Source: Bradyrhizobium embrapense (GTDB lineage Bacteria > Pseudomonadota > Alphaproteobacteria > Rhizobiales > Xanthobacteraceae). From it: a stretch of 64,000 nucleotides of DNA. The stretch spans positions 124,001 through 188,000 of the forward strand of contig NZ_LFIP02000005.1 of the NCBI RefSeq assembly GCF_001189235.2. Direction: 5' to 3'. Under the pieces are notes generated by a model, which was given only the letters and a program-made list of their open reading frames with translations, searched no databases and was not told the DNA's origin. Position 1 is the stretch's first letter, and every line of letters begins with the position of its first letter. A program made the translations under genes and the position numbers. Shown here one piece after another: positions 1 to 64,000 of the stretch.

Positions 1-33
1 TCGCGCTTCTCCCTATCTCGTCCGTATCTTGGA

Positions 34-1629
34 CTACTTGTCCAGCCAGACGTCCTCGTAACGATAGCCGTTATAGGAGCTGTTGGACATGACCGTGACA
101 TTCTTCACGTAAGGTTTCCAGCATGTGCCGGTCCGGGCGTGGAAGATGATCGGCCGCGCGACGTCTTCCTGGAGCTTCTTGTCGATCTCCCAGACCAGCT
201 TCTTGCGCTTGTCGAGGTCGGTCTCCTCGGACTGCTGGTCGAACAGCTTCTCGATGTCCTTGTTGCAATAGTTGGTGTAGTTGCGCTCGGAGCCGCAGGC
301 ATAGTTCTCGTAGAACGACTGGTCGGGTTCGTCGACGGCGTTGCCGGTGAGGTTGAGGCCGAGCGAATAGTCCTTGCGTGCGATCTTCGGGAACCATTGC
401 GCGGTGTCGACGACGTCGAGCTCGGCGTCGATATAGATGCTCTTGATCTGGTCGATCAGGATGATCGCGGGGTCGCGGTACACGGCGATGTTGCGGGTCG
501 ACACCTTGATCTGCAGGTGCTTGTCCGGGCCATATCCCGCCTTCTGCATCAGCTTGCGGGCTTCCTCGCGGTTCTTCTCGATGTCGGGACCGTAACCGGG
601 AATCTGCTCCAACATATCCTTGGGCATCGCCCACAGGCCGTCCGGTGCCGGCTCCATGGTGCCGCCGATGTCGCCCTGGCCCTCGAACATGATCTGGATG
701 AACGCCTTGCGGTCGAGCGCCAGCGCCAGCGCGCGGCGGATGTCGAGATTGTCGAACGGCGGTGCGCTAGAATTGATGATGATGTTGGTAGAGACGTTGT
801 TCGGTTCCACCACGCAGACCGCCTTGGGGTCCTGCGACTTGACGTCCTTGAGCAGCGGGATCGAGACCTCGGTCGGGAACGTCATGTCGAACTTGCCCGA
901 TACGAAACCGAGGATCGCGGTCGAGCGGTTCGGGATGATGGTGAACTCGATGCCGTCGAGATAGGGCAGGCCCTTCTTGAAGTAGTCGGGGTTCTTGGTG
1001 AGCTTGATCGACTCGTTGGCCTTGAACTCGACGAACTTGAACGGGCCGGTGCCGATGGGCTTGGTGCGCATCTCCGCCGGCGACACGTGGCAGGGATAGA
1101 CCGGCGAATAGCCCGAGGCGAGCAGCGACAACAGCGCCGGCTGCGGCCGCTTCAGCTTGAACGATGCTTCATAATCGCCGTTCGTCGTAACCTCGTCGAC
1201 CTGGTCGTACCAGGACTTGCGCGGGTTCTGGCGGAACTTCTGCTGCGACTTGCCCATCAGCATGTCGAAGGTGCATTTGACGTCGGCTGCGGTGAATGGC
1301 TTGCCGTCGTGCCACTTCACGTCCTTGCGCAGCTTGAAGGTCAGCGTCCTGTTGTCGCCGCTCCAGGCCCAGCTTTCCGCAAGCTCGGGCCGGATCGTGC
1401 TGGCGCTGTTTTGCGCGATGTGCTGATCGAAGATGACGAGATTGCTGAAGATCGGCATGAACGGCACGTTCAGCGAATAGGTCGCGCCCTCGTGGATCGA
1501 GGCGCTGCCGGGGCTGTCGCGGTGATAGATTCTGAAGATGCCGCCGGATTTCGGCTCGGCTGCGCGTGAAACGTCGCTGATGGTCAGCACAGCCAATACC
1601 GCGACGGCCAGCGCTTGCACGCTCCGCAT
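34..1629 (-). CDS. ABC transporter substrate-binding protein, peptide/nickel type (SBP_bac_5)
   Basis: Periplasmic binding protein of 531 residues that would capture a peptide or similar small solute for an ABC importer. The first 23 or so residues form a Sec signal peptide ending SRA-A. Around residues 85-120 is the family-typical stretch with KWHDGKPFTAADV. Length fits the 500-540 of the family. I start at ATG 1629 because GGAGGGG lies directly upstream; an in-frame ATG nine codons earlier has no ribosome site. No permease or ATPase gene is adjacent, so it is an orphan receptor here. It lies 350 bp downstream of a TfdA-like dioxygenase on the same strand. The ligand cannot be told from sequence. 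Confidence 0.9.
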   Translation of the reverse strand: MRSVQALAVAVLAVLTISDVSRAAEPKSGGIFRIYHRDSPGSASIHEGATYSLNVPFMPIFSNLVIFDQHIAQNSASTIRPELAESWAWSGDNRTLTFKLRKDVKWHDGKPFTAADVKCTFDMLMGKSQQKFRQNPRKSWYDQVDEVTTNGDYEASFKLKRPQPALLSLLASGYSPVYPCHVSPAEMRTKPIGTGPFKFVEFKANESIKLTKNPDYFKKGLPYLDGIEFTIIPNRSTAILGFVSGKFDMTFPTEVSIPLLKDVKSQDPKAVCVVEPNNVSTNIIINSSAPPFDNLDIRRALALALDRKAFIQIMFEGQGDIGGTMEPAPDGLWAMPKDMLEQIPGYGPDIEKNREEARKLMQKAGYGPDKHLQIKVSTRNIAVYRDPAIILIDQIKSIYIDAELDVVDTAQWFPKIARKDYSLGLNLTGNAVDEPDQSFYENYACGSERNYTNYCNKDIEKLFDQQSEETDLDKRKKLVWEIDKKLQEDVARPIIFHARTGTCWKPYVKNVTVMSNSSYNGYRYEDVWLDK

Positions 1630-1920
1630 GGTCCCCTCCACAAATTTCGGTCTCAATGGCCGATTGGCATTGACGATACCACGGTGAGGCTATCGGGCAA
1701 CCGGCGACGGTCGTGCGGGGATTGGCAATTCGGATGACGCCGGCACATTAAAATTTCCACCTGCCGCGAATAATGGCTGTGATTATAGGGAACTCAGTCT
1801 GTCTCGCTATGCAATGAGGACTCTCCGTCCAAATTCGATTGATAACCCTTTTGCCTGCGATGTGAAGCGGTCCGCAATCAGCGACACTATGTCGCCGACA
1901 TCTCGCACGTTATCTGGTCT

Positions 1921-1958
1921 CGTCATCCTGAGGAGCGCTTCGGCTCCGCGGGATGACG
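1921..1958. repeat. Intergenic palindrome, CGTCATCC family
   Basis: Inverted arms CGTCATCC (1921-1928) and GGATGACG (1951-1958) enclose a second short stem, GGAGC/GCTCC. It resembles the outer part of the longer palindrome at 43350-43484 (CGTCACCCTGAGGAGC). It sits in the otherwise empty 350-base stretch 1630-1979, in which I see no gene. It could act as a transcript 3' end for the dioxygenase gene. Confidence 0.7.
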
Positions 1959-1979
1959 GGGAAATATTCGCATTCACGG

Positions 1980-2867
1980 TCACTCCGCCGCTTGCGTTGA
2001 GGGCGGGTGCATGTTCGCGACACCGTCGGCCTCGGTCGCCGAGATTGTGGTGCGGATCATCAGCCGGCCTTCATGCGCCGGCCAGGGGCGGCCGCGATGC
2101 ATGGTGGCGCGGTTGTCCCACATCACGACGTCGCCCTGCTTCCATTGATGCAGATAGCTGACGCCGGGTGCGGTCGCAGCTTCCGTCAATTGCTCGATCA
2201 GCGCCTTGCCGGCCTCCGTGTCCATGCCTTCGACGCCATAGGCGTGGGAAGCGAGATACAGCGCGCCGCGGCCGTTGACGGGATTGCGCCAGACCATGCG
2301 CCAACACACCGGCGGCAACGCGTCGACTTCTTCCGTTGTCGCGAGCCCGGCTGCCACCTTGCTGCGCGAATGCGCGTAGGAATGCCAGGCGAACGAGTCC
2401 TCCAATCGCTTCGCCACATCCTTGTGGAGCCGCTCGAAGGCCAGCCGCATCGAGACGAACTCGGTCTCGCCGCCATGTTCGGGGATGATGCGCGCGGACA
2501 GGATCGAGGTCAGCGCCGGCACGCGCTTGAAGGAGGAGTCGGTGTGCCAGAGCTGATTGGCCTTGGCGCGCAGCTGCTGCCGATGGTCCGACGGAACCAC
2601 CTTGCCGTCTGGCCCGAAGGTCGAGAGGATCACGAAATGCGAGCCGGTGCCCATCGAGCCGACCTTGGTCGTCTCGGGCGGACCGAAGCGGCGCGAGAAG
2701 GCGAGCTGGATGTCGTCGCTGACCTCCTGATTGCGGAACACCAGCACCGAGTGTTCCTCGAACGCCGCGCGCACCGCAGCATAAGCGGCATCGCTGGCGG
2801 CAACATCCGAAAGCGTGACGCCGCGCAGTTCGGCTCCGAATCCGGGGCGCAGTGGGATCACTTCCAT
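1980..2867 (-). CDS. TauD/TfdA-family alpha-ketoglutarate-dependent dioxygenase, TfdA-like
   Basis: Non-heme Fe(II) dioxygenase of 295 residues that couples 2-oxoglutarate decarboxylation to substrate hydroxylation. The facial triad is visible as HTD in NQLWHTDSSF (about residue 110) and the distal His in MWDNRATMHRGRPW (about residue 260), followed by the Arg that binds 2-oxoglutarate. NQLWH-DSSF, GG-TEF and GD-VMWDNR closely recall 2,4-D dioxygenase TfdA as I remember it, more than TauD. Start ATG 2867 follows AGGGAGG; the open frame runs 28 codons further upstream without a ribosome site. A maleylacetate-reductase-like gene lies upstream in the same direction, which fits aromatic catabolism. 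The substrate is inferred, not shown. Confidence 0.85.
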   Translation of the reverse strand: MEVIPLRPGFGAELRGVTLSDVAASDAAYAAVRAAFEEHSVLVFRNQEVSDDIQLAFSRRFGPPETTKVGSMGTGSHFVILSTFGPDGKVVPSDHRQQLRAKANQLWHTDSSFKRVPALTSILSARIIPEHGGETEFVSMRLAFERLHKDVAKRLEDSFAWHSYAHSRSKVAAGLATTEEVDALPPVCWRMVWRNPVNGRGALYLASHAYGVEGMDTEAGKALIEQLTEAATAPGVSYLHQWKQGDVVMWDNRATMHRGRPWPAHEGRLMIRTTISATEADGVANMHPPSTQAAE

Positions 2868-2947
2868 CGGCAAATCCTCCCTGTCTTTTTCTTGTTGGGG
2901 TGAGGTTAGGGGAAAAGCCGGCCAGCGGCAACGCGGCGCGCGCCTTC

Positions 2948-3646
2948 TCACCCCATCGCGACCAGATTGTGCCGCGTACGCCGATCTGCGACCTCCATGC
3001 GATGCGTGATAGAGGCGAACAGCGCCCAGCTGGAATGGAACGCGACGCCGGCCAGAACCACGATGGCGCCGGGAATCGGGCCGATCGCGGCGCGGTCCCA
3101 GATCTCGCTCAGGGTGGTCAGCGGCAGGGGATGAATCGCCAGCTTGCCGTAGTAGGCGATGGCCTGGATCGAGAAGATCCAGCCATAGGTCCGACGCAGC
3201 CGCCGGCCGATCGCGCGGGCAAGGCTGATGTGATAGCGCGGGCGGCGGTAGTCGTTAGCGAGCAGCTCGGTCCAGGCTGCGTTCGGGGTGGGACCTTCGC
3301 CGCGGATCATCGGCGCGTAGAAATCGGTTTCGAGCAGCCGCGCGCGGGCGCGCCAGACGTTGAAGTAGCGATAGCGTCGCGCCTCGAACAACAGGAACAC
3401 CGTGACCAGCAGCCCGACCAGCACCATCGGCAAGGGTGAGGCCTCGGCGTTGCTGTAGGTCGCCGACAGCGCGATGCCGGTCGTGACCACCGCCCAGTTG
3501 GTGGAGCTGTCGAGGCGGGTGCGCCAGACCGTGCTGCGGTAGACCTCGCCGCGATAGAGATGGGCGAGCGCCCCGATCTCGGCGGCAGTGAATTCGAGCC
3601 TTCCGGCCGGTACCGGCTCCGGCTCGCGCGGCTGGGGCGACGGCAT
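2948..3646 (-). CDS. DUF2270 integral membrane protein
   Basis: Inner-membrane protein of 232 residues of the DUF2270 family, whose function is unknown. Four hydrophobic segments are visible: near residues 50-70 (NWAVVTTGIALSATYS), 70-95 (LPMVLVGLLVTVFLLFEARR), 165-185 and 195-220. The N-terminus is proline-rich and soluble. Start ATG 3646 follows CCGGAGGCC; earlier in-frame ATGs at 3685 and 3760 lack a ribosome site. It lies between the acyl-CoA ligase and the dioxygenase on the same strand, with gaps of 121 and 80 bp, so co-transcription is possible but not required. Confidence 0.8.
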   Translation of the reverse strand: MPSPQPREPEPVPAGRLEFTAAEIGALAHLYRGEVYRSTVWRTRLDSSTNWAVVTTGIALSATYSNAEASPLPMVLVGLLVTVFLLFEARRYRYFNVWRARARLLETDFYAPMIRGEGPTPNAAWTELLANDYRRPRYHISLARAIGRRLRRTYGWIFSIQAIAYYGKLAIHPLPLTTLSEIWDRAAIGPIPGAIVVLAGVAFHSSWALFASITHRMEVADRRTRHNLVAMG

Positions 3647-3767
3647 GGCGGCCTCCGGCGAAGCTGGCTTGCGATCCCGGAGCATAGCGCGGAATCCGCG
3701 CGACGGGCGAATTTGTTGCGCCGGCGGGCCTCCCCGCTGCAACGGCCTCGCCCACTGCATCGCTTGT

Positions 3768-5318
3768 TCAGACGATGCGCGAGGTCTTGTTGCCCCAATA
3801 GCGATCGCGCAGCAGACGCTTGTAGAGTTTTCCGGTCGGCAGCCGCGGCAGCTCGGCCTCGAAATCCACCGAGCGCGGCACCTTCTGGCGCGACAGCGAG
3901 CTTGCGCAGAAGGCGATCAGCTCCTCGGCGAGCTCCGGCCCCGGCGCGATGCCGTCGACCGGCTGCACCACCGCCTTCACCTCTTCGCCGAGATCGGCAT
4001 TGGGCACGCCGAACACCGCGGCGTCGGCAACCTTGGGATGGGTGATCAGAAGGTTCTCGCATTCCTGCGGGTAGATGTTCACGCCGCCGGAGATGATCAT
4101 GAAGGTGGCGCGGTCGGTCAGATAGAGGAAGTTGTCGTCGTCGACATAGCCGACGTCGCCGACCGTGCTCATGCTGCCGTCCGCCGAGCGGGCCTCGCTG
4201 GTCTTGGCCGGATCGTTGAAATACTCGAACGGCGTCGCGGTCTTGAACCACACGGTGCCCGGCGTGCCCTTCGGGCACGGCTGCATGTTCTCGTCGAGGA
4301 TATGCAGGTCGCCGAGCAGCACCTTGCCGACGGTGCCGCGGTGCGCGAGCCATTCCTCGCTGTTGCAGGCGGTGAAGCCGAGGCCTTCGGTCGCGCCGTA
4401 ATATTCGTGGATGATCGGGCCCCACCATTTGATCATGTCGTCCTTGACCAGAGCCGGGCAGGGTGCCGCGGCATGGATCGCGATCTCGAGCGTCGACAGG
4501 TCGTAGCGGCTGCGAACCTCGTCGGGCAGCTTCAGCAGGCGCGAGAACATCGTCGGCACCAGCTGGCTGTGGGTGATGCCCCATCTCTCGACCAGCTGGA
4601 GATAGCGCTCGGGATCGAAGCTCTCCATGATGACGACGGTGCCGCCCATCCGGATGGTGAGATTGACCGCAGCCTGCGGCGCCGAATGATAGAGCGGCGC
4701 CGGCGACAGATAGACCATGCCCTCGCGGTAGTGCCAGAGATTGGTCAGGAAATCGAACAGCGGCAGGTTTTGCGACGGTGGCTGCTCGGGCAGCGGCCGC
4801 ACGATGCCTTTGGGCCGGCCGGTCGTGCCGGACGAATAGAGCATCGCGGTGCCCGCATATTCGTCCGCGATCGGCGTCGCCGGCAGGCCTGCGGTGGCTT
4901 CCCGCAGCCCGACGATGCGATCGCTTTCACTGTCGCCGTCGACCACGATGCAGAGCTCGACCTGCGGGCATTCCTTCAGCGCTTCGCGCGCGACGTCGAG
5001 CTTCAGCTTCGACGTGATCAGGATCCGCGACTGGCTGTTGGTCAGGATGTAGGCGAGCTCACTGGGCGTGAGATAGGAATTGACGCAGGTGAAGTAGAGG
5101 CCGGAGCGCTCACCGGCGCCGCACGCCTCGAGGTAGCGGTTGTTGTTCTCCATGAAGATCGAATAGTGGTCGAGCCGCTTCATGCCGCGGTTGCGGAACA
5201 GATGCGCGAGACGGTTGTTGCGCGCCTCGAGCTCGCGATAGGTGACGATCTCGCCGGTCCCGGCCATGATAAAGGCAGGTTGCAGCGGGCGCAGGTAAGC
5301 ATGCTTGCCGGTGTACAT
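3768..5318 (-). CDS. Acyl-CoA synthetase (AMP-binding, ANL superfamily)
   Basis: Adenylate-forming ligase of 516 residues that activates a carboxylic acid to its CoA thioester with ATP. The P-loop-like motif YSSGTTGRPKG is near residue 165. YYGATEG (about 310), a GDVGYVDDD core (about 390) and the C-terminal catalytic lysine in LPTGKLYKRLLRD (about 500) follow in family order. Start ATG 5318 has GGAG upstream. It starts 29 bp after the stop of the iron-dependent dehydrogenase on the same strand, so the two are probably one transcript. The acid it activates cannot be read from sequence; a medium-chain or aromatic acid is possible. Confidence 0.9.
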   Translation of the reverse strand: MYTGKHAYLRPLQPAFIMAGTGEIVTYRELEARNNRLAHLFRNRGMKRLDHYSIFMENNNRYLEACGAGERSGLYFTCVNSYLTPSELAYILTNSQSRILITSKLKLDVAREALKECPQVELCIVVDGDSESDRIVGLREATAGLPATPIADEYAGTAMLYSSGTTGRPKGIVRPLPEQPPSQNLPLFDFLTNLWHYREGMVYLSPAPLYHSAPQAAVNLTIRMGGTVVIMESFDPERYLQLVERWGITHSQLVPTMFSRLLKLPDEVRSRYDLSTLEIAIHAAAPCPALVKDDMIKWWGPIIHEYYGATEGLGFTACNSEEWLAHRGTVGKVLLGDLHILDENMQPCPKGTPGTVWFKTATPFEYFNDPAKTSEARSADGSMSTVGDVGYVDDDNFLYLTDRATFMIISGGVNIYPQECENLLITHPKVADAAVFGVPNADLGEEVKAVVQPVDGIAPGPELAEELIAFCASSLSRQKVPRSVDFEAELPRLPTGKLYKRLLRDRYWGNKTSRIV

Positions 5319-5347
5319 CGAAGCTCCGATCTCCCCTCATTCTTGCC

Positions 5348-6502
5348 TTAGGTCGCCATCACCAGAATCTCGCGAACCTGGGACGGACCGTCGATCTTGC
5401 GCGGATTACGCGGCACCCAGGGCGTGCGCATCGCACCCGCCGCAATGCGGTCGAAATGCTCAGGGCCGACGTGGACCTCCTGCAGGCTGCGCGGCATGCC
5501 GAGGTTGCGGATGAAGCGGTCGAGCACGTCGCCGGCGTCCTCGCCCGGATGGCCCATCGCGGCCGCGACCAGCGCCTGCCGCTCGGCATTGTCGCGCTTG
5601 TTCCAGCGCATCACGGCCGGCAGCATCACGCATGAGGTGTAGCCGTGCGGCACGTCGAACTCGGCGCCGAGCACGTAGCCGATGCCATGGCTCGCGCCCA
5701 TCGGCACGCCGGAGGCGAGCGGGCCGGTCGAGAGCCAGGTGCCGATCTGGCAATCCATCCGCGCGGAAATGTCCTTCGGATCGGCCTTCACCCGCGGCAG
5801 GCCGGCCGCCAGCATCTGAAGCCCCTTCAGCGCCTGCGCATCGCCGTAGGGATGCGCCTCGCGCGAGCAGATGCCCTCGACGCAATGATCGACCGCGCGG
5901 ATGCCGGTCGACAGGAACAGCCAGTCCGGCGTGTGCACCGAGATATCAGGATCGAGGATGGTGGCGCGCGGCATCACCAGGGGATGGCGCAGCATCTCCT
6001 TCTGCCGCTTGGCCTCGTTGGTGACGCCTGCGATCGAGGAGAACTCGCCGCCGGCGATCGTGGTCGGCACGCTGATCTGGCGCACGGTGGGAGGGGTCAT
6101 CTCGGGCGAGACGCCGCCGCGGGTGCGAATCGTGTCGATGCCGTCGGACGTCGTGACATTGTTGGCGAGGCAAAGCTGCACCGCCTTGGCGCCGTCGGTG
6201 ATCGAGCCGCCGCCGATCGTGACGATCAGATCGGCCTTCGCGTCACGCGCCTGTTGCGCCGCCGCGATGACCGCGGCGCGCGGCGTGTGCGCCGGCATCT
6301 GGTCGAAGGTACCGACACAGCGGGCACCGAGCGCCTGGCGGATCTTTTCTATCTCGTCGGTTTCGCGATTCAGCGTTCCCGACACCATCAGGAAGGCGCG
6401 CTGGGCGCCAAGCCGGTCCAGTTGCTCGACGACGGCCTCACGGGCGGGCCGCCCGAACACGACCTCCTCCATGGCGCCGAATACGACACGGCCTCGATGC
6501 AC
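5348..6502 (-). CDS. Iron-containing alcohol dehydrogenase, maleylacetate reductase-like
   Basis: NAD(P)H-dependent dehydrogenase of the group III Fe-ADH family, 384 residues. The GGGSITDGAKA nucleotide-binding motif is near residue 100. Metal-ligand-type residues are the Asp and His of GIRAVDH (about 205), the His of GASHGIGYVLG (about 275) and the His of DVPHGYTSC (about 290). VPTTIAGGEFSSIAGVTNE fits the maleylacetate reductase branch, which reduces maleylacetate to 3-oxoadipate in (chloro)aromatic breakdown. I place the start at GTG 6502, six bases after AGGGAGGAG; the frame extends six codons upstream to a TTG that would lie within the ribosome site. First gene of the minus-strand cluster ending at the binding protein. 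Confidence 0.85.
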   Translation of the reverse strand: MHRGRVVFGAMEEVVFGRPAREAVVEQLDRLGAQRAFLMVSGTLNRETDEIEKIRQALGARCVGTFDQMPAHTPRAAVIAAAQQARDAKADLIVTIGGGSITDGAKAVQLCLANNVTTSDGIDTIRTRGGVSPEMTPPTVRQISVPTTIAGGEFSSIAGVTNEAKRQKEMLRHPLVMPRATILDPDISVHTPDWLFLSTGIRAVDHCVEGICSREAHPYGDAQALKGLQMLAAGLPRVKADPKDISARMDCQIGTWLSTGPLASGVPMGASHGIGYVLGAEFDVPHGYTSCVMLPAVMRWNKRDNAERQALVAAAMGHPGEDAGDVLDRFIRNLGMPRSLQEVHVGPEHFDRIAAGAMRTPWVPRNPRKIDGPSQVREILVMAT

Positions 6503-6625
6503 GCGCGTCTCCTCCCTCAAAATCGTCCGCCTTGCCGGCGGCCCTTTGCAGGGAGGTTAGCGGAGGAAATCGGGGACGTCATCAGGGGTCTGGGTTGCAC
6601 GGTCGCAGGCTCCGCATTCATCGCC

Positions 6626-6658
6626 GTCGTCCGGCGTCCTGGCCTTCGCCGGGACGAC
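6626..6658. repeat. Intergenic palindrome, GTCGTCC family
   Basis: Arms GTCGTCC (6626-6632) and GGACGAC (6652-6658) around a CTGGCCTTCGCC-type loop. The same arms and the same GGCCTTCGCC core recur at 22770-22807, and related arms occur at 36419-36457. Confidence 0.75.
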
Positions 6659-6801
6659 ATGGAGTATGTTGCGTCGCTTGTGGATCAAGTATCCACATCC
6701 TCGTGGCGCGCTGCGTCCGAGTCTTGCGTTTACTTGCCTCCCCCTGGAAGCGAAGCGCCCAGCGAAAGCTCGAGGTCGAAGTCGAATGGCCGGCAGAAAT
6801 C

Positions 6802-6831
6802 TTGACGGTAACATCGCGGCGTGTGTTACAC
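6802..6831 (+). promoter_or_regulatory. Candidate sigma-70 promoter for the DUF6916-like gene
   Basis: TTGACG (6802-6807) and TTACAC (6826-6831) are separated by 18 bases, and ATG 6856 lies 25 bases further on. Only the pattern supports it. Confidence 0.3.
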
Positions 6832-6855
6832 CTCAAAGGCAACAGGGACGTGCGC

Positions 6856-7158
6856 ATGACATCCACCGTCGATCTGGCGAAGCTCCATATTGACGACTTC
6901 ACGCCGCATCAGGGCGCAGAGTTCGAGATGCAGACGGCGGAAAACGCTTTGGCGCTGCAGCTCGCCAAGATCGAGCCCGTGGGCAACAGCGGCCGGCCGG
7001 GCGGTGCGTTCTCGCTGCTGTTCACGACGCCGAAGGGAGCCTGGCTGCCGCAGGCGATCTATCCGGTGCGGCATCCGGCGCTGGGCGTGATCGAGATTTT
7101 CCTGGTGCCGATCGGTCCGCTCGGCGACGGTAACGGCTATCAGGCGATCTTTACCTGA
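6856..7158 (+). CDS. DUF6916-like hypothetical protein
   Basis: Small soluble protein of 100 residues with no signal peptide or membrane segment. The sequence LHIDDFTPHQGAEFEM near the start and the hydrophobic C-terminal half (FSLLFTTPKG, then IEIFLVPIGP) resemble the DUF6916 family as I recall it, whose function is unknown. I chose ATG 6856; a GTG in the same frame a few codons earlier cannot be excluded. Its 3' end overlaps the converging acetyltransferase gene by 19 bp, so the two share a tail-to-tail boundary at the edge of the collar-protein cluster. That placement suggests, but does not prove, a joint role. Confidence 0.65.
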   Translation: MTSTVDLAKLHIDDFTPHQGAEFEMQTAENALALQLAKIEPVGNSGRPGGAFSLLFTTPKGAWLPQAIYPVRHPALGVIEIFLVPIGPLGDGNGYQAIFT

Positions 7159-7715
7159 GGGCCAGAAGTACCCGTCGCCTGCCAGCGCATCAGATCGTAG
7201 ACGCCCTTGTCTTCCTCGGTGACGAATCCGAGCCGGCGGTAGAGCCGCATCGCCGGATTGAACTTCTCGACATGGATTGTCATGGCCTTGCCGGCGCGGT
7301 CGGCTTCATCGAGCAGGTCGCGCATCAGCGCGCCGCCGAGACCGGATCCGCGATGTTCCGGCAGGAAGGCGATGTCGATGACGCAATGCTCGCTCGGCCA
7401 GCGGTCGAGATAGAGGCGGCCGATATCCTCTCCACCACGCATCATCACCAGCCAGTCTGCGGTCGGATAGTGTTGCTGGTAATGCGCATGCTGCGCGTGG
7501 AATTGCATGGCGAGAAAAGCGGCCTTCTGCTCCATGCTCCACGGTGCCACCGCCAGTTCCCCGGTGCGGGTTGAAGCATAGAGGCGCGCCAGGAACGGCA
7601 AGTCCGCATCGGCGATACGACGAAAAGTCAGGCCGGCATCCGCGGCGCGCGTCCATCCGAACGCCGCTGCAACCGGACCGGTACTCAAGCCATCCGCCAT
7701 GACGGGTTCAGCCAC
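7140..7715 (-). CDS. GNAT-family N-acetyltransferase
   Basis: Acetyl-CoA-dependent acyltransferase of about 190 residues. The acetyl-CoA pyrophosphate-binding motif is HRGSGLGGALM (about residue 120), after the beta-strand CVIDIAFLPE; the final FNPAMRLYRRLGF (about 155) is the typical motif B region. The GTG at 7715 overlaps the upstream collar gene by 8 bp; ATG 7700 is an alternative, and neither has a clear ribosome site. The overlap suggests translational coupling with the three collar genes, so its substrate may be one of those proteins or a surface sugar. That link is inference. Confidence 0.85.
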   Translation of the reverse strand: MAEPVMADGLSTGPVAAAFGWTRAADAGLTFRRIADADLPFLARLYASTRTGELAVAPWSMEQKAAFLAMQFHAQHAHYQQHYPTADWLVMMRGGEDIGRLYLDRWPSEHCVIDIAFLPEHRGSGLGGALMRDLLDEADRAGKAMTIHVEKFNPAMRLYRRLGFVTEEDKGVYDLMRWQATGTSGPQVKIA

Positions 7716-8235
7716 GCGGCGGGAAAATGCCCTGCAACGCGATGCAGAAATTCAACGTGAGATAGGGCATCAGGTTGTTGTGGGGCTGGTTGCCGCCGTT
7801 CGGCAGAATAGAACTTGTCGTTGAGAACGGCGAAATGTTGGTCAGCGTCGCTGTGTAGGCCTGTCCCGGGTTTGCACGTGCAAGGGATCGTGTCGGACCG
7901 GGGGTGGCAAGCTGAGACTGATTGATATTGCCTAAGACTCCGTGATTGTGCTGGGGCATCTGGCTTTGCAGCAGGGTCACGGTCGTCGTGCCGGCGGACT
8001 GTCCGATGTCGTAGAAGGTGCCGGAGGAGCTCTGCCCCTGCTGCATCGGCACGCTGCCTTGCAGGTTGGGCAACGCAAAGGTACTCCTGCCGTCGCCGCC
8101 ATAGTAGGTACCGAGCAGGGAGAAAAGTGCGGTGTTCTGCGAGATCGGCATGAGTTGCCCGTTGCAGATGGCCCATCCCAACGGCGCGAAGTCGAACGGA
8201 AAAATGCGGATCTCGGCCAGGAATTGATCAGACAT
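7708..8235 (-). CDS. Tail-collar domain protein (microcystin-dependent protein type), copy 3
   Basis: Phage tail collar-like protein of 175 residues. It opens with FLAEIRIFPFDFAPLGWAICNGQLMPI, of which the core GWAxCNGQLxPI is the collar-family signature, followed by LFSLLGTYYGGDGRSTFALPNLQGSVP, and ends with PYLTLNFCIALQGIFPPRG. These features match COG4675/MdpB-type proteins. No signal peptide is visible. It is the last of three tandem paralogues, 9 bp downstream of copy 2, and overlaps the acetyltransferase start. Family members are linked to phage tails or to secreted or surface structures; the role here is not known. Confidence 0.88.
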   Translation of the reverse strand: MSDQFLAEIRIFPFDFAPLGWAICNGQLMPISQNTALFSLLGTYYGGDGRSTFALPNLQGSVPMQQGQSSSGTFYDIGQSAGTTTVTLLQSQMPQHNHGVLGNINQSQLATPGPTRSLARANPGQAYTATLTNISPFSTTSSILPNGGNQPHNNLMPYLTLNFCIALQGIFPPRG

Positions 8236-8244
8236 GGTCCCGTC

Positions 8245-8748
8245 CTAGTTCGGGCTCGGGTAAACGCCGAACAGTGAAATGATGAAGTTGTAGCAGAGGT
8301 AGGGTTGCATGTTGTCGTGCGGCTGGCTGCCGCCGACGAACGAGCACGCCTGGCTCGCCATCGGCGAAGCGGCCGCGACCTCGCGGTAAATCTGGGTCGC
8401 TCCCACCGCGCCCACGACATTGCCCGTCACCGTGTTGCCGGTCGCGTTGTTCAGGGATGCCGCCATCGGGTGATTGTGGATGGGCAGTTGCTGGGTGGTC
8501 AGCGTCACCTGTTCGGAGCCACCGCTCTGCCCGAGGGTGAAGCCGCTGCCCTGGTGCAACGGTAGGCGCCCCTGCAGGTTCGGCAGCGCGAATGTCTGCT
8601 GGCCGTCACCGCCATAGGTGGTCCCGATCAGATTGTACAAGGCGGCGTACTGGTCGATCGGCAGGAGCTGTCCCTGGCAGAGCATCCAGCCGGCCGGCGC
8701 AAAATTGCCGCCGAACATGCGAATCTCGCCGACGTAAGGCTGGCCCAT
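8245..8748 (-). CDS. Tail-collar domain protein (microcystin-dependent protein type), copy 2
   Basis: Protein of 167 residues with the same architecture as its neighbours: GEIRMFGGNFAPAGWMLCQG at the N-terminus, then a glycine-rich stretch with TTYGGDGQQTFALPNLQG and a C-terminal YLCYNFIISLFGVYPSPN. It is more diverged than copies 1 and 3 at both ends: CQG replaces CNG and the terminal FCIALQGIFP is altered. AGGAC precedes ATG 8748. It lies 12 bp after copy 1 and 9 bp before copy 3, so the three form one operon. Confidence 0.88.
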   Translation of the reverse strand: MGQPYVGEIRMFGGNFAPAGWMLCQGQLLPIDQYAALYNLIGTTYGGDGQQTFALPNLQGRLPLHQGSGFTLGQSGGSEQVTLTTQQLPIHNHPMAASLNNATGNTVTGNVVGAVGATQIYREVAAASPMASQACSFVGGSQPHDNMQPYLCYNFIISLFGVYPSPN

Positions 8749-8760
8749 GGCGCGCGTCCT

Positions 8761-9258
8761 TTAGGTCCGGGAGGGGAAGATGCCCTGCAATGCGATGCAG
8801 AAGTTCAGCGTGAGATAGGGCTGCATGTTCTCGTGGGGTTGCGAGCCACCGGCATTGCCGACGGTGCTCGGGTCCAGCGTCGTCAGATTGGCGGCAGCGG
8901 TGTAGAGATTGGCCGACGTCGCCATCAGATTGTTGGTGACCGCTGCGTTGTCGGCGCCGTTGGTTGTGCCCTGAAACGTGTGCGGATGCTGGGGCATCTC
9001 GGCGATCGATAGCGTGTGAGACGTTTCACCGCCGGTCTGCCCGATCGTGAATCCCGACCCCGCATGCAGCGGCACTTTGCCCTGCAGGTTGGGCAGCGCG
9101 AAATTCGTCTGGCCATTGCCGCCATAGGTCGTGCCGAGCAACGAGTACAGCGCCTGGTTCTGATTGATCGGCAGCAACTGGCCATTGCAAAAGGCCCAGC
9201 CTTTCGGCGCAAAGTTGAACGACATCATCCTGATTTCAGAGAGAAACGGTAGGGACAT
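8761..9258 (-). CDS. Tail-collar domain protein (microcystin-dependent protein type), copy 1
   Basis: First gene of the collar operon, 165 residues, with a strong ribosome site (GGAGG) before ATG 9258. It shows FLSEIRMMSFNFAPKGWAFC, then GTTYGGNGQTNFALPNLQGK and a C-terminal LNFCIALQGIFPSRT nearly identical to copy 3. The variable centre (about residues 75-130) is Ala/Asn/Thr-rich and is where the three copies differ most. The giant repeat protein gene ends 268 bp upstream on the same strand. Confidence 0.88.
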   Translation of the reverse strand: MSLPFLSEIRMMSFNFAPKGWAFCNGQLLPINQNQALYSLLGTTYGGNGQTNFALPNLQGKVPLHAGSGFTIGQTGGETSHTLSIAEMPQHPHTFQGTTNGADNAAVTNNLMATSANLYTAAANLTTLDPSTVGNAGGSQPHENMQPYLTLNFCIALQGIFPSRT

Positions 9259-9526
9259 CGATCCTCCGTCAGACGATCCGTCTCGTCAGTGACTCAATTA
9301 CCGAAAATGCAAGGCAAATGCGGTCGCGCGACAACGCGTGCACGATAGTGTGTTTTGCGCCAAGTGCAACCTAAACGATTGTCCGAGTTTTGTGATTTTT
9401 GTTCGAGCGCATGACGCGCGGATGTCGTTGCGATGACGTGGCGCTTCGCGACGACGATTGCCGCGATGCGGCGCGACCGAATCGAAACGCCTGCCGGATC
9501 GTTCCGGAACCTGTTGCTACCCTCGA

Positions 9527-12500
9527 TCAAACCACCAGATCGTGATGGGTCTGGAGATGATCGATCAGGTTGCCACCCATCGCGGCATAGGTCATTTCGT
9601 GACCGGCCCACCATGGGGTCGCGGCACTGGAATGCCCGCCGAACAGATCGGACAAGGCCTGAGTGTTCGCCGTCAGGTCCGTATGGCTTGTGTTGGTCTG
9701 CGACTGCGTCTGGGTCAATGACGAGAAGTCGAAGCTGTCGCCGCTGGTCACCTTGGGCGTACCGGTGGTCTGCGAAGTAGTGGTTTGCTGGTTCGAGGTA
9801 GAGGTGCCTTGCATGGGCATCGCCTTTTGCAGGGCCGTATTGGATTGGGCGACATCCGATGCAGTGGCAAGCCGGCGCTCACCGTCGGCGAGGCCGATGT
9901 ACATCAGGCTGTTGGCGTCGGATGGCGAAACGGAGTCGGGGAGGCCGAGCACGTGACCCAGTTCGTGGACCACGGTGGTCAGCAGATCGAGATGACCCGC
10001 AGCCGCCTTCGACGGATCGGTCAGGAGATCGGTGCCGGCGGCGTTGAGGGCGTTGGTGAATTCGAGATTGTCCGACAGGGTAGGGTCGATGAACCAGCCG
10101 TGGCCGGCGGCATCGGTGTCGATCGTGATCTGCAGGCCGCCTTCCTGACCGACAATCTGGCCGGCGAGATCGGCAACGCTGAAGGATGCAGCATGCAGCA
10201 GGGCGAGCTGCGTCGCGTTGGCGCCCACGCTTGCCCATTCTGCGATCGCCGCCGACACCACCGAACTGAGTTCGGCCTGTGTCAGGTGCATCTCACCTGT
10301 GCTCGGAGTCGGTGCCTGAACGCCGCCCGCTTCGGCGAGCAATGGTGCGACCACCGCGGGAAGCGTCGGCAGCGTGCTGACCAGCGTCGTCGTGCCGTTG
10401 CCGCCAGTGGTGTCGACAGTGATGCCGCCCGTGGTGCTGGTGTTGTCGTCGGTGATGACGCCTGCGGCGGTGCCCGATGTCGAGCCGTTCTTCGAGAGGT
10501 TCAGATGGGTGCTGGCGTTGAAGTTGCTCAACTCGACGTCGGTGGCGTAGAGCGTGCTATGGTTCAGCGTATTCTTGCTGCCCGTGCCGCCCCCACCCAT
10601 GCCGATGACGATATTCATCGTGCTGGTGTCGGTCGCCGTCGCGCCGTTCTCGACATCGAGGGCCGCGAACGGACTGTTGGAGGTCGGCGACGATACCGAG
10701 TTGCCGTAGAGCGTGGCGTTGAGGGTCGAGCTGCCGTCGTTGTTCTGCAGCGCGATGCCGGCGTCGCCGACGCCGGTGATCGTGTTGTTCTGGATCAGCG
10801 TCGTCAGACTGCCGGCGCCCGCGTCGCGGACGAAGATGCCGTCGGAGTTGGATCCCGCCTTGGCCGGGCCGATATCGTTGCTGGCGATGGTGCCGGACAT
10901 GGTGCCGTTGTCCTGGCCCTTCGCCACGAAAATGCCGACCGTGTCGAAGGCGTTGGCGCCGCCGTCGGTCAGGATGTTGTGCGAGATGTCGAACGTGGTG
11001 GTCGCGGCGGAGACATTGCCGCCGGATCCGCTCCTGATGTCGACTGCCGTGCCGCCGCCGGGAACGATCGCCTCGCCGTTGTGGAAGGTGTTGCTCCGCA
11101 CCACGGCGTCCATCGACGAATTGTTGTTGGCGGCGAACGCGATGAAGTCGGACCGCGTGCCGGAAAACGTGCTGTTGGTCACGGTGTAGTTGGCGGTCGC
11201 GGAGTTGTAGACTTGGCCGAGAACGTTGTCGTTGCCGCTCGAGCCGATCAGGCCGAACGTGTCGCTGTCCATGGTCAGGCGATTCAACGTGCCGCTGGTG
11301 TTGTAGAGATCGACATTCTGGGTGAAGCCGCCCGAAATGCTCGATCCCGTAATCGACGCAGTGCCGAGCAGATTGTCGAACCGGATGCTGCTTTCCTCGC
11401 GGTCGCCGGCATTGGTGGTGCCGTTGGTGCCGCTGATCGCGCTGTTGGCGAGCGTGAAATTGGTGACTCCATTGCCGTAGATCGCGAAGTTGCTGAAGTC
11501 GTGCAGCGCCATGTCAGTCAGCGACACGTTGGCGGTGTTGTGGAGGAAAATGCCGGTGCCGCCATCGCCCGACGTGGTTTGCCCGCCGGCGTCGGTACCG
11601 CTCAGGATATCGCCGCCGGTCTTGTTGTTGATCGTGCCACCGGATCCCGCGGAGCCGGTCCCGGTGACCGTGAGCCCGCCGGCCGTTCCCGTCGTGTCGA
11701 GAATGATGCCTGCATTGCCCGACGAGCCTGTCGCCGAAATGCTCTTGAAAGTGAGACTGCCGGTGCCGATGTTGGTGTGCTCGACATCGAGGGCGGTGCC
11801 GGTCGTCGACGTGATGGTGTTGTTGCTGCCGGTAACGGTGATGGTGCCGCCATGGGTGAAGCTCAAGCCGGCGCCACTGGCCGTCTTGATCACGATGTCG
11901 GACATCGTGACGGTGCCGACATTGTTGCCGTCGTCGCTGATGCCGATACCGGTCGAGGCCGAAGTATCGATGCTGACGCCGGTGATCGTGTGACCCGTGG
12001 TGCCGAGCAGGTCGATGCCGTTGTCGGCGCCGGTGACATGGATCACCGGATCGGTGCCCGAGCCGACATTCGCGGTGACCAGCTGGTTGGTCACCGGATT
12101 GGTGAACGTCAGGGTATGGCTGCCGCCGATCAGGTTGACGCCGTTGGCCAGATTGATGCCGTTGGCTTCGCTATAGGTGCCGGTGCCGTGCTCGAGTACG
12201 ACATAGTCGCCGGAGCCGGCCGGATTCGCCGCGTTGAAGGCGGCGATCGAGGTGTACGGATCGGCCTGGGTGCCGAGGTTGTGGCTGCTCGTTGCCGAAT
12301 TGTCGATGTAGAACACCTGCGGCACGACGCCGACGTGAAAGCTCTGCGGCCCCGACGAGAGCGGCCCGCCGCTGCCGGTATGGCCATTGTCGTTGATGTT
12401 CAGGGAAACCGTGTCGCTGCCGGTGAAACCGTCGTCGCTGTTGTAGGTCAGCGTCGCCAGCGCGGTGTTGAGCTGCGCGATCGTCCCCGTCAGGGTGACG

Positions 12501-15500
12501 GTATGGGAGCCGTTGTTGGTGAAACCCGCAAGTCCGGTGGTATCGAACGACAGCGCGCCGCGGTTCGAAGTGATCGTTGCGGTTTCGTTGCCGCCTGCAG
12601 AATCGATGTCGGCGACCGAGAGCCCCGATATCGCGAGGTTGGTGTGCGAAAAAGCCGTCCCGACCGATGAATCCGAAGGCACCGTCGCGGTCGGCGGATC
12701 GTCGATTGCGGTAACGGTCTGGGTTGCGGATGCCGACCCGGTGTCGTTGCCGCCGTTCGCGGTGCCGCCGTCGTCGACGGCGGTCACGGTATAGGTGCGC
12801 GCCGTGGTGTCGGGGGGCTCGCCGGTGTTGTTGAACTGGACCGCGTCGAGCACCGCGTTGTAGTGCGCGATCGTGTCGGTCCCGGTCAGGGTGACGGTTT
12901 CGGTGGTAGCCGTGCTGGTGATGTCGAAGTGAATTTTGCCGATGTCACCGCTGGTGCCGGCGTGACCTGCGATCGACAGCGCGTCCGACGGCTTGAGGTC
13001 GGTCAGCTCGAAGGTCGCGCTGATCAGGTTGGTGCTGTCGACGTCGGTGATCGTGAGGTTCGGGGCGATCGTGACCGGGACCGAATTCGCCGGCGGCGTG
13101 CCGACCGGCGGCTCGCTGAAGTTGGTGATGGCGCCAATTGTCACCACCGGCGGGTTGTTGACCGGGGTGACGTCGATGGTGTCGGTCGCAGGCGTGCCGT
13201 CGAGAGTCCCGTCATTGGCGGTGATGGTCACCGTGCGGGTCAGGCCGGACGGGTTGTTGCTGGAGTTGAAGTAAGTGATCGAATCCAGCGCGGTCTGGAA
13301 GTCGGCGACCGTGGAGCCGGCGGTGCCGATCAGGGTCAACTCACCGTGCAAGGCGTCCCATGCGCCGACGATGTGCGCGGTGTTGACGAAAGCGAGTATA
13401 TCCTGGCCGTTGAAATAGTTGCCGGTGATCTGCACCGTCACATGATCGAGCGTTGCGCTGTCGGCATCGGTGACCGTCAGCGCCGGATCGAATGCGGTGG
13501 CGGCCTGCCCTTCGATGTAGTTCAGGATATGGCCGCCGGTCACGACGGGCGGAGCGTCCGGAGGGGCCACGGTCTCGGTGTTTGACGTGCCGGTGACGCC
13601 GGCACTGACCGTGTCGGTCGCGGTGATGGTCTGGCTTCCGGCGGTCTCGAACTTCTCGGTGAAGGTGCCGATGCCGCCGGTCAGCGTCGCGTCGGACGGC
13701 AGCACGGCGGTGGGATCGCTCGATGTAAAGTGCACGGTGCCGGTGTAGCCGGTGGCGATGTTGCCATGGGCATCGAGCGCCGTGACGGTGACCGATCCCG
13801 CAACGTCGGCGCGGCCGTTGGCCGGGATGCTTACCGCAAAATGGGTGGCTGGGCCGGGCGCGACGTTTTCGGCATTCGACGTGCCGGTGACGGCGCTGAC
13901 CGTGTCGGTGGCGGTGATGGTCTGGCTGCCGGAGGTATCGAAGGTCTCGTTGAAGGTCCCGGTGCCATTGGTCAACGTCATGTCGGCCGGCAGCACGGCG
14001 CTGCCGTCGGTCGATGTGAAGTGCACGGTTCCAGTGTAGCCGAGGACGACGTTGCCAAAGGCATCGAGCGCGGTCACGGTGCCTGAACCTGGGGTGCCGG
14101 CTGAGCCGCTGCCCGGGATGCTGACTGCAAAATGCGTGGCGGCGGCCGCCGTCACGGCTTCGGCATTCGAGGTGCCGGTAATCGTGCTCGTCGCCGTGTC
14201 GGTCGCGGTGATGGTCTGGCTTCCGGCGGTGTCGAGCGTCTCGCTGAAGGTGGCGGTGCCGTTGGTCAGCGTCATGTCGGCCGGCAGAACCGCATGGCCG
14301 TCGGTCGACGTGAAGTGCACGGTTCCGGTGTAACCGGTGACGACGTTGCCGAAGGCGTCGAGCGCGGTCACGGTGCCCGAACCTGCGATTCCCGCCGTGC
14401 TGCTGCCCGGAATGCTGATCGAGAAATGCGTGACGGGACCCGGCGTCACGGTCTCCGCATTCGAGGTGCTGGTGATGGCGCTGACCGTGTCCGTGGCCGT
14501 GATGGTCTGGCTGCCGACCGTCTCGAATGTTTCGCTGAAGCTGCCGGTGCCGTTGGTCAGCGTCATGTCGGCGGGCAGCACGGCATGACCATCGCTCGAT
14601 GTGAAGTGCACGGTGCCCGAATAGCCCGTGGCGACGTTGCCGAAGGCATCGAATGCGGTGACGGTGACCAAACCTGGTGTCCCCGCGGCTCCGCTCGCCG
14701 GAATGCTGACCACAAGATGCGTAGCGGTGCCGCCCGCAACGGCTTCGGCGTTCGATGAGCCGGCGATGGCGGGGGTGACCAGGTCGTTCGCGGTGATGGT
14801 CTGGTTGCCGGCGGTCTTAAATGTTTCGCTGAAGGTGCCGGTGCCGTTGGTCAACGTCATGTCGGCCGGCAGCGTGGCGCTGCCGTCGCTCGACGAGAAA
14901 TGCACCGTGCCGATGTAGCCGGTGGCGACGTTGTTGAAGGCATCGAGCGCGGTGACCGTGAACGAGCCTGGTGTTCCCGCCGTGCCATTGGCCGGAAGGC
15001 TCACCGCGAAGTGCGTGGCGGCGCCGGGCGTGACGGCTTGGGCATTCGACGTGCCGGTGATGCCGGTCACCGTGTCGGTCGCGGTGATGGTCTGGCTGCC
15101 GGCGGTGTCGAGGGTTTCGCTGAAGCTGCCGGTGCCGTTGGTCAACGTCACGTCGGCCGGCAGCGCGGCGTGGCTGTCGGTTGACCTGAAGTGGACCGTG
15201 CCCGCGTAATTGGTGACGACGTGGTTCAAGGCGTCGAGCGCGGTGACGGTGACCGTGCCCGGCGTCCCCGCTGCGCCGTTGGCCGGAATGCTCACGGCAA
15301 AGTGAGTTGCCGCACCCAAGGTCACATCGATCGAGAAGGTCTGCGAACTACTCAAGGTGCCGTCGCTCGCGGTCGCGGTGACGGTATAGGCGTGACCCGG
15401 CGCGGTGACGTAGTTGATCTTGCTGGGATCGGCGACGGTGATGACACCTGTCGTGGCATTGATCGTGAAGCCTCCGCCCGAACTGTCGCCAGTCAGGCTG

Positions 15501-16099
15501 TAGGTCACCGGATTCATGTCGGCCGAGGTCGCGGTGATGCCCACGGCCGTGCCGGCCGCCGCGCCTTCCGCGACCTTGTTGGCCGCCGCATTGCTGTCGA
15601 CCGGTGTGGACGGCGCAACGTCGGTGACCGCGATGGCAAAACTCTGCGCGCTCGTCGCGATGCCGTCGCTCGCCTGAACCGTGATGGTGTAGGCATGGCC
15701 AGGGCTGGTCACGTAATTGATCTTGGTGGGATCGGCGACCGTCACCACGCCGGTGTTCGGATCGATCTTGAATCCACCGCCGGAGCTGTCGCCGATCAGC
15801 GAATAGGTGACGGCATGGCCGCTGCTGCTGGTGGCCAGCGCCGTGATGTTGACGAGCGTGTTGGCCGCGGCGCCCTCGATGACCGTGTTATTTCCCGCAT
15901 TGGCGTCGATCGGAGCCGACAGCTGGTCGGTGACCGGGGGCCACAGCGTGCCGGGAGGGCAGCCGAGGTACAGATATTGCAGACCATACGTGTCGGCGAA
16001 CGCCTGGGCGGCCGCGTCGAGGACGATATGACCGGTCGAATCAAGCTGAAGTTCGGGGCGCGTTAAACCACCGATTGTATAAGCAGGTATGGTCGTCAT
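9527..16099 (-). CDS. Giant repeat surface protein with cadherin-like, Ig-like, beta-helix and metzincin-like domains
   Basis: Protein of 2190 residues, probably secreted or surface-bound. In order: a unique N-terminal stretch (1-60) without a Sec signal; two cadherin-like repeats (about 62-260, each with VTYSL-GDSSGGGF); six 97-residue Ig-like repeats (about 262-844, consensus TVTALDAFGN..GTVHF); three further Ig/VCBS-like domains (845-1240); a Gly/Asn/Thr-rich right-handed beta-helix region (about 1245-1900); a protease-like domain (about 1935-2090); and a Gln/Thr/Ser-rich tail. The protease carries HELGHVLGLPD (codons 9967 down to 9935) and a Met-turn-like SLMY, as in metzincins. GGGAG precedes ATG 16099. 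The absence of a signal peptide suggests type I export, but no RTX repeats or exporter genes are beside it. Confidence 0.88.
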   Translation of the reverse strand: MTTIPAYTIGGLTRPELQLDSTGHIVLDAAAQAFADTYGLQYLYLGCPPGTLWPPVTDQLSAPIDANAGNNTVIEGAAANTLVNITALATSSSGHAVTYSLIGDSSGGGFKIDPNTGVVTVADPTKINYVTSPGHAYTITVQASDGIATSAQSFAIAVTDVAPSTPVDSNAAANKVAEGAAAGTAVGITATSADMNPVTYSLTGDSSGGGFTINATTGVITVADPSKINYVTAPGHAYTVTATASDGTLSSSQTFSIDVTLGAATHFAVSIPANGAAGTPGTVTVTALDALNHVVTNYAGTVHFRSTDSHAALPADVTLTNGTGSFSETLDTAGSQTITATDTVTGITGTSNAQAVTPGAATHFAVSLPANGTAGTPGSFTVTALDAFNNVATGYIGTVHFSSSDGSATLPADMTLTNGTGTFSETFKTAGNQTITANDLVTPAIAGSSNAEAVAGGTATHLVVSIPASGAAGTPGLVTVTAFDAFGNVATGYSGTVHFTSSDGHAVLPADMTLTNGTGSFSETFETVGSQTITATDTVSAITSTSNAETVTPGPVTHFSISIPGSSTAGIAGSGTVTALDAFGNVVTGYTGTVHFTSTDGHAVLPADMTLTNGTATFSETLDTAGSQTITATDTATSTITGTSNAEAVTAAAATHFAVSIPGSGSAGTPGSGTVTALDAFGNVVLGYTGTVHFTSTDGSAVLPADMTLTNGTGTFNETFDTSGSQTITATDTVSAVTGTSNAENVAPGPATHFAVSIPANGRADVAGSVTVTALDAHGNIATGYTGTVHFTSSDPTAVLPSDATLTGGIGTFTEKFETAGSQTITATDTVSAGVTGTSNTETVAPPDAPPVVTGGHILNYIEGQAATAFDPALTVTDADSATLDHVTVQITGNYFNGQDILAFVNTAHIVGAWDALHGELTLIGTAGSTVADFQTALDSITYFNSSNNPSGLTRTVTITANDGTLDGTPATDTIDVTPVNNPPVVTIGAITNFSEPPVGTPPANSVPVTIAPNLTITDVDSTNLISATFELTDLKPSDALSIAGHAGTSGDIGKIHFDITSTATTETVTLTGTDTIAHYNAVLDAVQFNNTGEPPDTTARTYTVTAVDDGGTANGGNDTGSASATQTVTAIDDPPTATVPSDSSVGTAFSHTNLAISGLSVADIDSAGGNETATITSNRGALSFDTTGLAGFTNNGSHTVTLTGTIAQLNTALATLTYNSDDGFTGSDTVSLNINDNGHTGSGGPLSSGPQSFHVGVVPQVFYIDNSATSSHNLGTQADPYTSIAAFNAANPAGSGDYVVLEHGTGTYSEANGINLANGVNLIGGSHTLTFTNPVTNQLVTANVGSGTDPVIHVTGADNGIDLLGTTGHTITGVSIDTSASTGIGISDDGNNVGTVTMSDIVIKTASGAGLSFTHGGTITVTGSNNTITSTTGTALDVEHTNIGTGSLTFKSISATGSSGNAGIILDTTGTAGGLTVTGTGSAGSGGTINNKTGGDILSGTDAGGQTTSGDGGTGIFLHNTANVSLTDMALHDFSNFAIYGNGVTNFTLANSAISGTNGTTNAGDREESSIRFDNLLGTASITGSSISGGFTQNVDLYNTSGTLNRLTMDSDTFGLIGSSGNDNVLGQVYNSATANYTVTNSTFSGTRSDFIAFAANNNSSMDAVVRSNTFHNGEAIVPGGGTAVDIRSGSGGNVSAATTTFDISHNILTDGGANAFDTVGIFVAKGQDNGTMSGTIASNDIGPAKAGSNSDGIFVRDAGAGSLTTLIQNNTITGVGDAGIALQNNDGSSTLNATLYGNSVSSPTSNSPFAALDVENGATATDTSTMNIVIGMGGGGTGSKNTLNHSTLYATDVELSNFNASTHLNLSKNGSTSGTAAGVITDDNTSTTGGITVDTTGGNGTTTLVSTLPTLPAVVAPLLAEAGGVQAPTPSTGEMHLTQAELSSVVSAAIAEWASVGANATQLALLHAASFSVADLAGQIVGQEGGLQITIDTDAAGHGWFIDPTLSDNLEFTNALNAAGTDLLTDPSKAAAGHLDLLTTVVHELGHVLGLPDSVSPSDANSLMYIGLADGERRLATASDVAQSNTALQKAMPMQGTSTSNQQTTTSQTTGTPKVTSGDSFDFSSLTQTQSQTNTSHTDLTANTQALSDLFGGHSSAATPWWAGHEMTYAAMGGNLIDHLQTHHDLVV
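13568..15316 (-). repeat. Six tandem 291-bp in-gene repeats
   Basis: Six consecutive units of about 97 codons in the giant gene. Each begins ATHFAVSIP, runs through TVTALDAFGN, GTVHFTS, LPADMTLTNGTG and SQTITATDT, and ends TSNAE-V. Units are close enough at DNA level to recombine, so copy number may vary between strains and may be collapsed in short-read assemblies. Confidence 0.85.
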
Positions 16100-16865
16100 G
16101 AGCACTCCCGCGATCGGCGTGGAAGCCGATCAATATCTACGATTGTTGGGGACGATGAGGTGTGAAGCCGTTCACACGTTGAAGTTGACTGCTCGCGATC
16201 GGCGATCGCGCCAAGCCGCCTGCAATTCGAGAAAGCCGCGATCTCAGCGCAGCCGTGGCTTCAGCAAGGTCAAATGCGCTTGCCATTGACGTAGTCGCTT
16301 TCACACACTCGCGCCGCGACAAAACACCATGAATATTCGAGAAAAAAGCGGCCGGCCAACAATATTCATGCTTTGGCAACCATGACCGTATTGGCGATGC
16401 TTCCGAGTGTCAATGTGTGTGCGAATGACAACCGATGCCGCCAACGGCGATTCCGCCGTGCAGCGAGAGGTAGAGTGCGGGAACCTGGTTAACCCTGGCT
16501 GCTGTGGGCCGCAGGTGTCCGTGCCAAAATTGGACTCCGGTGCGATGTAACGAATCTGTGAAGCAAGCTCGCGTTGTGATTGATTCGGGGCGGGCCGTCT
16601 GTGACCTAGCCGCTCCGATAGGCCAGCCAAACTGCCCCTTTTCGTCGTCACGGTTTCGCGAGCGTGTCGTAAGGCTTTCAGACTACGAAACTATTCGCTT
16701 GATCCGGCGGCCATCTTGAACAGACTGGGGTGCGGCTACATCTGTGACGTCCGCTGCCGCGACATTGCGGTGGTCCATCCGTGTTGAATCACCGCAATTT
16801 CAGTTGCGACTTTGGTAGGCCTGATTTGGTCGGCGTGCTTCGTGGTCTTTTTGGGGGAGAGCGAA
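16100..16865. other. Long divergent intergenic region without a convincing gene
   Basis: This 766-base stretch separates the giant gene (minus) from the efflux adaptor (plus). It is less GC-rich than its surroundings, with runs such as GAGAAAAAAG near 16340. Open frames of 80-116 codons on the minus strand have no ribosome site and no recognisable content. It should hold both promoters. I cannot fix their boxes, and no regulator gene (TetR or LysR type) for the pump is present. Confidence 0.5.
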
Positions 16866-18143
16866 TTGAGTTCGATTGACAGAACGGAGCGTCCGGCTCC
16901 GGTGAACGGTGCCGAGTCGCGTTCGCTTCGCCGCCAGGGATTCGTCAGGGCGTGCCGGCGCGGCCTCGCGCCGATCGGGCTGTTGGCCGTGCTGGCGCTC
17001 GGCGGCTGCGACGACAAGACTGCGCAATCGCAGGCCGCGCCGCCGGCACCGCCCGTGACCGTCGCGCAGCCGGTCAAGCGCACCGTCACCGATTGGGACG
17101 AATTCACCGGCCGCTTCGAGGCGATCGAGGAGGTCCAGGTCCGCGCCCGCGTCGGCGGCTTCGTCAACAGTGTCGAGTTCAAGGATGGTGCGATCGTCCA
17201 TGCCGGCGATCTGCTCTACATCATCGATCCGCGGCCGTTCGAGGCGGTCGTGCTGCAGGCCGAAGGTCAGCTCGCCGACGCGCGGGCCAAGGGCGAGCTT
17301 GCCAAGCGGGATCTCGAGCGCGGGCTCAACCTGGTGCAGACCAGCGCGGTCTCCGAGCAGGTCGTCGATCAGCGCCGCCAGGCGTTGCAGGCGGCGCGCG
17401 CCGCCGAGACCCAGGCCGAGGGCACGCTGAAGGCCGCCCAGCTCAACGTCGAATTCACCCACGTGCTGGCGCCGATCACCGGCCGCGTCAGCCGGCATCT
17501 GGTGACCCCCGGCAATCTGGTGCAGGGCAGCGAGGGCGGTGCGACGCTCTTGACCTCGATCGTGTCGCTCGATCCGATCTACATCTATTTCGACGTCGAC
17601 GAGGCGACCTATCAGCGCAACAGCAAGCTGTGGTTCGAAGGCCGGCGGCCGAGCTCGCGGGATACCGCGAACCCGGTGCAGGTGACGCTGACCGGCGAGA
17701 CCAAGCCCTCGCATGAGGGCAAGATGGACTTCCTCGACAACCGCCTCGACGTCTCCACCGCGACGCTGCGCAGCCGCGCGGTGATTCCGAACAAGGATCT
17801 CTCGATCCTGCCCGGCCAGTTCGGCCGCGTCCGTCTTATCGGCTCCTCGCCCTACGAGGCGCTGCTGATCCCGGATACCGCTGTTGCCACCGACCAGTCG
17901 CGCAAGATCGTGTTCGTGGTCAAGGACGACAACACGGTGGAAGCCCGAGCGGTCACGCTCGGGCCGCTGGATGAGGGCCTGCGCGTGATCCGCGAGGGGC
18001 TCAAGCCGGAGGACCATGTGATCGTCGACGGCCTGCAGCGCGCCCGCGTCGGCGCCAAGGTGACGCCGAAAATGGCCCAGGCGCCCGCGGCAGACACCAA
18101 GCCCGCGGAAGCTGCCAAGCCGGCGGCAGGTGCCAAGCCATGA
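16866..18143 (+). CDS. RND efflux periplasmic adaptor (membrane fusion protein), lipoprotein
   Basis: AcrA/MexE-type adaptor of 425 residues that bridges the inner-membrane RND pump to an outer-membrane channel. A lipoprotein signal ends in the lipobox LGGC near residue 43. Then follow the biotinyl-lipoyl half-motif (VRARVGGFVNSVEFKDGAIV), a coiled-coil hairpin (about 120-190), the second lipoyl half (APITGRVSRHLVTPGNLV) and beta-barrel and membrane-proximal domains. The C-terminus is Ala/Pro/Lys-rich. The start is TTG 16866, 7 bases after GGGGGAG; the open frame reaches an earlier TTG at 16812 without a ribosome site. It overlaps the pump gene by ATGA. Confidence 0.92.
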   Translation: MSSIDRTERPAPVNGAESRSLRRQGFVRACRRGLAPIGLLAVLALGGCDDKTAQSQAAPPAPPVTVAQPVKRTVTDWDEFTGRFEAIEEVQVRARVGGFVNSVEFKDGAIVHAGDLLYIIDPRPFEAVVLQAEGQLADARAKGELAKRDLERGLNLVQTSAVSEQVVDQRRQALQAARAAETQAEGTLKAAQLNVEFTHVLAPITGRVSRHLVTPGNLVQGSEGGATLLTSIVSLDPIYIYFDVDEATYQRNSKLWFEGRRPSSRDTANPVQVTLTGETKPSHEGKMDFLDNRLDVSTATLRSRAVIPNKDLSILPGQFGRVRLIGSSPYEALLIPDTAVATDQSRKIVFVVKDDNTVEARAVTLGPLDEGLRVIREGLKPEDHVIVDGLQRARVGAKVTPKMAQAPAADTKPAEAAKPAAGAKP

Positions 18144-21100
18144 ATCTCGGCAGGCTCTCCATCAACCAGCCCATCCTCGCGATGGTGCTGTCGATCGTGC
18201 TGCTGATCGTCGGCGCGATTGCCTATCCGACGCTGCCGGTCTCGGAATATCCGCAAGTGGTGCCGCCGACCGTCACCGTCACCACGCAGTACCCGGGCGC
18301 CTCGGCGCAGACCGTGTCCGACACCGTCGCCGCTCCGATCGAGCAGGAGATCAACGGCGTCGAGGACATGCTGTATCTCTACAGCCAGGCGACGTCGAAC
18401 GGCCAGCTCACCATCACCGCGACCTTCAAGCTCGGCACCGACCTCGACAAGGCCCAGGTGCTGGTGCAGAACCGCGTCGCGATCGCGCAGCCGCGGCTGC
18501 CCGAGGAGGTCCAGCGCAACGGCGTCGTCACCCGCAAGAACTCGCCCGACATCCTGATGGTCGTGTTCATGCTGTCGCCCGACGACACGTTCGACCAGCT
18601 CTACATTTCCAACTACGCGCTGCTGCAGGTCCGCGACCAGCTGTTGCGGCTCGACGGCGTCGGCGACATCCAGATGTTCGGCGCGCGCGACTATTCGATG
18701 CGGCTGTGGCTCGACCCCGACCGGATTGCCAATCTCGGTCTGACCTCGGCCGAGGTGCTGGCGGCGATCCGGGCGCAGAACCTGCAGATCGCCGGCGGCC
18801 AGATCGCCGAGCCGCCGATCGCCGATCGCGCCTTCCAGCCCAATCTCGTGTTCACCGGCCGCCTCAAGGACATCAGGCAGTTCGAGGATATCGTGGTGAA
18901 GGCCGGCTCAGACGGCCGCACTGTACGCCTGCGCGACGTCGCCCGCGTCGAGCTCGGTGCGCTGTCCTACGCTACCAACAGCTTCCTGCTGCGCAAATCC
19001 GCCGTCGCCCTGCTGGTGACGCAGCGGCCCGGATCGAACGCGCTCGCCACCGCCAAGAGCATCTCCGACACGATGGAGCGGATGAAGGCGGGTTTCCCGA
19101 AGGGGCTCGACTACAACATCGGCTACAACCCGACCGAATTCATCGCCCAATCGGTCCATGAACTGATCAAGACGATCTATGAAGCGATGGCGCTCGTCGT
19201 CATCGTGGTGCTGGTGTTCCTGCAGGGCTGGCGGCCTGCGATCATTCCGATCATCGCGATCCCGGTGTCGCTGGTTGGCACCTTCGCGGTGATGGCCGCG
19301 CTCGGGTTCTCGATCAACAATCTGACCTTATTCGGTCTGGTGCTCGCGGTCGGGATCGTGGTCGACGACGCCATCGTCGTGGTCGAGAATGTCGAGCGGC
19401 ATCTCGAGCACGGCATGTCCAGGCGCGAGGCCGCGCTCAAGACCATGGAGGAGGTCGGCGGCGCGCTGGTCTCGATCGCGCTGGTGCTGTGCGCGGTGTT
19501 CGTGCCGACCGCCTTCCTCGGCGGCATCTCCGGACAGTTCTTCCAGCAATTCGCCGTAACCATCGCGGTCGCGACCGCGATCTCCTGCTTCTGCTCGCTG
19601 ACGCTGTCGCCGGCGCTGGCCTCGCAGATCCTGGTGCCGCACGAGGAGAAGCGCCCGCCGGCCCGCTGGAACGTCATCGCGCGCGGCTGGGACAGCTTCA
19701 CCGCGCTGTTCAACCGCGTGTTCGACCGGCTGGCCCATGGCTATGCGGCGGTCGCCGACTTCGTGATCCGGCACACCGTGGTCATGGTCGCGATCTACCT
19801 CGTCTTGATCGGCAGCGCCGGCTGGCTGCTCGCGACCACTTCGCAAGGCTTCATCCCGGCGCAGGACCGCGGCTACGTCATCATCTCGGCGCAGTTGCCG
19901 GGCGCCGCGTCGCTGGCGCGGACCACGGCTGTGGTGCGCGAGATCGAGCGGATTGCGCTGGATACGCCCGGCATCGTTCGCGTCGCGGCGTTCGCCGGCT
20001 TCTCCGGCGCGACGCGCACGCAGGCGGGCAATGCCGCGGCGCTGTTCCCGGTGTTCGACGAGCCGGAGGCGCGGCTGAAGAAGGGGCTGACGGCGACCGC
20101 GATCACGGCCGAGCTGCGCAAGCGGCTGTCGGTGATCCAGGGCGCTTTCATCATCGTGATTCCGCCGCCGGCCGTGCCCGGTATCGGCACCGGCGGTGGT
20201 TTCACCATCCGCGTCCAGGATCGGCAGGGGCGCGGGCCCGAACTGCTGGCGTCCGCGACCGACGAACTGGTGTTGGCCGCGCGCAAGTCGCCGAGCCTCA
20301 CGTCGGTGTTCTCGCCGTACTCCGCGAACACGCCGCAGCTGTTCGTCGATATCGATCGCGTCAAGGCGCAGAAGCTCGGCGTTCCCATCGCCAATATCAC
20401 CGACACGATCGAGACCTATTTCGGCTCGACCTATGTCAACGACTTCAACCTGTTCGGCCGCACCTACCACGTCACCGCGCAGGCCGATCTGCCGTTCCGC
20501 AAGGAGACCACCGACCTGTCGCGGCTGCGCACCCGCAACGCCAATGGCGACATGGTGATGCTCGGCAGCGTCGTCGACTTCAAGGACATTTCGGGTCCCG
20601 ACCGCGTCGCCCGCTACAATCTCTACTCGGCGTCCGAACTGCAGGGTGAACCGGCGCCGGGCGTCAGCTCGACGACGGCGCTCAACACCATCAAGAAGAT
20701 CGCCGACGAAACCTTGCCGAGCGGCTTCTCGTTCGAATGGACCGATCTGTCCTACCAGCAGGTCAACGGCGCCAATGCCGGCCTCTACGTGTTCCCGATC
20801 TGCGTGCTGTTCGTCTATCTGGTGCTGGCCGCGCAATATGGCAGCTGGACACTGCCGTTCGCGGTGATCCTGATCGTGCCGATGTGCCTGTTCGCGGCCA
20901 CGATCGGCGTGCGCATCATGGGCCAGGACGTCAACATCCTGACCCAGATCGGCTTTGTGGTGCTGGTGGGACTTGCCGCCAAGAACGCGATCCTGATCGT
21001 CGAGTTCGCGCGCGATATCGAACTCGAGGGCCGGCCACGGCTGGAGGCGGTGATCGAGGCCTGCCGGCTCCGTCTGCGGCCGATCCTGATGACGTCGTTC

Positions 21101-21319
21101 GCCTTTATCCTCGGCGTGCTGCCGCTGGTGCTGTCGACCGGATCGGGCTCGGAGATGCGCCAGGCGGTCGGCGTCGCCGTGTTCTTCGGCATGCTCGGCG
21201 TCACCCTGTTCGGCCTTGTCTTCACCCCGATCTTCTACATGGTGGTGCGCAACCTCGCGGAAGGAAAGAACGAGGGCAAGCCGAAGGAGCCAGCGGCGAC
21301 CGTGGCGGGTGGAGCATAA
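18140..21319 (+). CDS. RND multidrug efflux permease (HAE1/MexF type)
   Basis: Proton-driven inner-membrane exporter of 1059 residues, the usual RND length. It begins with TM1 (ILAMVLSIVLLIVGAIAYPTLPV) and has large periplasmic loops after TM1 and TM7. TM4 carries the proton-relay Asp pair in GIVVDDAIVVVENVER (about residue 405), and the Lys/Asn region of TM10 (GLAAKNAILIVEFA) is present. The start overlaps the adaptor by 4 bp, so translation is coupled. No outer-membrane TolC-like gene follows; a shared one elsewhere is likely. Substrates are not predictable. Confidence 0.95.
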   Translation: MNLGRLSINQPILAMVLSIVLLIVGAIAYPTLPVSEYPQVVPPTVTVTTQYPGASAQTVSDTVAAPIEQEINGVEDMLYLYSQATSNGQLTITATFKLGTDLDKAQVLVQNRVAIAQPRLPEEVQRNGVVTRKNSPDILMVVFMLSPDDTFDQLYISNYALLQVRDQLLRLDGVGDIQMFGARDYSMRLWLDPDRIANLGLTSAEVLAAIRAQNLQIAGGQIAEPPIADRAFQPNLVFTGRLKDIRQFEDIVVKAGSDGRTVRLRDVARVELGALSYATNSFLLRKSAVALLVTQRPGSNALATAKSISDTMERMKAGFPKGLDYNIGYNPTEFIAQSVHELIKTIYEAMALVVIVVLVFLQGWRPAIIPIIAIPVSLVGTFAVMAALGFSINNLTLFGLVLAVGIVVDDAIVVVENVERHLEHGMSRREAALKTMEEVGGALVSIALVLCAVFVPTAFLGGISGQFFQQFAVTIAVATAISCFCSLTLSPALASQILVPHEEKRPPARWNVIARGWDSFTALFNRVFDRLAHGYAAVADFVIRHTVVMVAIYLVLIGSAGWLLATTSQGFIPAQDRGYVIISAQLPGAASLARTTAVVREIERIALDTPGIVRVAAFAGFSGATRTQAGNAAALFPVFDEPEARLKKGLTATAITAELRKRLSVIQGAFIIVIPPPAVPGIGTGGGFTIRVQDRQGRGPELLASATDELVLAARKSPSLTSVFSPYSANTPQLFVDIDRVKAQKLGVPIANITDTIETYFGSTYVNDFNLFGRTYHVTAQADLPFRKETTDLSRLRTRNANGDMVMLGSVVDFKDISGPDRVARYNLYSASELQGEPAPGVSSTTALNTIKKIADETLPSGFSFEWTDLSYQQVNGANAGLYVFPICVLFVYLVLAAQYGSWTLPFAVILIVPMCLFAATIGVRIMGQDVNILTQIGFVVLVGLAAKNAILIVEFARDIELEGRPRLEAVIEACRLRLRPILMTSFAFILGVLPLVLSTGSGSEMRQAVGVAVFFGMLGVTLFGLVFTPIFYMVVRNLAEGKNEGKPKEPAATVAGGA

Positions 21320-21329
21320 CCCTCCCCGT

Positions 21330-21433
21330 CGTCATTCCGGGGCACCGCGCAGCGGTGAGCCCGGAATTCATTTATCGTCTTGGGTATGCGGCCTGATGGA
21401 TTCCGGGCTGGCGCTGCGCGCCCCGGAATGACG
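21330..21433. repeat. Intergenic palindrome, CGTCATTCCGGGG family
   Basis: A 104-bp element with outer arms CGTCATTCCGGGG and CCCCGGAATGACG and inner GAGCCCGGAATTCAT/ATGGATTCCGGGC arms, giving a two-tiered cruciform. The same element occurs at 49691-49796, 55407-55506 and 56690-56790. It lies just after the efflux operon. Confidence 0.85.
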
Positions 21434-21546
21434 GAGGAAAGGCTTTGCATGCCCATACTATTGGCTGAACTGAAATCGGTGGGCAGCAGCCAGGTTATAA
21501 AATAATGTCGCGCCGATTTTTCCTGATGAAAGACTGCTGGGAGAAC

Positions 21547-22743
21547 ATGACAATGAAGTCGGGATTTTTGGCTGCGGTTGCGGCATGCAGCTTGATGCTG
21601 GCGGCGCCGGCAATGGCCCAGGGTGTCAAGATCGGCATCCTGAACGACCAGTCGGGCGTCTACGCCGATTACGGCGGCAAATATTCGCTCGAAGCGGCGC
21701 GGATGGCGGTCGAGGATTTCGGCGGCGAGGTGCTGGGACAGAAGATCGAGATCGTCACCGCCGACCATCAGAACAAGCCGGACCTTGCGACCGCGATCGC
21801 GCGGCGCTGGTACGAGGTCGAAAACGTCGACATGATTACCGAGCTCACCACGTCGTCGGTCGCGCTCGCGGTGCAGGAGCTGTCGAAGGAAAAGAAGAAG
21901 ATCGACATCGTGGTGGGCGCGGCGACCTCGCGCATTTCAGGCGATGCCTGCACGCCCTACAGCTTCCACTGGGCCTACGACACCCGCGCGCTCGCGGTCG
22001 GCACCGGGGGCGCGTTGACGGAAGCGGGCGGAGACACTTGGTTCTTCCTGACCGCCGACTACGCGTTCGGCTACGCGCTGGAAAAGGACACCAGCGACAT
22101 CGTCGCCTCGAAGGGTGGCAAGGTGGTTGGCTCGGTCCGCGTGCCGCTCAACTCGTCCGACTTCTCGTCGTTCCTGCTGCAGGCGCAGAGCTCGAAGGCC
22201 AAGATCATCGGGCTTGCCAACGCCGGCCTCGACACCACCAACTCGATCAAGCAGGCGGCCGAGTTCGGCATCGTGCGCGGCGGCCAGAAGCTCGCCGGCC
22301 TGTTGATGACGCTGTCGGAGGTGCACGGTCTCGGGCTCGAAGCGGCGCAGGGTCTCGTGCTCACCGAGGGCTTCTATTGGGACCACGACGATGCTTCGCG
22401 CGCCTTCAGCGAGCGCTTCTTCAAGCGCACCGGCCGGATGCCGAGCATGATCCATGCCGGCACCTATTCGGCGACGCTGAGCTATTTGAAGGCGGTGAAG
22501 GCCGCCGGCACCAAGGACAGCGAGGCGGTTGCCGCCAAGCTGAAGGAGCTGCCGGTCGATGACGCCTTCGCCAAGGGCAAGGTGCTCGCGAACGGCCGCA
22601 TGGTGCATGACCTCTATCTGTTCGAGGTCAAGAAGCCTTCGGAGTCGAAGAAGCCCTGGGACTATTATAAGCAGCTCGCTGTGGTGCCCGGCGACAAGGC
22701 GTTCTTCACCGCCAAGGAAAGCGGCTGCCCGCTGACCAAGTGA
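21547..22743 (+). CDS. ABC transporter substrate-binding protein, branched-chain amino-acid type
   Basis: Periplasmic receptor of 398 residues of the Peripla_BP_6 (LivK-like) family. A Sec signal (about 1-25, ending APAMAQG) is followed by VKIGILNDQSGVYADYGGK, typical of the family. I start at ATG 21547, 4 bases after GGGAG; an upstream in-frame ATG at 21505 has no ribosome site. No livHMGF-type permease or ATPase genes are adjacent, so it must use components encoded elsewhere. Orphan receptors of this class are common in Bradyrhizobium and often bind aromatic acids or amides; the ligand here is unknown. Confidence 0.92.
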   Translation: MTMKSGFLAAVAACSLMLAAPAMAQGVKIGILNDQSGVYADYGGKYSLEAARMAVEDFGGEVLGQKIEIVTADHQNKPDLATAIARRWYEVENVDMITELTTSSVALAVQELSKEKKKIDIVVGAATSRISGDACTPYSFHWAYDTRALAVGTGGALTEAGGDTWFFLTADYAFGYALEKDTSDIVASKGGKVVGSVRVPLNSSDFSSFLLQAQSSKAKIIGLANAGLDTTNSIKQAAEFGIVRGGQKLAGLLMTLSEVHGLGLEAAQGLVLTEGFYWDHDDASRAFSERFFKRTGRMPSMIHAGTYSATLSYLKAVKAAGTKDSEAVAAKLKELPVDDAFAKGKVLANGRMVHDLYLFEVKKPSESKKPWDYYKQLAVVPGDKAFFTAKESGCPLTK

Positions 22744-22769
22744 TGCGGAGCTGTTGAAACAACACAACT

Positions 22770-22807
22770 GTCGTCCCGGCCTTTGCCTGGCCTTCGCCGG
22801 GACGACA
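22770..22807. repeat. Intergenic palindrome, GTCGTCCCGG family
   Basis: Arms TGTCGTCCCGGC and GCCGGGACGACA enclose CTTTGCCTGGCCTTC. It lies between the converging ends of the binding protein and the MAPEG gene and could terminate both transcripts. Confidence 0.8.
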
Positions 22808-22828
22808 GCGGAGGGTGTGGTCGCGCCT

Positions 22829-23218
22829 TCAATGCACCACCCGCCACGCCGCGCCGCCGAGCGCGCCGATCCATAGAATGATCGCGGCCATCGCCTGGAT
22901 GCCAAATCCGCGGCTGCGCTTCGCCACCGCCTCGCGATAGCCGATGAAATAAACGATGCGGCCGACGACCCAGATCACGCCGACTGCGGCGGCCGCGACG
23001 TCGCCGATATAGATCGCAAACAGCCAGAGCGACGGCAGGAAGATCGGCATCCACTCCAGCGTGTTCATTTGGATCCGGAAGACGCGCTCGAAGTCCGGAT
23101 GGCCCGAGACCGCCGGGAGCTTGATGCCATAGGCGGCACGGGCGCGCGACACCTCGATCGAGGTGTAGAAATAGAACGCGACGGCAAGACAGGTGACGAT
23201 GGCCGTGTAGTGATACAT
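22829..23218 (-). CDS. MAPEG-family membrane protein
   Basis: Small inner-membrane protein of 129 residues with four hydrophobic segments: about 4-20, 55-75 (MPIFLPSLWLFAIYIGD), 78-95 and 108-125. The motif RVFRIQMNTLEWMPIFLP is characteristic of the MAPEG family (microsomal glutathione S-transferase-like), whose bacterial members may conjugate glutathione to lipophilic or peroxidised substrates. ATG 23218 was chosen with AGAGGAC upstream; ATG 23242 is possible. It stands alone, converging with the upstream binding protein. Confidence 0.85.
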   Translation of the reverse strand: MYHYTAIVTCLAVAFYFYTSIEVSRARAAYGIKLPAVSGHPDFERVFRIQMNTLEWMPIFLPSLWLFAIYIGDVAAAAVGVIWVVGRIVYFIGYREAVAKRSRGFGIQAMAAIILWIGALGGAAWRVVH

Positions 23219-23308
23219 GGCAGACGTGTCCTCTTGTTGCATTGGCCCCGATGTCATGACGGGACGACCGTGACCGGTGTGACTGGCGGGAATTCTTGTT
23301 GGGCCGCT

Positions 23309-24394
23309 CTAGTATCCGGTCATCTCAAGATAACCTAATCCGACGTGGCTGCCCGTAAAGCGGATCGGGCCTTCCCAGTAGGGGAAGCTGGTTCCCATCC
23401 AGGCTTTCGGATTGAGCGGCGTGGTCTCGATGGCGAGACCGCGCGCGGGCAGGCTGACGCGCCACGACGTCGGCAGCTTGCGGCCGTCGATTTCGGTGGT
23501 CGCGACCGGCGCGATGCTGTTGCCGCTGCTCGCAATCTCGGCCGAGCGGCCGTCAGGCGTGATCCAGTTGCCGAACAGGTTCTCGCGGCCGTCCGTCTGG
23601 CGCAGCCGGTACAGCATCAGCTTCTCGTCGCCGGGCAGATGGAGCGAGAACCAGTCCCACCCGGTCTGGTCCGCCGCCAATGGCTGGCTGCTCCATTCGC
23701 GATCCATCCAGGCCATGCCCGTAACGTCGAGCGTCCTGTCCTCGATGACGATGCGGCCGGACGCCCGGTAGAATGGCTGGCTGTAGTAATTGGAGGCCTG
23801 TCCGCGATCCGACTTGCGGCTGTAGCCATGGTCGCCTTGCAGCACCAGCGGGCGGTCCGCGGTCAGCCGGAGGGCAGTGCTGAAGTCGGCGGCCGCGGCC
23901 CTGAGTTCGAGCGGCGCGACGCGCTGCGCGTCGAACGGGGCGATCCCTTGCATCTCCCAGGCGTCGATCCAGGCGCGGAACGGCGTCGCCTCGACCCCGG
24001 CCTGCCCAATGCCGCCGCGTGCAAACGTCTCGCTGAAGCGATGTGTGGTGGCGCTGGTCACGGCGGCATGGCCCATCCAGACCTGCTGGTTGGCCCAGCC
24101 TTCGCTGGGGCCGCCCGGCTTCATCGCCTGGCGGAATAGCGTCCATTGTGCGCCATAGGCCGCGCCATTCGCGTCGGAGAGGTTCGCCGTCACGTACCAC
24201 CACTCGATCCGGAACTCCGGATGCGGGCCGTGGTCGATCGGAAATACGAATTGTTTGCCGGGCGCGACGGCGGCAAATCCCTCGGCATTCTCGCCGAGGC
24301 CGGCAAAGCCCTGCGCAAGACCCTTGCCGCCGAGCGCGAGCGCCAGCGCCCCGCCGGCAAAGGCGCGGCGGGTGATCTTGCCGCTAGCGCTCAT
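23309..24394 (-). CDS. AttH/CrtC-like lipocalin-type exported protein
   Basis: Protein of 361 residues of the AttH family (COG5621, related to carotenoid 1,2-hydratase CrtC), an all-beta fold made of two lipocalin-like halves. A twin-arginine signal (TRRAFAGGALALALGGKGLA) marks it for folded export to the periplasm. Conserved HPEFRIEWWYVTANL (about residue 60) and GMAWMDREWSSQPL (about 230) are visible. It overlaps the ABC permease gene by 11 bp and is the third gene of an ATPase-permease-AttH operon, the arrangement known from Agrobacterium att genes. It probably handles a lipophilic molecule moved by the transporter; that is inference. Confidence 0.88.
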   Translation of the reverse strand: MSASGKITRRAFAGGALALALGGKGLAQGFAGLGENAEGFAAVAPGKQFVFPIDHGPHPEFRIEWWYVTANLSDANGAAYGAQWTLFRQAMKPGGPSEGWANQQVWMGHAAVTSATTHRFSETFARGGIGQAGVEATPFRAWIDAWEMQGIAPFDAQRVAPLELRAAAADFSTALRLTADRPLVLQGDHGYSRKSDRGQASNYYSQPFYRASGRIVIEDRTLDVTGMAWMDREWSSQPLAADQTGWDWFSLHLPGDEKLMLYRLRQTDGRENLFGNWITPDGRSAEIASSGNSIAPVATTEIDGRKLPTSWRVSLPARGLAIETTPLNPKAWMGTSFPYWEGPIRFTGSHVGLGYLEMTGY

Positions 24395-26839
24395 TGACGA
24401 AGATCCTGATCAGGCTGGCCGGCTGCATGCGCGCCAGTCTAGCGACCGGCAGCGCCGCCGCACAGAAGGCGGCGGCGAGCGCCACCGCAAGCAGTTCGAT
24501 CAGCTGCAGCGGGAAGATCTGGAACGGCAGCCGCCAGCCGAATGCTTTCACATTGACGATCGCAAGCAGGCACCACGCAACCAGAAGGCCGAGCGGCAGT
24601 GCGAACAGCGCGGTGATCAATGCGACCGCCATGGTCTTCAGCAGCTCGAGCGCCGCGAGCCGTCGCCGCGTCAGGCCGATCGCCCACAGCGGGGCCAGCT
24701 GCGGCAGCCGCGAATTGGCGAGCGTCAGCAGGCTGGTCAGGAGCGCGATGCCGGCGACGCCGAGCGTGAAGGCGTTGAGCGCTGCGGTCACCGAGAAGGT
24801 ACGGTTGAACACCCGTCTCGATTCCCGCTTCATCGTCGCCTGGTCGGCGACATTGCGGTCGTCAAGACCGAATTTCTCCTGCAACGCCGTGATCAGCGGT
24901 GCAATCTTGTCCGGCGCGACGCGGAGCCCGAGCCGGGTCTGCGGCGTCTGGGGGAAACGCCGCGTCAGTGCCGCGAAGTTGACCGCGATCTGGCCCTTGG
25001 GGTTGCCGTAATCGGCGTAGATGCCGACGATCTCGAGCGACCAGGGGCCGCCGGGGGCGGGGACCTCGATATGATCGCCGATCGCAAGCTTCATCCGTCG
25101 CGACAGCTGCTCGCTGACCAGGCAGGTGTCGCCGGGACGCAAGCGCACCCAGGCATTCGCCGTGCTGTCCAGCAACGGCCAGTTGTCTCGGTAGGTGGCG
25201 TGGTCGGGCAGGCCGAGCACCTCGATCGGCGCGCCGCCAAGCCGGGTGTCGGCGCGGCCGCCAGGCAGGATCGCCTGAACCTCCGGCCGATCGCGCAGCC
25301 AGCCTTTGATCTCCTTTGCCTGCGCATCGCTTGCCGCGCTGATATAGACGTCGGCTGCGAGGCGGCCGTCGAGCCAGACCAGGAAGGTGCGGCTGAAACT
25401 TTCCACCATGGTGCTGACGCCGACATTGACCGCGAGCGCGAGCAACAGCGCCATCAGCGCCAGTGACAGGCCCGAGAGCTGCTGGCGGCTGTCGGCCCAG
25501 AACCAGATGCCGACCGGCGCCCGCGCGCTGCGCTGGCCGAATGCGAGCGTGATCTGCAGCACCATCGGCAGGATCAAGGCCGCGCCGAGCATCAGCGCAG
25601 CCAGTACCGCAAAGCCCGCGATCAGGGAATCGCCGAACTGGATGAGAATTGCTGCGACCGCGAACACCGCCAGCGCCGCGGCACTCTGGAACAGCAGCCA
25701 GCGCCGTTGCGCCTGCTGCCAGGCCTGCGGCTGCGCCGTCGCCAGCACCGGCATCCGGATCGCCTTGGCAAGGCTCGCCGCGGCGGCTGCGAGCGCGCCC
25801 AAGATGCTGATCGCGATGCCGGCGAACCACCAGATTGGTTTCAGCGAAAGCTGCCCGGGGATCTGCGCGCCATAAAGCCCGCGCAGCGAGGCCGCGACAT
25901 CGGGCAGCAAGGTCGCCGCGATGAAGTAGCCGCAGACGAGGCCAATCACGCCGGCGATCAGCGCCAGCGACAGCAGCTCGATCACCAGCACGGTGTTGAG
26001 CAGCCGTGCCGAGACGCCGCAGGCGCGCAAGGTACGCAGCATCGGCAGTCGCTGCTCGAAGGCGAGGCCGATCGCGGAGTTGACGATGAACAGGCCGACG
26101 AAGAACGACAGCAGGCCGAAGGCGGTGAGGTTGAGATGGAAACTGTCGGTCAGCCGCTCGAGGTCGGTTTCGGCGCTCGGCTCGACCAGGCGAAGTTTTT
26201 CGCCTGCCACGCTTTGCAATGTCGCGCGCGGCGCCTTGGATTTTCCGACCAGCAGGCGCGACACCTGGCCGGGCATCTTCAGGATGCCCTGCGCGATGCC
26301 GATGTCGACGATGAGCGCCCCGGGCGCAAGCTCCGCCTGCACGCGCAGGGGCGGTAAGCTCAAACCGTTGGCCTGCGGCCGGTCGCCTTCCTTGAGGCCG
26401 AGATCGTGCAGCGTCTCAGGCGCCACCAGCATTTCGCCTGGCGGCGTGGCGAAGGATAGCAGGCTGCCGCGGCCGACCGCTGGCGCGTTGCCGACCTCGG
26501 ACGGCAAGGTCACCGGCTCGACGCCGAGCAGGCGGAAGCTGCGTCCATCGATCTGGACGCGGCCCTCCAGCATCGGTGACACCGGCCAGCCAGCGCGGCG
26601 CAGATCGACGAACAGTTGCTGCGGGAAAGTCGCGCTGTCTTTGGCGACCAGCATGGCGGTGCGCGCGCCGCCGAAGGTCGCGGCGGCGCGGTCATAGGAG
26701 ATCCGGGCCTGCTGGTTCAGCGCCTGCACGCCGCTCCACAGCGCGGTCGCGGAGATCAGCCCGATCAAGAGCGTCGCAAGCTGCATCGGATGCCGCCGCC
26801 AATGGCTGAGCAGCACGGCGAGGATCCACAAGACGCGCT

Positions 26840-26843
<4 letters not shown>
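24384..26843 (-). CDS. ABC transporter permease, FtsX/LolC-like
   Basis: Inner-membrane permease of 819 residues with one TM near the N-terminus, a large periplasmic domain, and clustered TMs near 230-380 and 400-480 and again near 690-810. This is the double FtsX-domain layout (AttF/AttG-like or YbbP-like). Such permeases generally work on envelope lipids or lipoproteins rather than by simple import. The start is GTG 26843, overlapping the ATPase stop as GTGA. Between ATPase and AttH-like gene in one operon. Confidence 0.9.
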
Positions 26844-27493
<650 letters not shown>

Positions 27494-27533
27494 CGCGGCG
27501 GTCTGGTCAGATGAAGCGATGGCCGTGCCTCAT

Positions 27534-28292
27534 TCAAGGCTTCTGGTATTTCAGGACGAACTCGTCGATCGGCACCGGCGCCTTGAAGACGGGAATGTCC
27601 TTCGGGTCCTCCGTATGATGCAGGAAATCACCCTCCGCGACCAGCCTGAAGCCGGCGGCCTCGATCTCCTGCTTCAGGGTGCTCTCCTCGATCCGGTGCA
27701 GCGTCTTGGCGACGCTGGTACCTTCGCCCGCCTTGGCCGAATGGTCGGCGATGATGAGGAAGCCGCCGGGCTTGAGCGCGGCGAACATCTTCTTGTTCAT
27801 TGCGGCGCGATCGACCGGCAGATAGCTGATGTCGTGATAGAAAAAGAACAAGGTGATCATGTCGAGGTTGTTGACCTCGGGCGGGATCGGATCGTCATAG
27901 TCGCGCACGACATGGACGACGTTCGTCATCGCCGGCGACTTGGCGCGGGTGTCGAACCTGTCCTTGACGAAGCGCTCGAGCACGGTCGCCGAGTCCTGGG
28001 CGTACACCTTGCCAGACGGGGCGACGGTCCGCGCCAACAGTTCGGTGCTGTAGCCGGCGCTTGCCGCCATGTCGAGGATCGTCATGCCGGGCTTGACGCC
28101 GGCAAAGGCGAGCATCTTGGCCGGCTGGCGGCGCTGGTCGACCTGGCGATCCGCATCGCTGCGATCGGGTGCGGCGATGATCGCCGCATAGTCGGGGCTG
28201 GCAGCGTCTTCGGCGCGGACAGCTGGTGCGGCGAGCAGCGTGGCTGTAGCGAGCGCAGCGCAGGCAGCCGCGCGAAGCATCGATCTGTTCAT
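27534..28292 (-). CDS. Exported SAM-dependent methyltransferase-like protein
   Basis: Protein of 252 residues with a Sec signal peptide (about 1-27, ending AVRAE) followed by a class I methyltransferase fold. Motif I appears as ILDMAASAGYSTELLAR (about residue 72), with an acidic residue in HVVRDYDDPIPP and a GGFLIIADH strand near 190. It matches COG4798 predicted methyltransferases, which are oddly predicted to be periplasmic, where SAM is not expected. ATG 28292 was chosen because the signal peptide begins there; the open frame continues 85 codons upstream over non-coding sequence. Its substrate is unknown. Confidence 0.85.
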   Translation of the reverse strand: MNRSMLRAAACAALATATLLAAPAVRAEDAASPDYAAIIAAPDRSDADRQVDQRRQPAKMLAFAGVKPGMTILDMAASAGYSTELLARTVAPSGKVYAQDSATVLERFVKDRFDTRAKSPAMTNVVHVVRDYDDPIPPEVNNLDMITLFFFYHDISYLPVDRAAMNKKMFAALKPGGFLIIADHSAKAGEGTSVAKTLHRIEESTLKQEIEAAGFRLVAEGDFLHHTEDPKDIPVFKAPVPIDEFVLKYQKP

Positions 28293-28513
28293 GAAACAAC
28301 CCCGGCGTTTCGTTGCCCCGAACATAGCAGGCGGCCCATGACAGATCACCGCTTCGCGGCCGCGCCGACGCGATCGTGATCGGTCGTTACGGCCGTACCG
28401 GGGCGGCCGCCCCCCGGGAAAATGCGTTGTTGCGTTGCCCGCCGAGGCGTGGCTAGCATCGCCAATTGGGGCCGATTTTACGAAGCCAAAAACGAAACGA
28501 CGGGGAGCCAGAC

Positions 28514-29830
28514 ATGACGACGCAACCGATGTCCAAGGGGACGTCAACCGGGACGCCCAAGGGCGCCTGGACCATCACCTTCCTGCTGTTCCTGTTCATG
28601 GTGGTGAACTTTGCGGACAAGATCGTGGTCGGGCTCGCCGGCGTGCCGATCCGGAAGGAGATGGGTCTCACCCCGGAGCAGTTCGGCGATCTTGGCTCGT
28701 CGTTCTTCTATCTGTTCTCGATCTCGGCGATCGTGGTCGGCTTCATCGTCAATCGCGTCGACACCCGCTGGGTCCTGCTGGTCCTGGCGGTGATCTGGTC
28801 GCTGGCGCAATTTCCGATGATCGGCACCGTCAGCCTCACGACGCTGACGATCTGCCGCATCATCCTCGGCGCCGGCGAGGGACCGGCCTTCTCGGTGGCA
28901 GCGCATGCCATCTACAAATGGTTTCCGGATGAGAAGCGCACGCTGCCGACCGCAATCCTGTCACAGGGGTCGGCGTTCGGCGTGATCCTCGCGGTGCCGG
29001 CGCTGAACTGGATCATCGTCAATCACAGCTGGCATCACGCCTTCGGCGCGCTCGGCATCGTCGGCCTGCTCTGGACCGTCGCCTGGTTTGCGCTCGGCAG
29101 GGAAGGGCCGCTGGTCTCGACGGTCGCCGTCGTTGCCGATGAACCACGGATTCCCTACTGGAAGCTGCTGACCTCACGCACCTTCGTCGGCTGCGTCATC
29201 GCGACCTTCGGCGCCTATTGGGCGCTGTCGCTCGGACTGACCTGGTTCACGTCCTTCATCATCGAGGGGCTCGGCTTCTCGCAGCAACAGGCCGGCTTCG
29301 TCTCGATCCTGCCCTGGATCTTCGGTGCGACGATCGTGATCCTGACCGGCTGGATCTCGCAGCTGATGCTGGCGCGCGGTTTCACCACGCGCGGTGCGCG
29401 CGGTGTGCTCGGCTCGGTGCCCCTGATCATCGGCGGCTGCATTCTCGCGACGCTGCCCTACGCGCCGCCCGGCGGCTTGATGATCGCAGCCCTTGTGATC
29501 GGCTCCGGCCTCTGCGGCTCGATCTACGTGGTCTGCCCGCCGATGCTCGGCGAGTTCACGCCGGTATCGCAGCGTGGCGCGATCATCGCGATCTACGGCG
29601 CGCTGTACACCATCTCGGGCATCCTGGCGCCGATGGTGATGGGCAATGTGATCCAGCACGCGGCAACGCCGATGGCCGGCTACATGAGCGGCTTCACCAT
29701 CAACGCCGCGATCATGGCCGGCTCCGGCCTGCTCGGATTGCTGCTGCTGTGGCCCAACACCGAGCGCGCGCGCCTCACCGGCACGTCGCAGCCCGCGGGC
29801 ACAATCAAGCGCGCGATGTCGCCGACGTAA
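28514..29830 (+). CDS. MFS transporter (metabolite carrier)
   Basis: Major facilitator of 438 residues with 12 predicted TM helices. The loop 2-3 signature region appears as VGFIVNRVDTRWVLLVLAV (about residue 80), and AGEGPAFSVAAHAIYKWFPDEKR (about 120) is typical of the anion:cation symporter and sugar-acid branch. GGGGAG precedes ATG 28514; the frame runs 16 codons further upstream without support. It stands alone, followed by a palindromic repeat. Likely imports an organic acid; the substrate is not determinable. Confidence 0.9.
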   Translation: MTTQPMSKGTSTGTPKGAWTITFLLFLFMVVNFADKIVVGLAGVPIRKEMGLTPEQFGDLGSSFFYLFSISAIVVGFIVNRVDTRWVLLVLAVIWSLAQFPMIGTVSLTTLTICRIILGAGEGPAFSVAAHAIYKWFPDEKRTLPTAILSQGSAFGVILAVPALNWIIVNHSWHHAFGALGIVGLLWTVAWFALGREGPLVSTVAVVADEPRIPYWKLLTSRTFVGCVIATFGAYWALSLGLTWFTSFIIEGLGFSQQQAGFVSILPWIFGATIVILTGWISQLMLARGFTTRGARGVLGSVPLIIGGCILATLPYAPPGGLMIAALVIGSGLCGSIYVVCPPMLGEFTPVSQRGAIIAIYGALYTISGILAPMVMGNVIQHAATPMAGYMSGFTINAAIMAGSGLLGLLLLWPNTERARLTGTSQPAGTIKRAMSPT

Positions 29831-29877
29831 GGGGACGCGCGGCTTCGACCGTCCCCCTCCAGGGAGGGTGAGAGTCC

Positions 29878-29965
29878 GTAGCCCGGATGAAGCGCAGCGC
29901 AATCCGGGGCCGCTCTGTCCGCATATGGACCTGTCCCGGATTGCGCGTCGCTCCATCCGGGCTAC
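29878..29965. repeat. Intergenic palindrome, GTAGCCCGGATG family
   Basis: Arms GTAGCCCGGATG (29878-29889) and CATCCGGGCTAC (29954-29965), with inner GCAATCCGGG/TCCCGGATTGCG arms, lie between converging genes. The family recurs at 52621-52656 and, as single arms, around 52827-52840. Confidence 0.85.
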
Positions 29966-29976
29966 GAGCTACGCGA

Positions 29977-31695
29977 TCAATTCATTCCCTGCGCGCCGCG
30001 GACCAGCCGGCCCGGGCGTGCGCCGGTGGCCTTGCCCGCGCGCTGGGTGACGACGCCGGAGACGATGGTGGCGTCGTAGCCGTCGACCTGCTGCAGCAGG
30101 CGGCGGCCGCCGACCGGCAGGTCGTAGTGTACCTTCGGCGGATGCAGATGCAGCCGGTCGTAATCGATCACGTTGACGTCGGCCTTGAAGCCCGGCGCGA
30201 TCACGCCGCGATCGGTGAGGCCAACCGACAGCGCGGTCTTGCGCGATTGCGCCGCGATCACGAACGGGATCGAGAGCTTCTCGCCGCGGCTGCGGTCGCG
30301 CGTCCAGTGCGTCAGCAGATAGGTCGGGAAGCTGGCGTCGCAGATGATGCCGCAATGCGCGCCGCCGTCGGACAGGCCGGGCACGGCGCTGGGTTCGCGC
30401 AGCATCTCATGCACGGCATCGAGATTGCCGTCGGCATAATTCAGGAACGGCACATAGAGCATGCCGCGCCCCTCGTCGGTCAGCATCGCATCATAGGCGA
30501 GCTCTTCCGGCCGGCGGCCCTGGCGGCGCGCCTGCGGGCCGAGCGCGTTCTCCGGCGGCTGCTCATAATCCGGCGGATTGCCCAGCAGATACATCTTGTC
30601 GTAGTTCGGCCGGAAGAACAGCGGATCGTCGGTCGCGGTCGCGCTCTCGCTCAGGATCGCGGCGCGTACATCGGGCCGGCGCAGATGCGTCAGCCGCTCG
30701 GCCAGCGGGAGCCTCGCGATCTCGCGATAGCTCGGATGGGTCTGGAACGGGTTGCGCGACAACTCCAACCCGAGCAGCAGCCCGACCGGCCGCGCCGCGA
30801 TCTGGGTCGTGATCGACAGGCCGCGCGCGGCGGCCTCATTGATGGTGTCCATGGTCTGCCGCCAGCGCCGCGGCGCCTTGTCGGCCTGCGCGACCGAGAA
30901 CGAGATCGGGCACTTGGTGTTCTCGGCGACCCGCAGCATCATCGGCAGGTCCTCGTGCACGGTGCTCTGGTCGAGCACGAATTGCAGCACGCTGCGGCCG
31001 ACGCCGTGCATCGCGCCCGCGATCGCGGTCAATTCGTCCTCGCCCGCCTTCAGCGTCGGCGTGTAATCGCCGGTCGAGGTGCGGTGATTGAGCGTGCGCG
31101 AGGTCGAGAAGCCGAGCGCGCCGGATCGCACCGCGTCGCCGGCGAGCGCCGCCATCGCCTTGTTGTCCTCGGGCGTTGCCGGATCGCGGCGTGCGCCGCG
31201 CTCGCCCATTACGTAGACGCGCAGCGCCGCGTGCGGCAGCTGCGCGCCGATGTCCATGTCGAAACTGCGCTTCGACAGCCATTCCATGTAGTCGGGGAAG
31301 CTTTCCCACGCCCAGGGAATGCCGGCGGAGAGCACCGGCTCCGGAATGTCCTCGACGCCTTCCATCAGCTGGATCAGCCGGTTGTGGTCGCTCGGCCGGC
31401 ACGGCGCGAAGCCGACGCCGCAATTGCCCATAATTGCAGTGGTGACGCCGTTCTGCGACGACGGCGTGATGTCCTGGCTCCAGGTGACTTGGCCATCGTA
31501 ATGGGTGTGGACGTCGACGAAGCCGGGCGCCACGAGCTTGCCGCGGGCGTCGATCTCTTCCTTGCCCTTGGCTGCGACCTTGCCGACTTCGGTGATCTTG
31601 CCGCCGGTGATCGCGACATCGGCTTCGTAGAGTTCGCCGCCCTTGCCGTCGGCGACGGTGCCGCCGCGGATCACGAGGTCTGGGGTCGAGGTCAT
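29977..31695 (-). CDS. D-aminoacylase-like amidohydrolase (amidohydrolase_3)
   Basis: Metal-dependent hydrolase of 572 residues of the urease/amidohydrolase superfamily. [10 protein letters not shown] (about residue 60) supplies the HxH metal pair, and LSDGGAHCG (about 440) the catalytic Asp region. [11 protein letters not shown] is typical of N-acyl-D-amino-acid deacylases. Family members cleave N-acyl-D-amino acids or related amides in the cytoplasm. No signal peptide. It is a single gene, convergent with the MFS carrier across the palindrome. Long members such as this are often annotated only as amidohydrolase, so the substrate remains open. Confidence 0.88.
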
Positions 31696-32025
31696 GGCAT
31701 TTCATCCCGGGGGCTGTTCTTGGTTATGCGGCATCATGGGTGAGCCCTTGATGCTGTCAACCGGCGCCGGTGAAGCTCTGGGATGCGCTGGCGATGATTA
31801 GCCAGCGCGTGTTGCGCTATCGCGCGTCAGCAGCACCGTGGCGCCACGGCCGATGCAGCGGGCCGCTGCGGTTCATCTCGATGAAACCGTCGCGGATCGA
31901 CCCTAGCCTCCAGCAGGGGCTGTCGCGGCGATCGGAATGAATTCCTGTTGCGCATTACGCTTCAGCGCGCCTCTCGCGCTTGGATAGCGATGCGGCCAAA
32001 TCCAACATAAAGGGGGTGATCTTGG
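31696..32025. other. Divergent intergenic region, no gene seen
   Basis: The 330 bases between the amidohydrolase and CYTH-CHAD genes hold no convincing open frame, palindrome or RNA. AGGGGGTGAT near 32011-32020 is the ribosome site of the downstream gene. Confidence 0.5.
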
Positions 32026-33705
32026 ATGGAATTCGCGGTCAACCCGGGCTGCAATAGCCCGATATGCCTTGTCAATGTCATGAAACCTTCATACACCATG
32101 TTGGGAGCGATCTCGTTGGATGGACGGCGGCCGGTCGTGACCGATGCGGGGACTGCCATTGCCGTGCGGCATGGCGATCAGGCGGAAATCGAACTCAAGC
32201 TGCTTGCGCCGCAAGGAAGCCTCGAAAAACTGCGCGAGGCAGCCTGTATCGTGCAGTACGCACGCAATCGCGGCGCATTTCACCGGCTGGAAACGGTCTA
32301 TTACGACACGCCGGAGCGACTCCTGTTTCAGCACGGCATGTCACTGCGCGTGCGACGAAGCGGCAAGAATTTCATCCAGACGCTGAAGCTTGCGCCCAAT
32401 GGCGCGCAGCCTCTGTCGCGACGCCAATGGGAGGTGCCCGTTGAAGGCATCGCCCCTGATCTGGCGCGGTTCCCCGCCGAAGAGATCGGCGATCCCGTGG
32501 CGGCGCTGAGCAACGATGTGCTGGTGCCGGTGTTCGCGACAAAAGTTCGCCGGCACGCGCGGCAGCTCGATCTGCCCGATGCATCGGTTGAAGTCGCCTT
32601 CGACGAGGGGACCATCGAGGCCGATGCGCGCCAGGAGGTGCTGTCGGAAATCGAGCTTGAACTGAAGAGCGGCAATGCCGGCGTCCTGTTCGATCTCGGA
32701 ACGCAGTTGCTCGACGCAGCGCCGCTGCAGATCGGCACGCGCAGCAAGGCGGAGCGCGGCTATGCGCTGGCGTTCGACGTCGCGCCATCGGCCGCGAAGG
32801 CCGAATTGTCGGGCATCACCGCGGACCTCGTGGTCGACGACGTCATCGCATTGTTGGTGGGCTCCTGCTGGCATCATCTGCTGAAAAATCATGCGGTGGC
32901 CGAGCAGGGATCGGACCCCGAAGGCGTGCACCAGATGCGCGTGGCGTTGCGGCGCTTGCGGACGATCTGTGCGTTGTTCCGGCGCGACATTCCATCCCCG
33001 GCATTTCTGGCGATCAACAGCGAAGCAAAATGGCTGATGCGGCAACTCGGTCAGGCCCGCGACTGGGACGTCTTCGCCGGAACGACGATCACCCGCCTGG
33101 TCAGCGCGGTTCCGGATATCGACCTGGACGGCCTCCGCAAGGCGGTCGAGCAGCGCCAGAAGTCGAGCTACGGTACCTTGCACAGCGTTCTGGCGGATCC
33201 CCGCTGCAGCCGCTTCCTGCTCTCGCTGGGGCATCTGGCGGAACGCCGTAGCTGGCGCAACGAGATCGACAGCGAAGCACTGGCTGTCCTGTCGCAACCG
33301 ATACCGGTGCTCGCCGACAGGATCCTGGAGCGATTGCATCGCAAGACATTGAAGCGGGGTGCGGGCTTCCGGCGGCTCGATATCCACGCCCAGCATAATC
33401 TCAGGATCAACCTCAAGAAGTTACGCTATGCGGCGGAGTTCTTCCTGCCGCTTTACGCCGCCCACGCGCCGGCGAAGCGCTACGTGAAGCGGCTTGCCGG
33501 GCTGCAGAACAGCCTCGGGCGGGTGTGCGACATCGGCAGCACGCGCGTGCTGCTCCACACCATCGCGCAGGACGACCAGCCTGCGCTGCATCTGGGCATC
33601 GGCGCGATGGCCGGCTGGTTGGCTCGCGATCAGATCGCGGTGGCGAAAACGCTGCGCAAGAGTTGGCGCCGGTTCAAGACGACGCCCGCATTCTGGGGCC
33701 GGTGA
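32026..33705 (+). CDS. CYTH and CHAD domain protein (triphosphatase-like)
   Basis: Cytoplasmic protein of 559 residues. The N-terminal CYTH domain (about 50-235) carries the ExExK-type motif EIELKL near residue 57 and several Arg/Lys for triphosphate binding. The C-terminal CHAD domain (about 265-540) is helical with conserved His, as in VHQMRVALRRLRT (about 303) and LRINLKKLRYAAEFF (about 460), which bind polyphosphate. YgiF-like CYTH-CHAD proteins hydrolyse inorganic triphosphate. AGGGGGTGAT sits upstream of ATG 32026. It converges with the next MFS gene. Confidence 0.9.
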   Translation: MEFAVNPGCNSPICLVNVMKPSYTMLGAISLDGRRPVVTDAGTAIAVRHGDQAEIELKLLAPQGSLEKLREAACIVQYARNRGAFHRLETVYYDTPERLLFQHGMSLRVRRSGKNFIQTLKLAPNGAQPLSRRQWEVPVEGIAPDLARFPAEEIGDPVAALSNDVLVPVFATKVRRHARQLDLPDASVEVAFDEGTIEADARQEVLSEIELELKSGNAGVLFDLGTQLLDAAPLQIGTRSKAERGYALAFDVAPSAAKAELSGITADLVVDDVIALLVGSCWHHLLKNHAVAEQGSDPEGVHQMRVALRRLRTICALFRRDIPSPAFLAINSEAKWLMRQLGQARDWDVFAGTTITRLVSAVPDIDLDGLRKAVEQRQKSSYGTLHSVLADPRCSRFLLSLGHLAERRSWRNEIDSEALAVLSQPIPVLADRILERLHRKTLKRGAGFRRLDIHAQHNLRINLKKLRYAAEFFLPLYAAHAPAKRYVKRLAGLQNSLGRVCDIGSTRVLLHTIAQDDQPALHLGIGAMAGWLARDQIAVAKTLRKSWRRFKTTPAFWGR

Positions 33706-33749
33706 ATCGCGCCTTTTGCCGACAGTAGCTGCGCGGTTAGAGTGATCGC

Positions 33750-34982
33750 CTAACGGGGTTGCGCGTGGATCGCAAGTTCAGCGGCCTTCGGCTTGCGCTC
33801 GGTGACCAGCGCGAGCAGCACGGTCAACACCATGAAGACCGCGGAGGCGCCGAACACCCAACGCGGCATGTGCTGATCCATGATCCAGCCGAACAGCAGC
33901 GGACTCACGATGCCGCCGAAGTTGAACCCGGTGGAGACGATGCCGAAGGCGCGGCCCGCGGCGCCGGGCGGGGCGGCGTTGCGCACCATCATGTCGCGGG
34001 ACGGCGCGATCACGCCGCCGAGGAATCCGGCAAGCCCCATCGTAAGCGTGAGCGCCACGGGCGGCAGGTTCACCAGTGCGACCAGCACGACCAGCACGGC
34101 ATTGACGGCGAAGCAGCCCGCAGCGACTTGGCTGTGGCGATGGGTCCAGTCGGCGAGATAGCCGCCGGCGAGCACGCCCGCGGCGCTGGCGCCGAGGGTC
34201 GCGGTCAGCGCGATGTTGGCGGTCGAGAACGACGCGCCATAGCCGCCCATCAATGCGACCACGCCGAAATTGTTGATGCCCGAGGTCGACAGGCTGAGCA
34301 GCGTGAAGAAGACAGTCAGCATCATCAGCGCCGGGGTGATCACGCTGACCTTCGGCGCCGCGTCGTCCTTCGGCTTGTTCTTGTTGGCGCCGGCATCGGG
34401 AATCCCGAGCACGATCAGGAACAGTGCCACCAGCGGTCCGACCGCGCCGGCGACGATCAGCGCGCCGAGGCCGCCGATCGAGGCGACGAGGGCTGCCACG
34501 ATCGCAGGCGCCACCGCGCCGCCGAGGAAGCCGGCAAAGGTGTGGATCGAGAAGGCGCGGCCCATCCGCGCCTCGTCCATATGGGCCGAGAGGATGGCGT
34601 AGTCGGCCGGATGATAGACGCTGTTGGCAAGGCCGAGCGCCACGGCACAGACGATCAGCGAAGTATAGCTCAGATGCAGGCCGAGCCCGATCAGCGCGCA
34701 CCCGCCGATGGTCAGCCCGATCAGCAGGATCGAGCGGGCGCCGATATGGTCGGCGAGGTAGCCGATCGGCGCCTGCGTGAGGCCCGAGACCACCGCAAAC
34801 ACCGTCAGCGCGAAACCGAGCTCGACATAGCCGACGCCGAGCTGCTGCTTGAGGAAGGGGAACAGCATCGGCAGCACGAAGATGTGGAAATGGCTGACCC
34901 AATGGGCGACCGAAATCCCCGTCAGCGTGCGTAGCGCGCTGTCGGCTTTAGCTTGCTGCGGTGCGGCCAGAATGTCGACCAT
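33750..34982 (-). CDS. MFS transporter
   Basis: Major facilitator of 410 residues with 12 TM helices. It opens with GISVAHWVSHFHIFVLPMLFPF, typical of the fosmidomycin-resistance/NarK-like group. The TM2-3 loop has IGYLADHIGARSILLIG. ATG 34982 was chosen because it precedes the first helix at the usual distance; the open frame continues 41 codons upstream in low-quality sequence. Substrate unknown. Confidence 0.88.
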   Translation of the reverse strand: MVDILAAPQQAKADSALRTLTGISVAHWVSHFHIFVLPMLFPFLKQQLGVGYVELGFALTVFAVVSGLTQAPIGYLADHIGARSILLIGLTIGGCALIGLGLHLSYTSLIVCAVALGLANSVYHPADYAILSAHMDEARMGRAFSIHTFAGFLGGAVAPAIVAALVASIGGLGALIVAGAVGPLVALFLIVLGIPDAGANKNKPKDDAAPKVSVITPALMMLTVFFTLLSLSTSGINNFGVVALMGGYGASFSTANIALTATLGASAAGVLAGGYLADWTHRHSQVAAGCFAVNAVLVVLVALVNLPPVALTLTMGLAGFLGGVIAPSRDMMVRNAAPPGAAGRAFGIVSTGFNFGGIVSPLLFGWIMDQHMPRWVFGASAVFMVLTVLLALVTERKPKAAELAIHAQPR

Positions 34983-35154
34983 GTCCGTGACAACCCACTT
35001 TTTCCAAAGCCCGGCAGGGCCGGCAGAAAATAGAGGCTGGGCGCTAATTGTCCATGAACGCGGGCGCATGGCTGCCCCCGGCGCGGGCGTGCCGGATCGA
35101 CACATGCGGCATTAAAGGCGGCGACAAAGTGCGGCCTTGCGGTGATGATCGGTC

Positions 35155-36465
35155 ATGGTCGATCCCAAAAAGCAGCTCAAGGTGCTTGTGTCAGAGGGCT
35201 CCAGCACCTCCGGCCGCGAGGCGATCACGGTCCTGGGGTTGGCCGGCCATCACGTCGAGGTTTGCGATCCCTCACGCTGGTGCCTGGCGCGCTATTCCCG
35301 CTTCGTCCGCAAGTACCACCATTGTCCGCCGCTGCGGTCGGATCCGGCCGGCTTCCTCGGCTTCGTCGAGCGCCTGCTGGCGTCGCGGCATTTCGATGTG
35401 TTGCTGCCGACTCATGAGCAGGGGTTTCTGTTCGCTCGCGCCGCGCCGCGGCTGACATCCCATGCCGGCCTCGCGCTGCCGGATTTCGAGAGCTATCGCG
35501 CGGTGCACAGCAAGGCAGGCTTCAGCCGGCTGCTCGACCAGCTCGGGCTGCCTCAGCCGCCGACCCGGATCGTGAATTCGGCCGACCAGTTGCGCGAGGC
35601 GGTGCGGTTTCCGTCCGTCGTCAAGACATCGGTCGGCACCGCGAGCCGCGGCATCTGGTTCGTGCGCGACGCCGCCGATCTCAACCGTGCGCTCTACGAC
35701 CTCGAATCCGCCGACGACTTTGCCGGCGAGGTGCTGGCGCAGGATCTCATCACCGGCACGGTCGAGAAGGCGCAGTCGGTGTTCTGCTGCGGCACGCTGA
35801 TCGGCTTCCACGCCTACCGGCAGATCACGGCCGGAGTCGGCGGCGGCGAGGCGATCAAGGAGAGCGTCAGCCGGCCGGCGATCCGCGCTGTGCTCGAGAC
35901 CATCGGTGCGCATCTCAACTGGCACGGCGCGCTTTCGGTCGACGTCATCATGCCGCTCGACAGCACGACGCCGCTGTTGATCGATTGCAATCCGCGGCTG
36001 GTCGAGCCCATGAACGCGCACCAGTCCGGCACCGATCTGGTCGATCTGTTGCTGCGTGTCTCGCTCGGCGAGACGCCGACGCTGCTGCCCGATGGCCGCG
36101 CCGGGGTGCGGACGCATCTCGCCATGCAGGCGCTGCTCGGCAGCGCATCGCGCGACGGCACCCGGCGCGACCTGATCCGGGAATGCGGCCGCATCGCCAC
36201 CCGTGAAGGTCTCTATCGAGGAAGCAGCGAGGAATTGACGCCGATGCGGCTGGACTGGCTCAGTGCCGTGCCGCTCGCGATGACCACCGCACTACTGCTG
36301 GCGTCGCCGCCGATCGCCGCGTCGCTGGCCCGCGGCGGGTTTGGTGCGCATCTGCTCGATCGCGCGAGTATCAAGGAGATCGAAAGCGAGGATTTCTTGC
36401 GCGATTCCTCAACACGTGGTCCCGGCTCCCGTGCGCAATTGCGCACCAGGCCGGGACGACGGTGA
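35155..36465 (+). CDS. ATP-grasp domain protein (carboxylate-amine ligase-like)
   Basis: Protein of 436 residues with an ATP-grasp fold: an N-terminal Rossmann-like part (LKVLVSEGSSTSGREAITVLG), a central ATP lid (VVKTSVGTASRGIWFV, about 155) and a Mg-binding motif LIDCNPRLVEPM (about 280). The family joins a carboxylate to an amine or thiol through an acyl phosphate. No biosynthetic partners are adjacent, so the product is unknown. Its last 16 or so codons (GPGSRAQLRTRPGRR) are encoded by an intergenic-type palindrome at 36419-36457, so the native C-terminus has apparently been replaced or extended by repeat insertion. Confidence 0.8.
   Translation: MVDPKKQLKVLVSEGSSTSGREAITVLGLAGHHVEVCDPSRWCLARYSRFVRKYHHCPPLRSDPAGFLGFVERLLASRHFDVLLPTHEQGFLFARAAPRLTSHAGLALPDFESYRAVHSKAGFSRLLDQLGLPQPPTRIVNSADQLREAVRFPSVVKTSVGTASRGIWFVRDAADLNRALYDLESADDFAGEVLAQDLITGTVEKAQSVFCCGTLIGFHAYRQITAGVGGGEAIKESVSRPAIRAVLETIGAHLNWHGALSVDVIMPLDSTTPLLIDCNPRLVEPMNAHQSGTDLVDLLLRVSLGETPTLLPDGRAGVRTHLAMQALLGSASRDGTRRDLIRECGRIATREGLYRGSSEELTPMRLDWLSAVPLAMTTALLLASPPIAASLARGGFGAHLLDRASIKEIESEDFLRDSSTRGPGSRAQLRTRPGRR
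36419..36457. repeat. GTCCCGGC-family palindrome inside an ORF end
   Basis: Arms GTCCCGGC (36419-36426) and GCCGGGAC (36450-36457) enclose a perfect 16-bp palindrome, GTGCGCAATTGCGCAC (36431-36446). It supplies the last codons of the ATP-grasp gene. Confidence 0.8.
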
Positions 36466-36481
36466 TAGATGTTGCCGTGTC

Positions 36482-36655
36482 CTACAAGGGCTCGTCGTCA
36501 TTGCCGTAGCGATCGAGCTTCGGCGTGGCGATGTCGCCATCCTCATAATAGTCGTCGTCTTGCGGCGCTGCGGGCGGCGGAGGCTTTTTCGACTTGTCGT
36601 CGGTCTTGTCGTTGCTCCCTGTGCTGCCCCTGCTCGTCCTTCCGGCCTTGGCCAT
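36482..36655 (-). CDS. 57-residue charged, proline-rich small protein
   Basis: Small protein MAKAGRTSRGST... ending GNDDEPL, which I translated directly. A basic Ser/Gly/Thr N-terminus, a KSKKPPPPAAP linker and a strongly acidic half (DDDYYEDGD) suggest an unstructured protein. AGGGGA lies 6 bases before ATG 36655, and codon use matches the neighbours, which supports it as real. No family is recognised. It ends 17 bp from the converging ATP-grasp gene and is followed upstream by the TonB receptor terminator region on the same strand. Confidence 0.7.
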   Translation of the reverse strand: MAKAGRTSRGSTGSNDKTDDKSKKPPPPAAPQDDDYYEDGDIATPKLDRYGNDDEPL

Positions 36656-36730
36656 GCGTTTCCCCTGCGCGGGTCAAACTATCTGCCGGAATTCTACTCC
36701 AGTTCCCCGCGGCTTGTAACGTGAGGAGAT

Positions 36731-36757
36731 GGCGCGGCCGGGCCGCTCCGCCGCGCC
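36731..36757 (-). terminator. GC-rich hairpin after the TonB receptor gene
   Basis: Arms GGCGCGGC and GCCGCGCC, perfect over 8 bp, 10 bases after the receptor stop on the minus strand. There is no U tract, so it may stabilise the transcript end rather than terminate on its own. Confidence 0.4.
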
Positions 36758-36767
36758 AATCATTGCC

Positions 36768-39023
36768 CTAGAACGTCGCGCCTGCCTTGACCATATAGGT
36801 GCGGCCGGGCAGCGGATAGGCCGAAAAGCGGCCGGCCGTGAACGAGCTCGCAACGGCGTAGTCGTAGTAGAGCGCGTTGAACAGGTTGTTCACGCTGACC
36901 GACCAGAAGAAGCGGTCAACCTGTCCGCTGAGCTTGACATCGGCAGTGGCGTTGCCGGGAATCCGGCTCTGGGTATTGGCTTGGTCGTTGTCCATGATGC
37001 GCGAGCTCCAGGCCCGCACCGTGGCGTCGAACACCAGATAGTTCTGCCAGATATTCCAGGTCACGCCGAGATTGCCGGTGGTGCGCGACACCAGCGGCAC
37101 GTCGTTGCCGGCCCAGATGCCTTCGCGGAACACGGCGCGGGTGATTGCCATGCCGCCGCGCAGGGTGACGCTGTCGCTGACCTTGAGCGAGGCGCTGGTT
37201 TCTGAGCCGTAGCGGCGGGTGGGGTCGAGGTTGGTGTTGTAGAACAGCACCGGGTTGAAATGGATCTCGTTCTCGAGATCCATCAGATAGACGCTGGTCT
37301 GCACCTGAAACAGGTTGGTCTTGACGCGGAAGCCGCCCTCGATGTCCTGCGACGTCTGGGTCTTGAGCTGAAAATTCTGCGGGATCGGGGCGAAAGTCAG
37401 CGGGTCGAACGCCGGACCCGATGCGACTCGCTCGTCGACATCGGGCGTGCGGAAGGCGCGCGCGGCGCGGCCGAATACCGAGAAGGCGTCGGTGAAGCGA
37501 TGCTCGGCGCCGACATGCAGTGCGTATTGGGTCTCGTTGCTGTCGAGCGGCGCTGCTTGCGTGTCGAAGGCAAACGGCGCGTTCGGATCGTAGCGGTCGC
37601 GCGCCGAGACGCTCGTGTTTTGTACGCGCGCACCGTAGGAGAAATCGGTGGTCGGCAGCAGACCCAGCGTATGCTGCCAGTAGCCGGCCACGCTCTGCTG
37701 CTCGATATTGTAGACGTGGAAGGGGTCGACGCCCTGATAGGCGCCGCGCGCCTCGAGGAACGTCGAATCGTAATAGTCGATGCCGGTCAGGATCGTGGAC
37801 GGCATCCCCAGCATCATAGTCTTGACGCTGAGGCGCGGCGTGAGCGACCAGGTGTCGAGCGCGGCGTCATTGTAGGTCGAGGCGAAGCTGATGGTCGGCA
37901 CGGTGCCGAAGAAGCCGCTCTGCGTCTCGCGTTGCCGCCAGCCGCCGTCGACGATGAGGTCGACGCCGTTGATCAGCGTCTTGGTGAAACCGGCCGTGAC
38001 GCTGGCAGTCTGCTGGTTGGCATAGTCGAACGGCGTCGCCGCGCCGCGGCGATCGGTCAGCAGCTCGTTGACGCCGATCGACGGATCGACCAGCCGTCCG
38101 CCGGGCAGGCCGAGCTTCTGGTCGCTGCCGGTGACGGTGAGGAAGGCGGTGAGATCTGACGTCGTGTAGTTGACGTTGCCGACGGCGTTGCGCTGGTCGA
38201 GCGCGTTATTGACGCGGTAGCCGTCTGACTTGATGCCGTTGCCGTAGAACGAGGTTGACCAAGGACCCGCATTGAGCGCCGTGGAGACCGCGGCCATGCG
38301 GGTGTTGAACGCGCCGAAGCCGCCTTCGGCCCTGATCGTGGCCGGTGGACTGCCGGCGCCGGTCTTGGTGATGATGTTGATCACGCCGCCGACCGCGTTG
38401 TCGCCATACAGCACCGCGCCGCTGTTGCCGCGCGTGATCTCGATCCGCGCGATCGAATCGAGCGGGATCGTGGTGAGATCGAAGCCGGCCTTGTCGACGT
38501 CGTTGAGGCGGCGGCCATTGAGCAGGAACAGTGTGTTGTCGGAGGCGAATGCGCCGAAGCCGCGCAGGTCGACCGCGGTCTTGGCGCCGTTCGGGCCGCC
38601 GTAGAGCGATTGCAGCTGCACGCCCGGCACCTGCGCGAGAATCTCGGGCAGCGACTGCCGCGGCGAATGCGCGATGTCGTCGGCGGTGATCACGGTCGAG
38701 GAGGAGCCGACGACGCCGGCGAACTGGCGGCCGCCACCCGTGCCACCCGTTCCGGTGGCCGTCGCCGTCGTGTTCGATCCGGCTCCGCTGCCGACATTGT
38801 TGCCTTGCACGGTACCCGGCGCCGGGCGGCGCGGCGCCGGTGCTTCATCAGCGGCCGGCTTGGCGCGCGTGACATTCTGGTCGTTTGGCCGGGTGATTTC
38901 GACGGGCGGCAGCTGATCGGGAGCCTGCTGCGCCCGTGCGGTCGAGAGAACGATTGTCGGTACGATCATCGCCAGTGCGAGCAGAAGCGCGCGGCGGCGC
39001 CGGGAGAAAGCGTTGGAGAACAT
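36768..39023 (-). CDS. btuB: TonB-dependent outer-membrane receptor, probable cobalamin (BtuB-like)
   Basis: Outer-membrane active transporter of 751 residues. A signal peptide (about 1-31, ending ARAQQ) is followed by a TonB-box-like LPPVEITRP, a Gly/Thr/Ala-rich linker, a plug domain (about 115-225, with VPGVQLQSLYGG and RIEITRGNSGAVLYGDNAVGGVINIITK) and a 22-strand barrel ending in the expected terminal Phe (VKAGATF). A cobalamin riboswitch in its leader and the divergent btuCDF-like operon identify vitamin B12 or a corrinoid as the likely cargo. Expression should be shut off by adenosylcobalamin. Confidence 0.92.
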   Translation of the reverse strand: MFSNAFSRRRRALLLALAMIVPTIVLSTARAQQAPDQLPPVEITRPNDQNVTRAKPAADEAPAPRRPAPGTVQGNNVGSGAGSNTTATATGTGGTGGGRQFAGVVGSSSTVITADDIAHSPRQSLPEILAQVPGVQLQSLYGGPNGAKTAVDLRGFGAFASDNTLFLLNGRRLNDVDKAGFDLTTIPLDSIARIEITRGNSGAVLYGDNAVGGVINIITKTGAGSPPATIRAEGGFGAFNTRMAAVSTALNAGPWSTSFYGNGIKSDGYRVNNALDQRNAVGNVNYTTSDLTAFLTVTGSDQKLGLPGGRLVDPSIGVNELLTDRRGAATPFDYANQQTASVTAGFTKTLINGVDLIVDGGWRQRETQSGFFGTVPTISFASTYNDAALDTWSLTPRLSVKTMMLGMPSTILTGIDYYDSTFLEARGAYQGVDPFHVYNIEQQSVAGYWQHTLGLLPTTDFSYGARVQNTSVSARDRYDPNAPFAFDTQAAPLDSNETQYALHVGAEHRFTDAFSVFGRAARAFRTPDVDERVASGPAFDPLTFAPIPQNFQLKTQTSQDIEGGFRVKTNLFQVQTSVYLMDLENEIHFNPVLFYNTNLDPTRRYGSETSASLKVSDSVTLRGGMAITRAVFREGIWAGNDVPLVSRTTGNLGVTWNIWQNYLVFDATVRAWSSRIMDNDQANTQSRIPGNATADVKLSGQVDRFFWSVSVNNLFNALYYDYAVASSFTAGRFSAYPLPGRTYMVKAGATF

Positions 39024-39150
39024 CTAGGCGAGACCTCGGTAACGTCAGTGGTACGTCACCGCGAACCAGTCTCACCGTTGCGCTCTCGCATCAGGTGAAG
39101 CTCATGCCTGTACTCCCCGACCGGCATCTTCGCGTGTGACCACGGCTGAC

Positions 39151-39302
39151 GGCAGGTCTCCTGGCTCGCGGGTCGTTACCCTTCGCCGCCTTCCCAGGAC
39201 CGAGTTTCCCAGTGGCATTTGACGAAGGATTCACCGCATACAGTTGCGGGGGCAGCCGCGGCGTTGGGGAAGTTTCCCCGCACCGCATTCCCTTTTTATC
39301 TC
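39151..39302 (-). promoter_or_regulatory. Cobalamin (B12) riboswitch
   Basis: Read on the minus strand, the leader contains the canonical B12 elements in order: AAAGGGAATGCGGTGCGG, then GCCGCGGCTGCCCCCGCAAC, GCCACTGGG, GGGAAGGCGGCGAAGG, and GCGAGCCAGGAGACCTGCC (39151-39169). It lies about 130 bases before the TonB receptor start, so it controls that gene, probably by hiding the ribosome site or by an RNA switch to termination. The divergent btuC-like operon has no such element. Confidence 0.95.
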
Positions 39303-39434
39303 GTGAAAGAACCGTCATGTTCATCTAGGGTTCGGCCGGGCAGCAAAGTCAACCCGGCGAATGTCGAGCTGCGGCCGCGCGGCCACGGTTTTTGTCGGGT
39401 GTCGCTTGCCTGCCACGGCGATCGCTGTAAGAGC

Positions 39435-40487
39435 ATGGATCCAATGAGCGTGCAGGATTTTGCCTTGGCGGCCGAGGTCGCGGCGCGGCGCCGGTGGGGC
39501 GCCACCGCGGCGCTGTTCGCGCTGGTGGTCCTGCTGTGCGTGCTCTCGCTCGGTATCGGGCCGGTGCGGGTGTCGCCGCTTGCGGTGATCGAGGCGCTGT
39601 TCGGCGGCGGCAGCGACGTGGCGCAGGTGATCGTGCGCGAGATCCGGCTGCCGCGTACCATCCTGGCGTTCGCGATCGGCGGCATCCTCGGGCTATCGGG
39701 CGCGGCGCTGCAGGGCCTGCTGCGCAATCCGCTGGCTTCGCCGTCGCTGTTCGGCGCGCCGCAATCGGCGGCATTCGGTGCGGTTCTGGTGATCGCTCTG
39801 GGCCTCGCCGATGTCCGGTCCTATGCGCTGCCGGTGGTGGCGATCATCGCGGCGTTCGGTTCGGTGTTCGCGCTGCTCGCGATCGCCGGCCGCAATGCCG
39901 GGCTGTTGATCCTGATCCTGGCGGGGCTCGCGATCTCGAGCTTTGCAGGAGCTGCGACGGCGCTGGTGATGAACCTCTCGGGCAATCCGTTCGTGGTGCT
40001 CGAGATCGCATTCTGGCTGCTCGGCTCGCTGGAGGACCGCAGCTTCCAGCACGTGGCGCTGGCGCTGCCCTTCATCATCGCGGGCGCCGCCGTCCTGCTC
40101 AGCCAGGCGAGCGCCTTCCGCACGCTGACGCTCGGCGAGGAGGCCGCGCAAAGTCTCGGCGTCGATGTCGCCCGGCTCCGGCTCCTCGTCATCACCGGCG
40201 TTGCGCTTGGTGTCGGAGGCGCGGTCGCCGTGACAGGCACGATCGGCTTCATCGGTCTCGTTGCTCCCCATTTGATGCGTCCCGTCATCGGTCATGATCC
40301 GGCGCGGCTGCTGGTGCCGAGCGCGCTCAGCGGCTCGGCGCTGCTGCTCGCCGCCGATATCGCGGTGCGCATCATCCCCTCGACTTCGGACATCAAGGTC
40401 GGCGTGCTGACCTCGATCATCGGCGTGCCGTTCTTCCTGTATCTGATCATGCGCGAACGCCGCGCGCTCGGCGGAGGCGTGGCATGA
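39435..40487 (+). CDS. btuC: ABC transporter permease, FecCD family (BtuC-like)
   Basis: Inner-membrane permease of 350 residues with about 10 TM helices. The family signature GLSGAALQGLLRNPLASPSLFG is near residue 90, and the coupling-helix region GFIGLVAPHLMRPVIGHDPARL near residue 270. The start is either ATG 39435 or 39444, neither with a strong ribosome site; the open frame extends to 39219 through the riboswitch region, which I discount. Gene order C-D-F with 4- and 1-bp overlaps shows one operon. Specificity for B12 rests on the neighbouring receptor and riboswitch. Confidence 0.9.
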   Translation: MDPMSVQDFALAAEVAARRRWGATAALFALVVLLCVLSLGIGPVRVSPLAVIEALFGGGSDVAQVIVREIRLPRTILAFAIGGILGLSGAALQGLLRNPLASPSLFGAPQSAAFGAVLVIALGLADVRSYALPVVAIIAAFGSVFALLAIAGRNAGLLILILAGLAISSFAGAATALVMNLSGNPFVVLEIAFWLLGSLEDRSFQHVALALPFIIAGAAVLLSQASAFRTLTLGEEAAQSLGVDVARLRLLVITGVALGVGGAVAVTGTIGFIGLVAPHLMRPVIGHDPARLLVPSALSGSALLLAADIAVRIIPSTSDIKVGVLTSIIGVPFFLYLIMRERRALGGGVA

Positions 40488-41257
40488 CGCTGCTCTCCGC
40501 CACCGCGCTCAACGCCTCGCTCGGTAGCCGCAAGGTGCTGCACGACGTCTCGCTGTCGCTGGAAGCGGGCCATCTGGTCGCGCTGGTCGGCCCGAACGGT
40601 GCCGGCAAGACCACGCTGCTGCGCGCGCTGGCCGGGCTCATTCCATCCGATGGCGACATCAAGATCGACGGTGACACACTGGCCTCGCTGCCGCTGCGCG
40701 AGCGCGCCAAGCGCTTCGCCTATCTGCCGCAGGGGCACATGGTGCATTGGCCGTTGCCGGCGCGCGATATCGTGGCGCTCGGCCGCTATCCGCATGGCGC
40801 GACCGATCCGGCGCGGCTGTCGCCGAAGGATATCGAGGCGGTGCTGCGGGCGATGCAGGCCGTCGATGTCACTGCATTCAGCGATCGCCGCGTCACCGAG
40901 CTGTCCGGCGGCGAGCGCAGCCGCGTCGCGCTGGCCCGGGTGCTGGCGGTGGAGGCGCCGGTGATCCTCGCCGACGAGCCGACCGCCTCGCTCGACCCGC
41001 GCCACCAGATCGATGTGATGCAGAAGCTGCGCAATGTCGCCGACACCGGCGTACTGGTCATCGTGGTGACGCATGATCTCGGGCTCGCCGCGCGCTTTGC
41101 TGATCACGTGCTGGTGCTGGCGGAGGGGCGGCTCGCGGCACAGGGCGCACCCGCTGAGGCGTTGTCGGAGAGCGTGCTGGCCAGCGTGTTCCGGATCAGC
41201 GCGTATCGTGCCGAATTCCAGCGCGAGGCCGTCATCGTGCCGTGGGCGGACGTGTGA
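40484..41257 (+). CDS. btuD: ABC transporter ATP-binding protein (BtuD/FhuC-like)
   Basis: ATPase of 257 residues that powers the FecCD-type permease. Walker A GPNGAGKTTLL (about residue 35), signature LSGGERSRVALARVLA (about 140), Walker B VILADEPTASLD and the switch His in VVTHDLGLAARFAD are all intact. GGAGG precedes ATG 40484, which overlaps the permease stop. Confidence 0.92.
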   Translation: MTLLSATALNASLGSRKVLHDVSLSLEAGHLVALVGPNGAGKTTLLRALAGLIPSDGDIKIDGDTLASLPLRERAKRFAYLPQGHMVHWPLPARDIVALGRYPHGATDPARLSPKDIEAVLRAMQAVDVTAFSDRRVTELSGGERSRVALARVLAVEAPVILADEPTASLDPRHQIDVMQKLRNVADTGVLVIVVTHDLGLAARFADHVLVLAEGRLAAQGAPAEALSESVLASVFRISAYRAEFQREAVIVPWADV

Positions 41258-42090
41258 TGCGGATGTGGCGCCTCGTAGCCGTTGTCGCGGTGTGGTCGAT
41301 GTCGTGCGCTGCCGCCTCCGCTGGCGGACTGCGCATCGTCTCGATGAATGTCTGCAGCGACCAGCTCGTGCTGTCTCTGGCCGATCCGGACCAGATCCTC
41401 GGCCTCAGCCGCTTTTCGCGCGATACCTGGCAGTCCTGGGCGGCCGAGCAAGCAAAAAGCTATCCGCGCCTGTCCGGCGAGGCCGAGGATGTGCTGCTGC
41501 TCAAGCCCGACGTCGTCGTGGTCAGCCTGTTCGACAAGCGCGCGACGCGCGACCTCTTGAAGGCGCAGGGGTTGCACCTGGTCGAATTCACGGTGCCGCG
41601 CACGCTGGACGAAGTGAAGGACCAGATCCGTGCGATGGGCGATGTGGTGCAGCATCCCGATCGGGCGCAGGCCGAGATCGCGCGCCTCGATGCGGCGATC
41701 GCGCGGGCGCGGACGGTGGCGAGCGCCCATCATTATCGCGTGTTGCCGCTAGAGCGCCGCGGCTTCGTGTCGGGCGACAGGAGCCTCATCAGCTCGCTGC
41801 TGGCGGCAACCGGCCTGACTAACGCGGCCGGCGAACTCGGCCTCGACGCCGGCGGATTTGCTTCGCTGGAGGCGATCGTGAAACTGCGGCCGGATTTCAT
41901 CCTGGTGTCGGAGGCCGGCGATCGCGCCGAGGATGAGGGCCGCGCCTTCCTGCTGCATCCGGCGCTGGAGCGGTTCTATCCGGCTGAGAAGCGCATCGTG
42001 CTGCCGGAGCGGCTCACGGTGTGCGGCGGCGTGATGCTGGCGGATGCGCTGGATCGGTTGACGGAAGAATTGCAGCGGGTGACGCGATAG
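41257..42090 (+). CDS. btuF: Periplasmic substrate-binding protein, BtuF-like
   Basis: Class III binding protein of 277 residues with a signal peptide ending ASAGG (about residue 24). It then has RIVSMNVCSDQLVLSLADPDQILGLS, typical of the BtuF/FepB superfamily (PF01497). ATG 41257 overlaps the ATPase stop by one base (TGATG), so it is translationally coupled. It completes a B12 importer with the divergent TonB receptor. Confidence 0.88.
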   Translation: MRMWRLVAVVAVWSMSCAAASAGGLRIVSMNVCSDQLVLSLADPDQILGLSRFSRDTWQSWAAEQAKSYPRLSGEAEDVLLLKPDVVVVSLFDKRATRDLLKAQGLHLVEFTVPRTLDEVKDQIRAMGDVVQHPDRAQAEIARLDAAIARARTVASAHHYRVLPLERRGFVSGDRSLISSLLAATGLTNAAGELGLDAGGFASLEAIVKLRPDFILVSEAGDRAEDEGRAFLLHPALERFYPAEKRIVLPERLTVCGGVMLADALDRLTEELQRVTR

Positions 42091-42099
42091 GCCTACCGT

Positions 42100-42183
42100 C
42101 GTCATTGCGAGCGTAGCGAAGCAATCCATCCTTCCGCTTGCTGAGGCATGGATTGCTTCGTCGCTTCGCTCCTCGCAATGACG
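42100..42183. repeat. Intergenic palindrome, CGTCATTGCGAG family
   Basis: Arms CGTCATTGCGAG (42100-42111) and CTCGCAATGACG (42172-42183), with inner GCAATCCAT/ATGGATTGC arms, lie between converging btuF-like and dioxygenase genes. Confidence 0.85.
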
Positions 42184-42192
42184 GAGAGTGAT

Positions 42193-43233
42193 CTACCCCA
42201 TCACCACCGGCCCGCCGGCCTTCTTCCAGGCATCGATGCCGCCTTCGATATGGGCGGTGTTTGCCAGCCCCGCCTTCTTCGCGGCGGCAACGGCCATCGC
42301 GGAACGCTCGCCGAAGGCGCAGAAGAATACGACGCGGCGGCCGGTCGCGGCGGCGACCTCGCGCAGCATGCCGCCGGGCTGCAGGGTGGCGCAAATCCCG
42401 GGATAGGGCGCGTGCAGCGCGCCCTCGAGCGTGCCGTGCTTGGCGCGTTCAGCGCTCTCGCGCAGATCGACCAGCAGGATATCGGGCCGGCCGAGGCTTG
42501 CGATGGCGTCGCGCGCGCTGAGCGAGAGACCTTCCTTCGCAAGCTCTTCCTGGTGCAGGCCGACATGCATGTTGGCGGGCACCGCAACGTCCATCATCTT
42601 CGGATTTGGCAGATGGAGGTTGTTCATCAGCTCGATATAGTCATCGACCGATTTGACCTGCAGCCGCGGATTGTAGCGCTTCTCCTCGCCGATGGTGGAG
42701 ACGGTGTCACCCTTGTAGTCATGCGCCGGGAAGACCATGGTTTCCTCAGGCAGCTTGAGCAGGCGGTTGAAGATCGAATCATACTGCGCCCGCGCGCTGC
42801 CGTTCTGGAAATCGGTGCGGCCGGTGCCGCGGATCAACAGCGTGTCGCCCGTGAAGACGCGGTCGCCCATCAGATAACTGTAGGAATCGTCGGTGTGGCC
42901 GGGCGTGTACATTGCCTCGAGGCAGAGACCCTCGATTGTCACTCTGTCGCCGTCCGAGACGCGCATCGACACCACGTCGGCCTTGCTCTGCTCGCCCATG
43001 ATCGTGATGCACTGCGTGCGGTCACGCAGCTCGCCGAGGCCGGTGACGTGATCGGCATGCAGATGGGTGTCGACGGCCTTGACCAGCCGGAGGTCGAGTT
43101 CCTGCAGCAGCTTGCAGTAGCGGTCCGCCTTCTCCAGCACCGGATCGAGGATCAGCGCCTCGCCGCCGGCGCGGCTCGCGAGCAGGTAGCTGTAGGTGCC
43201 GGACACGCTGTCGAACAGCTGGCGAAAGATCAT
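42193..43233 (-). CDS. Persulfide dioxygenase (ETHE1-like) fused to rhodanese
   Basis: Fusion of 346 residues. The N-terminal metallo-beta-lactamase fold (about 1-240) has THLHADHVTGLGEL and further Fe ligands at GHTDDSYSY and FTGDTLLIRGTGRTDF, as in ETHE1 persulfide dioxygenases, which oxidise glutathione persulfide to sulfite. The C-terminal rhodanese domain (about 250-346) has the catalytic Cys in VFFCAFGERS. Such fusions (Blh/CstB type) detoxify sulfide and sulfane sulfur in the cytoplasm. It lies 329 bp downstream of soxB on the same strand, which fits a sulfur-oxidation island. Confidence 0.9.
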   Translation of the reverse strand: MIFRQLFDSVSGTYSYLLASRAGGEALILDPVLEKADRYCKLLQELDLRLVKAVDTHLHADHVTGLGELRDRTQCITIMGEQSKADVVSMRVSDGDRVTIEGLCLEAMYTPGHTDDSYSYLMGDRVFTGDTLLIRGTGRTDFQNGSARAQYDSIFNRLLKLPEETMVFPAHDYKGDTVSTIGEEKRYNPRLQVKSVDDYIELMNNLHLPNPKMMDVAVPANMHVGLHQEELAKEGLSLSARDAIASLGRPDILLVDLRESAERAKHGTLEGALHAPYPGICATLQPGGMLREVAAATGRRVVFFCAFGERSAMAVAAAKKAGLANTAHIEGGIDAWKKAGGPVVMG

Positions 43234-43349
43234 GAGGGCTTACCTGTTCTCCGGGTCGAGTCATGGAGAGGATATTATTCCATAGATAGGGGCGATTCAA
43301 AGTAAATCCATCCCCAGGCGAAGCCGGTCCCGTCACCCCCGATCCATCA

Positions 43350-43484
43350 CCGTCACCCTGAGGAGCCGCGACGCGGCGTCTCGAAGGTTCGACGGCCCGG
43401 CTCTTTCCGAGAGGAGTATTGGCGTGCGCGGTCAATGGGGCCCTGCACCCTTCGAGACGCGCTACGCGCTCCTCAGGGTGACGG
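43350..43484. repeat. Intergenic palindrome, CGTCACCCTGAGGAGC family
   Basis: A 135-bp element with 17-bp perfect arms, CCGTCACCCTGAGGAGC and GCTCCTCAGGGTGACGG, and inner TCTCGAAGG/CCTTCGAGA arms. It fills most of the gene-free stretch 43234-43561 after soxB and may end the sox transcript. Confidence 0.85.
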
Positions 43485-43561
43485 AGTTGGTTGGAGGGAT
43501 GACGGGTTCTGAATGGACGCGCCCTACGCGAGACCGAGCGCCGCGATGAGCGTGCGCCGCA

Positions 43562-45310
43562 TCATCCGTGCCTCGCAATGCCCGGATTATCCTCGACGCC
43601 TTTCAGCGTCACGCCGGGCTCGTCGCGGTTCGGCGGCCGGCCGGAGCGCAGATGCCTGGCCACCACATCCCAGATCGGCGCGCCGCTCTGCGGGTTGACC
43701 GAGGCCCAGCCCGCGACCTTGTAGTGCTTGCCAGCTTCGAGATGCTTGCCGTTGCGAAGCTTGAGCTCGGAGATGCGCTTGCCGACGCTCTCGCCCGGCG
43801 TGCAGGTGTAGGCGAGGCCGCCGACGCGGACCATGTCGCCGCCCTGCTGGTAATAGGGATCGACGTTGAAGAGGTTGTCGCAGACGTCCTCCAGCACATC
43901 CTTGATCTGGCTGCCGGTCATCGTGGCGACGTAGGTCTCGGGATAGGTGATCGCGGTTTCCGACAGCACGTCTTCCATGGTGACCGGCTGGCCGGCCAGC
44001 GTGGTGAGGCCCCAGCGGAAGCCGGGCGACAGCGCGATCTCGGCGTTGAGCTCGTTGAGCAGCGCATCGCAGATCAGCTGGTCGACGGTGCCGGAAAAGT
44101 TACCGCGGCGGTAGAGCAGGCGATCGGCCGTGCCGAGCTTGTCGCCCCATTCGTCGGCATGAGGTTCGCGCATCTTGTCGATCAGCGCCTGCATCGCCGG
44201 ATCGGGCTTCAACAGCTCGGCGAACACCGGCAGCAGACGGTAGCGGACATTGGCGACCTTGCCCTTCGTGAGATCGAGATCGAGCACGCCGATGAACTTG
44301 CCGTTGGAGCCGGCATTGGTCACCAGCGTGACGCCGCCGGGATTGGTCACCGTGATCGGGATCGGGATCGCGTCATGGGTGTGGCCGCCGAGGATGACGT
44401 CGATGCCGGTGACGCGGCTGGCGAGCTTGAGGTCGACGTCCATGCCGTTATGCGACAGCAGGATCACCGCCTCGACCTTGTCGTTGTTGCGATGGCCGTC
44501 GACGAGCTTTTGCAGCTCCTCGTCGCGGATGCCGAACTTCCAGTCCGGCGTGAAACGCTTGGGGTGCGCGATCGGCACATAGGGGAAGGCCTGGCCGATG
44601 ATCGCAATGCGATGGCCGCCGATCTCCTTGATGATCGACGGCTTGAACACCCGCCCGGAGGCTGGATCGAACGCCTTGGCGTCGTTGAACGCGGCCTCCT
44701 CGGTCAGGAACACGTTCTGCGCCAAAAACTCGCCCTTGAAGCGGGCGAGATTGTCGCGCAGCACCTGTTCGCCATAGGTGAATTCCCAATGCCCGGTCAT
44801 CGCCTCGATGCCCAGCAAATTGGCGGCCTCCACCATGTCGGCGCCGTTCATCGCATGGGCGAGCCCCGAGCCCTGCCAGAGGTCGCCGCCGTCGAGCAGC
44901 ATCGAGCGCTTCTCGCCGACATCGGCGCGCAGCTTGTCGATCAGCGTCTTCAGGTGCGCGAAGCCGCCGAGCCGGCCGAAGCGGACGGCGGCCTTCTCGA
45001 ACTCGACGCAGGTGAAGGCATAGGCGTCGGCACTGTCGGGCCGGATGCCGAAGCGGTCGAGGAACGCCTTGCCGACCAGATGCGGCGGCTGGCCGGCCAT
45101 CGCGCCGACGCCGATATTGACGCTGGATTCGCGGAACAACACCGGCCTCAGCTGCGCATGCGTGTCGGTCAGGTGCAGGATGCGGGCGTTGCCGAAACGT
45201 TCGAGGTCGTAGACGCTGGCGGTATCGGCGCCGCGCGCGAGGCGTGGCAGGCCAGCCACAAGCGTCGCGGCGGCTGAGCTTCTCAGGAAATCCCGGCGGC
45301 GGATGATCAT
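43562..45310 (-). CDS. soxB: Thiosulfohydrolase SoxB
   Basis: Periplasmic dinuclear-Mn hydrolase of 582 residues that releases sulfate from thiosulfate bound to SoxY. A Tat signal (RRRDFLRSSAAATLVAGLPR) is followed by metallophosphoesterase motifs: HLTDTHAQLRP, DGGDLWQGSGLAHAMN, the SoxB-specific MTGHWEFTYG, SHNGMDVD and GGHTHDAIPIP. A 5'-nucleotidase C-terminal domain follows (about 390-560). Last gene of the soxXYZAKB operon, 35 bp after soxK. Confidence 0.95.
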   Translation of the reverse strand: MIIRRRDFLRSSAAATLVAGLPRLARGADTASVYDLERFGNARILHLTDTHAQLRPVLFRESSVNIGVGAMAGQPPHLVGKAFLDRFGIRPDSADAYAFTCVEFEKAAVRFGRLGGFAHLKTLIDKLRADVGEKRSMLLDGGDLWQGSGLAHAMNGADMVEAANLLGIEAMTGHWEFTYGEQVLRDNLARFKGEFLAQNVFLTEEAAFNDAKAFDPASGRVFKPSIIKEIGGHRIAIIGQAFPYVPIAHPKRFTPDWKFGIRDEELQKLVDGHRNNDKVEAVILLSHNGMDVDLKLASRVTGIDVILGGHTHDAIPIPITVTNPGGVTLVTNAGSNGKFIGVLDLDLTKGKVANVRYRLLPVFAELLKPDPAMQALIDKMREPHADEWGDKLGTADRLLYRRGNFSGTVDQLICDALLNELNAEIALSPGFRWGLTTLAGQPVTMEDVLSETAITYPETYVATMTGSQIKDVLEDVCDNLFNVDPYYQQGGDMVRVGGLAYTCTPGESVGKRISELKLRNGKHLEAGKHYKVAGWASVNPQSGAPIWDVVARHLRSGRPPNRDEPGVTLKGVEDNPGIARHG

Positions 45311-45345
45311 TGCCTTACTCCGCGCGGCCTTCCGCCAGCGCGCCT

Positions 45346-45660
45346 TTAGCGAACTTCCATGTCCTTCCAGCGTTCCTTCTCGCTGGTGGCCTGGAAGATC
45401 GATGCCTTTGCCAGTGCCTCGGCCTCCCTGGCCTGCGCGACGGCAGCCTCGTAATCACCAGCATCACCGGCCTTTTTTGCGGCGGCGAGGGTCGAAGCGG
45501 TCGTGGTCCACTGGTTGCGCAGGCTGCCGGCTTGCTTGTTGGCGGCTTCTGCCGCCGCATAGGCCGCCTTGTAATCGTCCTCGGAGGCCGCGTGGACCAG
45601 GGTCGCCGTCGCCATCACCAGCGCGGATGCCGCGAGGAGGGTCTTGATCGCCGCGCTCAT
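45346..45660 (-). CDS. soxK: SoxXA-binding protein SoxK
   Basis: Periplasmic protein of 104 residues with a Sec signal (about 1-24, ending VHAASED) and an alanine-rich, largely helical mature part (DYKAAYAAAEAANKQAG..., EAAVAQAREAEALAKA). Position between soxA and soxB and overall composition match SoxK, which binds the SoxXA cytochrome and stimulates its activity in other bacteria. It overlaps soxA by ATGA. Easily missed because it is small and low in complexity. Confidence 0.8.
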   Translation of the reverse strand: MSAAIKTLLAASALVMATATLVHAASEDDYKAAYAAAEAANKQAGSLRNQWTTTASTLAAAKKAGDAGDYEAAVAQAREAEALAKASIFQATSEKERWKDMEVR

Positions 45661-46517
45661 GGCCGCGCTCCCGGCCCCGAGATCGGCAGGCCGTTGCTGA
45701 CATAGGACAAATAGTATTCGAGGTTGCGGTACTCGTCGTCTTGCGGATTGAGCGGCACGCCGCGGATCTGGCTGTTGCAGGTGGTGAAGCGGCGGCTGGT
45801 GGTGCCCATGCCCGACCATTCCGAGCGGTAGATCGGCATTGCGTTCAGGATGCCGAGCGCCGGTGCCAGCACCTCGGCGCGGATCCGCTCGCCCGGGCTC
45901 TGGATGTGGCAGGTCGCGCAGGAGAAATTGAGCTGGCCGCGGCGGGTGTAGAAATACTCCTTGCCCTTCTGATAGGCCTCCAGCGCCCGCGGATCGTTCG
46001 GGATCTTGATGTCCATCGGCTTGCCGCGCGAGGTGAAGGCCATGTAGGCGGTGAGCGCCGCCATGTCGTCCTTCACATAGGAGAACGGCGCCTCGCCGTT
46101 GGCCTCGCGGCAACGGTTGAGCGCGAGCTCGAGCGTGACGACCTTGCCTTCCTTTTCGTCGAAATACGGATAGTTCTGGCGGATGCCGATACCCTTGTTC
46201 GGGAAGCAGTCGGCGTAGGTCTTGCCGTTCTTGAACGGCGTTGCGAACATTTCCTTGCCGGCTTCGAGCGAGAACTCGTAGGGCGGAAACTGCTCCTTCT
46301 CTTCCCACTGCTTGTGCAGGTCCTCATTCATCGAATAGGGACCGTTGACGAAATCCTCGAGCTTCAGCTTGGGGAATTTGCTGGCGAAGAATTTCTGGAA
46401 CGCGGCCTTGTCGGCGGCGGGATCGATGCTGTCGGCCGCGTGCGCCGCCGGCGCGAGCGCCAGCACGCCGAGCGCCAGCGTCGTGATTGCTGCGCGGATT
46501 GCGAAGCGCCACGTCAT
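45657..46517 (-). CDS. soxA: SoxA, diheme or monoheme cytochrome c subunit of SoxXA
   Basis: Periplasmic c-type cytochrome of 286 residues with a signal peptide ending AHAAD (about residue 27). It carries one CxxCH site (NFSCATCHIQS, about 200) and the cysteine of TTCNSQIRG (about 250), the persulfide-modified heme ligand of SoxA. The N-terminal half keeps a Cys pair (ADCFPNK and LNRCREAN) where diheme versions hold a second heme, so this is the monoheme type. Oxidatively couples thiosulfate to SoxYZ with SoxX. Overlaps soxZ by 4 bp. Confidence 0.95.
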   Translation of the reverse strand: MTWRFAIRAAITTLALGVLALAPAAHAADSIDPAADKAAFQKFFASKFPKLKLEDFVNGPYSMNEDLHKQWEEKEQFPPYEFSLEAGKEMFATPFKNGKTYADCFPNKGIGIRQNYPYFDEKEGKVVTLELALNRCREANGEAPFSYVKDDMAALTAYMAFTSRGKPMDIKIPNDPRALEAYQKGKEYFYTRRGQLNFSCATCHIQSPGERIRAEVLAPALGILNAMPIYRSEWSGMGTTSRRFTTCNSQIRGVPLNPQDDEYRNLEYYLSYVSNGLPISGPGARP

Positions 46518-46825
46518 TGAATTTTCGCCGTGGCGGTGTCGGTCGCGCCCTTGTTGTCGACCCAGCTGACCTTCAGATCGTCGCCCTTCTTGCCGCCCTT
46601 GAAGGCGAACTTGACATAGGGGTCCTTGGAGACGCCGCCGCCCCAGTCGGCGACGAACACCGGCTTGCCGTCATACTCGAAGGTCAGCACCTGGATGAAA
46701 TGCGGCGGGATGATCTCGCCCTTGGCGTCCTTCACGAAGCCGGAATCCATCGGATGCTGGATCAGCGCCTGCACCTCGGTGATGTCGCCGTTTGACGTGG
46801 CGCGCACGCGAATGCTCGATGCCAT
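46514..46825 (-). CDS. soxZ: SoxZ, sulfur carrier partner
   Basis: Small Ig-like periplasmic protein of 103 residues that pairs with SoxY. Typical features are IRVRATSNGDITEVQALIQHPMDSG near the start and DWGGGVSKDPYVKFAFKGGKKGD in the second half. It has no signal peptide, as expected: SoxZ is exported with SoxY. Between soxY and soxA. Confidence 0.95.
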   Translation of the reverse strand: MASSIRVRATSNGDITEVQALIQHPMDSGFVKDAKGEIIPPHFIQVLTFEYDGKPVFVADWGGGVSKDPYVKFAFKGGKKGDDLKVSWVDNKGATDTATAKIQ

Positions 46826-46847
46826 CTTGATTATCCCTCGATTGAAC

Positions 46848-47342
46848 TCAGCCGCCGCAGCCGCCGACGGTGACCTTGATTTCCTTTTGAGCGCTGTAGA
46901 GCTTGCCGCCGGCCTCGACGATCACGGTGACGTTGCTGGTCTTGGCCATCTTGATGCGGTTGGCGACGCTCGGCAGCGTGCCGGCGGGAATCTTGTATGA
47001 GGCGATCAGCGAGATCGGGTTCTCGCTCACGAGGAACGAGATCGAGGTGACGTCGGCCAGCGTCGTGGTGGCGGAGATCGGCACCACAGCGCCGTTCTCG
47101 GCGATCTCGGGTGCGTCCATCTTGACCTTGTCGGAGGGCTCGGCGGTCTTGCCGTAGAGCGCCTTGATCGCGTCGGCCTCGTTCTTCTGCTTGAAGGCCT
47201 CTTCCGGATATTTGTCGTTGGCGGCGGCGAGCGCCTGTGGCACGTCGAACGGAATGACGCCGAGGCCGATCAGCGCGGCGACGCCCGCGCCCTTCAGCAC
47301 CAGGCGGCGCGCCCCTGAAAATTCGCTGGTCGTGATGCTCAT
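46848..47342 (-). CDS. soxY: SoxY, sulfur carrier protein
   Basis: Periplasmic sulfur carrier of 164 residues. A Tat-like signal (ARRLVLKGAGVAALIGLG) leads to an Ig-like domain and the C-terminal swinging arm GGCGG, whose cysteine carries the covalently bound thiosulfate intermediates. The terminus VTVGGCGG is complete. It is 22 bp before soxZ and 32 bp after soxX. Confidence 0.95.
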   Translation of the reverse strand: MSITTSEFSGARRLVLKGAGVAALIGLGVIPFDVPQALAAANDKYPEEAFKQKNEADAIKALYGKTAEPSDKVKMDAPEIAENGAVVPISATTTLADVTSISFLVSENPISLIASYKIPAGTLPSVANRIKMAKTSNVTVIVEAGGKLYSAQKEIKVTVGGCGG

Positions 47343-47374
47343 CGTAACAATCTCCTCAAGCTATTGTCGCCGCG

Positions 47375-47722
47375 TCACAGCGTCTGCAGAAAGTCCACCA
47401 CCGCATCGATTTCCTTCTCGCTCAAGATCCGGTTGCGGCCGAACGGCGGCATCACCGTTTGCGGGTTGCGCTTGGTCTCATCGGTCACGATCGCGATCAG
47501 CTCGTCGCGGCTGTATTTCGCCTTGAGGCCGGTCAATTCGGGGCCGATCGTGCCGGGCAGCTCGCCGCCCTTGATGACATGGCAGGTCAGGCAGTTGCCT
47601 TTGCCGCGGTCGAAGGCGAGCCTCTGCCCCTCGGCGGCGGATTGGGCCTGCGCGGGTGCGGCCACGGCGGTGCCGGCCAGCAGCGCCAGAACGAAGGCTG
47701 GCTTGACGAAAGTGGCGATCAA
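47375..47722 (-). CDS. soxX: SoxX, cytochrome c subunit of SoxXA
   Basis: Monoheme cytochrome c of 115 residues with a signal peptide (about 1-26, ending PAQAQSAA), heme motif CLTCH (about 44) and a Met ligand in NPQTVMPPFG (about 91). I start it at TTG 47722, with CGGGAA just upstream, since there is no in-frame ATG or GTG before the signal peptide; the frame continues upstream as an antisense shadow. First gene of the sox operon, so the promoter lies in 47723-47922, facing a divergent methyltransferase gene. Confidence 0.88.
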   Translation of the reverse strand: MIATFVKPAFVLALLAGTAVAAPAQAQSAAEGQRLAFDRGKGNCLTCHVIKGGELPGTIGPELTGLKAKYSRDELIAIVTDETKRNPQTVMPPFGRNRILSEKEIDAVVDFLQTL

Positions 47723-47922
47723 GGACGTTTCCCGGGCTTCAATCTCGATGATCCCATCGCAATATAAAGAGGGAAAAGCATAAAGGCCATCGGCTGGCAA
47801 TGTGGAGAATAGGCGTGTTGCGACGGGGTTAATGGAAGCGTGGTGGTTCGGAACTGGAGCGGGCTCCTGCGCCTTCCACCTGTCATGTTCATGCGGTTGA
47901 GCGAGGCGATAGGAGAAGCAGG

Positions 47923-48597
47923 GTGGCGGAGTTCGTGGTGGAGTTCGGCAAGGACGGCAGGCCGGTCGAGGCGGATGGGCGGCTCGACGCGGCGGCATTC
48001 CACCGCAATCACCAGCCGATCTGGGCGGTCCTGAAGGATTACCTCGCCGGCCGGTCCGGCGACGTGCTGGAGGCCGGCAGCGGCACCGGTCAGCATGTCG
48101 CGTATTTCGCCCGCCAGACGCCCGATATCACCTGGTGGCCGAGCGACCTCCATGCCGCGCATCTGCGCAGCATCGCGGCCTGGCGCGCGCATGCCGGCCT
48201 CGCCAACATCCAGCCGCCGCAGCCGATCGATCTGTCCGATCCGGCCTGGTCGCCTGTGCCATCGGACGGCAAAGGTCCGGACAAACTGCTCGCGATCTTC
48301 TGCGCCAACGTCATCCACATCGCGCCGTGGCGCGTCGCCGAGGGCCTGTTCGCCGGCGCCTCCAGGCATCTGCGCGCCGATGGCCGGCTGTTCCTCTACG
48401 GCCCGTTCAAGCGCGGCGGCAAGCACACTGCGCTGAGCAACGCCGTGTTCGATACGTCGTTGCGTGAACGCGACGCCGAATGGGGCGTGCGCGATATCGC
48501 CGATCTCGAGACGCTTGCGGAGAGCGTCGGGCTGAAGCTCGCCGGTAGCTTCGAGATGCCGGCCAACAACATGATCCTGATGTTCGTGCGGAAGTAG
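47923..48597 (+). CDS. DUF938 SAM-dependent methyltransferase
   Basis: Class I methyltransferase-like protein of 224 residues matching DUF938. Motif I is VLEAGSGTGQHVAYFARQ (about residue 47), with WPSDLHAAHL as the following acidic strand and HLRADGRLFLYGPFKRGG near 155. GTG 47923 is the start, 6 bases after AGGAGA. Substrate unknown. It is divergent from soxX, and the shared 200-bp spacer may hold both promoters. Confidence 0.88.
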   Translation: MAEFVVEFGKDGRPVEADGRLDAAAFHRNHQPIWAVLKDYLAGRSGDVLEAGSGTGQHVAYFARQTPDITWWPSDLHAAHLRSIAAWRAHAGLANIQPPQPIDLSDPAWSPVPSDGKGPDKLLAIFCANVIHIAPWRVAEGLFAGASRHLRADGRLFLYGPFKRGGKHTALSNAVFDTSLRERDAEWGVRDIADLETLAESVGLKLAGSFEMPANNMILMFVRK

Positions 48598-48640
48598 CCG
48601 CCATGACCTCGGTCATTGATGTCTATCGGGCAGGAAATTG

Positions 48641-49089
48641 ATGGATCGGACCGCATTCAAAGAAGACCTATTCGAAGCGCTGCTACAGCAGGGCTTCGTG
48701 CGGGGGCGAGACCTGATGCGCGCTTCGAATGATCGAATGGTCACGCTCGTGGGAGTTGAGAAGGGCTTTGGCGGTCAGTGGTTCATCAATGTCGGACTTT
48801 GGTTCACCTGGGCAGGAACTGAGGAGCCGAATCGCGTGGAACAGGCGCATCTGTATTTTCGGCTCGAAAGACTGTTTCCTCAGTATAGAGAGATGCCGCG
48901 GGTGACCTAGGCGACGTAGGCCAATCAGAGGCTTGCCAAAGACTCGCAGAGCTAATCAGCAGCGAAATTGCAACGAATGTAAAGCGACTGGGCACGGAAG
49001 AGGGAGTCGTTGAAGCGTATCGTGCTCGTCGTTTGGAGGGCGGTTTGGTGACGAAGGTTGCCAAGGAATGGCTTTTGGCAGCGAGTTGA
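48641..49089 (+). pseudogene. Frameshifted DUF4304-like gene
   Basis: AGGAAATTG precedes ATG 48641, which opens an 89-codon frame (DRTAFKEDLFEALLQQGFVR, then FINVGLWFTWAG) ending at TAG 48908. In another frame translation goes on from about 48910 with GDVGQSEACQRLAELISSE, and without interruption to KVAKEWLLAAS and TGA 49087. Joined, they make about 149 residues, the normal size of DUF4304 proteins, whose function is unknown. A single indel near 48890-48910 explains the break. Alternatively it is a sequencing error or a programmed shift; no obvious slippery site is present. Confidence 0.65.
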
Positions 49090-49127
49090 CTTGGGCGTCA
49101 CGCCTTACCCCTGCGCTTTCGCCTGTT

Positions 49128-49163
49128 GTGTCATTTGACACACCGGCGTGTGTGAAATAGCAT
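49128..49163 (+). promoter_or_regulatory. hicB promoter with overlapping palindromic operator
   Basis: TTGACA (49135-49140), a 17-base spacer and TAGCAT (49158-49163) form a good sigma-70 promoter. A perfect palindrome, GTGTCATTTGACAC (49128-49141), covers the -35 box, and CACAC/GTGTG arms (49140-49153) fill the spacer. HicB is a DNA-binding antitoxin, so self-repression here is likely. Confidence 0.6.
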
Positions 49164-49184
49164 ACTCCAACGACGGAGGCCAGA

Positions 49185-49682
49185 ATGACGAGACGGCTTT
49201 ATCCGGCCGTGCTGGAGCGCGGTCCGCGCGGCGCGTTCGGTGCGTGGTTTCCCGACTTTCCCGGCTGCGTCGCCGGCGGCAAGTCCCAGGAGGAGGCGAT
49301 CGAACGGGCCGAGCATGCGCTGGCGCAGGCGGTCGACGGCTGGGTCGAGCAGGGCCATGCGCTGCCGGAGCCGACGCCGATCGAGCGGATCGTGCCGCCC
49401 AAGGGCTCCGACGTCGCCGCCTTCTTCATGGTGGGCGTCGATCCGCCCGATCCGTCCGAACGGGTGAATGTCTATCTGCCGAAGAGCCTGATCGCGCGGA
49501 TCGACAAGCGCGCCGCCGAGCTCGGCATGAGCCGCTCGAGCTTCTTCGGCTTTGCGAGCTCGCTCGCGCTCGAATGGCCGGGCGGATACCCGCGCGGCGC
49601 CCCGATCGCGCCGCGCTCCAAGGTGCACAAGACCGGCGCGCTGCGCGCCGAGAAGCGGGCAGGCAGGAAGCCTGCGCGGTAG
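49185..49682 (+). CDS. HicB-family antitoxin-like protein (solitary)
   Basis: Protein of 165 residues. The N-terminal HicB partial RNase-H-like domain (about 1-60) shows YPAVLERG and GAWFPDFPGCVAGGKSQEEA. After a linker comes a ribbon-helix-helix-type DNA-binding segment (VNVYLPKSLIARIDKRAAELGMSRS, about 88-112) and a basic tail. GGAGG precedes ATG 49185. No HicA mRNase gene is found upstream or downstream, and the frame upstream is the DUF4304 remnant, so it is either an orphan regulator or the partner has been lost. Confidence 0.85.
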   Translation: MTRRLYPAVLERGPRGAFGAWFPDFPGCVAGGKSQEEAIERAEHALAQAVDGWVEQGHALPEPTPIERIVPPKGSDVAAFFMVGVDPPDPSERVNVYLPKSLIARIDKRAAELGMSRSSFFGFASSLALEWPGGYPRGAPIAPRSKVHKTGALRAEKRAGRKPAR

Positions 49683-49690
49683 CTTCCGCT

Positions 49691-49796
49691 CGTCATTCCG
49701 GGGCGCGCCTCTTGGCGCGAGCCCGGAATCCATTTCTCCGCGCGTTTCGTGGATGAATGGATTCCGGGCTCTCGCTTCGCGAGCCCCGGAATGACG
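49691..49796. repeat. Intergenic palindrome, CGTCATTCCGGGG family
   Basis: Outer arms CGTCATTCCGGGG and CCCCGGAATGACG with inner GAGCCCGGAATCCAT/ATGGATTCCGGGCTC arms, directly after hicB. Same family as 21330-21433, 55407-55506 and 56690-56790. Confidence 0.88.
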
Positions 49797-49961
49797 ACGG
49801 GATAGGGTGCTAGCCGCTCCTTATTTCGAAAGGCGGAGCCATCCATCTCGTGCGCCTCCCGCATGGCCTACGTCCGTTTGCGCCGGTTGATCGGCCTCGA
49901 CCCGCTCTCCATAGTGCGCGCGATTGGAGGCTCCCGCCGGAGCTTCGAGGCGGGACTGCCG

Positions 49962-51206
49962 ATGATCGATGTGACGGCTGCGAATGAGACGAGCGACGAC
50001 GCGCGGGCGCGCAGCAATGTGTGGCGGCTTGCGGCGGCGCAGGCGCTGACCGGCGCCAATTCGGCGGTGATCTTCGCCACCGGCTCGATCGTCGGCGCGA
50101 CGCTGGCGCCCGACATCTCGCTCGCGACGGTGCCGCTCTCGATGTATGTGCTCGGGCTTGCCGCCGGCACGCTGCCGACCGGCGCGATCTCGCGGGCCTA
50201 TGGCAGGCGCATCGCCTTCATCGTCGGTACCTTCTGCGGCACGCTGACCGGCGCGCTCGGCGCCTTCGCGATCCTGCACTCATCGTTCTGGCTGTTCTGC
50301 GGCGCGACCTTCCTCGGCGGGCTCTATGGCGCCGTCGCGCAGTCCTATCGCTTTGCCGCCGCCGACGGCGCCAGCGTCGCGTTCCGGCCCAAGGCGGTGT
50401 CATGGGTGATGGCGGGCGGCGTGTTCGCCGGCGTGCTCGGGCCGCAGCTCGTGCAATGGACCATGGACATCTGGCCGCCTTATCTGTTTGCTTTCTCCTT
50501 CGTGATGCAGGCGCTGGTCGCGCTGGTGGCGATGGCGGTGCTCTCTGGCGTCGATGCGCCGAAACCCGCGGCGGCGGATCTGCATGGCGGCCGCCCGCTG
50601 CTCGAGATCGCGCGGCAGCCGCGCTTCATCGCCGCGGCGCTGTGCGGCGTGATCGCCTATCCGATGATGAATCTGGTGATGACCTCGGCGCCGCTCGCCA
50701 TGAAAATGTGCGGGCTGTCGGTCAGCGATTCCAATTTCGGCATCCAGTGGCACATCGTGGCGATGTACGGCCCGAGCTTCTTCACGGGCTCGCTGATCGC
50801 CCGCTTCGGCGCGCCTCGCATCGTTGCGCTCGGGCTGGCGCTCGAGGCGGTCGCCGCGACGATCGGGCTGTCCGGCATCACGGCGCCGCATTTTTGGGCC
50901 ACCCTGTTCGTGCTCGGCGTCGGCTGGAACTTCGCATTCGTCGGCGCCTCCGCGCTGGTGCTGGAGACGCACCGGCCGCAGGAGCGCAACAAGGTGCAGG
51001 CGTTCAACGATTTCCTCGTGTTCGGCATGATGGCGATCGGCTCGTTCTCGTCGGGCCAGCTGCTCGCGCATTACGGCTGGAACGCCGTCAACATGGTGGT
51101 GTTTCCGCCGGTGCTGCTCGGGCTCGTCGTGCTGTCACTGGCGTCATTCGCCAAGCGGCGGGCGAAATTGCGCGCGGTGGAAGAAATCCCGGACCCAAGC
51201 ATCTGA
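49962..51206 (+). CDS. MFS transporter
   Basis: Major facilitator of 414 residues with 12 TM helices. It has the loop motif GAISRAYGRRIAFIVGTF (about residue 75) and the TM4-5 segment AQSYRFAAADGASVAFRPKAVSWVMAGG typical of a multidrug/YjiJ-like group. I prefer ATG 49962 to the frame's earlier ATG at 49863, since the extra residues are not part of any helix. Substrate unknown. A palindrome precedes and a second type of repeat follows it. Confidence 0.85.
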   Translation: MIDVTAANETSDDARARSNVWRLAAAQALTGANSAVIFATGSIVGATLAPDISLATVPLSMYVLGLAAGTLPTGAISRAYGRRIAFIVGTFCGTLTGALGAFAILHSSFWLFCGATFLGGLYGAVAQSYRFAAADGASVAFRPKAVSWVMAGGVFAGVLGPQLVQWTMDIWPPYLFAFSFVMQALVALVAMAVLSGVDAPKPAAADLHGGRPLLEIARQPRFIAAALCGVIAYPMMNLVMTSAPLAMKMCGLSVSDSNFGIQWHIVAMYGPSFFTGSLIARFGAPRIVALGLALEAVAATIGLSGITAPHFWATLFVLGVGWNFAFVGASALVLETHRPQERNKVQAFNDFLVFGMMAIGSFSSGQLLAHYGWNAVNMVVFPPVLLGLVVLSLASFAKRRAKLRAVEEIPDPSI

Positions 51207-51218
51207 TCTTGCTATTTG

Positions 51219-51290
51219 AGCATGGTCTCCGCGCAAACGCTTCGCGTTTGTCGCGAGGGAAAACCGCTTCGCACTTTTCCGGACCGTGCT
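51219..51290. repeat. GAGCATG-type intergenic repeat with perfect hairpin
   Basis: GAGCATGGTC..., the perfect hairpin CAAACG-CTTCG-CGTTTG (51235-51251) and GAAAACCGCTTCGCACTTTTCCGGA match a repeat type I recall from Bradyrhizobium intergenic regions. It lies between the two MFS genes. Confidence 0.65.
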
Positions 51291-51402
51291 GCTGCCAATT
51301 GCTGACACTTCGACCGGTTTCGAAATGATCGGCTTGCAAGGCTGATCACATCGTGGGAACGGATCAGTCCGGCCTTGACGATGTGAGAAGCAAGAGCAAG
51401 AA

Positions 51403-52617
51403 ATGGACGCATCATCACCCGCGCTGCATGACGAATCCGCGCTCGGCTATGAAGGCTGGCGCATCGTCGTCGTCTGCTTCCTGCTTGCGACCTTCGGCTG
51501 GGGATTGGGCTTCTACGGCCAGAGCGTCTACGTCGCCGAGCTGCAGCGGCTACACGGCTGGCCGGCGTCGCTGATCTCGTCGGGCACGACCTTCTTCTAT
51601 TTGTTCGGCGCCGCGCTGGTCGCCTTCGTCAGCGAGGCGATCAAGGCGTTCGGCGCGCGCAGCTGTCTGATCGCGGGCACCCTCGCGATGGCGGTTGCCG
51701 CCGTTGCGATCGGCGAGGTGCGCGAGCCCTGGCAGCTTTATCTCGCCGATGCGCTGCTGGCGTTCGGCTGGGCCGGCACCAGCCTCGGCATCATCACCAA
51801 CACGCTCGGGCTGTGGTTCGACAAGAAGCGCGGCATGGCGATCAGCCTGGCGCTGAACGGCGCGAGCTTCGGCGGCATCGTCGGCGTGCCGCTGCTGGTG
51901 ACGGGGATCGGCACCTTCGGCTTCTCCGGCGCGATGATCGCGGCCGCGGTGCTGCTTGTCGTGGTGATGGTGCCGGTGATCCTGATCTTCGTCGGGCGGC
52001 CGCCGGCGCATCTGCGTGCGGTGACGTCAGCGGCGGCCGACGCGCCGTCGGCGACGCAGGTGCGCGCCAATGCGCTACGCGACATCCGCTTCCTCTCGGT
52101 CTCGACTGCCTTCGCGCTGGTGCTGTTCGCCCAGGTCGGCTTCATCGTGCATCTGATCGCCTATCTCGATCAGGTGATCGGCCGCGAGCGCGCCACGGTA
52201 GCGATGGCGCTGCTGACCGCGATGGCCGTGGTCGGCCGGGTCTCGTTTTCCTTCGTGATCGACCGGCTCAACCAGCGGCTGGCGTCGGCGCTGTCCTTTG
52301 GCAGCCAGGCGATCGCGCTCGTCGTCATCATCAACGTGCACAACGACATCGCGCAGATCGCCGCCTGCGCGCTGTTCGGCTTCTCGGTCGGCAATCTGAT
52401 CACGCTGCCGGCGCTGATCGTGCAGCGCGAGTTCGATCCGCGCGCGTTTGGCGTGCTGGTCAGCCTGATCACCGCGATCAACCAGATCACCTACGCGTTC
52501 GGCCCCGGCGTGATCGGTCTGCTGCACGATCTCTCCGGCAGCTACGCGCTGCCGTTCTACGGCTGTATCGGGCTGGAGCTGATCGCGGCAGTGACGATCA
52601 TGACCAAAGGGAATTAG
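51403..52617 (+). CDS. MFS transporter
   Basis: Major facilitator of 404 residues with 12 TM helices. WRIVVVCFLLATFGWGLGFYGQSVYVAEL is TM1, GTSLGIITNTLGLWFDKKRGMAISLALNG (about 125-155) is the TM4-5 region, and RALRDIRF starts the central loop. It resembles oxalate/formate antiporter-type carriers. ATG 51403 follows AGCAAGAGCAAGAA. A separate transcript from the preceding MFS gene, 196 bp away. Confidence 0.85.
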   Translation: MDASSPALHDESALGYEGWRIVVVCFLLATFGWGLGFYGQSVYVAELQRLHGWPASLISSGTTFFYLFGAALVAFVSEAIKAFGARSCLIAGTLAMAVAAVAIGEVREPWQLYLADALLAFGWAGTSLGIITNTLGLWFDKKRGMAISLALNGASFGGIVGVPLLVTGIGTFGFSGAMIAAAVLLVVVMVPVILIFVGRPPAHLRAVTSAAADAPSATQVRANALRDIRFLSVSTAFALVLFAQVGFIVHLIAYLDQVIGRERATVAMALLTAMAVVGRVSFSFVIDRLNQRLASALSFGSQAIALVVIINVHNDIAQIAACALFGFSVGNLITLPALIVQREFDPRAFGVLVSLITAINQITYAFGPGVIGLLHDLSGSYALPFYGCIGLELIAAVTIMTKGN

Positions 52618-52620
52618 ACT

Positions 52621-52840
52621 GTAGCCCCGGATTACGCTTCGCTCCATCCGGGCTACGATCTTGTCTTTCCACCTCCCCTTGAAAAGGGGAGGTCGCTTTG
52701 CTCGCAGGGCAAAGCGGGTGGGGATCCGGTCTCTCCACTTGCAGCGTCGCCTGTGGCTGACCCCCATCCCCCTTCCCCCTTTCAGGGGGAAGGGGATTAA
52801 AGACCTGCAGCCGCATGGGACGAGGCGCAATCCGGGCTAC
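52621..52840. repeat. Composite array of palindromic repeats
   Basis: In 220 bases: GTAGCCCCGGAT...ATCCGGGCTAC (52621-52656); CCTCCCC/GGGGAGG hairpin (52672-52692); GCTTTG/CAAAGC (52695-52715); an 11-bp hairpin CCCCTTCCCCC/GGGGGAAGGGG (52769-52795); and a closing GCAATCCGGGCTAC arm (52827-52840). It looks like one repeat family member split by insertion of others, between converging genes. Confidence 0.7.
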
Positions 52841-52861
52841 CAATTGATCCGCACCGCGGAA

Positions 52862-53356
52862 TCACGCCGCCCGCTGCTTCATCAGATCCTCAATGTCCAG
52901 CCGCCGGGTGAACATCGCGAGCTCGCCGTCGGCGTCGCGCGGCCATTCGGCTTCGGGGCGGTCCCAATAGAGCTCGACGCCGTTCTCGTCAGGATCGCGC
53001 AAATACAGCGCCTGGCTGACGCCGTGGTCGCTGGCGCCGTCGAGCTGGATGCCGGCCGACAGCACCCGGTGCAGCGCGTCGGCCAGTGCCGGACGGGTCG
53101 GATAGAGAATCGCGGTGTGGAACAGGCCGGTGGTGCCCGGCGGCGGCGGATGGCCGCCCTTGCTCTCCCAGGTGTTGAGGCCGATATGGTGGTGATAGCC
53201 GCCGGCCGAGATGAAGGCCGCGTCCGTCCCCAAGCGCTGCTGCAGTTCGAAGCCGAGCACGCCGCAATAGAAGCCGAGCGCGCGCTCGAGATCGGCGACC
53301 TTGAGGTGCACATGCCCGATTCGCGTGCCCGCGATGATGGGAGGATTTTGCGGCAT
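52862..53356 (-). CDS. VOC-family protein (glyoxalase/ring-cleavage dioxygenase-like, CatE type)
   Basis: Metalloenzyme-like protein of 164 residues with two beta-alpha-beta-beta-beta modules. Metal-ligand candidates are the His of GHVHLKVADLERA (about 15) and HTAILYPTR (about 80), with a Glu in DPDENGVELYWDRP near residue 125. It resembles short CatE-like catechol 2,3-dioxygenases or glyoxalases. ACGGAG precedes ATG 53356. Its neighbours do not settle the substrate. Confidence 0.85.
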   Translation of the reverse strand: MPQNPPIIAGTRIGHVHLKVADLERALGFYCGVLGFELQQRLGTDAAFISAGGYHHHIGLNTWESKGGHPPPPGTTGLFHTAILYPTRPALADALHRVLSAGIQLDGASDHGVSQALYLRDPDENGVELYWDRPEAEWPRDADGELAMFTRRLDIEDLMKQRAA

Positions 53357-53491
53357 GAGCTGGCTCCGTTGGCATCAACGCCGTGCCGTCGGCGGCAGGG
53401 CTCCGCCTTCTGATATAGTCCGGATTTGCGGGAGCGAGAGCAACCCATCCGGAAACGCAGCGTTTCCGAATGGCGCCACGGCCCGCCGAGC

Positions 53492-54037
53492 CTAGCAGAG
53501 CTCCGACAACTCGCCGCCGGGCAGCTGGAACTCGAACGTGTTCAGCGTCATCGATACCATGGTGTAGTAGCCGCAGAGGCCGATCACCTCGACTAGGCCG
53601 CGCAGGCTCAGCACCTCGACCGCCTCGTCATACAGCGCCTTCGGCAGGCCGTGACCTTCGTGCAGCGCCTTGGCGACGTCGTAGATCATCCTGGCCTTGG
53701 GGTCGTCGAAAGTCGGCGTCCGGCGCATGCGAATGTCCTCGATGATCTTCGGGTCGAGGCCGCCCTTCAGCGCGAGGCGCTTGTGGGCATACCATTCGTA
53801 ATGCGCGGTCCAGTGCCGCGCGGTGACGAGGATCGCGATTTCCGACAGTTTTGCCGGGAAGACCGTGTCGAAGCGCAGCACCTCGCCGAGCCGCGTGGCA
53901 TGCCGTGCCATCTCCGGGCTGTTCAGCCAGGCCATCATCGGCGCCGGTGGCGCGCCGCGCTTGCCGGCGATCGACTCGTCGTAGGTTTCTTTCTGGGCGG
54001 CGTTCATTTCGCTAGGCGAAAGCAGCTTCAGCCGCAT
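53492..54037 (-). CDS. Carboxymuconolactone decarboxylase-family protein lacking the CxxC
   Basis: Helical protein of 181 residues of the CMD/AhpD superfamily. The conserved region FPAKLSEIAILVTARHWTAHYEWYAH (about 60-85) is present, but the redox CxxC seen in AhpD-type members is absent, which points to a decarboxylase-like or unassigned function rather than a peroxidase partner. AAGGAAAC precedes ATG 54037. It is divergent from the acyl-CoA dehydrogenase genes. Confidence 0.85.
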   Translation of the reverse strand: MRLKLLSPSEMNAAQKETYDESIAGKRGAPPAPMMAWLNSPEMARHATRLGEVLRFDTVFPAKLSEIAILVTARHWTAHYEWYAHKRLALKGGLDPKIIEDIRMRRTPTFDDPKARMIYDVAKALHEGHGLPKALYDEAVEVLSLRGLVEVIGLCGYYTMVSMTLNTFEFQLPGGELSELC

Positions 54038-54204
54038 GTCCGTTTCCTTTTGTTTTTCAAGCGTTACCCATCTCGGCGATACACCCGATCGCGCAAGCTG
54101 AGTAGCGACGCCAGAGCATGGCGCGGTCGCGAGGCATATTGAATTCGGCGGCTGCGCAGGTCTAAGGTCGAATCCAATCCGACGATTTTGACTGGAAACG
54201 CACC

Positions 54205-55389
54205 ATGGCTGACCTTGAGAAATTCCGCGCCGAGACCCGCGCCTGGCTGGAGCAGAACTGCCCGGCGGAGATGCGCAAACCGATGACCTCGGATGGCGAC
54301 ACCTTCTGGGGTGGCCGCAATGCGAAATTCTCCTCCGAAGCGCAGCGCGTCTGGTTCGAGCGGATGCGCGACAAGGGCTGGACCGTGCCGCATTGGCCCA
54401 AGGAATACGGTGGCGGAGGCCTCGACGGCGAGGAGGCCAAGATCGTGCGCCAGGAGATGGCGGCGATCGGCGCGCGGGCGCCGCTGACCTCGTTCGGCAT
54501 CTCGATGCTCGGACCGGCGCTTTTGAAATACGGCACCGAGGAGCAGAAGAAGGAGCATCTGCCGAAGATCACCGCGGGCTTGATCCGCTGGTGCCAGGGC
54601 TATTCCGAGCCGAACGCCGGCTCCGACCTCGCCTCGCTGCAGACCCGCGCTGTCGCCGACGGCGACGATTACATCATCAACGGCCAGAAGATATGGACCT
54701 CCTACGCCAACTATGCCGACTGGATCTTCTGCCTAGTGCGCACTGATCCCGCGGCGAAGAAGCACGACGGCATCAGCTTCATCCTCTTCGACATGACCTC
54801 GAAGGGCGTGTCGACCAAGCCGATCCTCTTGATCTCCGGCTATTCGCCGTTCTGCGAGACCTTCTTCGACAATGTCCGGGTGCCGAAGTCGCATGTCGTG
54901 GGTACCGTCAATCGCGGCTGGGACGTCGCAAAATACCTGCTGCAGCACGAGCGCGCGATGATCTCGGGCATGGGCGAGCGCGGCGTCGGCCGTCCGCTCG
55001 GCCAGATCGCCGCCGACTCGGTCGGCGCGGACGCGCAAGGGAAGCTCGACGACGCGCAGCTGCGCAGCCAGATCGCGAGCTTCGAGGTCGACGAGGCCGC
55101 GCTCGCCGCGGCGGCGGAGCGCGCGGTCGATCTCGCCAAGGCCGGGCAGTCGCATCCGGCGTTCTCCTCGGCGATGAAATATTACGGCACCGAGCTCAAC
55201 AAGCGCCGCTACGAGATCCTGATGTCGGCGGGCGGCATCGACGCGCTGGAATGGGAGAGCGACCGCTCCCGGGGCGGCGCCCGTCCGCGCGCCTGGCTGC
55301 GCACCAAGGCCAACTCGATCGAGGGCGGCACCTCGGAGGTGATGCTCGGAATCGTCGCCAAGCGCATCCTCGATCTGCCTGGGGCGTGA
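54205..55389 (+). CDS. Acyl-CoA dehydrogenase, catalytic-type subunit
   Basis: FAD flavoprotein of 394 residues that desaturates an acyl-CoA. WCQGYSEPNAGSDLASLQT (about 130) and INGQKIWTSYANYADW (about 150) form the flavin-binding middle domain, and SIEGGTSEVMLGIVAKRILDLP at the C-terminus holds the position of the catalytic glutamate in the FadE branch. GGAAA precedes ATG 54205. It is followed by a second, non-identical dehydrogenase on the same strand after 158 bp containing a palindrome. Confidence 0.92.
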   Translation: MADLEKFRAETRAWLEQNCPAEMRKPMTSDGDTFWGGRNAKFSSEAQRVWFERMRDKGWTVPHWPKEYGGGGLDGEEAKIVRQEMAAIGARAPLTSFGISMLGPALLKYGTEEQKKEHLPKITAGLIRWCQGYSEPNAGSDLASLQTRAVADGDDYIINGQKIWTSYANYADWIFCLVRTDPAAKKHDGISFILFDMTSKGVSTKPILLISGYSPFCETFFDNVRVPKSHVVGTVNRGWDVAKYLLQHERAMISGMGERGVGRPLGQIAADSVGADAQGKLDDAQLRSQIASFEVDEAALAAAAERAVDLAKAGQSHPAFSSAMKYYGTELNKRRYEILMSAGGIDALEWESDRSRGGARPRAWLRTKANSIEGGTSEVMLGIVAKRILDLPGA

Positions 55390-55406
55390 GGCACGATCTC
55401 TCCACC

Positions 55407-55506
55407 CGTCATTCCGGGGCGCGACGCAGTCGCGAGCCCGGAATCCATACTCCCGATCGTGGTTATGGATTCCGGGCCTGGCCCTTCGGGCCATCCCGGA
55501 ATGACG
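55407..55506. repeat. Intergenic palindrome, CGTCATTCCGGGG family
   Basis: Arms CGTCATTCCGGG and CCCGGAATGACG with inner GAGCCCGGAATCCAT/ATGGATTCCGGGC arms, inserted between the two acyl-CoA dehydrogenase genes. Confidence 0.88.
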
Positions 55507-55547
55507 AACTCAATATCGTTTGATTTATCGAAGAGCGGAATCCATCC

Positions 55548-56687
55548 ATGGCCCTCGTCCTCACCGAAGAACAATCCATGCTGCGCGACAGTGCGCGCGG
55601 TCTCATCAGCGACAAGGCGCCGGTGGCGCATCTGCGCGCCTTGCGCGATGCGAAGGACTCCACCGGCTTCTCGCGCGAGCTCTGGAAGACCTTTGCCGAG
55701 ATGGGCTTCTCCGGCCTGTTGGTGCCGGACCAGTTCGGCGGCAGCGGCCTCGGCTGCGTCGAGGCCGGCATCGTCATGGAAGAGATCGGTCGCACCTTGA
55801 TGCCGTCGCCATTCCTCGCGACCTCGGTGCTCGCGGCCTCGGCGCTGTCGCGCGGCGGCAGCGAGGCGCAGAAGGCGCAGCATCTGCCTGGCATTGCCGG
55901 CGGCTCGCTGCTGGCTGCGCTGGCGATCGATGAGGGCGCCAAGCATCGCCCGCTGCAGACCAAGTTGCGGGCCATGCGTTCCGGCAACGGCTTCAAGCTG
56001 TCCGGCGACAAGGCCTTCGTGGTCGACGGCCACACCGCCGATCTGTTGATCGTCGCGGCGCGCACGGCGGGCAGCGCCGGTGACAGCAACGGGTTGACGC
56101 TGTTCCTGGTCGATCCGAAGGCCAAGGGTCTCGCGGTCGAGCGCACCGCGATGGTCGATTCGCACAACGCGGCGCGCATCGTGTTCGACAATGTCGAGGT
56201 CAATGCCGACAGCGTGCTCGGCGAGGTCGATCAGGGCTTTGGGCTGCTCGAGGGCGTGCTCAATATCGGCCGCGGCGCGGTCGCCTCCGAAATGGTCGGC
56301 CTCTCCGACGAGGTTTTCGGCCGCACCGTGGCCTATCTGAAGGAGCGCAAGCAGTTCGGCAAGGCGATTGGCGAATTCCAGGCGCTGCAGCACCGGGCCG
56401 CCCAGCTCTATATCGACATCGAGATCACCCGCGCCGCTGTGCTGAAGGCGCTGCAGGCGCTCGACGCCGATCTCGGCAAGGCGGGCAATGCGGTCGCCGT
56501 CGCCAAGGCGCGCGCCGGCACGACCGCCACGCTCGCCGTCCAGGAAGGCGTGCAGATGCACGGCGGCATGGGCATGACCGACCAGTTCGACATCGGCTTC
56601 TTCATGAAGCGCGCCCGCGTCTGCCAGGAGCTGTTCGGCGACAGCAATTTCCACACCGACCAGCTCGCGCGCGGCAAGGGCTACTGA
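55548..56687 (+). CDS. Acyl-CoA dehydrogenase-like subunit without recognisable catalytic Glu
   Basis: Acyl-CoA dehydrogenase fold of 379 residues. The N-terminal helical domain, LSGDKAFVVDGHTADLLIVAAR (about 150-170) and the helical C-terminal domain with QEGVQMHGGMGMTDQFDI (about 325) are present. Where the partner has IEGGTSE, this protein reads FGDSNFHTDQL, so the catalytic base is apparently missing. In some actinobacterial and proteobacterial systems such a subunit pairs with a catalytic one in an alpha2beta2 enzyme for bulky substrates such as steroid side chains. Pairing with the upstream gene is inferred from position. Confidence 0.88.
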   Translation: MALVLTEEQSMLRDSARGLISDKAPVAHLRALRDAKDSTGFSRELWKTFAEMGFSGLLVPDQFGGSGLGCVEAGIVMEEIGRTLMPSPFLATSVLAASALSRGGSEAQKAQHLPGIAGGSLLAALAIDEGAKHRPLQTKLRAMRSGNGFKLSGDKAFVVDGHTADLLIVAARTAGSAGDSNGLTLFLVDPKAKGLAVERTAMVDSHNAARIVFDNVEVNADSVLGEVDQGFGLLEGVLNIGRGAVASEMVGLSDEVFGRTVAYLKERKQFGKAIGEFQALQHRAAQLYIDIEITRAAVLKALQALDADLGKAGNAVAVAKARAGTTATLAVQEGVQMHGGMGMTDQFDIGFFMKRARVCQELFGDSNFHTDQLARGKGY

Positions 56688-56689
56688 TT

Positions 56690-56790
56690 GTCATTCCGGG
56701 GCGCGAAGCGCGAGCCCGGAATCCATTGCGCCACCGTTCTTGTCGCCGATGGATTCCGGGCCTGCGCCTATGGCGCATCTCGGAATGACG
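56690..56790. repeat. Intergenic palindrome, CGTCATTCCGGGG family
   Basis: Arms GTCATTCCGGGG and CGGAATGACG with inner GAGCCCGGAATCCAT/ATGGATTCCGGGC arms, placed 2 bp after the dehydrogenase stop and 10 bp before a converging gene. Confidence 0.85.
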
Positions 56791-56800
56791 ACATCTGTGA

Positions 56801-57838
56801 TCACCGGATCGGCGGGGCGTACTGGACGCCGCCGGCGTTCCAGAGCTGGTTCATGCCGCGTGGAATCTTCAGCTTGGAATCGGCGCCGACGTTGCGGTCG
56901 TAGACCTCGCCGTAATTGCCGACATGGCGAATGATGCGCACCGCCCAGTCCTTGGTCAGCCCGAGATCCTCGCCATAGGAACCCTCGGTGCCGACCAGCC
57001 GCATCACCTCCGGCTTCTTCGACTTCAGCGCCTCATCGATATTCTTCGAGGTGATGCCGAGCTCCTCGGCGTTGATCATGGCGTACAGCGTCCATTTCAC
57101 GATCATCATCCAGTCGTCGTCGCGCAAGCGGACCACCGGCGCCAGCGGCTCCTTGGAGATGATGTCGGCCAGGATCATGTGGTCGTTCGGCTTGGACAGA
57201 TTGAGCCGCAGCGCATAGAGCTGCGAGGCGTCCGACGTCAGCGTGTCGCACTGGCCGCTGTCATAGGCCTTCACGACGTCGTCCAGCTTGTCGAACTTCA
57301 TCTCCGTGTACTTCATGTTGTTGGCACGGAAATAGTCGGAGAGGTTGAGCTGCGTCGTGGTGTTGGCCTGCACGCAGACCTTGCTGCCGTTGAGGTCGAG
57401 CGCGGAATCGATGTTTCGCGCGCGGGGAATCATGAAGCCCTGGCCGTCATAATAGGCGACGGCCGGGAAATAGAGATCGTAATTGGTCTCGCGCGACATG
57501 CTCCAGGTGGAGTTGCGCGAGAGGATGTCGACCTTGCGGTTCTGCAGCTCCTTGAAGCGCTCGCTGGCGTCGAGCGGGACGAACTTCGCCTTCGACGGAT
57601 CGTCGAAGATCGCCGAGGCCACCGCGCGGCAGAAGTCGACGTCGAAGCCGGTCCAGTTGCCCTTGTCGTCCGGGTTCGAGAAGCCCGGCAGGCCCTTGTT
57701 GACGCCGCACAGCACCTCGCCGCGGCGGATGGTGCGCTTCAGGGTGCGGGTGTCGTAACGCTCATAGGTGACGGCGGCGGCCGCAACCAGGGCGGCGACC
57801 GCGAGCCCGATCGTCAGGCCGCCTCGAAATGTACGCAT
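56801..57838 (-). CDS. Amino-acid ABC transporter substrate-binding protein (AapJ-like)
   Basis: Periplasmic binding protein of 345 residues of the polar amino-acid family (SBP_bac_3). A signal segment (about 1-24) is followed by RGEVLCGVNKGLPGFSNPDDKGNWTGFDVDFCRAVA, the AapJ/BztA signature, and RKVDILSRNSTWSMSRE. It would bind general L-amino acids. No aapQMP genes are next to it, so it is another orphan receptor. It is about 60 bp upstream of the L,D-transpeptidase stop on the same strand. Confidence 0.92.
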   Translation of the reverse strand: MRTFRGGLTIGLAVAALVAAAAVTYERYDTRTLKRTIRRGEVLCGVNKGLPGFSNPDDKGNWTGFDVDFCRAVASAIFDDPSKAKFVPLDASERFKELQNRKVDILSRNSTWSMSRETNYDLYFPAVAYYDGQGFMIPRARNIDSALDLNGSKVCVQANTTTQLNLSDYFRANNMKYTEMKFDKLDDVVKAYDSGQCDTLTSDASQLYALRLNLSKPNDHMILADIISKEPLAPVVRLRDDDWMMIVKWTLYAMINAEELGITSKNIDEALKSKKPEVMRLVGTEGSYGEDLGLTKDWAVRIIRHVGNYGEVYDRNVGADSKLKIPRGMNQLWNAGGVQYAPPIR

Positions 57839-57902
57839 GGGTTCTCTCTCGCGAATGATCGGGGGAAAAGCGGGTCGATATCGAAGGCGGGGCAGGTGGA
57901 GA

Positions 57903-58496
57903 TTACAGTTCGGGCTTCTGGCGGATGATCACCTTGGTGCCGACGGGAACGCGGTTGTAGAGATCGGCGACGTCGGCGTTGACCAGGCGGAAGCAGCCGG
58001 ACGAGATCGCGGTGCCGATGGTGTCGGGCCGGTTGGTGCCGTGGATGCGGTACACCGTGGTGCCCAAATACATCGCGCGCGCGCCGAGCGGGTTGCCCGG
58101 GCCGCCCGCCATGAAGCGCGGCAGATAGGGCTGGCGGGCGATCATTTCCGGCGGCGGGGTCCAGTCCGGCCACTCGGCCTTGCGGGTGATGGTCACCAGG
58201 CCCTGCCACGTGAAGCCATCGCGGCCGACACCGATGCCGTAGCGGAGCGCGCGGCCGTTACCTTGCACGAGGTAAAGATGGCGTTCGGCGGTCGAGACGA
58301 TGATGGTGCCCGGCGCCTCGTTGGTCCGGTAGTAGACGACCTGCTTCTGCCATTCCGGATCGAGCTCGTAGCTGTCGTCGGCGATCAGGCCCGGCTCGTC
58401 GGCATCCGGGCGGCTCTGGGCGAAGCCCTGCGACGTCGACAACACGAGCGCGCCCGTGGCGATCGCCATCCAGACCAGGTGACGAAGTTTCGTCAT
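57903..58496 (-). CDS. L,D-transpeptidase (YkuD domain)
   Basis: Periplasmic cell-wall cross-linking enzyme of 197 residues. A signal peptide (about 1-27, ending GFAQSRP) leads to a YkuD catalytic domain (about 60-195) with HGTNRPDTIGTAISSGCFRL, which holds the His and the nucleophilic Cys (SxGCxR). ATG 58496 has AAGGAG upstream; the frame continues ten codons further without support. It forms 3-3 peptidoglycan links or attaches proteins to peptidoglycan. Confidence 0.93.
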   Translation of the reverse strand: MTKLRHLVWMAIATGALVLSTSQGFAQSRPDADEPGLIADDSYELDPEWQKQVVYYRTNEAPGTIIVSTAERHLYLVQGNGRALRYGIGVGRDGFTWQGLVTITRKAEWPDWTPPPEMIARQPYLPRFMAGGPGNPLGARAMYLGTTVYRIHGTNRPDTIGTAISSGCFRLVNADVADLYNRVPVGTKVIIRQKPEL

Positions 58497-58719
58497 GCAA
58501 AGCTCTCCTTGTTGGCGCGCGGCCAAATGGTTGCTCCACCCAAATGCGCATGATCCGCCAAAGTGTGAGCGGTTCGGCGATCAGATCATGCGCCACTTTT
58601 AACTTGGGCATCAAATCTCAGCGGCAGCTTGATGGCAAGTTTAGGGCGAGCATCACACTATATCACTGTAATGCTTCTGTTTTTTGTCACGGGGCTTGTG
58701 GCACGCCGGGTGGGCGGCC

Positions 58720-58848
58720 TTATTTCGGCGCAATCCAGAGTCGCAGCGCGAAAGAGACCAGGGTCACGGTGCCGACGCCGCCGAGCCAGAGCGCTGCGAA
58801 CCACAGCAGGCGCTGGCTGAGCGGCCGCTGATTCGGACGGGGTTGCAT
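58720..58848 (-). CDS. DUF2474 small membrane protein of the CioAB oxidase
   Basis: Single-TM protein of 42 residues, MQPRPNQRPLSQRLLWFAAL, followed by a hydrophobic run ending FALRLWIAPK. It matches DUF2474, found after cioAB/cydAB and analogous to CydX. ATG 58848 overlaps the cydB stop by one base (TGATG), so translation is coupled. Missed by most gene callers because of size. It probably stabilises the oxidase. Confidence 0.88.
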   Translation of the reverse strand: MQPRPNQRPLSQRLLWFAALWLGGVGTVTLVSFALRLWIAPK

Positions 58849-59849
58849 CAGTGGTATCCGTGGCCGGGGCGCACCTTGCCGCGGAACACCCAATAGGCCC
58901 AGGCGGTGTAGCCGAGGATCAGCGGCACCAGGATCGAGACCCCGAACAGCATGAAGATCTGGCTGTTGGCGGGCGCTGCCGCCTGCCAGATCGTGATGCT
59001 CTGCGGCACGATGTACGGATACATGCTGATGCCGAGCCCGGCATAGGACAGGGCGAACAGTGCGAGCACCAGGAAGAACGGCTGATGATCGTTCTTGTTG
59101 CCGAGCGCGCGCAGCAACAGCGCGGTGACGGCGGCGACCGCGATCGGCACCGGCGCGGTGAGGATGATGTTGGGCCAGGCGAACCAGCGCTGGGTGTATT
59201 GCACGGCGAGGAAGGGCGTTGCGATGCTGACGGCGCCGATCGCGCATAGCATCGCGACCAGCAGTATCCAGCTCAGGTGATAGGCGCGCTCACGCAGCTC
59301 GCCTTCCGTCTTCATCACCAGCCAGGTCGCCCCCAGCAGCGCATAGCCGATCACCAGCGCGATGCCGGTCAGCACGCTGAACGCCGTCAGCCAGTCCCAC
59401 CAGCCGCCGGCATAGTGGCGTCCCTCGACATGGATGCCCTGCAGGATGGCGCCGAGCGCGATGCCCTGCGCCAGCGTCGCGACCAGTGAGCCGCCGGCGA
59501 AGGCGAGATCCCATTTGTTGCGCGCCTTCTGGGTGCGCCAGCGGAATTCGAAGGCGACGCCGCGGAACACGAGGCCGAGCAGCATCGCGATCATCGGCGT
59601 GTAGAGCGCCGGCATCAGCACCGCATAGGCCAGCGGAAACGCCGCCATCATGCCGCCGCCGCCGAGCACCAGCCAGGTCTCGTTGCCGTCCCACACCGGC
59701 GCCACCGTGTTCATGATGACGTCGCGATCGGCCTTTTGCGGGAACAGCGGAAACAGGATGCCGAGGCCGAGGTCGAAGCCGTCCATCACGACATAGACGA
59801 ATACGGCGAAGGCGATGATGAAGGCCCAGATCGTGGCGAGGTCGATCAT
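58848..59849 (-). CDS. cydB: Cytochrome bd-type quinol oxidase subunit II (CioB)
   Basis: Inner-membrane subunit of 333 residues with about 8 TM helices and typical CydB segments VMDGFDLGLGILFPLF (about 20), APVWDGNETWLVLGGGGMMAAFP (about 50) and FRGVAFEFRWR (about 93). It supports assembly of subunit I and the quinol-binding region. Overlaps subunit I by ATGA. The short-Q-loop partner indicates the cyanide-insensitive (CIO) branch. Confidence 0.95.
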   Translation of the reverse strand: MIDLATIWAFIIAFAVFVYVVMDGFDLGLGILFPLFPQKADRDVIMNTVAPVWDGNETWLVLGGGGMMAAFPLAYAVLMPALYTPMIAMLLGLVFRGVAFEFRWRTQKARNKWDLAFAGGSLVATLAQGIALGAILQGIHVEGRHYAGGWWDWLTAFSVLTGIALVIGYALLGATWLVMKTEGELRERAYHLSWILLVAMLCAIGAVSIATPFLAVQYTQRWFAWPNIILTAPVPIAVAAVTALLLRALGNKNDHQPFFLVLALFALSYAGLGISMYPYIVPQSITIWQAAAPANSQIFMLFGVSILVPLILGYTAWAYWVFRGKVRPGHGYH

Positions 59850-61252
59850 CGCGCGCCCTCCACGACAGCACCGGCCGCCGGCGTGATGCCGGCGGCACGG
59901 GCGGGAAGGTCTTTGGTCGGGCCTTGCTCGCCGGGATGCGGCGGCTGCGCCATCAGCCGCAGGATGTAGATCACGCCGGCGGTGAACACGGCGAAATAGA
60001 CGATGATGAAGGCGATCAGCGACGAGCCCACCGCGGGCGCTGCCAGCGGCGAGACCGAATCGGTGGTGCGCAGCAGCCCGTAGACGGTGAACGGTTGCCG
60101 CCCGGTCTCGGTGGTGATCCAGCCGGCGAGCACCGCGATGAAGCCGGCGGGGCCCATCAGGACCGCGAAGCGATGCAGCAGCGGCGACTGGTACATCAGG
60201 CCGCGCCAGCGCATCAGCAGGCTGAACAGGCCGAGCCCCAGGATCAGGAAGCCGAGCCCGACCATGATGCGGAACGACCAGAAGGTGATCGGCACCGGCG
60301 GCCAGTTTTCACGCGGCACCGTGTCGAGGCCGGCGAGCGGCGCGTCGAGCGAGTGCTTCAGGATCAGCGACGACAGTTTCGGCACCTCGATCGCGTATTT
60401 AACCTTGGCATCCGCCATGTCGGGCCAGCCGAACAGCACCAGCGGCGCGCCGTTCGGATGGCTCTGGAAGTGCCCCTCCATCGCCATCACCTTGGCCGGC
60501 TGGTGCTCCAGCGTGTTGAGGCCGTGCTGGTCGCCGGCGAGGATCTGGATCGGCGCCACAAGGGTCGCCATCCACATCGCCATCGAGAACATCACGCGCG
60601 GGCCGGCCAGATGCTGGTCGCGCAGCAGATGCCAGGCGCCGACCCCGCCGACCACCAGCGAGGTGGTGAGATACGCCGCCAGCACCATGTGCACGAGGCG
60701 ATAGGGGAACGACGGATTGAAGATCACCTTCAGCCAGTCGGCGGCGACGAACTGGCCGTCGGCATTGACCGCATGACCGGCCGGCGTCTGCATCCAGGAA
60801 TTGGCCGACAGAATCCAGAACGCCGAGATCAGCGTGCCGATCGCGACCATCAGCGTCGCCACGAAGTGCAGCCTCGGGCCGACGCGCTCGAGCCCGAACA
60901 GCATCACGCCGAGGAAGCCCGCCTCGAGGAAGAATGCGGTGAGCACCTCATAGGCCATCATCGGGCCGATCACCGGCCCGGTCTTGTCGGCAAAGGACGA
61001 CCAGTTGGTGCCGAACTGGTAGGACATCACGATGCCCGACACCACGCCCATGCCGAACGCGACCGCGAAGATCTTCAGCCAGTAATTGAACAGGTTGATG
61101 TAGACTTCGCGCTTGGTGGCCAGCCACAGCGCTTCGAGCACCGCGAGATAGCTCGCAAGCCCGATCGAGAATGCGGGAAACACGATGTGGAACGACATCG
61201 TGAAAGCGAACTGCGCGCGGGCGAGTACGACCGCATCCCAGCCTTCGAACAT
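59846..61252 (-). CDS. cydA: Cytochrome bd-type quinol oxidase subunit I (CioA)
   Basis: Heme-carrying catalytic subunit of 468 residues with 9 TM helices. The heme-ligand His in FAFTMSFHIVFPAF (about 20) and Met region WMATLVAPIQILAGDQHG (about 230) are present, with GRQPFTVYGLLRT near 395. The Q loop after QILAGDQHG is short, as in cyanide-insensitive CIO rather than E. coli bd-I. It transfers electrons from quinol to O2 without proton pumping. AGGTGGTGG precedes ATG 61252. Confidence 0.95.
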   Translation of the reverse strand: MFEGWDAVVLARAQFAFTMSFHIVFPAFSIGLASYLAVLEALWLATKREVYINLFNYWLKIFAVAFGMGVVSGIVMSYQFGTNWSSFADKTGPVIGPMMAYEVLTAFFLEAGFLGVMLFGLERVGPRLHFVATLMVAIGTLISAFWILSANSWMQTPAGHAVNADGQFVAADWLKVIFNPSFPYRLVHMVLAAYLTTSLVVGGVGAWHLLRDQHLAGPRVMFSMAMWMATLVAPIQILAGDQHGLNTLEHQPAKVMAMEGHFQSHPNGAPLVLFGWPDMADAKVKYAIEVPKLSSLILKHSLDAPLAGLDTVPRENWPPVPITFWSFRIMVGLGFLILGLGLFSLLMRWRGLMYQSPLLHRFAVLMGPAGFIAVLAGWITTETGRQPFTVYGLLRTTDSVSPLAAPAVGSSLIAFIIVYFAVFTAGVIYILRLMAQPPHPGEQGPTKDLPARAAGITPAAGAVVEGAR

Positions 61253-61328
61253 GATCCACCACCTGCCGTCGACCTGGCGTGGACCTTACCACGCCAGCTG
61301 TGACGACAAAGAGGGCGGATTGTCCAAA

Positions 61329-61907
61329 CTAGCTATTGGCGTTGAGCAGGCGGGCGACGGTACGGTCGATCTCGTCGTAGCGGCCCTCGCCGGCATGCTG
61401 GAACACGATCTTGCCGTTCTGGTCGATGATGTATTGCGCCGGCCAATACTGGTTGCCGTAGGCGTTCCAGGTCTGCGAATTGTTGTCCTGCGCCACCGGA
61501 TAGAGGATGCCGTGCCGCTTCAGCGCCGCCTGCACGTTGGAGGCCGAATGCTCGAACGGGAATTCCGGCGTGTGGACCCCGATCACGACGAGGCCGCGAT
61601 CCCGATACTTTGAATAAAGTTCGGTGACGTGCGGCAGCGTGTTGACGCAGTTGACGCAGCCATAGGTCCAGAAATCCACCAGCACGACCTTGCCGCGCAA
61701 ATCGGCGAGCTTCAGCGGCTGCGAATTGAACCAGTTGCTGATCCCGGCGAATTCGGGCGCGGTCTGGGTCTGCGAAGTGGTCATCGCGACCGCCCGCGGC
61801 ACCGGCACGGCCGGCGCGTCGGATTCGCTGCAGAGGCCGGGGATCACCGCCCCACCGAGGCCAAGGGCCGCAACAACCGCGGACACAGCAATCAAGCGCA
61901 GGGACAT
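61329..61907 (-). CDS. TlpA/DipZ-like periplasmic thioredoxin
   Basis: Redoxin of 192 residues with an N-terminal signal or anchor (about 1-24). The thioredoxin-like fold shows VVLVDFWTYGCVNCVNTLPHV (about 90), with a CxxC made as CVNC, and the insert VVIGVHTPEFPFE typical of DipZ C-terminal and ResA-type proteins. AAGGAG lies before ATG 61907, 17 bp after ccdA, so they form an operon. It probably receives electrons from CcdA and reduces periplasmic disulfides. Confidence 0.9.
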   Translation of the reverse strand: MSLRLIAVSAVVAALGLGGAVIPGLCSESDAPAVPVPRAVAMTTSQTQTAPEFAGISNWFNSQPLKLADLRGKVVLVDFWTYGCVNCVNTLPHVTELYSKYRDRGLVVIGVHTPEFPFEHSASNVQAALKRHGILYPVAQDNNSQTWNAYGNQYWPAQYIIDQNGKIVFQHAGEGRYDEIDRTVARLLNANS

Positions 61908-61924
61908 CGATATCTCCTTTGAGC

Positions 61925-62632
61925 TCACAGGCCGATCTGGCCGTTGGGATAGAACTGGGTCAGCCACGCCACGATCAGCGTGTCGTATTGCAGGTAGGAC
62001 AGCGCGGCGAAGGCGATGATCACGACGCCAAACCCCTGTTGGAGGCGCGGCGCGATCCGCGCCATGCCGCGCACGCGGGTGGTGACGGCCTGCCCGCCAT
62101 AGGCAATCGCAAGCATCGGGATCGAGGCGCCGATCGCATAGGTGACGAGTTGCAGGCTCGCCCACGCGGTATCCTTCGAGGTCGCGACGATGGTCAGGAT
62201 CGAGCCGAGCACGGGACCGGCACACGGCGTCCACACCAGGCCGAGTGTCGAGCCGAGCACGAATCCGCCGAACAGGCTCTGCGATGGGACGGCCTGGCCG
62301 AGGCTGCCGGCGGCACCGCCAAGCCTGATCGCCAGCCATTCGAACGGCGCCGGCCAGATCATCAGCAGGCCGAAGCCCGCGAGCAGCACGGCCGCGCCGG
62401 TCCGCAGCAGGTTCGGATCGAAGTCGAAGGCGCGGGTGATCGCGCTCAGCAGCAATGCCACCGCGGAGAATGACATCACGAAGCCGAGCGCGATCATCGC
62501 GGGCCGCGCCTTGCCGGTCTGGCCTATCGATACCCCGAGCAGGATCGGCAGCATCGGCAGGGTGCAAGGGGCGGCGACGGTGGCGACACCGGCAAGCAGG
62601 GCCAGGGTAAGGGCAGGGGCAAGGCTGAGCAT
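61925..62632 (-). CDS. ccdA: CcdA/DsbD-like thiol-disulfide transporter
   Basis: Membrane protein of 235 residues with about six TM helices. Redox cysteines lie at the start of TM1 (VAAPCTLPMLPILLGVSIG) and TM4 (LGLVWTPCAGPVLGSIL), each with the CcdA Pro pattern. It carries reducing equivalents from cytoplasmic thioredoxin to the periplasm for the adjacent TlpA-like protein. ATG 62632 has GGACGG upstream. First gene of the pair, before the cyd genes. Confidence 0.92.
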   Translation of the reverse strand: MLSLAPALTLALLAGVATVAAPCTLPMLPILLGVSIGQTGKARPAMIALGFVMSFSAVALLLSAITRAFDFDPNLLRTGAAVLLAGFGLLMIWPAPFEWLAIRLGGAAGSLGQAVPSQSLFGGFVLGSTLGLVWTPCAGPVLGSILTIVATSKDTAWASLQLVTYAIGASIPMLAIAYGGQAVTTRVRGMARIAPRLQQGFGVVIIAFAALSYLQYDTLIVAWLTQFYPNGQIGL

Positions 62633-63047
62633 CGTCGTCCGTCCATCAGAAGTCCCGGCGCGCCAGAGGGCCGTGCCGGGGTCGCCTGATGTTCTTCGCG
62701 AGGGCGGCGTGGCCGTTACTGCCGCCCGGTCGCCGATGACGTCACGTCAGCGTGAGGCGAATCGCGTGCGTCCTCACGACCGCGCGCCAAAAACAGAGCG
62801 ACCCGGCTGGGGGGCATCCCGGCCGGGTCGTTGGAGGCTACTTGGGAGGTTAGAACTTAAGGAGGTATCGAAACCTGGGTCAGCGAATTGGGGTTGGGGT
62901 TGCGTCGTTGGGCATGGGTATAGAGATCGCGTTTTTCCGGGTAATGTCGTCGATTGTTTCAATTGTTTCGTCGCCGAACCTTTTTGGCTTCGTGGACAAT
63001 TGCCCGGGTTACTTGATCTCCTTCTAAATCGCTGAATTTGCTTTGCT
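62633..63047. other. Intergenic region with sigma factor terminator
   Basis: 415 bases between the ECF sigma gene and ccdA, both on the minus strand. It holds a terminator (62799-62830), and downstream of it the ccdA promoter should lie at about 62640-62790. Open frames here have no recognisable content. Confidence 0.6.
62799..62830 (-). terminator. Rho-independent terminator of the ECF sigma gene
   Basis: On the minus strand, arms CGACCCGGC and GCCGGGTCG (9 bp) with GGGATGCCCCCCA between are followed by CTCTGTTTTT. It is 218 bases after the sigma gene stop, which implies a long 3' UTR. Confidence 0.7.
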
Positions 63048-63659
63048 TTAGGCCGCAACGCTGTCCACGCCGGCGCCCCTCAGGAGGTCGGCGAGCTGCT
63101 TGCGGGCATAGAACATGCGGGTCTTCACCGTGCTCTGCGGGATGCCGATGATCTGGCCGGCCTCCTCGACCGACTTCTCATGGTAGTAGACCAGATTGAT
63201 GATCTCGCGGTGGGCCGGCGACAGCTTGGCGACGCAGGCACGCAGGATTTCGCTGGTGGTGGCGCGATCGAGCGAGGTTTCCGGCGTGTCGGCGCCGTCC
63301 GCGATCTCCAGCACGTCGTCCTGGTCGATGTCCTCGTGCCGGCGCTGGCGCAGCGCGGTGAGCGCCTTGAAGCGGGCGATCGACAGCAGCCAGGTCGAGA
63401 CCTGCGAGCGGCCCTCGAACTGGGTCGCGGTACGCCAGACGTCCAGGAACACCTGGCTGACCAGGTCCTCGGCCATCGTGGTGTCGCGCACCATGCGGAG
63501 CACGAAGCGGTAGACCCGGACGTTGTGACGGGCATAGAGCGTGTGCATCGAGGTGCGGTCATGCTTGGCGATATGCGCGAGCAGCATTTCATCCGAGGTC
63601 GCGCGTGCAGCTTCGATGTGCTTGTTGGCTGCAGAGTTGATGGCGATGACGTTCGGCAT
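63048..63659 (-). CDS. ECF-family RNA polymerase sigma factor
   Basis: Sigma-70 family regulator of 203 residues. Region 2 (about 38-90: LYARHNVRVYRFVLRMVRD, then AEDLVSQVFLDVWR) and region 4 (about 140-195: LSPAHREIINLVYYHEKSVEEAGQIIGIPQSTVKTRMFYARKQL) are complete. GGGAG precedes ATG 63659. No anti-sigma gene follows it, and the next gene downstream is ccdA after a terminator. Its trigger is unknown. Confidence 0.93.
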   Translation of the reverse strand: MPNVIAINSAANKHIEAARATSDEMLLAHIAKHDRTSMHTLYARHNVRVYRFVLRMVRDTTMAEDLVSQVFLDVWRTATQFEGRSQVSTWLLSIARFKALTALRQRRHEDIDQDDVLEIADGADTPETSLDRATTSEILRACVAKLSPAHREIINLVYYHEKSVEEAGQIIGIPQSTVKTRMFYARKQLADLLRGAGVDSVAA

Positions 63660-63697
63660 GACAGGCTCCCAGTTCGCCGTTGGGCGGCGGTTCGTTG

Positions 63698-63776
63698 GGA
63701 GAATTGTTAGTTAGCGCCGGTTTCCGGATGTCTGCGCGAAAAGCGGAAAATGGTTTCGTGACCGGGAGAATTGTTT
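63698..63776. repeat. Direct repeat upstream of the sigma gene
   Basis: GGGAGAATTGTT occurs at about 63698-63709 and again at 63765-63776, 67 bp apart. It lies 40-120 bp upstream of the sigma gene start, in its promoter region, so a regulator site is possible. Confidence is limited because only two copies are seen. Confidence 0.4.
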
Positions 63777-63893
63777 CGTCGCGGCGCCGGCGACGAAACA
63801 TTCGGGTCCAAAAAGCCAGTTATTTCAATGGGCGGAAATTTGAACGAGCCGGTTCGCTGTCGGTGAAACGAATCCGGGCCGTGACTTTTGGCA

Positions 63894-64000
63894 CTATTCG
63901 GCCGCCTGCATAGCGGGCGCTGCCTTTTTCGGGGCAATCCACAACGCGTCGGGCCGCTCGAACAGGAAATTGGCCCGCCCCGCCAGCGCCAGCCGCCAGA
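63894..64000 (-). CDS. 3' end of an unidentified gene (partial)
   Basis: The last 35 codons of a minus-strand gene that continues beyond the window end: WRLALAGRANFLFERPDAL, then WIAPKKAAPAMQAAE and TAG at 63894-63896. The Ala/Lys/Pro-rich tail looks like a disordered end. Codon use fits a real gene; the family cannot be told from this fragment. Confidence 0.5.
   Translation of the reverse strand, partial: WRLALAGRANFLFERPDALWIAPKKAAPAMQAAE

Follow-up and report, generated by a model that had tools for sequence, protein, structure and literature searches.

A conserved gene pair of Bradyrhizobium embrapense that very likely encodes a heteromeric acyl-CoA dehydrogenase with charged residues at putative pocket positions

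The window analyzed here, a stretch of 64,000 nucleotides spanning positions 124001-188000 of contig 5 in the 8.27 Mb genome of Bradyrhizobium embrapense, contains two consecutive genes (Table 1) whose products are both full-length members of the acyl-CoA dehydrogenase (ACAD) family in Pfam searches, each with the three domains of that family. A sequence-only reading of this DNA had proposed that they form a heteromeric pair in which one partner lacks the catalytic glutamate; both ORFs lie where that reading put them, and the motifs that it quoted, IEGGTSE (residues 372-378) in the first protein and FGDSNFHTDQL in the second, were recovered. The ACAD C-terminal domain is matched 47 times across the genome, and the two proteins of the pair are 19% identical over 366 aligned positions. 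The top NCBIfam model for the first is pimC (TIGR03204; 290.1 bits, below its cut-off of 623.85) and for the second pimD (TIGR03203; 273.2 bits, below its cut-off of 652.7). In sequence searches of the PDB the best matches of the first protein are 4x28_A (ChsE4) and 6wy8/6wy9 (Tcur3483), and the second is matched at the profile level by 6wy8_A (Tcur3481, its second-best profile match) and 4x28_D. Heteromeric ACADs with a single catalytic subunit are presented as established in PMC8399759 and PMC11153573. On the sequence features described below, the two gene products are very likely the alpha and the beta subunit of a single alpha2beta2 acyl-CoA dehydrogenase similar in type to PimCD and the ChsE enzymes. 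The predicted structure of the alpha protein, a moderate model with a mean pLDDT of 79.5 that drops under 50 at residues 135-144 and 253-261, has Tcur3483 and ChsE4 as its top PDB matches, the best being 6wy9_A (Z 27.1, rmsd 5.0, 340 aligned). The beta model matches 6wy8_A (Tcur3481) with a Z of 45.9 amid dozens of near-ties headed by human SCAD (47.9), so many that the fold comparison failed to set beta apart from ordinary ACADs.

Table 1. Coordinates of the gene pair, its spacer and selected codons within the window
Feature	Position	Strand	Basis or remarks
Probable alpha (catalytic) subunit gene, ACAD	54205..55389	+	394 aa; Pfam ACAD N/M/C domains
R91 codon	54475..54477	+	column of ChsE4 Pro89, the bulky-substrate proline
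E249 codon, proposed catalytic base, helix G (QHERA)	54949..54951	+	HMMER pairing, conservation, predicted helix
E373 codon (IEGGTSE)	55321..55323	+	column before the MCAD Glu; loop 367-375
Alpha-beta spacer with long palindromic repeat element	55390..55547	+	repeat search, fold z -5.46
Probable beta (non-catalytic, FAD ADP-side) subunit gene, ACAD	55548..56687	+	379 aa

In ACAD homotetramers each FAD site is built from two subunits, with the SEPxxGSD (and WT) motifs lying on the flavin-ring side and the RxxFG and QxxGGxG motifs on the ADP side. We scored these two half-sites separately in 48 rows of the genome's ACADs; the alpha and beta labels had been set from gene pairing and, partly, from the catalytic column, which leaves the FAD-motif columns and the tree as the only independent tests. 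The comparison showed that: 1) All 8 alpha proteins keep the SEPxxGSD and WT motifs and the helix-G glutamate, and none of them keeps RxxFG or QxxGGxG. 2) All 7 beta proteins have lost both flavin-ring motifs and the catalytic glutamate, the flavin-ring columns being partly gaps in the L007 beta because its ORF is short (cut). 3) RxxF is kept in every beta protein (7/7) and QxxGGxG in its strict form in 4/7, the remaining variants being QxxGAxG in two and a further change in one; the window beta keeps both RxxFG and QxxGGxG. 4) None of the 33 other ACAD rows shows the alpha pattern, and the N-terminal half of L027 fits a crude version of the beta pattern, with gaps at its J-K and QxxGGxG columns. 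Beyond this genome, R267, F270, Q336, G339 and G340 of beta are present in 128/128 ortholog rows. These complementary half-sites constitute the best evidence for a heteromer, in which FAD is very probably shared at the alpha-beta interface.

The glutamate of IEGGTSE (E373), which the sequence-only reading had taken as the catalytic position, proved to be one residue off. When the ACADs of the genome are aligned, the MCAD-type glutamate (as in IFEGTNQ, ILEGTNE and VYEGPS) falls one column after E373. The first protein has no glutamate at this MCAD 376 column, which is filled by G374, a glycine in 132/132 ortholog rows. This column was assigned from the alignment of the genome's ACADs rather than from the VIA-align ends, since in the latter the LCAD/MCAD end positions vary by up to three residues between entries; a PDB search with the C-terminal fragment for an MCAD alignment gave a weak match to ChsE4 only. 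The catalytic base of alpha is likely to be E249 on helix G instead, as judged from its alignment and conservation: HMMER places it opposite residue 247 of 4x28_A (ChsE4), which we take to be the catalytic base of that enzyme, it is a glutamate in 132/132 ortholog rows, and its column is common to the helix-G glutamate of the genome's IVD-like ACADs. In the alpha model E249 falls within a helix (238-253) and E373 within a loop (367-375). In beta, G241 is aligned with residue 254 of human IVD (1ivh), leaving no helix-G glutamate, and the alignment with the other ACADs of the genome shows none in its J-K loop. Across its orthologs the helix-G column is occupied by G/A/V/L/S/T/C and the MCAD column by F/L/Y/M, each in 128/128 rows. 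The proposal that one subunit lacks the catalytic glutamate was thus borne out, with E249 universal in alpha and beta devoid of glutamate at both columns, and no substitute glutamate surfaced at another catalytic position of the second protein. In the homotetrameric LCAD and IVD both FAD half-sites and the glutamate reside in a single polypeptide, a contrast visible within this genome in the IVD-like L021. LCAD and IVD nevertheless likewise carry the catalytic glutamate on helix G and not in the J-K loop, and are the precedents for a helix-G base given in PMC11153573.

Two other accounts of these residues bear weighing here. One holds that each protein is a homomeric ACAD in its own right, or that beta is a decaying duplicate, and is favored by the presence of all three ACAD domains in both and by the ordinary ACAD fold of the beta model; however, each protein is without one half of the FAD site, and the half retained by beta is conserved at its five motif residues throughout the orthologs, unlike what is expected of decay, making this account very improbable. 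The other casts E373 as the catalytic base, perhaps shared with E249 in a two-glutamate active site. Its invariance (132/132 rows) and its location in the J-K loop, where the MCAD-type base sits, are in keeping with such a role, but it precedes the MCAD glutamate by one column, which G374 occupies, while E249 is the residue paired with ChsE4 residue 247 and is common to 8/8 alpha proteins of the genome as against 2/8 only for E373. Hence, we consider a catalytic E373 improbable, and this residue probably lines the substrate pocket rather than acting as the base. In the mechanism that we favor, alpha would bind both the flavin ring and the substrate and would contribute the base, with E249 abstracting the alpha proton of the acyl-CoA and the beta hydride passing to FAD. 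The beta subunit, devoid of its own flavin-ring half-site and base, would reach across the interface to complete the FAD site on its ADP side. Two active sites per tetramer would be expected, and we infer that the electrons would pass to ETF.

In a 36-row tree the alpha proteins and the beta proteins are each set off as a clade by a single branch (100/99 for both). The two clades branch in nearly mirrored order, with the PimCD-like sets (L036, L006 and L037) grouping together, followed by the window pair and then by L034, and with L018 and L007 lying outside. The branch joining the L034 beta reaches 89/79 only, and the program warned of long branches, which are doubtful, for the betas of L018 and L007. 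The genome accordingly holds seven alpha/beta sets, i.e. the window pair, L036, L006, L037, L034, L007 and L018, and the half-site split recurs in the six others. L036 is PimCD over both curated cut-offs (878 and 783 bits vs 624 and 653). With the genome's PimCD in the nearest clade (39-40% identity to the window proteins), the pair shares descent with a known pair; like PimCD of Rhodopseudomonas palustris (TIGR03204/TIGR03203) it combines adjacent ACAD genes with a helix-G glutamate in alpha and none in beta. Two of the other sets have unusual architectures. L034:6560-10220 is a beta-alpha-alpha triple with one beta beside two 78% identical alphas, which differ at the E373 column (E vs A), and L018:6634-8871 is a single ORF of 745 aa with a beta-like N-terminal half and an alpha-like C-terminal half, the same order of fusion as that described for CasC in PMC8399759.

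Both genes were found in 36/36 genomes of the genus (this genome and 35 others) and are adjacent by coordinates in each. Among 24 other genomes of the order, each from its own family, two carry both genes (E below 1e-80) and a third has a beta match only. In the wider class the alpha gene (E below 1e-110) is present in 32 of 289 sampled genomes, this one included, and a beta match (E below 1e-40) was obtained in all 33 genomes then checked. We examined 132 loci, namely 30 from the genus (own included), 22 from the class and 80 from named genomes. Alpha is closely followed by beta on the same strand in 30/30, 21/22 and 77/80 (listed loci) of these, respectively, or 128/132 on the whole. In the three remaining named-genome loci the contig breaks off within the first part of the beta gene, and in the class genome locus L113 genes for an HpaB-like and a TPR protein separate alpha and beta; in G063 the two are about 3.8 kb apart by coordinates. 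The named carriers, among the matches listed, are mostly Sphingomonas and its relatives, along with Zavarzinia and two Betaproteobacteria, a list of 80 that favors this group because the query was the Zavarzinia protein. At one locus (L066, G022:C57) the alpha match ends at residue 286 with later coding sequence following, and the alpha gene appears to be interrupted in that draft genome. One genus genome (G011) carries the pair twice on one contig, at L070 and L071, the two copies being oppositely oriented, separated by about 225 kb and identical in their scores. Taken together, the complementary FAD half-sites, the separate clades, the constant adjacency, the PimC/PimD models and the PDB matches strongly support the heteromeric pair that had been proposed from the sequence alone.

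The spacer between the two genes folds stably, none of 200 shuffled versions being as stable as the native sequence. In 28/30 genus loci the alpha-beta gap measures 124-183 nt, and most of them have a stable hairpin in between, for which reason co-transcription of alpha and beta is not certain. A fold z below -3 was obtained for 27/30 genus spacers, which belong to at least four repeat types, and, considering spacers of at least 60 nt, for 33/42 from the listed named-genome loci and 3/5 from the class. A stricter inverted-repeat scan recovered such an element in 16/30 genus, 24/42 listed named-genome and 2/8 class spacers, the background elsewhere being 0.15, 0.10 and 0.03 per kb, respectively. 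Unrelated palindromes occur at the same spacer site in different species (L038-L067; L126-L205). It looks like the spacer is a recurrent landing site for palindromes, with the caveat that the background was not matched for spacer length. The repeat GTCATTCCGGGGCGCG is matched 6 times in the window if up to 2 mismatches are allowed, where 0.34 matches would be expected; further copies lie at 49692-49795, 21331-21432 and, directly after the beta gene, at 56690-56705.

The gene neighborhood is mixed as a guide to the substrate. The neighbors of the pair in the window encode two MFS transporters, a solute-binding protein and a protein whose match to CMD stays below threshold, and no gene adjoining the pair there indicates a pathway. 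In the 80 listed named-genome loci, which are mostly from sphingomonads and whose neighbor clusters were named from one annotated representative each, the pair is found near a hydratase/hydroxyacyl-CoA dehydrogenase fusion in 54, an SDR in 51, a CoA ligase in 48, a thioesterase in 43, a beta-lactamase-fold protein in 37 and an amidase in 25. Of these, the hydratase fusion, the CoA ligase and the thioesterase fit a role in acyl-CoA degradation. At other loci the adjacent genes vary and encode an SDR, an enoyl-CoA hydratase, a P450, homogentisate dioxygenase or a permease.

A comparison of alpha with its closest solved relatives points to two positions of potential significance for substrate choice. 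ChsE4-ChsE5 (FadE26-FadE27) of Mycobacterium tuberculosis (4x28) shares with the window pair the alpha2beta2 plan and the glutamate equivalent to E249, but has Gly377 and Pro89 where the window alpha has E373 and R91. In Tcur3481-Tcur3483, a steroid ACAD of Thermomonospora curvata, the E373 column corresponds to residue 363 of Tcur3483, at which the two solved sequences differ (glycine in 6wy8, alanine in 6wy9, the G363A variant); the end of the structural alignment likewise places residue 373 of the alpha model opposite residue 363 of 6wy9_A. A glycine of steroid ACADs is reportedly, going by the title of a paper by Stirling, key for repositioning of the flavin ring and for side-chain specificity. 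In the window alpha and its orthologs the J-K loop glycine is replaced by glutamate in 132/132 rows. R91, which the sequence alignment sets opposite ChsE4 Pro89, is an arginine in 130/132 rows and a glutamine in the other 2. Pro89 of ChsE4 is described in PMC11153573 as a site of helix unwinding that accompanies a large cavity. The helix-E proline at this position (also that of LCAD Pro132) is absent from the ortholog rows, although a proline is found two residues later in 125/132 of them. Within the genome, as far as a gappy region of the alignment permits, the window alpha is the only one of 8 alphas with an arginine at this column, which is occupied by proline in PimC and three other alphas; PimC has a tyrosine at the E373 column. 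This pattern suggests that the near-invariant charged residues R91 and E373 distinguish the putative pocket from that of the steroid members, which argues against a steroid and for a polar or charged acyl group.

The steroid-type substrate envisaged earlier is accordingly not supported. A steroid side-chain dehydrogenase of the FadE26/27 type would be consistent with the closest solved relatives of alpha, ChsE4 and Tcur3483, with a P450 gene that follows the pair in L106, and with KshA_C, the sole marker used for steroid-ring degradation, passing its cut-off marginally in 4/36 genus genomes. Against this stand the glutamate and arginine in place of the key glycine and the bulky-substrate proline, as well as PimC and PimD being the nearest curated models of the two proteins. 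Further, KshA_C matches are marginal and confined to 7/60 genomes, peaking at 26.3 bits; five exceed the cut-off of 23.3 bits, four of them in the genus, with this genome below it at 21.5, whereas the pair is present in 36/36 genus genomes. Although a single marker carries little weight, a steroid-specific enzyme would scarcely be expected throughout a genus that lacks this marker or has it only marginally. In 14 control genomes, among which we know of no steroid degrader, the marker matched only in Corynebacterium glutamicum, under the cut-off. We therefore view the steroid account as quite improbable. A better case can be made for a second dicarboxylyl-CoA dehydrogenase that differs from PimCD in chain length only. 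Glutaryl-CoA dehydrogenase binds the carboxylate of its substrate via Arg94 in the helix-E segment, the segment in which R91 lies, and PimC and PimD are both the top curated models and the nearest clade in the tree. Moreover, RB-TnSeq of Ralstonia CL21 is described as revealing a requirement for a PimCD-like pair on C8-C12 diacids, and homologs of that pair as showing a similar profile in three other species (PMC12543098). Nevertheless, the scores of the window proteins are less than half of the equivalog cut-offs (290 vs 624 and 273 vs 653), the PimCD that exceeds both is encoded elsewhere, at L036, and no neighbor in the window indicates diacids; we regard the proposal as possible but on balance unlikely. 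Identity of the pair with PimCD itself was rejected, given the curated cut-offs and the over-cut-off PimCD at L036. We tentatively guess that the enzyme acts on an acyl-CoA ending in a polar group or a carboxylate (omega-carboxylated) rather than on a steroid. More speculative still, and rather unlikely in our estimate, is a distinct, widespread subfamily with a pocket lined or capped by invariant E373 and near-invariant R91 that selects polar or charged acyl-CoAs, and in which E373 might join E249 in proton transfer.

The pair is hence an ordinary member of a known family of heteromeric ACADs, representing an apparently uncharacterized branch; our literature searches returned no study of this subfamily. 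Steroid degradation is the best-known setting of heteromeric ACADs, so such pairs are easily labelled steroid enzymes. Here, a pair of this type is constant across one genus, and a single genome holds seven alpha/beta sets. The fixed glutamate, exactly at the position of the glycine reported for substrate choice in the steroid enzymes, offers a clear mutational test of that choice, and a rule of substrate selection by R91 and E373, if true, would be one that we have not seen described for any ACAD.
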